Source: a virus
Virus record (IMG/VR): IMGVR_UViG_3300035156_000049
Location: 1-20,157 of that record
Direction: 5' to 3' (one strand)
DNA length: 20,157 bases
Under the pieces are notes generated by a model that ran no database searches, was not told the DNA's origin, and worked only from the letters and a program-made list of their open reading frames with translations. The position numbers were made by a program, and so were the translations under genes. This document shows, in pieces, positions 1 through 20,157 of this stretch. Numbering within the stretch: the stretch's first letter is position 1; each line of letters begins with the position of its first letter.

Positions 1-38
1 TGCCGGCGCCGGAGACCGATGCGCCGCTGCCGTTCTAG
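1..38 (+). CDS. 3' end of a host gene (partial)
   Basis: One plus-strand frame reads through the window edge and ends PAPETDAPLPF at a TAG (36-38). The Pro/Ala/acid-rich tail is typical of a GC-rich bacterial protein terminus, but eleven codons cannot identify it. It lies outside the tRNA-derived attachment core (62-108), so it should be chromosomal flank and not prophage. The call rests only on this open frame and its position. Confidence 0.3.
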   Translation, partial: PAPETDAPLPF

Positions 39-61
39 AGGGGGCAATGAGGAAATGGGAC

Positions 62-108
62 TGGAGCGGGTGAAGGGAATCGAACCCTCGTCATAAGCTT
101 GGGAAGCT
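62..108 (-). other. Prophage attachment core: 3' part of tRNA-Gly(CCC)
   Basis: Read on the minus strand this is the second half of a tRNA-Gly: anticodon loop TTCCCAA, 3' anticodon strand GCTTA, a T arm around GGTTCGATTCC, acceptor strand CACCCGC and encoded TCCA. The 5' half is missing. Upstream of the loop the sequence gives ACAGC, which pairs only at its last three positions with GCTTA, and there is no 5' acceptor strand GCGGGTG. This is what integration into the 3' end of a tRNA gene leaves at the far prophage boundary: the complete tRNA should stand at the other end. The core probably begins near the anticodon loop; its exact edge needs the other junction. Confidence 0.8.
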
Positions 109-126
109 GTCCGAGGAATGGCTTAA

Positions 127-223
127 CCATGCGGGTTTCAGCCTGTTTTTCGCTCCACAAAACACGTATTTCAGACCTCTTGAAACCCACTATCCATGCG
201 GGCCTCTTTGGTTTTGTGGAGCG
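127..223. repeat. Interleaved inverted and direct repeats beside the attachment core
   Basis: Three perfect repeat pairs share 97 bases. Inverted pair A is GGGTTTCA (133-140) with TGAAACCC (181-188). Inverted pair B is CGCTCCACAAAAC (151-163) with GTTTTGTGGAGCG (211-223). A direct repeat CCATGCGGG occurs at 127-135 and 194-202. A and B interleave (A-B-A'-B'), so both cannot form as simple nested hairpins. The TGGAGCG part of pair B also occurs in the tRNA 3' end (62-68). Recombinase or excisionase arm sites are the likeliest reading given the location; a terminator is possible, since TCTTTTC follows 223 on the plus strand. Confidence 0.6.
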
Positions 224-266
224 TCTTTTCAGCTATCGCCGCTAGTGATCTCGGGATTGGTCCGGT

Positions 267-563
267 TCAATTGCGGGTGATCGGCGCGCGCATCAAGGCG
301 GCGGCCAAGTTGAAACCAGGAGGGAACACCATTGGTTGTTCGAGCTCGTCGCACAGTTGCATTAAGGAAATAGTCATATCGACGATGAGGTCGTTGATCC
401 TTCCCTCGCGCTCTAGGCTCGCTCCCAGATTCCCCATGTCGATTTGGGCCAGCCCGTGTTGAAGCACGCTGACACGAGCCACGATGTCCTCGGCCGACCT
501 AGCCAGTCCCACCTCAGCCGCACAGCCTGGTTGCGTTCCTGCCCCTGTCGCACTATCCTGCAT
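267..563 (-). CDS. Hypothetical helical protein, 98 aa, next to attachment site
   Basis: Unrecognised. The ATG at 563 is preceded by a strong ribosome-binding site (AGGAAGGAG, about 6 bases upstream), which is why this frame is preferred to the overlapping plus-strand frames. The N-terminal 25 residues are Gly/Ala/Thr-rich and look disordered. Residues about 25-75 look helical (SAEDIVARVSVLQHGLAQ, then DLIVDMTISLMQLCDELEQ), and the end is short and non-polar. No signal peptide or membrane segment is evident. It is separated from the lysis operon by about 470 bases with two hairpins, so it is probably expressed independently, as a lysogen-expressed accessory gene or a small late gene. It is the last phage gene before the attachment core. 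Confidence 0.6.
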   Translation of the reverse strand: MQDSATGAGTQPGCAAEVGLARSAEDIVARVSVLQHGLAQIDMGNLGASLEREGRINDLIVDMTISLMQLCDELEQPMVFPPGFNLAAALMRAPITRN

Positions 564-612
564 ATGAGTCTCCTTCCTGTTTTACCCGTTATCGCGCTTT
601 GTTGTGAGATTC

Positions 613-654
613 AAAAGCCTCGAACTAACTTTCCTAGGGTTCTTCGAGGCTTTT
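613..654 (-). terminator. Bidirectional hairpin, possible terminator
   Basis: A perfect 12-base inverted repeat, AAAAGCCTCGAA (613-624) with TTCGAGGCTTTT (643-654), has an 18-base loop. T-runs are present on both strands (651-655 on plus, four T after the stem on minus), so it could end transcription in either direction. It separates the small gene at 267-563 from the upstream non-coding segment. The long loop makes it weaker than a textbook terminator. Confidence 0.55.
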
Positions 655-762
655 TCTATTCCCGCTTAGGCGCTTCTGAAAACAAGCATAAGGCATGGCC
701 GGACGAAAGCGCAAGGACGTTTAGTCGCACAGATTCCTCTATGAAAACAAGGGCCTGCGACC

Positions 763-793
763 AAAATCGTGTATCCGACATTTCGGACACGAT
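763..793 (-). terminator. Dyad with minus-strand T-run: terminator or operator
   Basis: ATCGTGT (766-772) pairs with ACACGAT (787-793), and after a two-base bulge CCGA (775-778) pairs with TCGG (783-786), leaving a CATT loop. On the minus strand the stem is followed by TTTT (766-763), as expected of an intrinsic terminator for leftward transcription. The near-symmetry would equally suit a repressor operator. Lying 209 bases beyond the LexA box, it could end a short leftward transcript. Confidence 0.5.
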
Positions 794-817
794 TAATCAA
801 CCCGGATAAACCTATTT

Positions 818-907
818 ATAGAAATCCAAATAATTGACGTGAAAGGATTTCTTTCATAGGAAAATAAAATTTGCAAAAATGTGGAGAAATTCCATAGAAA
901 TACAAAT
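818..907 (+). repeat. Iterated ATAGAAATNCAAAT motif in AT-rich block
   Basis: ATAGAAATCCAAAT (818-831) and ATAGAAATACAAAT (894-907) differ at one position and start 76 bases apart, about seven helical turns. A partial inverted copy, GGATTTCT, lies between them (845-852). Paired AT-rich motifs on one face of the helix suggest protein binding (nucleoid protein, repressor or recombinase). The function is not known, and low-complexity AT sequence raises the chance of coincidence. Confidence 0.4.
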
Positions 908-1001
908 TTAAATTGCAATGCCTATGCCGGCGCGCCAGTAAATAACCTCAACGGTCTATGTTGCAGAAGTGAGACAACTTCTCGGCGCGCCGCCTCTGAA
1001 C

Positions 1002-1021
1002 TACTGTATGTTTGTACAGTA
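1002..1021. promoter_or_regulatory. LexA (SOS) box
   Basis: TACTGT (1002-1007) and ACAGTA (1016-1021) flank an eight-base spacer, giving the proteobacterial CTGT-N8-ACAG LexA consensus with the outer T/A extended. It lies 10 bases after the holin stop codon. A minus-strand -10-like TATACT (1023-1018) overlaps it, with no good -35. No gene with a ribosome-binding site starts nearby: leftward the first is at 563, rightward the transcript would be antisense to the lysis genes. A phage repressor operator is the alternative. Confidence 0.6.
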
Positions 1022-1031
1022 TAGCAAACCT

Positions 1032-1439
1032 TTACACCCCCTTTACCTTCTCCACGGTCCGGAAGCCGCCGAGGCCGAGCAGCGCCAAGAGGATCGTGCT
1101 CATCTCGGTAAAATCAAACGTTGGTATTGTAATAGGGTGGCCAACCATGGCCATGACGACGACGGCGGCCGGGCCCAGGATGAACTTGAATGCGAACGCG
1201 GCGCCGCATACCCAGCCGATTGCCGGGCGCCAGCCGGAGACGAACAGCGACTGGCTCGCCGCTTCCACCTTGTTGATGTCGATCTGGCCGGTGGCCAGCT
1301 TCAGGTCGGCGTCCAGCTGGGCCAGCTCGCCGGCCTGGGCCATGCGCATCACCTCGAGCTTGGCCTCGGCCGCGATTTTGGGGTCGGGCAGCAGACGGTC
1401 AAGCAGGCTGCCCAGCAGCGGAATGAATGCACCACCCAT
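1032..1439 (-). CDS. Holin, three-transmembrane GTA-type
   Basis: A 135-residue inner-membrane protein that would form the lesion letting the neighbouring lysozyme reach the cell wall. The N-terminus (LLGSLLDRLLPDPKIAAEAK) is amphipathic, followed by a charged helix with Gln, Asp and Glu. Two or three hydrophobic stretches follow: after WRPAIGWVCGAAFAFKF, at LGPAAVVVMAMV, and near the end at LLALLGLGGF. The W-R-P-x-I-G-W motif and this arrangement resemble the three-TM holin family first described for gene transfer agents. The ATG overlaps the lysozyme stop as TGATG, so translation is probably coupled. It is the last gene of the late operon. Confidence 0.75.
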   Translation of the reverse strand: MGGAFIPLLGSLLDRLLPDPKIAAEAKLEVMRMAQAGELAQLDADLKLATGQIDINKVEAASQSLFVSGWRPAIGWVCGAAFAFKFILGPAAVVVMAMVGHPITIPTFDFTEMSTILLALLGLGGFRTVEKVKGV

Positions 1440-1855
1440 CAGAACTCTCCTTTACGCATGGTGGCGGCCAAGCGCACTGCCCGATCGCCGACTTGGTTGG
1501 CCCACTTCGAAATGAGCATTTCGGCGGCGGCCGCGTCGTAGCGCTTGGCCTTCATCAGCGCCAGCGTGTTGACGAACCCCTTCAGCCGGTCGATGCCGAG
1601 ATTGAAAGCCATGTTCGCGAGAACGCCCTGTCGGGCCTCACTCATCTCGCGCCACCAGGGAAGGTGCCTGTCGAGGTCCTGCTCGACACCCCTGATGTCA
1701 TTCCGGAGCATCAGGTCCATTTCGTCGTCCGAGAACGGTCGGTCCGTCAGGTTCCGACCGACGCCGCCGGTAACCTTGCCGACCGTGTCAACGTAGATGC
1801 GCGGTCGGCGGCCTTCGTCGATCGTGAGCTGCGCCGCCAGTTTCTCGCGGTTCAC
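1439..1855 (-). CDS. T4-type lysozyme (endolysin, GH24)
   Basis: A 138-residue peptidoglycan hydrolase cutting the MurNAc-GlcNAc bond. The T4 lysozyme triad is present with exact spacing: Glu14 in IDEG, Asp23 in IYVDT and Thr29 (T4: Glu11, Asp20, Thr26). The C-terminal half keeps family landmarks: ANMAFNLG, GFVNTLALMKAKRYDAAA and a final RAVRLAATMRKGEF. There is no signal peptide or SAR-type anchor, so release should need the holin. It starts by an ATGA overlap with the upstream small membrane protein and ends in TGATG with the holin. The sequence is short relative to T4 lysozyme (164 aa) but complete for the domain. Confidence 0.92.
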   Translation of the reverse strand: MNREKLAAQLTIDEGRRPRIYVDTVGKVTGGVGRNLTDRPFSDDEMDLMLRNDIRGVEQDLDRHLPWWREMSEARQGVLANMAFNLGIDRLKGFVNTLALMKAKRYDAAAAEMLISKWANQVGDRAVRLAATMRKGEF

Positions 1856-2088
1856 TGGTGCCTCCCCTGCGCGAGAATTCGCGACAGCAACTCTTCCTTT
1901 TCCAGGTCTTTCAGCTCCTGTTCACGCTTGTCCTTGCGCTTCGTGTACCAGGCGTTCATGACGAACGTCAGGAAGCCCAGCAGGATGCCGGTGAGACACG
2001 CCCATTCGTTCATAGTCAGGGCGCCGACCCCGAAGGAGCCGGCGGCGCCGGCGTAGCTGCTGATCTCGGGGATGTTGGATTTGCTCAT
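1852..2088 (-). CDS. Small membrane protein, probable holin or antiholin
   Basis: A 78-residue protein beginning MSKSNIP. An in-frame ATG five codons earlier (2103) exists, but AAAAGG stands about 6 bases before the second ATG, so that start is chosen. One clear membrane helix (about 27-46, WACLTGILLGFLTFVMNAWY) is preceded by a Gly/Ala-rich, weakly hydrophobic stretch that could be a second. The C-terminal third is highly charged (TKRKDKREQELKDLEKEELL), typical of small class II/III holins of the HP1 type. It sits directly upstream of the lysozyme. With another holin after the lysozyme, one may act as antiholin; the sequence cannot say which. Confidence 0.7.
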   Translation of the reverse strand: MSKSNIPEISSYAGAAGSFGVGALTMNEWACLTGILLGFLTFVMNAWYTKRKDKREQELKDLEKEELLSRILAQGRHQ

Positions 2089-2109
2089 TGGTTGCCTTTT
2101 CATTGGGCG

Positions 2110-2658
2110 TTAAAAAGCCCGCATCGGCGGGCTGGGTGGGGGCGTTTGTGGTGGCCGTCGCAATCGGATAATCGGGCCTTTAGGGTAGTCGACCATGTGC
2201 AGGTCGATCGGGCGCACGCGCCTCATGACGTTCGGGTCGAACAGGCGCAGGCGGCCGGCCAGCACGATCGCGAACGTCAGGTCCGAACACCACCAGCGGT
2301 CGTCGTCGCTCCAGTCCTCCGAATAAGTCAGGGGGATGCCGAGGGCGCCGGCGAAGTCGTATCTCTTCGGCTTGTAGGGCGGCGGCGGCGCGCACTGCGA
2401 TTCAGCGAACGCGCGCGCGGCATCGATGTCGGGCACTAGCACCGGCATGTCGCGGTAGACAACGATCCCCTCCATCAGCTCCTCGACCGTGCCGGCGCGG
2501 CAGCCGTGCGTCATCGACGCCTCGTAGGCCCGCTCCCCGATGATCGTGATCGAGTGGCTGAACTGGCGCGAGCCGGACGCGACCCCGATGGCCAGGCTGA
2601 GCGGGTTGTACGGCCAGCGGCTGGTGAGCCGGATCGTGATGATTCCAGGACGTGCCAT
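2110..2658 (-). CDS. Putative permuted papain-fold (NlpC/P60-like, YiiX/DUF830-type) peptidase
   Basis: A 182-residue protein. Its likely catalytic pattern runs in permuted order: His35 in FSHSITI, an acidic residue in YEAS (Glu46), and Cys124 in WWCSDL after KRYDFAGALGIPL. His before Cys is the arrangement of circularly permuted NlpC/P60 amidases such as YiiX, which cleave peptide or amide bonds in cell-wall or acyl substrates. There is no signal peptide; the C-terminus is Pro/Arg-rich. The ATG overlaps the previous stop (TAATG) with GAGGAG upstream. At the end of the tail module it may be a virion-associated wall hydrolase or a tail protein processor. The last codons are part of a terminator hairpin. 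Family assignment is by motif only. Confidence 0.6.
   Translation of the reverse strand: MARPGIITIRLTSRWPYNPLSLAIGVASGSRQFSHSITIIGERAYEASMTHGCRAGTVEELMEGIVVYRDMPVLVPDIDAARAFAESQCAPPPPYKPKRYDFAGALGIPLTYSEDWSDDDRWWCSDLTFAIVLAGRLRLFDPNVMRRVRPIDLHMVDYPKGPIIRLRRPPQTPPPSPPMRAF
2112..2133 (-). terminator. Intrinsic terminator overlapping the peptidase stop
   Basis: On the minus strand AGCCCGC-CGAT-GCGGGCT forms a seven-base-pair stem with a four-base loop and is followed by five T. The stem encodes the last peptidase codons (MRAF) and the TAA lies within the T-run. It separates the tail genes from the lysis cassette 24 bases before the holin-like start. Confidence 0.85.
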
Positions 2659-3494
2659 TACAGCTCCTCTACATACAGGGTGGTGGAATATGCCGCGGCG
2701 TATTTCAGGGCCATGGCCGAGTCTTGCGAACGCTTGCCGTAAATCGTCCAGTCGCGCTCCTCGGCCAGGTCACCGGACCCGGGACGCACGCTCAGCAGGA
2801 TCGGGTACGCCTGGCTGTTCCTCAGCAGGCCGGCGAAGATCTCGCGATCCGCCGGCAGCAGGTACGACAGGTCGACCGGCACCTTCCGATAGATGAAGCC
2901 CGGATCGGTGACCAGGCCGCCGGCCGCGGTGCGCTCGTGCTTGCTGGTGTCGACGATGGTCAGCGGCGCGTTCTTCGCGTTGTACTGCGGCGACCAGTAC
3001 GGGCCGACCACCATGCAAGCCGCCTCGATGTAGCCCTGCAGGTTGTTCGGGTCCGCGATGTCGACGACGACCTTGAAGGCGGTCACGGGACTGAACCAGT
3101 GCCGCGCGCAGGCGCCGCCGCCGTTGCTGTATGCGCTGGCCGCCTGCGCCGGCGTGAACCCGCGCGGCCGCAGCGCCGGCGCCGGGCAGGCCGGTACCGG
3201 CGTCACGCCGCTGTCATACAGCACCGTGGTGCCGTTGCTGGCGTAGGCGCGCACGCGGATCGTCGAGGTCGGCGACAGGTTGCAGTACGGCAGAGCGACG
3301 CACCCGATCAGCTCTCCGGCCGCCCATGTGGCGGTGTAGGTCTGGACCAGCGGCGTCGCGCCGGCGGAGCGGTGCACGCTATCCTTGCTCGCCAGCAGCA
3401 GGTTCGCGACCACCAGCGCGCCGGCGGTACTGGCGGCCGTGAACGTCGCCGCGCGCTCGAGCGCGTTGTCCGATACGATTCTCAGGTTTGGCAT
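2658..3494 (-). CDS. Tail tip/fibre structural protein, beta-rich, 278 aa
   Basis: No family is recognised with certainty. The N-terminal 100 residues look like a beta sandwich (ATFTAASTAGALVVANLL, then STIRVRAYASNGTTVLYDSG at 77-96), ending in an LYDSG strand also present in the 254-aa protein two genes upstream. The middle has several cysteines (65, 71, 103, 129, 160). The C-terminal part (FIYRKVPVDLSYLLPADREIFAGLL) continues to a beta-strand-like end. ATG at 3494 has GGAG upstream. Its position between tail tip genes and lysis suggests an exposed tip or receptor-binding component. That is inferred from context. Confidence 0.6.
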   Translation of the reverse strand: MPNLRIVSDNALERAATFTAASTAGALVVANLLLASKDSVHRSAGATPLVQTYTATWAAGELIGCVALPYCNLSPTSTIRVRAYASNGTTVLYDSGVTPVPACPAPALRPRGFTPAQAASAYSNGGGACARHWFSPVTAFKVVVDIADPNNLQGYIEAACMVVGPYWSPQYNAKNAPLTIVDTSKHERTAAGGLVTDPGFIYRKVPVDLSYLLPADREIFAGLLRNSQAYPILLSVRPGSGDLAEERDWTIYGKRSQDSAMALKYAAAYSTTLYVEEL

Positions 3495-3506
3495 ATGGCT
3501 CCAGGT

Positions 3507-4187
3507 TCAGGAAAGCAGGGACGCGAACGGCGCGGTGTCGTCATAGGCGCGCCAGGTGATCGCGCTCGCCTCTTCCGTCGTGGCCGCGCTCTCGATCAGC
3601 GCGCGCAGGTGGCGCCCCTTTGCATAGATCGCGTCGATGTGCGCGTCCAGCACCAGGCCCATGGCGACGACCTGGCCAGCACTCAGCGTGCGCACCGTGT
3701 TGTCGGTCAGGGTCCAGTCCTTGCTGTACGGCTGGCCGGCCGCCTGCGTGAGGTAGGCAGCGACCGCAGCTCCGGTCATGTCTTCCTTGTTGATCTGGTA
3801 GACGCCCCCTTCGAACGTGAAGTTGCCCGCCAGCGCTTGCGTGCGCGCAGCCTTGACGGCGACCCAGGCTCGTTCGCGCGCGGCCTGCACGGTGTCGCCG
3901 TTGTCCACCACCAGCTGCCCGCCGTAGAACGGCAGATCCGGGCGCTGGGTCAGGACGAGCTCCAGGTTGTCCGAGATCGAGTCGAGGCCAACGAATTCAT
4001 TAAGGTGGACGCTGTGCTGCCAGGAGCAGGCCTGCTGCTTGCCAGCGAGGTAGTCGGCCTCGGTGACGAAGGACACGACGCCCAGCAGGGCGAAACCTTC
4101 CTTGAAGCGCATGTCCGCCGCGATCAAGACGTGGAACGACACCGGGACGTTGCTCGCCCCGTAGTGGGTTTCTTTCAGGATTGGCAT
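3507..4187 (-). CDS. DUF4376-domain tail protein
   Basis: A 226-residue protein. Residues about 103-220 fit the DUF4376 pattern seen in phage tail-fibre and fibre-assembly proteins: a helix with RERAWVAVKAAR, an NFTFEGGVYQI strand, W-T-L-T-D-N-T-V, then helices ending LRALIESAATTEEASAITW. The N-terminal 90 residues are a separate, mostly beta domain (ASNVPVSFHVLIAADMRF). ATG at 4187 follows AAAGGG and lies 13 bases after the previous stop, one of the few small gaps in the operon. Likely role: tail tip or fibre part. The exact function of DUF4376 is not known. Confidence 0.65.
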   Translation of the reverse strand: MPILKETHYGASNVPVSFHVLIAADMRFKEGFALLGVVSFVTEADYLAGKQQACSWQHSVHLNEFVGLDSISDNLELVLTQRPDLPFYGGQLVVDNGDTVQAARERAWVAVKAARTQALAGNFTFEGGVYQINKEDMTGAAVAAYLTQAAGQPYSKDWTLTDNTVRTLSAGQVVAMGLVLDAHIDAIYAKGRHLRALIESAATTEEASAITWRAYDDTAPFASLLS

Positions 4188-4200
4188 GGTGCCCTTTCGT

Positions 4201-4965
4201 TTATACGTCGTGCTGCCAGCGGTCCAAAACCATCACCGCGTTGTTGAGCCCCGAGGAGCGCCAGAGGCCTGAATACGGGGCATTCGAAGTAGTGTCCGGG
4301 TCAAACTGGTAAAAATACCGGCAGAAGATGGACTGCAGGCCGCCATTGCCAACGACTCGATAAAACAGCCGCCCCTTCGCCTCGCCGGTTCCGCTCTTGT
4401 CGCCCCAGTGTTCGTGCAAGCGGCGCGAGTCGATCGAGAGCGCCGGGCTTTGGGGCATGTAGCCTTTCGGCGCGCCCCACCCGTTCAGGGTCATAACAGC
4501 TTCGCGGCCGGACCATGCCATGTCCGGATTCAGGCCGGTGAACACCTGGTTGATGTTCAGGTGCCTGTTGCCGCTGTCGTAGAGTAGCTGGCCGCCCGGG
4601 CCCCAGACTCGTTTCCCATAGCGCTCGCTCCCGTAGGACACGTAGTCGAGCGCGAAGTAGTAGATCGTCGGGGGTTCAACATACGATCCTGGCGAGTAGA
4701 TACAGCCGGCGCCGGCAGGGTCGCCAAAATAGTACGTTTCGCTGGCATTAAACGGCACGCTGAAAAACACAACATACGGCCGGTTGAGCGCAGCGCTCGG
4801 GATCGGGTAGTTCCACTGCCGGTAGACCCAGCCCCCTTGTGCCGGCGAGTCGAAGGACGGGTAATCGCCGGCCCACAGCACGGCGATCAGCTGCGGCACC
4901 ATTCTTTTGTTGTCGATTTGGCGCCCGCCGCTGGCGGAGACGATTCTTGATCCGTAATCACTCAT
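4201..4965 (-). CDS. Hypothetical tail tip protein, Tyr/Trp-rich, 254 aa
   Basis: Unrecognised beyond its context. It is unusually rich in Tyr, Trp and Gly, with alternating short strands (RPYVVFFSVPFN, ETYYFGDP, TIYYFALDYVSYG) and a KRVWGPGGQLLYDSG strand at about 118-132. The latter matches the LYDSG strand of the 278-aa protein further along. Aromatic-rich beta folds are common in receptor-binding and carbohydrate-contacting tail parts. There is no signal peptide or membrane helix. It starts by an ATGA overlap with the 99-aa gene upstream, which points to joint expression. It could be a small tail fibre or a tip decoration protein. Confidence 0.6.
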   Translation of the reverse strand: MSDYGSRIVSASGGRQIDNKRMVPQLIAVLWAGDYPSFDSPAQGGWVYRQWNYPIPSAALNRPYVVFFSVPFNASETYYFGDPAGAGCIYSPGSYVEPPTIYYFALDYVSYGSERYGKRVWGPGGQLLYDSGNRHLNINQVFTGLNPDMAWSGREAVMTLNGWGAPKGYMPQSPALSIDSRRLHEHWGDKSGTGEAKGRLFYRVVGNGGLQSIFCRYFYQFDPDTTSNAPYSGLWRSSGLNNAVMVLDRWQHDV

Positions 4966-5261
4966 AGTGCGAAGACCGCAATCTTGGTTGTCCAGTCGGT
5001 GGTTGGAGCAGAAGCCGGAGGGGTGAATGGATCAGCTTCGACATACGGGTATCCGTTGCCATCACGGGCGAACCGGATCGTGTGGTAGCCGCCGTAGATG
5101 ACCTGGCCGAAGATATTCATCGTGTCCAGGTCCGTGAACGTCCGGCGCCCGCCGCCCTGACTGAAGGTCACCACCTCGACGAAGACGCCTCCGTTTCCGT
5201 CAGGGCTCAGGACCTCGCGCCCGCTGCGAAAGGTGATGTGGCCGTAGCGTGCGTTCGACAT
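4962..5261 (-). CDS. Small tail-tip-associated protein, 99 aa
   Basis: Unrecognised. It begins immediately after the stop of the 865-aa protein (TAG then ATG) and overlaps the next gene by ATGA. The composition is beta-like: GHITFRSGREVLSPDG, VFVEVVTFSQGGGRRTFTD, then IYGGYHTIRFARDGNGYPYVEADPF and a Pro/Thr-rich linker before a final strand, WTTKIAVFAL. The very tight coupling on both sides suggests a structural partner of its neighbours, perhaps a tail tip adaptor. No catalytic motif is seen. Confidence 0.55.
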   Translation of the reverse strand: MSNARYGHITFRSGREVLSPDGNGGVFVEVVTFSQGGGRRTFTDLDTMNIFGQVIYGGYHTIRFARDGNGYPYVEADPFTPPASAPTTDWTTKIAVFAL

Positions 5262-7859
5262 CTACCAGAGCCTCCCGTCGAGGATCCGCATGGTGCCGCC
5301 CTCGTCGTAAATGGCGATCTGATCCTTGATGATGGTGGTGCCGGCACCCTGACCGTTCACGCGGCTGGTCAGTGTCCCGACGTCCACAGCAAGCGCAGAC
5401 AACGTGCCGATGCTTGCCTTGTCGATGTGCGCCAGCCTGATTGCGGCCGACTGGATAAAAGTCGAGGAGTTACCGGGGGTGATGATGTTTTCCCCCCCGG
5501 GGGTAGCCTTAGTCCCTAACTCCACTTTTATGTTGTAAATCTCAGCTGTTCCGCTCCCGCCCGTTCCAAACACCCGAAGGCGTGCCTCGCGTGACTCCGA
5601 ATTCGTCAGAATATCGGTGAAAGTGTAGTGTTTAGGCGTACCTGTCAGGCTAGGGCCGATACCAGGGGTATCTGCATTTGGACCATACAAATCGACATAA
5701 ATATCGCGTGCCCCGTTATAGCAATGCGCATCAAAACTGACAGTGCAGTATGTATTCGGTGGAATACCCAATGCGGCCGACTCATAGCCGATATAGACGC
5801 TGCCATTTTGGGCAGGGATGACGATCAGTTCGCCATTAAGGGCGGGATGACCTGAATAGTTAAAACCGACATTCGCTCCGTTATACCTGTTTCCAACCGG
5901 CCAGTTAGAGATGCGGGGTACTAGATTCGGGTTGCTGGCTGCTTGCTGTGACAGCGTAGATCCGGCGGAAAGAATCACCGTTCCATCTGGCGCACGAATG
6001 TCCAACGTCCCGGCCTTGATAGCCGCTCCGTTGATGGACCCCGTTACGAAGAGATTGCCGTCGTAAATCGCGCCCATGGCAACCCATGCGGACCCGTCCC
6101 ACTTCTTCGTCATCGCAAAGGTGGTGCCGTTCGAGATCGTGACGACGTCGCTGGTAACGTTGCCGCCCGGCGTGGCAGCATCAGCCGCGCCGTCCGACCA
6201 GGCGCTGCCAGCGGCGTAGTAGGTTCCAGCACCACGGTCGCCGGTCACCGAGGTGCCAGCCTTGCTCTTCGTGACGTTGAAGCGCTTCGTGATCGATGCG
6301 TAGCCGGTCCGGCTGGCGGTGACGTCGACATATGCGGAATCGACGCCGGCGGCCATGGTAACGACGGAGACGGTGCCGCCGCTGCCGGTGTACGCGAGTG
6401 AGCTGCTGGAGCTTGCGGGGGCATAGGCGAACGTCCAGTTCGCGCTGTCGTCGGCTGTGCCCTTGTACACCTTCATGGTGCACACCGCGCCCGAGTAGCT
6501 CGACACCACGCCGTTCGAACCCGCTGGCAGCGTCACGCTTTCGTTGGTCAGCATCCCGATGATGGCGTCTGCGCCATCGATGCCGTCGGTGCCGCCGGTC
6601 ACCTGCACCAAGGTCATCTCGTCGAAGTACGTGGCGCCGCCGATGGTGGCCATTGCGCGGAATACCCGGGACCCCGTCAACGAGCCCGATGCCACAGTGT
6701 AGGTTGCCGCGGTCGCGCCGCTGATCGCAGTCCAGGCCGTGCCGCTCCAGTATTGCCACTGGTACGCGGTGGCCACGCCGCCGTATGTCGTTGTGCCCAG
6801 CACGATGCTGGCCGGGGCGAAAGTCGCAGCAGCCGTCGCGCGGCTGAACACCTGGCCGCCGGAGGTCGAGACGTCGACATACACAGGGGAGCTGCCGTCG
6901 GCGCCGGCGCGCGCCTTCGAGATAGAGTAGACCCGGTCGACGGTCACGCCCTTGTAGACAGCGCGGATCGTCGCGGTGCCGGTGTCGGCGCTCATCGAGG
7001 CGATGGTATAGACGCCGGTGGTGGCGATCGACACGTCGACACCGGTTTCAGACGGCACGCTGTAGACCACCGCAGCATTGCCCGTCACCTCGGTGGCGCC
7101 CTCGAACACCTTGAAAGTGCCGCCGGCGGCGGCGAAGCTGGCCACGGTGCCGGCGTTGTTCGTCGAGATCGACACCGACTCGTTCGTCAGGAAGCCGGTA
7201 ACCGGGCTGACGCCGTCGGCGCCGTCGCGCAGCTTGCTGATGGTGATCCGGTCGGTCTGGCCGTCCAGGGCGATCTGCACGGTGACGCTTTCGCTGGTCA
7301 TGTTCGCGAAGGTCAGGATCTTCTGCGATGCATTCGCGCCGGCGGTGAGCGTGGCGGTACCGATCGGGATCGTGAACGACGGCGTGCCGACGATGTTCTG
7401 TCCGGACGCGGTCAACGTGATGCTAGCCGGCGAGTTGGCGCCCACCTTGTTGACTTTGAACACCTGCTCCGTCGCCGACAGGGTCAGGACTTTCGCGCTC
7501 GATCCCGAGTTGCCGTCCTGCGTCGTCGCGATGATGCACGACTGGGAGAACGTCACCCCGCCGCTCTGCATGGTCGCGGTGATGATCGCGGTCGGGCCGG
7601 TCATGCTGGCGTAGGTAACCGTCGCGCTGCGGTCGGTCACGTTGCTCAAGGTCGCGCCCTGGGCGGAAAAGGTGAGCGGGCCGTCCAGGTCGTACAGGGT
7701 GGCCGTCACCGTGATCGTGTCGATGTCGGCGACACCGGACGAGTTCACGTGGAACGCCGGGGCATCCGTCGTCAGGATGATCGAGGCGTTCTTCGGGTTG
7801 ACGATGCGCACCGCGGCGCCCTGCAGCAGCGCGTCGCAGTCGTTCAGAACTCCGCTCAT
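5262..7859 (-). CDS. Multi-Ig-domain central tail tip/fibre protein, 865 aa
   Basis: A modular surface protein starting at MSGVLND, whose ATG overlaps the upstream stop (ATGA). A longer frame extends to 8435, but that part is antisense-like and was not used. Several Ig-like beta domains are separated by short collagen-like links (RDGADGVSP, AGADGSSP, GTDGIDGADA). Domains around 222-330 and 434-545 are a duplication (GFLTNESVSI and GMLTNESVTL). Residues about 641-789 form a jelly-roll-like carbohydrate-binding insert, opening with NPNLVP and closing with NIKVELGTKATPG, whose DNA is clearly lower in GC. The C-terminus (IAIYDEGGTMRILDGRLW) resembles the ends of central tail fibres. The likely role is host recognition at the tail tip. 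Confidence 0.75.
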   Translation of the reverse strand: MSGVLNDCDALLQGAAVRIVNPKNASIILTTDAPAFHVNSSGVADIDTITVTATLYDLDGPLTFSAQGATLSNVTDRSATVTYASMTGPTAIITATMQSGGVTFSQSCIIATTQDGNSGSSAKVLTLSATEQVFKVNKVGANSPASITLTASGQNIVGTPSFTIPIGTATLTAGANASQKILTFANMTSESVTVQIALDGQTDRITISKLRDGADGVSPVTGFLTNESVSISTNNAGTVASFAAAGGTFKVFEGATEVTGNAAVVYSVPSETGVDVSIATTGVYTIASMSADTGTATIRAVYKGVTVDRVYSISKARAGADGSSPVYVDVSTSGGQVFSRATAAATFAPASIVLGTTTYGGVATAYQWQYWSGTAWTAISGATAATYTVASGSLTGSRVFRAMATIGGATYFDEMTLVQVTGGTDGIDGADAIIGMLTNESVTLPAGSNGVVSSYSGAVCTMKVYKGTADDSANWTFAYAPASSSSSLAYTGSGGTVSVVTMAAGVDSAYVDVTASRTGYASITKRFNVTKSKAGTSVTGDRGAGTYYAAGSAWSDGAADAATPGGNVTSDVVTISNGTTFAMTKKWDGSAWVAMGAIYDGNLFVTGSINGAAIKAGTLDIRAPDGTVILSAGSTLSQQAASNPNLVPRISNWPVGNRYNGANVGFNYSGHPALNGELIVIPAQNGSVYIGYESAALGIPPNTYCTVSFDAHCYNGARDIYVDLYGPNADTPGIGPSLTGTPKHYTFTDILTNSESREARLRVFGTGGSGTAEIYNIKVELGTKATPGGENIITPGNSSTFIQSAAIRLAHIDKASIGTLSALAVDVGTLTSRVNGQGAGTTIIKDQIAIYDEGGTMRILDGRLW

Positions 7860-9334
7860 ACGAGAAACCCTACCTTGACGCGCCCGGTAGACCAGTCGGG
7901 CGCAAGTGAAATTACGATGCCGGCCGCGCCAGCCGCCATGCCGAAGCGCGGGCTGTAGACGGTCACGGCCTGACCGAGTTCGAGCTGCAGCAGCTCCGGC
8001 AGCCCGTCGAACTCGTACGTGGTGCGCGGCACCTTCCACAGGTCGAGCCGGCGCTGCGCCTCCGCTTCCGCTTCCGCTCGCGTGAGCAGCAGCGTGTCCT
8101 GCTGGACCGGCTCGGCGTTGAGCTTGAACTTCGCGATGGTGGCCGCATCCGATTTCGTGGTGGTCCGCCACTCCTGCGTGAACAGGTCCTTGTGCCGATC
8201 CGGTATCCCCGCCAGCGTGCCGGCGTCCTGGACCGTCCAGTTTTTGCAAAAGCCCAGCTTGACGGCGCCCACCGCGGCGGTGCGACCGGTCGGCTGAAGC
8301 GTGTCGTCGACCATGTGCTCGGGTCGGATCACGAACGGCGTGCCGGCGCCGGGCAGCGCGACCTTGACGATCCGAAGCTTGCCCAGGCGCGACATCACGA
8401 GCTGAGCGCCGATGCTGCCCGTCAGCGACTGACACGCCGGCAGCACGTTCAGCCGGTCGGTCGCGTACAGACCGACGCCCTGCTGGTTTGCCGAATCGAA
8501 TGCCGTCAGGCTGACCAGGTCGAGGTCATCGTCGGCGAAGCGGTCGGATGCCTTGCCGTAGCCGGTGACGATGCGCTTGACGATCGAGGCGACCGTCTCG
8601 CGATAGCCGCCGGCGCTGTCGCCGCGCATGGACAGGGTGACGGCGCCCGCCGGCGCATCGTCCAGCGTGATGACGCCGGTGGCCAGATTGGTCGTGTAGC
8701 CGATCTTAGCGCCGTTGTCGCGCGCCTCGATCGAACCGTCGATTTGACCGACATGCCCCTGATACTCGAGCGTCCCGTTGCTGATCCGTACCGGGGTCGC
8801 GTTGAACACCTGGCCGAGCGCCACTGGGCGCAGCACGTCCTGGTTCTCACCCGTGCCGCCGATCTTCGCTTCGCTGAGCGCCGTGTCCAGGCGCTGCAGC
8901 TTGTCGCGCAGCTTCAGCCCCAGCTTGTTGCGGCCGCGCGGTGCGATGTCTGCCACGATCCCGTTGAAGATCATGCGGAAGTCCGAGCGCGGCCAGCGCA
9001 GGTCACCGATGTACGCCTTGATCGCGCGGTTCGTCCAGACGTAGGAAGCATCCGCCCAGACGTCGCGCGCGCCGCCGGTGTTGTCGATCTCCAGCACGCC
9101 GGCCGACAGCGCCCCGTCGCCTTCCAGCGACAGCTGCTCGGTGAACAGCGTGCCGACGGTGGCGATCGGCAGGTACGAGGTATTCGCCGGCGTATCGGCC
9201 GCACCGGTGGTAAATGGTTTCGTCGCCATGTAGACGACGGACTCCACGCCACCGATCTGGACCGCTGCCTCGATGAGGACGACACGGTACGCCGCCTGGC
9301 TTTGCAGCCAGGTCAAATATTGAGCATCTGTCAT
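7856..9334 (-). CDS. Tail tip hub/baseplate-like protein, 492 aa
   Basis: It immediately follows the tape measure gene (ATGA overlap), where siphophages encode distal tail and hub proteins. The N-terminus (YLTWLQSQAAYRVVLIEA) leads into strands ending AYIGDLRWPRSDFRMIFNG, with a following LKLRDKLQRLD helix. The C-terminal part has a long charged helix (LLLTRAEAEAEAQRRLDLW), then GLPELLQLELGQAVTVYSPRFG. That last motif resembles the closing beta barrel of phage hub and minor tail proteins. There is no signal peptide or catalytic motif. Hub assignment rests on position and this C-terminal pattern. A combined Dit/hub function is possible because no separate Dit gene is visible. Confidence 0.65.
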   Translation of the reverse strand: MTDAQYLTWLQSQAAYRVVLIEAAVQIGGVESVVYMATKPFTTGAADTPANTSYLPIATVGTLFTEQLSLEGDGALSAGVLEIDNTGGARDVWADASYVWTNRAIKAYIGDLRWPRSDFRMIFNGIVADIAPRGRNKLGLKLRDKLQRLDTALSEAKIGGTGENQDVLRPVALGQVFNATPVRISNGTLEYQGHVGQIDGSIEARDNGAKIGYTTNLATGVITLDDAPAGAVTLSMRGDSAGGYRETVASIVKRIVTGYGKASDRFADDDLDLVSLTAFDSANQQGVGLYATDRLNVLPACQSLTGSIGAQLVMSRLGKLRIVKVALPGAGTPFVIRPEHMVDDTLQPTGRTAAVGAVKLGFCKNWTVQDAGTLAGIPDRHKDLFTQEWRTTTKSDAATIAKFKLNAEPVQQDTLLLTRAEAEAEAQRRLDLWKVPRTTYEFDGLPELLQLELGQAVTVYSPRFGMAAGAAGIVISLAPDWSTGRVKVGFLV

Positions 9335-12300
9335 TGAGGAGCTACCCTTGTTTTGTCACCGAACAGCTTCCACGGGTTCGAAAGCGCTTTCTCGATGGCC
9401 GCCGCTGCCCGGCCTGCGGCGTCGGTTTGTGCCACGATCGTGTCGCCGGTTTGCTGCTGCTGGTCAGCGCGCAAACCCGCCAGCTCGGTCCGCAGCCCAT
9501 ACACTTCGGCTTCCAGCGCAGCGTTGTTCGTCCTGCCTTCCGATGCGTAGTACGGAATCGGCGCGTTTGTCGGCACCGCACCCGGGTTTGCTTGCTGGGC
9601 TAGCGCCTGGTTGTACTCCAGCAGCGCTTCGCGGACCGACAGCACTGAGTCGTTGATCTCGATGATCCCGTTGACCTGCGTCTTCAGGACGTCGAGCTGC
9701 GCCTGGTCGACGCTTACCTGACCCTCAGTCCAGGCCGCCAGCTCAGACGTCACCGCCTGCGCATAGTCGAAGTCCTGCCGGTAGCCGGCGCCGCTGGCGT
9801 TGACCAGCCGGGACGCTTCCAGAAACGCGGTGCGCACGTCCTGATATCGGTCCTGTGCACCCTCATCACCGTTGCGCGCGGCTGCGGCGACGGCCTCATA
9901 TTGCGACCGCGCCTCGGCATACTTTTGCTGCGGCGACAGCGGCGACAGGGCGCCCAGCAGCGCGCTCTTGTTCAGGTCCCGCAGGCCCGCGGCGAAAGAG
10001 CCCATCCTGCTGATCGTCGCCTGCAGCGCTTGGGACTCGGCGTTGTAGGCTTCGGTCAGCTTCGCGCGGTACGACGACAGGTCGACGGTGCTCTCGCCCA
10101 CGATGTCCTTGACCTCGGCATACGCGCCCGAGACGCTCAGCAATGCGGCGACCGTCTTGGCCCCTGCTTCGCCCAGCGCCATGTTCGCCTCGACCAGGTC
10201 GCGGAACTCCTCCTTTGTGGCAGGAATCGAGAGGCCGACCGACTGCAGAACCTTGCCCACCTGACCCATGGTCGCCGCCGTTTTCTCGGCATCCGTGTAG
10301 AACTTGTCGTAGTAGGCCGCTGCCGAGTTGGCCAGCGAGTCGATGCCGCCGGCCGCGGCGATCAGCTTCGACGCCATACCGTCGCTCAAATCGGCGAATA
10401 CGGACATTGTTTGCCCGATCCCCTTGAGCGCGTTCTGCGTTTTGTTGATCTCCTGAACGACCTGCGCGATCTCATCGAGGCCCGCATTGCTGTCCAATGC
10501 ATTGAGCATGCCCTTCGCCCAGGTAGGCAAGCCGATCCCGTCGAGGGCCGTACGCACCGACTTGCTGAGCTCAGCCAGGTATTGCTCTTGCCCCTTTTGG
10601 CCGTCGTCGAACTCCCGTGGTGCCCAGCCGCTGTTACGCGTCTGGTTCCAGTCGAGCACCGTGCCATCCATGTTCTTGATGACCAAGGCACCCCACGCAC
10701 CGTCCTTGCTGGTGTCGTCGGCGAAGGCGGTTGCAGCGGTGTAGCCGGCCGTTTTGCCGAACGTGGCCGCCGTGCTGTCTAGGATGCCGACAACGCCCTG
10801 CACAAGGCCGGAGGTCATCTTCTCCGTATCGGCCGCCGTGCGCGTCTGTGCGAAGCCGATTGACTCGGCGCGGATCGTGCGCGATCCGGTGCTGTCGGCA
10901 TAGGACGCACCGCCCGTGTGGTAAGTGCCCGAGTCGTCGAGCTTTTTGTAGATCGCATACGCAGCGATCAGCGCACCCACATATGGGAGCGCCGAGGCCA
11001 CACTGGCACCAAAGCTCGCGGCGCTTGCCTCGGCAGCCATGCCTGCGCTAGCAAAGGTCTCGGACGCCGTCATCGCCATACCTGCACTATTACCGGCAAA
11101 GCCAGCGCCGAACGCCGACACGCTGCTGGAGCCGACAAAGTTGCCGATCCCCGCGATTGCAGAGCCGGCGTAATTCGTCATGCCAGCCAGGCCGCCGATA
11201 CTGGACAGGGATGAGCCTCCGCTGGCAACGGTGGAGCCTGCCTGCGGCAGACTGGCGGCGCCACCGCCACTGCCGGTTACGCTGGCCCCGATGTTGATGA
11301 TCCACTGCTTCACCGTCATCTGGTACAGCAGGTCGTAGAGGCCATTCTTCAGCGTGTCGCGGAGGCGGTCGAACGCTGACTTGCCGCTGTCGAAGATGCT
11401 GATGAACGTGTCGTGCGCGGTGCGCTCGATCGACTGCCACATCTCCTTTTGCTCGGCCAATGCTTTTGTGGCATCGTCGGCTGCGGCCTGCTTGACAGCG
11501 CCGATCTTTTTAGCGGTAGCGAGGTCGCGCAGCGCCGCTGCCTGGTCGCGGTAGGTTTGGGCCTGTTGGTCGCCGGGTTCGAGGAACTCGATCGCCGCGG
11601 CCGTTTGCTCCTTTTGCGCAGCCGCATCATCCAGGCGGGACGCCTGCAGTGCCACCAGAGCATATCCGGTCAGACCGATCTGTTCGTTCGCCTGCTGCTG
11701 GGCCTTTACTTGATCGCCAATACTGCGGAGTTCGGCTTCCGCTGCCGCTTTCCCCTTGAGCTCAAGTTCCTCGGAGGCCTGCAGCCGTTTGTTCGATGCG
11801 ATGATCGCCTCGTTCACCGACAGCTTTTTAATGGCGGCTTCGTACTCGGCCTTGTGAGCAGGCGTGAGCGCCAGCTTCCCGGCGCGCAGCTGCTCGTCCA
11901 GCGAGATCTGCAGGCGCTGCGATTCGGTCAGCGGCTTCAGTCCGTCAGCCTCCTGCTTGCTGGCGGTGATGCGCTCTCGGATGGAAGTGATGAGGCCGGC
12001 ATACGACGAGGCCTCTGCCTTGATCGCGGCCTCGCGTTCGCGCGCCTGCTTCTCCTCTTCGGTCTTGTCGCCTAGGGTGCGATTCACCCCGTATGCAGCG
12101 ACGGAAGACATGAACCGGTCGCCGAACTCATCGACGAACGGCGTCGGCGGATTCATTTGGTCCTGCAGGGCTTTGATCTCTGCTTTGACCGAGCGAATTT
12201 TCTCTTCTAGGGCACTGTCTGTATTTCCGAAGAACAGTCGACCAACGATGCCGAAACCCGGTGTGTCCTTGCTTAAGGAGAGGTCGGCCTCTAGATCCGA

Positions 12301-13620
12301 CAGCTCCTCCCGCAGGTCCTTAAGTTTGACTTTGGCGCTCGCGAATTCGTTGGTGAAAAGGAAAGCGCCAACCGAGCCGAGCGCTACCCACACGGCCTGG
12401 AGCTTGCCGGACTCGACGTAGGCATCCATGATGGCCGATGTCGCCTGGTTCAGCCCAGGAAGCATATCGACAGCGATCCGCGTCTTGAAACCGCTCATGG
12501 TCGCGGTCAGCTCGGCCATTTTGTCGTTGAATTCATCGGACCGGTCGACCATTTCTTGCGTCATGCCAGAGAGCTGTTTGCCCTTGTCGATCATCTCGCC
12601 GATGCGCGCGCCGCCCTCCGCCAGCAGCGGCGCTGCGGCCGCCCAGGACTTGCCAAGCGTCGCGGCGCCAAGCGCGGCACGGGTCTGCGGATCTTGAATC
12701 GACGCAAACAGGTCAGCCAGCTGCTTGAACGCTTCGAGCGGGTCCTTTGCTGTGATGCCGAGTTCTCGGAACTTGGCACCGTCTTTGCCGATGTTCATGG
12801 ACAGCTTGTTGATGGAATCAGCGACACCAGAAAGCTCAGCGCCGGACTGCTCAGCGGCGAGCTTCAGGCCTGCGAGATCCTCTACAGCGACGCCGGTCGA
12901 CTTGCTCAGGTCGCCCAGCTCATCGGCTGCATCGACCGCGTCCTTGAACATGGAGACGAACATCGCGGCGCCAGCGACCGCGGCGGTGCCGAGGGCCAGC
13001 AGCGCCACCTTCGTCTTGCCGAATTTGCTGCCGACGCTCTCCGTGGCCTCCTCGGCCGCGCGCAGCTGCTCGATCATCGGACGGGCGGAGTCGCTCACGC
13101 CCAGCTGTGCGGCCCGCATTTCTGCCAGCTGCGATGCCGTTTTCCCGATGCTATCGGAGCGGGTGCGCAGGTCAGCGAGAAACCTCGTGCTGTCGTCCAG
13201 GCGCTTCTGCGCCTCCGCCGCAAGTGCGCTTTTGCGGGTCACCTCGTCCAGCTGCTCGAGGTAAGGTTTCAGCGCCGCGACATTGATGCCGCGAGAATTC
13301 GCAAGCGCCGCGTAATACTCGGCCGTCCCCTTCGTACCGGCAGACATCGATGCGGTGGCACGCTGGATGGCGTCGGCCATGTTCTTGGTAGCGCGGTCGA
13401 CCTGCCCGGCAGCCTGACCGGCGCCGTCGCCGACGTTCCGCAGTCCGGGGCCGTTCCCGAGGTTTTCCAGCGTGCGCCCGGTTTTCTGTGCAACCTCCTC
13501 GACGCGGCGCAGCCCGGTCGCCACTTCACCAGTGTGCTCGGTAACTTTGCGGAGCCCGCTTTCGACACCGGATGCATCTGCGGTGACCTTGATTACCGCT
13601 TCGTTGACGATCTCGCTCAT
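9331..13620 (-). CDS. Tail tape measure protein, 1429 aa
   Basis: The longest gene of the window, just after the tail chaperones, as expected of a tape measure that sets tail length and is ejected with DNA. The N-terminal 200 residues are helical and Ala/Glu/Gln-rich (VTEHTGEVATGLRRVEEVAQ). A hydrophobic segment follows at about 203-225 (KTKVALLALGTAAVAGAAMF), and later a Gly/Ser/Ala-rich region with a second one (SALPYVGALIAAYAIYK). Long helical stretches about 530-720 look coiled-coil. By the usual rule of about 1.5 Å per residue the tail would be roughly 200 nm. ATG at 13620 has GGAG upstream, with a terminator hairpin 12 bases before the start. Confidence 0.9.
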   Translation of the reverse strand: MSEIVNEAVIKVTADASGVESGLRKVTEHTGEVATGLRRVEEVAQKTGRTLENLGNGPGLRNVGDGAGQAAGQVDRATKNMADAIQRATASMSAGTKGTAEYYAALANSRGINVAALKPYLEQLDEVTRKSALAAEAQKRLDDSTRFLADLRTRSDSIGKTASQLAEMRAAQLGVSDSARPMIEQLRAAEEATESVGSKFGKTKVALLALGTAAVAGAAMFVSMFKDAVDAADELGDLSKSTGVAVEDLAGLKLAAEQSGAELSGVADSINKLSMNIGKDGAKFRELGITAKDPLEAFKQLADLFASIQDPQTRAALGAATLGKSWAAAAPLLAEGGARIGEMIDKGKQLSGMTQEMVDRSDEFNDKMAELTATMSGFKTRIAVDMLPGLNQATSAIMDAYVESGKLQAVWVALGSVGAFLFTNEFASAKVKLKDLREELSDLEADLSLSKDTPGFGIVGRLFFGNTDSALEEKIRSVKAEIKALQDQMNPPTPFVDEFGDRFMSSVAAYGVNRTLGDKTEEEKQAREREAAIKAEASSYAGLITSIRERITASKQEADGLKPLTESQRLQISLDEQLRAGKLALTPAHKAEYEAAIKKLSVNEAIIASNKRLQASEELELKGKAAAEAELRSIGDQVKAQQQANEQIGLTGYALVALQASRLDDAAAQKEQTAAAIEFLEPGDQQAQTYRDQAAALRDLATAKKIGAVKQAAADDATKALAEQKEMWQSIERTAHDTFISIFDSGKSAFDRLRDTLKNGLYDLLYQMTVKQWIINIGASVTGSGGGAASLPQAGSTVASGGSSLSSIGGLAGMTNYAGSAIAGIGNFVGSSSVSAFGAGFAGNSAGMAMTASETFASAGMAAEASAASFGASVASALPYVGALIAAYAIYKKLDDSGTYHTGGASYADSTGSRTIRAESIGFAQTRTAADTEKMTSGLVQGVVGILDSTAATFGKTAGYTAATAFADDTSKDGAWGALVIKNMDGTVLDWNQTRNSGWAPREFDDGQKGQEQYLAELSKSVRTALDGIGLPTWAKGMLNALDSNAGLDEIAQVVQEINKTQNALKGIGQTMSVFADLSDGMASKLIAAAGGIDSLANSAAAYYDKFYTDAEKTAATMGQVGKVLQSVGLSIPATKEEFRDLVEANMALGEAGAKTVAALLSVSGAYAEVKDIVGESTVDLSSYRAKLTEAYNAESQALQATISRMGSFAAGLRDLNKSALLGALSPLSPQQKYAEARSQYEAVAAAARNGDEGAQDRYQDVRTAFLEASRLVNASGAGYRQDFDYAQAVTSELAAWTEGQVSVDQAQLDVLKTQVNGIIEINDSVLSVREALLEYNQALAQQANPGAVPTNAPIPYYASEGRTNNAALEAEVYGLRTELAGLRADQQQQTGDTIVAQTDAAGRAAAAIEKALSNPWKLFGDKTRVAPQ

Positions 13621-13631
13621 GCTCCGCCCAT

Positions 13632-13655
13632 AAAAAAAGCCACCCGAAGGTGGCT
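13632..13655 (-). terminator. Intrinsic terminator between membrane protein and tape measure
   Basis: On the minus strand AGCCACC-TTCG-GGTGGCT is a perfect seven-base-pair stem with a stable TTCG loop, followed by seven T. It begins 20 bases after the stop of the small membrane protein and ends 12 bases before the tape measure ATG. Tape measure transcription must therefore pass it. Confidence 0.9.
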
Positions 13656-13674
13656 CGTTGAATCTCAGAAAAAT

Positions 13675-13887
13675 TTACTTCGAAGACGGGGCTCGGAATA
13701 GCAGCCACACCTTCTCTACACACCTGGCAGCGATGTACAGCATCCCGACGATTGCAAGGCTGATCGTTGCAACCATCTCGCGCTGTTGCATCCCGACTTC
13801 GCTCGCCCGCGGCGGCGTCAGATAGGCCACCAGCGAGATTGCTATTAGCGCGACAAGTACAAACAGTATCCCCAGAACGTATTTCAT
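13675..13887 (-). CDS. Small two-helix membrane protein, candidate moron
   Basis: A 70-residue protein with a strong GGAGGGG ribosome-binding site before the ATG at 13887; a TTG frame extension to 13911 was not used. Helix 1 is at about 3-24 (YVLGILFVLVALIAISLVAY). A polar link, PPRASEVGMQQRE, precedes helix 2 at about 39-55 (TISLAIVGMLYIAA), then RCVEKVWLLFRAPSSK. It lies between the tail chaperone and tape measure genes and is followed by its own strong terminator, unlike the overlapping tail genes. In HK97 this locus holds gp15, an inner-membrane superinfection-exclusion protein. Function here is inferred from position and topology only. Confidence 0.7.
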   Translation of the reverse strand: MKYVLGILFVLVALIAISLVAYLTPPRASEVGMQQREMVATISLAIVGMLYIAARCVEKVWLLFRAPSSK

Positions 13888-13949
13888 CACCCCTCCATTG
13901 TGAGGAGGCAATCTTACACCAGGCCGATGAGCGACCCGGCGCTTTCTGC

Positions 13950-14195
13950 TCAGTCCTTACTGTGCATCGTGTTGAGCGCAGCAACCTCCATCACCTGCAG
14001 GTCCTGGTCGAGCTGCGCGTACTCCTCGGCGCTCAGCCCCATGCGATCCATGCGGTGGTATGCGACGACATAGTCCAGCCCGGTTCGGCCGCTCATCCCG
14101 ATGCGCCATTGCGTCGTCAGGCTATGGAACAGGTTGAAGGCCCGGACATTCTCGGGCCAGATTTCGCAAGACGTTGCAACGTCCTCCCGCGTCAT
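13950..14195 (-). CDS. Tail assembly chaperone T extension (DUF1799-like), expressed by frameshift
   Basis: The open frame from MTRED encodes 81 residues with the DUF1799 signature: a W in EIWPENVRAFNLF, TQWRIGMSGRTGLDYVVAYH, then a helical end. In lambda-type phages this T part is made only as a fusion after a -1 shift near the end of G. Here the frame is open without a stop from 14261, and a slippery heptamer lies exactly there. The shifted product would gain 103 residues (starting LEDVAAALYAP) and total about 208. A GGAGG 8 bases before the internal ATG means separate translation cannot be excluded. The protein links tail tube and tape measure during assembly. Confidence 0.85.
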   Translation of the reverse strand: MTREDVATSCEIWPENVRAFNLFHSLTTQWRIGMSGRTGLDYVVAYHRMDRMGLSAEEYAQLDQDLQVMEVAALNTMHSKD

Positions 14196-14257
14196 GCCGG
14201 CCGCCTCCAGTTCGGAGTCGGTCGGCTCGGGCGCATAGAGTGCAGCTGCAACGTCTT

Positions 14258-14575
14258 CTAGTTTTTTGCGCGAACCTTGGTCATCTCGCTGATGTACTTT
14301 TCGACGATTGCATGACCCGAGCCCATGTAGTTCTTGGTCATCTTCGCCAGGTTGTCAGCGTCGAATGCGTCGTCCAGGTCCCAGCCGCTGACCACGTCCA
14401 TCAGCAGGTCGATGTCATCGCGGTCTTCCATCCCTTCCATGAAGGTCTTGAAGTCCTCGCGGGGGCGGTGCTTGAACGTGAATTCGATGCCCGCCGCGGT
14501 GCCGCCCGGGACTGGAATCAGCACAGTCGCCTTGAAGGTCGGGGATGGGTTCAGGGTAAATTTTGGTTTTGCCAT
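14258..14575 (-). CDS. Tail assembly chaperone (lambda G-like)
   Basis: A 105-residue protein in the conserved place between tail tube and tape measure. The N-terminal strand region (KPKFTLNPSPTFKATVLIPV) and FTFKHRPREDFKTFMEG lead into an acidic helical part (DRDDIDLLMDVVSGWDLDDAF) and a final helix ending TKVRAKN. This is the usual pattern of siphophage G-type chaperones. They coat the tape measure during tail tube polymerisation and are absent from mature virions. The last codons GCA AAA AAC TAG include a slippery heptamer directly before the stop. The ATG at 14575 follows AAAGAAAAA, a weak site, and comes after a terminator hairpin. Confidence 0.85.
   Translation of the reverse strand: MAKPKFTLNPSPTFKATVLIPVPGGTAAGIEFTFKHRPREDFKTFMEGMEDRDDIDLLMDVVSGWDLDDAFDADNLAKMTKNYMGSGHAIVEKYISEMTKVRAKN
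14261..14267 (-). promoter_or_regulatory. Programmed -1 frameshift slippery site A_AAA_AAC
   Basis: On the minus strand the zero-frame codons GCA AAA AAC TAG contain the canonical X_XXY_YYZ heptamer. After a one-base slip the next codon is CTA, and the reading continues without a stop through MTRED to 13952. Immediately downstream lies a self-complementary TGCAGCTGCA (around 14240-14249), a possible stimulatory stem. This places the G-to-GT shift at the very end of G. Confidence 0.85.
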
Positions 14576-14598
14576 GATGTTTTTCTTTCAGGTCGAAT

Positions 14599-14628
14599 AA
14601 AAAGACCTGCCGGTAATGAGCCGGCAGG
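14599..14628 (-). terminator. Intrinsic terminator after tail tube gene
   Basis: On the minus strand CCTGCCGG and CCGGCAGG (14621-14628, 14606-14613) form a perfect eight-base-pair stem with a seven-base loop, followed by TCTTTTT. It lies between the tail tube stop and the G start. Together with the hairpin at 15353-15385 it brackets the tail tube gene. Confidence 0.85.
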
Positions 14629-14666
14629 CATGAAACGCCGGGCACGATGCCAGGCGGGGCAAACAA

Positions 14667-15314
14667 TTACGCGGCGTAGCGGACCGGGCGGCCCTGCAGC
14701 GCCAGGCCGCAGGTGACGACCATGGCGGCGCCCTTACCCATCGACGGGTTCGGGTTGAAGCCGACCATGCCGTTGTAGAAGATCGGGGCACCCGACGGCA
14801 GCACGGCACGCACCGCGGTGACGGCTTGGCTGTCGGTGGCCGCCTGGAGCACGGCGTTGTGCGGCAGCGTCGGGTCGTCGGCGATCGTCATCTTCACCGA
14901 GGTGGCGGAGAAGCCGTTACCGACTTGGATCTCGTCCGGGTAGTCGATGAATTCTTCGGTGCCGTACTTCGGATCGCCGCCGGAGACTTCGAACGTCTTC
15001 ATGAACGGAATCGGAACCCAGGTGGACACCTTGCGCACGGAGCCAGCGCCGCCGCCGGCAGCGAACACTTTGACGTTGGTAGTGTCGAAGCCCTCCAGGG
15101 TGACCGTGGTGGTGGTCGCGGCCTTCACACGGAACACGCGCAGGTTCGCGCGCGGCCAGCCGCTCGTGAACTCCAGGATGTCGCCGACGGCGTAGGTGTT
15201 GGTCGCGGTCGTCAGAACGCACTCGGCCGCGTTGCTGGCGGCGGTGACGTTGATCGAAGCGAGATAGGCGGACGCGACTGCGAAGGTCGAGCCGTTAGGT
15301 ACGGATACAGCCAT
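14667..15314 (-). CDS. Major tail tube protein
   Basis: A 215-residue beta-rich protein in the tail tube position, after the tail terminator and before the chaperones. Its pattern is that of the siphophage tail tube families: N-terminal MAVSVPNGSTFAVASAYL, a central WVPIPFMKTFEVSGGDPKYGTEEF, then paired strands ending ALQGRPVRYAA. Hexameric rings of such proteins stack to form the tail. Multiple Gly/Thr/Val strands and no charged helical segments fit this. It does not overlap its neighbours and is bracketed by two terminators, so its transcript level may be set separately. ATG at 15314 with GAAAGG upstream. Confidence 0.85.
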   Translation of the reverse strand: MAVSVPNGSTFAVASAYLASINVTAASNAAECVLTTATNTYAVGDILEFTSGWPRANLRVFRVKAATTTTVTLEGFDTTNVKVFAAGGGAGSVRKVSTWVPIPFMKTFEVSGGDPKYGTEEFIDYPDEIQVGNGFSATSVKMTIADDPTLPHNAVLQAATDSQAVTAVRAVLPSGAPIFYNGMVGFNPNPSMGKGAAMVVTCGLALQGRPVRYAA

Positions 15315-15352
15315 GTGATGGGCCTTTCAGTTAAGAGCCCGAGACCGGGCAT

Positions 15353-15385
15353 AAAAAAAGCCGCCCGGATTGCTCAAGGCGGCTT
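15353..15385 (-). terminator. Intrinsic terminator before tail tube gene
   Basis: On the minus strand AAGCCGCC and GGCGGCTT form an eight-base-pair stem with a 12-base loop, followed by seven T. It begins about 20 bases after the DUF3168 stop. A second small hairpin, GCCCG-GTCT-CGGGC, follows it toward the tail tube start (about 15337-15350). Confidence 0.85.
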
Positions 15386-15404
15386 CGATTGGAAATTGGT
15401 ACTG

Positions 15405-15755
15405 CTACGTCCAGATGCTGAAATCCTGCATGGTCCCGCGGTACCCGGTGCCCTCATCGAACGTGGCCACGCGGCCGGTGATGACGTCGACCTGCAGGCC
15501 GGCAGCGTCGCGCATGGCTGCTTCCACCTGCACGCCGAGCTCCGCAGCATCGAACCGGTCTTCGGCCCACACGTTCACCTGCATCCGGGTGTTGGTCTTG
15601 CCCGGCTGGTCGCCGGACAGGAAGTTCAGCGGCTCGCCGCCGACGGCCTGAAAGGTGATGAACGGCAGCGGCGTGTCGGCGGGCGCGAAGTCGGGAAAGA
15701 TGCGGCCAGCCACCAAGGTGGTCAGGGCGTCGCGCATATATGCTTCAGGAATCAT
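15405..15755 (-). CDS. Tail terminator/completion protein (DUF3168-like)
   Basis: A 116-residue protein of the lambda U/DUF3168 type that caps the finished tail tube and joins it to the head. Recognisable parts are an N-terminal helix (AYMRDALTTLVAGRIFP), the central PLPFITFQAVGGEP strand, NTRMQVNVWAED, a helix with AAELGVQVEAAMRDAA, and a C-terminal strand pair ending DFSIWT. Its ATG overlaps the upstream stop as ATGA. The order gp10-like, this gene, tail tube is the standard HK97/lambda order and supports the call. Confidence 0.8.
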   Translation of the reverse strand: MIPEAYMRDALTTLVAGRIFPDFAPADTPLPFITFQAVGGEPLNFLSGDQPGKTNTRMQVNVWAEDRFDAAELGVQVEAAMRDAAGLQVDVITGRVATFDEGTGYRGTMQDFSIWT

Positions 15756-16273
15756 CCGCCCCCCAGGTTCCGCTTGAGCTGCTCGATCAGTGTTTTCGTC
15801 ATCACGTCGACAGCCTCATGCTTTTTGCTTTCGTATGCTGGCCGCATGTAGGGATATGCCGGTACAGTCGCGGAACCGTATTCGAGTTCGGCGGCTGCAC
15901 GGTGCGCTTTCCAGCCGACAGTCCGGCCGGTCTTCTTGCTGACCTTCCTGTTCGGCGGCACGAACTTGTGGCCTTTTTCGACCCATTCCCAGTAGAACGC
16001 GTCGTCACCGTTGAACCTGCCCTGGCGGACCGTCACAATGTAGACCTGCTTGCTGCCGCCGTCGGATTCCTCCTCGACGCGGTACACGATGATGCTGTTG
16101 TAGATCGTGAAGGTCTTGGCGTGGCCGCGGGCGTTGCGCTTGGCCTCCTCGCGGAAGACGGCGGCGCCGGCGAAACCTGTCGCCCGCAGCACGTCCTCGG
16201 CGATGCCCTCTTCCAGCTGCACAAGCGTGTCGCCGAAGGTCTCTTCGAATGCGCTCAGGTCGAACTCGATCAT
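15752..16273 (-). CDS. HK97 gp10-like head-tail/tail component
   Basis: A 173-residue protein starting MIEFDLSAF; the ATG at 16273 overlaps the previous stop as ATGA and is preferred to an in-frame ATG at 16288. Family features are the N-terminal helix, the central YIVTVRQGRFNGDDAFYWEW then VEKGHKFVPP (the F-Y-x-x-W-V-E-K-G-H motif of gp10-type proteins), an R-rich basic region, and a P-Y-M-R-P-A-Y motif before a final helix. It lies between the head closure and tail terminator genes, the usual gp10 locus. Confidence 0.85.
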   Translation of the reverse strand: MIEFDLSAFEETFGDTLVQLEEGIAEDVLRATGFAGAAVFREEAKRNARGHAKTFTIYNSIIVYRVEEESDGGSKQVYIVTVRQGRFNGDDAFYWEWVEKGHKFVPPNRKVSKKTGRTVGWKAHRAAAELEYGSATVPAYPYMRPAYESKKHEAVDVMTKTLIEQLKRNLGGG

Positions 16274-16572
16274 TTGATCGACTCGCACACCAGGTCCATG
16301 AAGCGCCGGTCAGCGTTGCGCAGCGGCGGCGACTTGACCTGGTAGGTGGTCCCGTTGTGCACCACGCGCATGGTGGTATCGATCTCTGGCCGGTACCACA
16401 TCCTGATCGAGGCGCGCAGGGTCGAAGTGTCAGCGCCCGAGCGGATCGTTTCGGATCCGCTCAGGTGGCGCACGTTCGCCCAGAAGACGCCCAGATCAAG
16501 CCACGCTGCCTTCTTGAGCGTGTCGCCGCCCGGGTCCTTCTGCTGTACGGTGATCCGGTCGTTGAGCATCAT
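16270..16572 (-). CDS. Head closure/head-tail adaptor (SPP1 gp16-like)
   Basis: A 100-residue protein with the adaptor pattern: MMLNDRITVQQKD, an AAWLDLGVFWANVRHLSGSE strand-turn, IRMWYRPEIDTTMRVVHNG, then a YQVKSPPLRNADRRFMDLVCE ending. These proteins close the connector under the portal until a tail docks. The frame continues upstream without a stop, but coupling by ATGA with the connector gene fixes the start at 16572 (or the next codon, also ATG). The gene order agrees with the family. Confidence 0.8.
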   Translation of the reverse strand: MMLNDRITVQQKDPGGDTLKKAAWLDLGVFWANVRHLSGSETIRSGADTSTLRASIRMWYRPEIDTTMRVVHNGTTYQVKSPPLRNADRRFMDLVCESIK

Positions 16573-17117
16573 GCGAACACCCTGTAACGGTCCAGCAACC
16601 GATGAATGTTCGGCGACGGCGCGCCTGCCTGCGCGAACTGCTCGGCGACCTTGGCCAGGACGTAGCTCTTGAGCGAGTCCGGAACCGCCGCATCGCCGTC
16701 GCCGTAGCCGCACTTGTATTGCACCTCGACGGCATTGATGCGCGCCGCGGTGGCCGGCCAAGCTTTACCCGGCGCCGGCACCACCAGGCCCGGCTCGCTC
16801 TCGGCATCGACGATGTAGTCCTGCGGGTCCAGCGTCCGCTGCACGCCGGCCGTGTCATAGAACTTCACGTGCACGACAGACTGCAGGGGCGCGTTCGGCA
16901 GCTTGATCGCCGGCGGGAATGCGTGGAGCGTGGCGCGCCAGGTCTGCGTGATGAACGCGCGCCTGGTGGCGTGCTCGGCATTCTCGGTGAACCCACGCAC
17001 CGCCTGCTCCACGTCAGCGTCGAGGCCGGCGCCATCCGCGCGCGCCGCCGTGATCGCCTGGGCCAGCGATACCGCAAGCGCCGCCGGCGGCGTAATCAGC
17101 CGCGCAGTCGCGATCAT
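16569..17117 (-). CDS. Head-tail connector (phiE125 gp8/HK97 gp6-like)
   Basis: A 182-residue protein of the phiE125 gp8/HK97 gp6 class, which forms the adaptor ring under the portal. Typical parts are the mostly helical N-terminus with VEQAVRGFTENAEHATRRAF, a W in QTWRATLHAFP, LPNAPLQSVVHVKFYDTAG, DPQDYIVDAE, then VEVQYKCGYGDGDAAVPDSL and a C-terminal helix ending LLDRYRVFA. The V-x-Y-x-x-G-Y-G and final helix are characteristic. It starts by ATGA overlap with the tiny ORF upstream. Confidence 0.85.
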   Translation of the reverse strand: MIATARLITPPAALAVSLAQAITAARADGAGLDADVEQAVRGFTENAEHATRRAFITQTWRATLHAFPPAIKLPNAPLQSVVHVKFYDTAGVQRTLDPQDYIVDAESEPGLVVPAPGKAWPATAARINAVEVQYKCGYGDGDAAVPDSLKSYVLAKVAEQFAQAGAPSPNIHRLLDRYRVFA

Positions 17118-17269
17118 CGAGCACCGCCTTGCGAGCGCAGCGCCGCGGTATGCCCGTCACCGTCTGGCGCGCGGACGTATTCCGGCGCCGGCGCGGGTGC
17201 CGCTTTCCCCTCCGCCTCGAGCGCGGCCGGATCGCATGGCTTGGTAGGAAGCTTGGTTGGGTCGAACAT
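17114..17269 (-). CDS. Tiny Pro/Ala-rich ORF, 51 aa
   Basis: Unrecognised. It starts MFDPTKLPTKP, continues through a Pro/Ala stretch (KAAPAPAPEYVRAP) and ends ALRSQGGAR. The ATG overlaps the preceding stop as TGATG, and its own stop overlaps the connector ATG as ATGA. That double coupling is the main evidence that it is translated. The longer frame to 17551 is only an antisense-like extension. It may simply carry ribosomes to the connector start, or be a small scaffold-like or accessory peptide. Confidence 0.55.
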   Translation of the reverse strand: MFDPTKLPTKPCDPAALEAEGKAAPAPAPEYVRAPDGDGHTAALRSQGGAR

Positions 17270-17586
17270 CAGTTGCTCACTCGGTTGAAGTAGATGGTTT
17301 TGTCGAACTGCTCGCCGTTCGCGCACGTGACGCGGAAGGTGCAGGAGCTCTCGGTGCCGACGGCGCCCATGCTGTCGAGCTTTACGGAAAGCAGGCCGCC
17401 CAGGTTTCCCTGCGGCGCGCCCTTCTCCAAGATGGTGACGCCCTGCGGCAGAGCGTCGAACGACACGCAGGTTGTCGCACCGTCGACAAGCGCGGCCGTT
17501 ACATTGGCCACGTACCAGAGCTTGTCGTCCGGATCCTTGTCGATCGTCCACTTGTCGCCCACCTGGTAGGGAACTGGGTTTGCCAT
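17269..17586 (-). CDS. Small beta-rich virion protein, 105 aa, possible fibre adaptor
   Basis: It begins MANPVPYQVGDKWTIDKDPD; the ATG overlaps the previous stop as TAATG. It shows strands LWYVANVTAALVDG and TTCVSFDALPQGVTIL, a Gly-rich GAPQGNLGGLL turn, then an Ig-like CTFRVTCANGEQFDKTIYF end. The pattern of an N-terminal DPDD motif followed by a final immunoglobulin-type strand pair resembles the phage fibre-tail adaptor class (Pam3 gp18-like), but I cannot confirm it. Between the lectin/repeat protein and the connector genes, it may attach that protein to the particle. Confidence 0.5.
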   Translation of the reverse strand: MANPVPYQVGDKWTIDKDPDDKLWYVANVTAALVDGATTCVSFDALPQGVTILEKGAPQGNLGGLLSVKLDSMGAVGTESSCTFRVTCANGEQFDKTIYFNRVSN

Positions 17587-18851
17587 TAGAACCTCACTGT
17601 TCGGGTACCGCCGGCGAACATCACCGTGCGGATACCACCTTGGAACACGACCGAGCGCGCACGGCCGGCGAAAATAACGGCCCGCGCTGCCGGGATCTTG
17701 GTGGCGTCGATAATCGCCTCCGGTGGCGCGCCGCTGCCGGTGGCTGTCACCGCCGAGACCTGCGCCGTTGCGCTTACGCCTTGCGGCTGAGCGCGCGCGC
17801 CGCCGGAGCCGATCGCGATGCCAACGCCGGCGGATGCTGCTATGCCGGTCGGGGATGCGTTTCCACTGCCGCCGGCCGATGCACTGGCTTGCCCCACCTG
17901 GCCGGCAGCCGTGACGCCGGCGGGAGTTGCCCGCGCGCCGCCGCCAGCCGTGGCCGTGCCAACGCTAGTCGACGCGCTAACGCCCGGGGGCGATGCGACC
18001 GCGCTGCTGCCAGCCGATGCCGACGCCGTACCAACCGAGGCGGCAGCCGTGACCCCAGCAGGATTGGCCCGCGCGCCGGCTGACGCCACCACGGAACCCA
18101 CAGAGGACACTGCGCTGACGCCAAATGGCTCCGCGATACCATTGGTGACAGGAGCGACCGCCGCAACGTAATCGTCTTCAAGCTCGGCCGCGTCCAGAAA
18201 TAGCTGGTAGGGATTTGCCGAGATCGAAGCCATCTCGATCGGCTGCAGGGCGCGGGACCAGACGAACGCGACAGCGACGTGCCCGCGCAAGTTATAGCTG
18301 GTCTGACCGGTGATGCCGCCGACGTTGAATATGCTCGCCGACGACGTCATATCGGCAAGCGCGCCAGTATTGACCTGCTCACCATTTACATAAATGGCAC
18401 CCGCAGTCCCAGCATAGGTCGCTCCAACTGCCATTGGTACGCCATAGGCATACACGGACGCCGGAGTATCCAGTGAGGTAAAGTTCCGGGTGTATGTGCC
18501 GAACTTTCCGCCATTAAAGCGGATGCCGCGAACACCAGCTACGAAGGCCCCATCAGGGCCGATTTCCAGAATAACCTGCTCGGCCGTAGCGTTAAACGAC
18601 GTGGCGAGCGCGAACATCGAACCGGTGTTCAGGTTCGGGCCGGTGAACGTCATTTTTGCTTGGCCGACGCCCGCATCGAGGACGGTGCCGTTCGTTGCGT
18701 ATCCGCGATTCTTGCCGACGTTGACGAAGCGCTTGCCCGTGATCGGATCGAACGCTGACGTACCGATGAACACGCAAACCAGACCCTTGGCGATCGGGTT
18801 GGCTTTATTTATCCGTATCAGCCCGCGGGGCTGGCGACGCAGGCCGATCAT
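17586..18851 (-). CDS. LamG-like lectin domain protein with GV(S/T)A repeats
   Basis: A 421-residue putative virion surface protein. Residues about 55-220 fit a LamG/concanavalin-like fold ending in VAFVWSRALQPIEMASI then NPYQLF, the usual close of these domains in phages. Residues 244-373 are six tandem repeats of alternating 22 and 24 residues beginning GV(S/T)A, with a conserved VG in most units and Pro at the end. The last 33 residues are four short repeats of the form x-R-x-V-x-F-x-G-G. This is a plausible head- or tail-exposed fibre: a binding head, a stiff repeat stalk and a beta end. It is coupled by TAATG on both sides. Carbohydrate binding is inferred. Confidence 0.7.
   Translation of the reverse strand: MIGLRRQPRGLIRINKANPIAKGLVCVFIGTSAFDPITGKRFVNVGKNRGYATNGTVLDAGVGQAKMTFTGPNLNTGSMFALATSFNATAEQVILEIGPDGAFVAGVRGIRFNGGKFGTYTRNFTSLDTPASVYAYGVPMAVGATYAGTAGAIYVNGEQVNTGALADMTSSASIFNVGGITGQTSYNLRGHVAVAFVWSRALQPIEMASISANPYQLFLDAAELEDDYVAAVAPVTNGIAEPFGVSAVSSVGSVVASAGARANPAGVTAAASVGTASASAGSSAVASPPGVSASTSVGTATAGGGARATPAGVTAAGQVGQASASAGGSGNASPTGIAASAGVGIAIGSGGARAQPQGVSATAQVSAVTATGSGAPPEAIIDATKIPAARAVIFAGRARSVVFQGGIRTVMFAGGTRTVRF
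17733..18122 (-). repeat. Tandem GV(S/T)A protein repeats (22/24 residues)
   Basis: Six units encoded within the lectin-type gene start at residues 244, 266, 290, 312, 336 and 358 (the last is partial). Units alternate 22 and 24 residues, giving a 46-residue higher-order period. Shared positions are G-V-x-A at the start, V-G near position 8-9, an Ala/Ser/Gly-rich middle and P near the end. DNA copies are diverged, so recent expansion is unlikely. Confidence 0.75.
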
Positions 18852-19222
18852 TACAGGCCCGTCAGCAGCATCACGCCGGCCTGCACGGTGATCGCGTTCG
18901 TAGTGTTACCGAAGGCGACAGCACGCAGGAACATCGCAGGGCGCACGAGCGAAATTGTTCCAGGCGTCACGGTGCCACTCAGGTTGTCCTTGCTGGCGAT
19001 CGGCTGATAGTCGTACCAGTCCGTCCCGTTTTGCGAAATCTGGAACATCAGAATGCCCGGACTGCCGAGCGCGCCGCTATTCGTGATCCGGTAGGTGAGT
19101 TCGCCCCCATACGATGTGCTGACGTCAATCGCTGGGCTGGCGACAGGGGCAGACTCAAGCGTGCCGGCGGGAATGGTCGTGGCGGTCGCCCACAGTGCCG
19201 AAAATGATTTGGTGGCGGCCAT
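18851..19222 (-). CDS. Beta-rich virion-associated protein, 123 aa
   Basis: It starts MAATKSFSALW with ACGGAG upstream; the ATG overlaps the previous stop (TAATG). A longer frame reaches 19489 but is not used. The sequence looks like a single beta sandwich: GGELTYRITNSGAL, GILMFQISQNGTDWYDY, RPAMFLRAVAFGNTTNA and VQAGVMLLTGL. The paired pattern of a strand with x-W-Y-D-Y and a closing hydrophobic strand is common in small phage particle proteins. No enzyme motif is seen. Joint coupling with its neighbours suggests that it belongs to the same particle assembly. Function not known. Confidence 0.6.
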   Translation of the reverse strand: MAATKSFSALWATATTIPAGTLESAPVASPAIDVSTSYGGELTYRITNSGALGSPGILMFQISQNGTDWYDYQPIASKDNLSGTVTPGTISLVRPAMFLRAVAFGNTTNAITVQAGVMLLTGL

Positions 19223-19638
19223 TATTTCTCCGTTGAATCGTCGTTGAACATGGCTGCATTCACCTGCTCGCGGGTAACCACGACAGGTTGCAAGGCCATA
19301 GCCTTGAGGGTTTCGCCCTGTGCGGCGGTGAGGACGCTCGTTCGCACCAGATGGTCGACCATTCCTTGCGTGAACGGGTCGCCAATGTCGAGCCCGGCCT
19401 CTTGGCCGAGGAACTTGAGCGCCCACGCTACCGCGCGGTTCGCCGAGGCGTTTTCCAGCGCGTCGAGGACCGCAATACCATCGGGGCAAGCAGCCATGAC
19501 AGCGCGCGCCGTGATGAAGCGCTTCTGTGGTGCCATCAGCCCCTCGGCGTTGAGTGCGGCAGCGAGCTTGTCCAGCTCGCGCTCAGCACGCAGCCCGTCC
19601 AGGTCGCTGCGCGCAAGGATTCGGGTGCGAATGTCCAT
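19222..19638 (-). CDS. Hypothetical helical protein, 138 aa
   Basis: Unrecognised. Mostly helical: MDIRTRILARSDLDGLRAER, KLAAALNAEG, then KRFITARAVMAACPDG and a long Ala/Leu-rich middle (AWALKFLGQEAG), ending VTREQVNAAMFNDDSTEK. It is neutral to acidic with no membrane segment. ATG at 19638 is two bases after the upstream stop, and its own stop shares a base with the next ATG. Among beta-rich virion genes a helical protein could be a chaperone for the neighbouring fibre-like proteins; that is only context. Confidence 0.55.
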   Translation of the reverse strand: MDIRTRILARSDLDGLRAERELDKLAAALNAEGLMAPQKRFITARAVMAACPDGIAVLDALENASANRAVAWALKFLGQEAGLDIGDPFTQGMVDHLVRTSVLTAAQGETLKAMALQPVVVTREQVNAAMFNDDSTEK

Positions 19639-19640
19639 GA

Positions 19641-20057
19641 TCAGGCGATCTTGATGACGGCGGTCGCAGCGGCCGGCGTCGGCAGCACGACATTGAACGT
19701 GCCGTTGGTCGAGACGATGTCAGTCCCGAAGTCCAGCACCGCCTTGACCTTGTTGGCGTTGGTCGCGTCGTAGATCACGGCGCCGCGCGCGGTGATGGTC
19801 GAGTTCGCCCAGGACGGATCCGCGAAATCGAGGATCGCGGTGGTACCGTCGAGCGACGCGGCGTAGCCCGTCAGCATGGCGCCGCCGGCGGTGTAGCCGG
19901 TGCCGGTCACTTCGCCCGTGGCCGAGTAGGTCGCGGTGGCCGCGCTCAGCGTCGCCGAACTCGGGTACAGCGCCATCTTGTAGGTATTGCCGGACGGGCA
20001 CAGCAACTGCAGCGCGTCCAACTTCGCCTGGTTCGGGAATGCGGCGGTAATTGCCAT
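19641..20057 (-). CDS. Conserved phage virion structural protein, 138 aa
   Basis: It has the pattern of a widespread phage particle protein: MAITAAFPNQAKLDALQL, GNTYKMALYPSSATLSAATA, YSATGEVTGTGYTAGG, ILDFADPSWANSTITARGA, and a closing VLDFGTDIVSTNGTFNV. Proteins with this series of strands are frequent next to head genes of tailed phages and are annotated as structural or decoration proteins without a known precise role. ATG at 20057 follows GAGGA. A hairpin lies 25 bases before the start. Confidence 0.7.
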   Translation of the reverse strand: MAITAAFPNQAKLDALQLLCPSGNTYKMALYPSSATLSAATATYSATGEVTGTGYTAGGAMLTGYAASLDGTTAILDFADPSWANSTITARGAVIYDATNANKVKAVLDFGTDIVSTNGTFNVVLPTPAAATAVIKIA

Positions 20058-20081
20058 GTGGTCCTCGTGATGTTTCGTTCA

Positions 20082-20115
20082 GCCGCCCGGGTCGCGCAGA
20101 TCGGCGACGGGCGGC
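20082..20115. repeat. GC-rich hairpin between head genes
   Basis: GCCGCCCG (20082-20089) pairs with CGGGCGGC (20108-20115), and inside it TCGC pairs with GCGA after a two-base bulge, leaving an eight-base loop. There is no T-run on either strand, so it is not a standard intrinsic terminator. It could stabilise or process the mRNA between two abundant virion genes. Confidence 0.5.
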
Positions 20116-20134
20116 GGGGAAGGGCAGGGCCCGG

Positions 20135-20157
20135 TTATTTCTTGCGGCTTGGCTTCG
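20135..20157 (-). CDS. 3' end of an upstream phage gene (partial)
   Basis: The minus strand at the window edge reads KPSRKK followed by TAA (20137-20135). The short basic tail suits a phage structural or DNA-packaging protein, but seven codons cannot identify it. The next phage gene starts 78 bases later, across the GC-rich hairpin. In the usual order this would be a capsid-region gene. The frame call depends on the stop and the Lys/Arg tail only. Confidence 0.45.

Follow-up and report, generated by a model that had tools for sequence, protein, structure and literature searches.

The 20,157-nucleotide stretch of viral DNA analyzed here (the window; positions 1 to 20,157 of IMG/VR record IMGVR_UViG_3300035156_000049) carries six consecutive genes, g1 to g6, that probably (at a probability of roughly 0.74) encode a neck-collar fibre device, and the predicted fold of g5 together with the gene position suggests that this device would sit at the neck of the virion. 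The cassette is most likely an easily re-mixed kit in a long-tailed phage. A small number of solved phages have provided examples of neck fibres, with those of the neck collar coming mainly from short-tailed and contractile phages, and most of the genes involved carry a hypothetical annotation; the group of long-tailed phages to which the window belongs is poorly studied. ORFs of the cassette region were numbered g1 to g7 in the order of transcription on the minus strand (Table 1), and related contigs or loci were designated L followed by a number.

Table 1. Genes of the cassette region, with positions in the window
Gene	Length (aa)	Position	Strand	Assignment
g1	138	19641-20057	-	phrog_644 (function unknown); predicted whisker/fibre-type beta fold
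g2	138	19222-19638	-	helical by inspection of the sequence; probable fibre accessory
g3	123	18851-19222	-	probable fibre component; position kept in relatives
g4	421	17586-18851	-	putative adhesin: LamG-like N-terminal part, repeat stalk, C-terminal repeats
g5	105	17269-17586	-	predicted Ig-like collar / fibre-tail adaptor protein
g6	51	17114-17269	-	Pro/Ala-rich; has YxRAP peptide; proposed docking peptide
g7	182	16569-17117	-	head-tail adaptor; landmark and proposed partner, outside the fibre

The five coupled genes named in the preliminary description (17269 to 20057, minus strand) were all recovered as ORFs, and g6, which that description had missed, belongs to the cassette as well. Junctions from g1 to g5 measure +2, -1, -1, and -1 nt, followed by -1 nt for g5/g6 and -4 nt for g6/g7. 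Homologues of g1 to g6 in other contigs, with genes in GC-rich related loci called by codon usage, gave dN/dS values of 0.07 to 0.34, indicating that all six are real genes; the values for g2 (0.11) and g3 (0.07) mark both as coding, and g6 (0.10 to 0.12) is also supported by alignment A10. A 212-aa ORF for g3 starting at TTG was rejected as an over-long version, the ATG start giving 123 aa. An Rfam search returned no match, a nucleotide search against named phages gave scattered short matches only, tblastn of g2, g3, g4, and g5 against named phages found no match, and PDB sequence searches with g1, g3, g4, g5, and g6 yielded nothing credible.

The connector genes expected downstream of the cassette are present, with g7 matching phrog_442 (E = 2.5e-21) and TIGR02215 (E = 2.5e-20, over the cut-off), both head-tail adaptor families, together with genes for head completion (PF05521), neck (phrog_5), and tail terminator (PF11367). 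The window ends 100 bp upstream of g1 and the capsid gene lies outside it, so that a location between capsid-side and connector genes held on the connector side here, the complete order being seen in relatives: protease, major capsid protein (PF05065), two small genes, cassette, and adaptor. The capsid-connector spacing is no peculiarity of this phage, as the gap from capsid to adaptor was 1.3 to 4.8 kb in all 28 distinct related contigs having both genes.

The component identified best is g5, for which the AF2 model (pLDDT 90) predicts an Ig-like domain, and it points to the neck. Its top match in the PDB was 8jou_B, from the GP4 fibre I and fibre-tail adaptor assembly (VIA-align; Z 10.3, rmsd 2.0, 85 of 89 residues), followed by the collars of Milano (Z 8.5) and 7-7-1 (Z 8.2), while unrelated generic Ig folds reached Z 7.2 at most; the predicted fold thus agrees with that of the GP4 adaptor, clear of generic Ig folds. 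Foldseek likewise returned 8jou_B as the only match at E ≤ 0.001 (E = 4.6e-4). Because Ig-like folds are widespread, the match shows fold and not position. Against PF23148 (Gp77), g5 scored 26.7 bits (26.4 in a second run), 0.3 bits short of the cut-off of 27, and its L064 orthologue (70% identical) exceeded the cut-off with 32 bits; searching the PDB by sequence with a g5 profile found no chain. A g5-like domain is fused to the C terminus of large proteins of 579 to 1,094 aa in L034 to L036, L065, and L066, as tandem pairs in L035, L065, and L066. The predicted fold is consistent with the earlier proposals of an accessory virion fibre system and of an adaptor role for the 105-aa protein. Since the matches run from the GP4 adaptor to the Milano and 7-7-1 collars, however, the most likely interpretation is a neck collar with fibres and not the capsid-exposed decoration that had been suggested.

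The gene ahead of g5 encodes a large protein, g4, that had been described as LamG-like with a repeat stalk. The stalk was borne out at the protein level: six PxG[VI]xA units spaced by 22 or 24 residues occupy about residues 242 to 378, and self-matching at a lag of 22 exceeded all 2,000 shuffles, with no DNA tandem array detected. The LamG match fell below the threshold (Laminin_G_3, PF13385; E = 1e-4, 23.0 bits versus a cut-off of 27.6), as did the 24.8 bits of the L063 homologue. Further repeats (IDATKIP...RTVxFxGG) lie at the C terminus, and the C-terminal 53 aa are conserved in L031, L061, and L063, where the N-terminal part is swapped; in L064 a 71-aa protein corresponding to the C-terminal part is all that remains. 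The large-protein slot exchanges sugar-related domains between phages, holding a sub-threshold LamG-like domain in the window, L034, and L063, a SASA carbohydrate esterase in L035 and L067 (both over the cut-off) and weakly in L064, and a weak BNR match in L065.

A C-terminal YxRAP peptide directly ahead of the connector gene was found at 26 loci, including the window, and the full motif occurred in none of 1,067 other proteins used as background. Its placement follows a strict rule: it is carried on the 51-aa protein if the collar domain is present (13/13) and on the large protein if it is absent (12/12). In new prophages, the motif was found in five of six with the g7 adaptor and in none of six with a protease in its place, a partial replication; L080, with both g5 and g7, lacks it, as does L032. 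A role of YxRAP as a DNA signal for translation coupling was rejected because its codons vary at third positions. The peptide and its placement rule are new here, and we know of no earlier description of a docking peptide of this kind. It is possible, although we would sooner doubt than accept it, that these genes form a combinatorial neck-adhesin platform, with YxRAP at the neck-proximal end, on which siphophages swap whole carbohydrate-recognition heads like cartridges, with or without a collar ring. On that reading, some phages would have the docking peptide on the adhesin itself, and others on a 50-residue protein dedicated to it.

At the upstream end, g1 belongs to phrog_644 (E = 4e-18), and its AF2 model (pLDDT 95.5) resembles whiskers, fibres, and arm proteins of phages in predicted fold. 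The leading VIA-align matches were 9mt4_K (Bas63 connector; Z 9.2) and 9c39_K (Sf14 neck; Z 8.9), with 104 residues aligned, tied with tail-tip and baseplate proteins such as the Bxb1 tail tip (Z 8.9); GP4 fibre I (8jou_a) followed at Z 6.4 (rmsd 3.0, 102 residues aligned), and matches past the leading set fell to Z 3.6. All matches above background were phage fibre, whisker, tail-tip, or baseplate-arm proteins. Chain 9c39_K is a homologue of Felix-O1 ORF55 and was identified as the Sf14 whisker by gene order. The g1 slot is occupied by Gp80 (PF23140) in three loci only, L031 (E = 7e-28), L061, and L063, and PF23140 had no match in the window; homology of g1 to Gp80 was not found by sequence, profile comparison (hhalign) with L031-type Gp80 giving a probability of 3%. 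Divergent g1-slot family A5 joins phrog_644 (92%, profile comparison). Between g1 and g3, g2 keeps its place in L005, L008, L031, L037, L038, L042, L061, and L063. No family match was obtained for g2 in profile searches, nor a plasmid match for L005 g2, and the earlier notion that this helical 138-aa protein assists folding as a chaperone is unsupported, with no evidence seen in either direction. For g3, a weak hit to DUF6385 (E = 0.001, under the cut-off) and no PDB match were found.

Taken as a neck device, g5 would surround the head-tail adaptor with a ring of Ig-like domains, possibly of 15 copies as in GP4-like cases. The adhesin would be g4, built from a LamG-like head, the repeat stalk, and a beta-repeat at the C terminus that joins g5; in some relatives, g4 and g5 are a single polypeptide. 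The strict placement of YxRAP suggests that this short peptide of g6 may dock the assembly on an adaptor-type neck, and g1 with g2 and g3 may build another fibre, of the whisker or chain type, or else form the link to such a fibre. Such a device would bind host-surface polysaccharide reversibly, ahead of tail-tip engagement, and its modularity would make the sugar-recognizing part exchangeable.

Several observations count against the neck-collar reading. Besides the sub-threshold Gp77 score of g5, its profile search without a PDB chain, the negative sequence comparison of g1 with Gp80, the wide occurrence of Ig-like folds, and the missing motif in L080 and L032, g5 is undetectable in half of the related phages, whose anchoring is thus unexplained, and no host binding was seen for the distal carbohydrate-binding module of the A-1(L) neck fibre (PMC10966104). 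The cassette could instead be a mixed module, g4 to g6 forming a neck collar fibre and g1 to g3 a separate fibre bound to the capsid or its vertices. The slots of g1 to g3 are lost with g5 and g6 kept in L064, L065, and L067, g1 is kept without g5 in L004 to L008 and L012, and g1 is the cassette gene closest to the capsid gene; however, Gp80 fills the g1 slot in L031, L061, and L063, and GP4 Gp80 and its adaptor share one deposited assembly (8jou), and we regard such a division as rather unlikely. A capsid decoration or head-fibre system, with all five proteins on the capsid lattice or vertices, appears improbable. It would accord with the cassette directly following the capsid gene in relatives, with the name "head protein" of phrog_240, which includes the L031 g1-slot protein, with phrog_3758 ("virion structural protein," head and packaging class) in the L041 cassette, and with the gene numbering of Milano, where accessory proteins of the capsid come close to the collar gene, but g5 specifically matches neck collar and adaptor proteins, no capsid decoration protein is among the leading g1 matches, and YxRAP, coupled as it is to the adaptor gene, indicates the neck.

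A set of tail or tail-tip fibres whose genes have strayed into the head region seems very improbable: a separate tail-tip/fibre set is already encoded after the tape measure gene (2658 to 9334), and the insert before the adaptor recurs in every contig examined, even though the g1 matches include Bxb1 tail-tip and T4/phi812 baseplate-arm proteins and, for the g5 fold, BFVD has a mycobacteriophage entry named "minor tail protein." Least credible is a chance gathering of unrelated accessory genes (morons) without a common assembly, to which the lack of known relatives for g2 and g3 might point; overlapping starts, purifying selection, conserved order, g4/g5 fusion, and motif exchange between g4 and g6 all speak against it.

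With a g5-like domain plus YxRAP before an adaptor gene as a sequence signature, such devices can be located in metagenomes as well as in prophages of Burkholderiales; the cassette also shows how the sugar-recognizing part is exchanged. If the neck-collar reading is true, host-surface recognition in these siphophages would not be confined to the tail tip, which would matter for host-range prediction from tail genes alone.

The view of the cassette as an undescribed assembly stands only in part, as relatives with described roles exist. Among the closest is GP4, a Ralstonia podophage (gp80, fibre I; gp77, fibre-tail adaptor; 8JOU, PF23140/PF23148), whose adaptor resembles the g5 model and whose Gp80 (over the cut-off) and Gp77-like proteins occur together in the sister cassettes L031, L061, and L063; in contrast, the phage studied here has a long noncontractile tail, phrog_644 replaces Gp80 in the window, where g5 stays just below the Gp77 cut-off, the g6 peptide is extra, and g4 and g5 are fused in some relatives. 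The collar proteins of the Agrobacterium phages Milano (gp13, 8FWC) and 7-7-1 (gp118, 9RKT) match the predicted g5 fold and wrap the neck, gp13 with 15 copies per ring and numbered directly ahead of neck 1 (gp14), but these are myophages in which a two-domain protein is stacked in four rings, with no collar fibres reported. The collar spike of XM1 also has an Ig-like neck-binding domain. Felix-O1-like whiskers (Sf14 gp30/gp31, 9C39; PMC11821841) are among the leading fold matches of the g1 model, tied with tail-tip and baseplate proteins, and their family is linked via phrog_240 to the Gp80-type protein of L031; Sf14, however, is contractile, its whiskers being resolved with six-fold symmetry and encoded between the portal and capsid genes.

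Other likenesses are by description. The neck fibre of the Anabaena myophage A-1(L) (gp80 to gp82) is a multigene bead chain with a distal carbohydrate-binding module, but it sits directly on the neck pentadecamer and is encoded at a distance from the head genes (PMC10966104). In the Pseudomonas phage DEV, 15 N-terminal barrels of gp53 form a collar to which five trimeric fibres are attached; these fibres include an esterase-like domain, and gp53 is required to infect O-antigen hosts (PMC10925440); collar and carbohydrate-active domain share one polypeptide, as in L035, and O-antigen binding is proposed prior to that of a second receptor, although DEV is a podophage with an N-terminal collar domain, which here is C-terminal or a separate gene. 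The Alishewanella siphophage LSH1 carries a three-gene "extra structural module" (gp34 to gp36; PMC13243795, 2026), comprising a polysaccharide-lyase-like payload, a GP4-fibre-like dimer, and an Ig-like protein, for which the same working model was proposed; it follows the lysis genes, whereas the present cassette lies ahead of the connector.

Nearly all genes of the 20,157-bp virus record lie on the minus strand, where, counted from the high-coordinate edge, the six cassette genes (g1 to g6) are followed by genes for the head-tail adaptor (g7), head completion protein, neck protein, tail terminator and major tail protein. Beyond these come the two frames encoding tail assembly chaperones, the tape measure gene, genes for the tail tip and fibres, and the lysis genes. 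The cassette genes are real and tightly packed, since their junctions overlap by 1 to 4 nt (single exception, a 2-nt gap) and dN/dS between homologous pairs is 0.07 to 0.34. The best-supported reading, to which we give a probability of about three in four, is that the cassette encodes a neck-collar fibre device; its gene content and order, the predicted folds, the exchange of domains, the fusion and the motif rule are shown here, and neck location, stoichiometry, ligand and docking we infer. Elsewhere in the record, the chaperone pair resembles the programmed frameshifting arrangement of lambda G/GT, with -1 reading at a slippery sequence joining both frames. A 1057-aa version (GTG start) of the fibre-like gene was rejected as over-extended, overlapping the upstream gene.

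Positions of features in the virus record and in two other loci
Feature	Coordinates	Strand	Description
g1	19641-20057	-	138 aa
g2	19222-19638	-	138 aa
g3	18851-19222	-	123 aa
g4	17586-18851	-	421 aa
g5	17269-17586	-	105 aa
g6	17114-17269	-	51 aa
g7	16569-17117	-	head-tail adaptor, 182 aa
Chaperone pair	14258-14575 and 13950-14195	-	tail assembly chaperone frames
Slippery site	14267-14261	-	AAAAAAC, in frame
Small ORF	13675-13911	-	one hydrophobic stretch; between chaperone pair and tape measure gene
Fibre-like gene	5262-7859	-	~865 aa, ATG at 7859
Locus L041	7560-7979		phrog_3758 'virion structural protein'
Locus L058 (Microcystis phage MJing1)	6001-7187		phrog_644 protein directly before 'tail repeat like protein'

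The capsid gene is absent from the window. Scanning of viral contigs and bacterial genomes yielded related loci (L002 to L057 and L061 to L067), which, where they reach far enough, show the order terminase, portal, protease, major capsid protein, small genes, cassette and adaptor. The capsid-to-adaptor distance was 1.3 to 4.8 kb in all 28 distinct contigs having both genes (29 rows, as L062 is the same contig as L031), so that a gap of this kind is the rule in these phages. The nearest cellular relatives are prophages in Massilia and another Oxalobacteraceae member, and the g5 domain occurred in 14 of 393 sampled genomes from the family to which the Massilia aurea genome belongs.

Against the Pfam family Gp77 ('GP4 fiber-tail adaptor'; cut-off 27), g5 scored 26.7 bits, slightly below the cut-off, and its L064 orthologue 32 bits. 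The AlphaFold2 model of g5, built with 13 homologues as input (mean pLDDT 90), had 8jou_B ('Fiber I and fiber-tail-adaptor of phage GP4') as its sole PDB match at E <= 0.001 in Foldseek, which agrees with the adaptor role suggested for the 105-aa protein in the preliminary description. The same chain ranked top in VIA-align (Z 10.3, rmsd 2.0, 85 of 89 residues), with the Milano (Z 8.5) and 7-7-1 (Z 8.2) collars next and unrelated Ig domains at 7.2 or below. That neck-encircling proteins of three phages head this model-based list is the strongest evidence in the analysis, although Milano and 7-7-1 are closely related and the matches therefore count as two independent cases. The capsid-exposed location proposed earlier is probably wrong, given these best matches. 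In other prophages (L073, L074, L077, L081, L082 and L083), the g5 domain directly precedes a protease-like gene and YxRAP is lacking, which makes the collar domain portable between phage types.

The g4 protein comprises a LamG match below threshold, six PxG[VI]xA units spaced by 22 or 24 residues, and a C-terminal beta-repeat (RTVxFxGG). Its C-terminal 53 residues are 64 to 81% identical in L031, L061 and L063, where the N-terminal part is swapped out. A SASA carbohydrate acetylesterase domain occupies the g4 slot above cut-off in L035 and L067; the SASA match of L064 is weak, as is a BNR match in the L065 slot. In L034, L035, L036, L065 and L066 the large protein carries the g5 domain as a C-terminal fusion, doubled in tandem in L035, L065 and L066. 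The slot has the pattern of an adhesin with a constant base and exchangeable heads. The g6 N-terminus (FDPTKLP) resembles the start of the g4 C-terminal repeat (IDATKIP), possibly reflecting a duplicated strand or hook.

The g1 protein falls in phrog_644 (function not annotated), also present in Caulobacter, Gordonia, Pelagibacter and other phages. Above background, its model (pLDDT 95.5) matched only phage structural proteins, namely a Bas63 connector chain, an Sf14 neck chain, the Bxb1 tail tip and baseplate arm proteins; GP4 fibre I gave Z 6.4, the next row dropping to 3.6. The Sf14 chain is a homologue of Felix-O1 ORF55, which by gene order would correspond to Sf14 whisker gp31. The fibre system originally proposed is upheld. 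That g1 to g3 form a separate fibre is a less likely reading, which overlaps with that of the neck-collar device. A PF23140 Gp80 protein occupies the g1 slot in L031, L061 and L063; g1 itself was rejected as Gp80, as sequence comparison does not place it there. Family and structure-database searches found no informative relatives of g2 and g3, and nothing supported the suggested chaperone role of g2. The L041 phrog_3758 protein sits in the cassette where others have g1/g2. In the unrelated phage MJing1, too, a g1-type protein is paired with a repeat protein; the g1-type protein lies a few genes past a DUF5309 protein.

In the window and 25 relatives, the gene directly upstream of the adaptor encodes a protein with a C-terminal [YF]x[RQ]AP, often with xGxG and RP..TQ after it (L003 has L for R); among 1067 other proteins of these loci, the full motif occurred in none and the short motif in one. 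Where g5 is present (13 loci, including L040 and L067, recognised by reading the gap), the motif lies on a separate g6 of 49 to 61 aa, whereas in the 12 loci lacking g5 it lies at the large-protein C-terminus; truncated L045 was left out of this split. A branch including L006, L007 and L012 has phrog_644 without g5, its large repeat protein adjoining the adaptor and itself ending in YxRAP. The motif was not found in L032 or the distant group L048 to L057. Its Arg and Pro codons differ at third positions, so the constraint acts on the protein. In new prophages, the motif was present at 5 of 6 sites with g5 then a g7-type adaptor, but at 0 of 6 with a protease-like gene instead (one-sided Fisher 0.008, indicative only, as the loci are related). 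The peptide may dock the fibre onto an adaptor-type neck. To our knowledge, this docking-peptide rule has no earlier description.

Comparable devices are known from other phages. Milano and 7-7-1 collars are 15-fold, and XM1 has Ig-like neck-binding domains on collar spikes. In DEV, the collar that surrounds the head-tail adaptor consists of fifteen N-terminal gp53 barrels and bears five trimeric fibres, which include an esterase-like domain; the gp53 deletion mutant infects truncated-LPS strains but not the normal host, and the authors compare the 15:12 mismatch to GP4 (PMC10925440). A pentadecamer carries five bead-chain neck fibres in A-1(L); their distal carbohydrate-binding module did not bind the host of this phage (PMC10966104), which calls for caution over the function proposed here. 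The siphophage LSH1 has a three-gene module for which the working model is the same as ours (PMC13243795).
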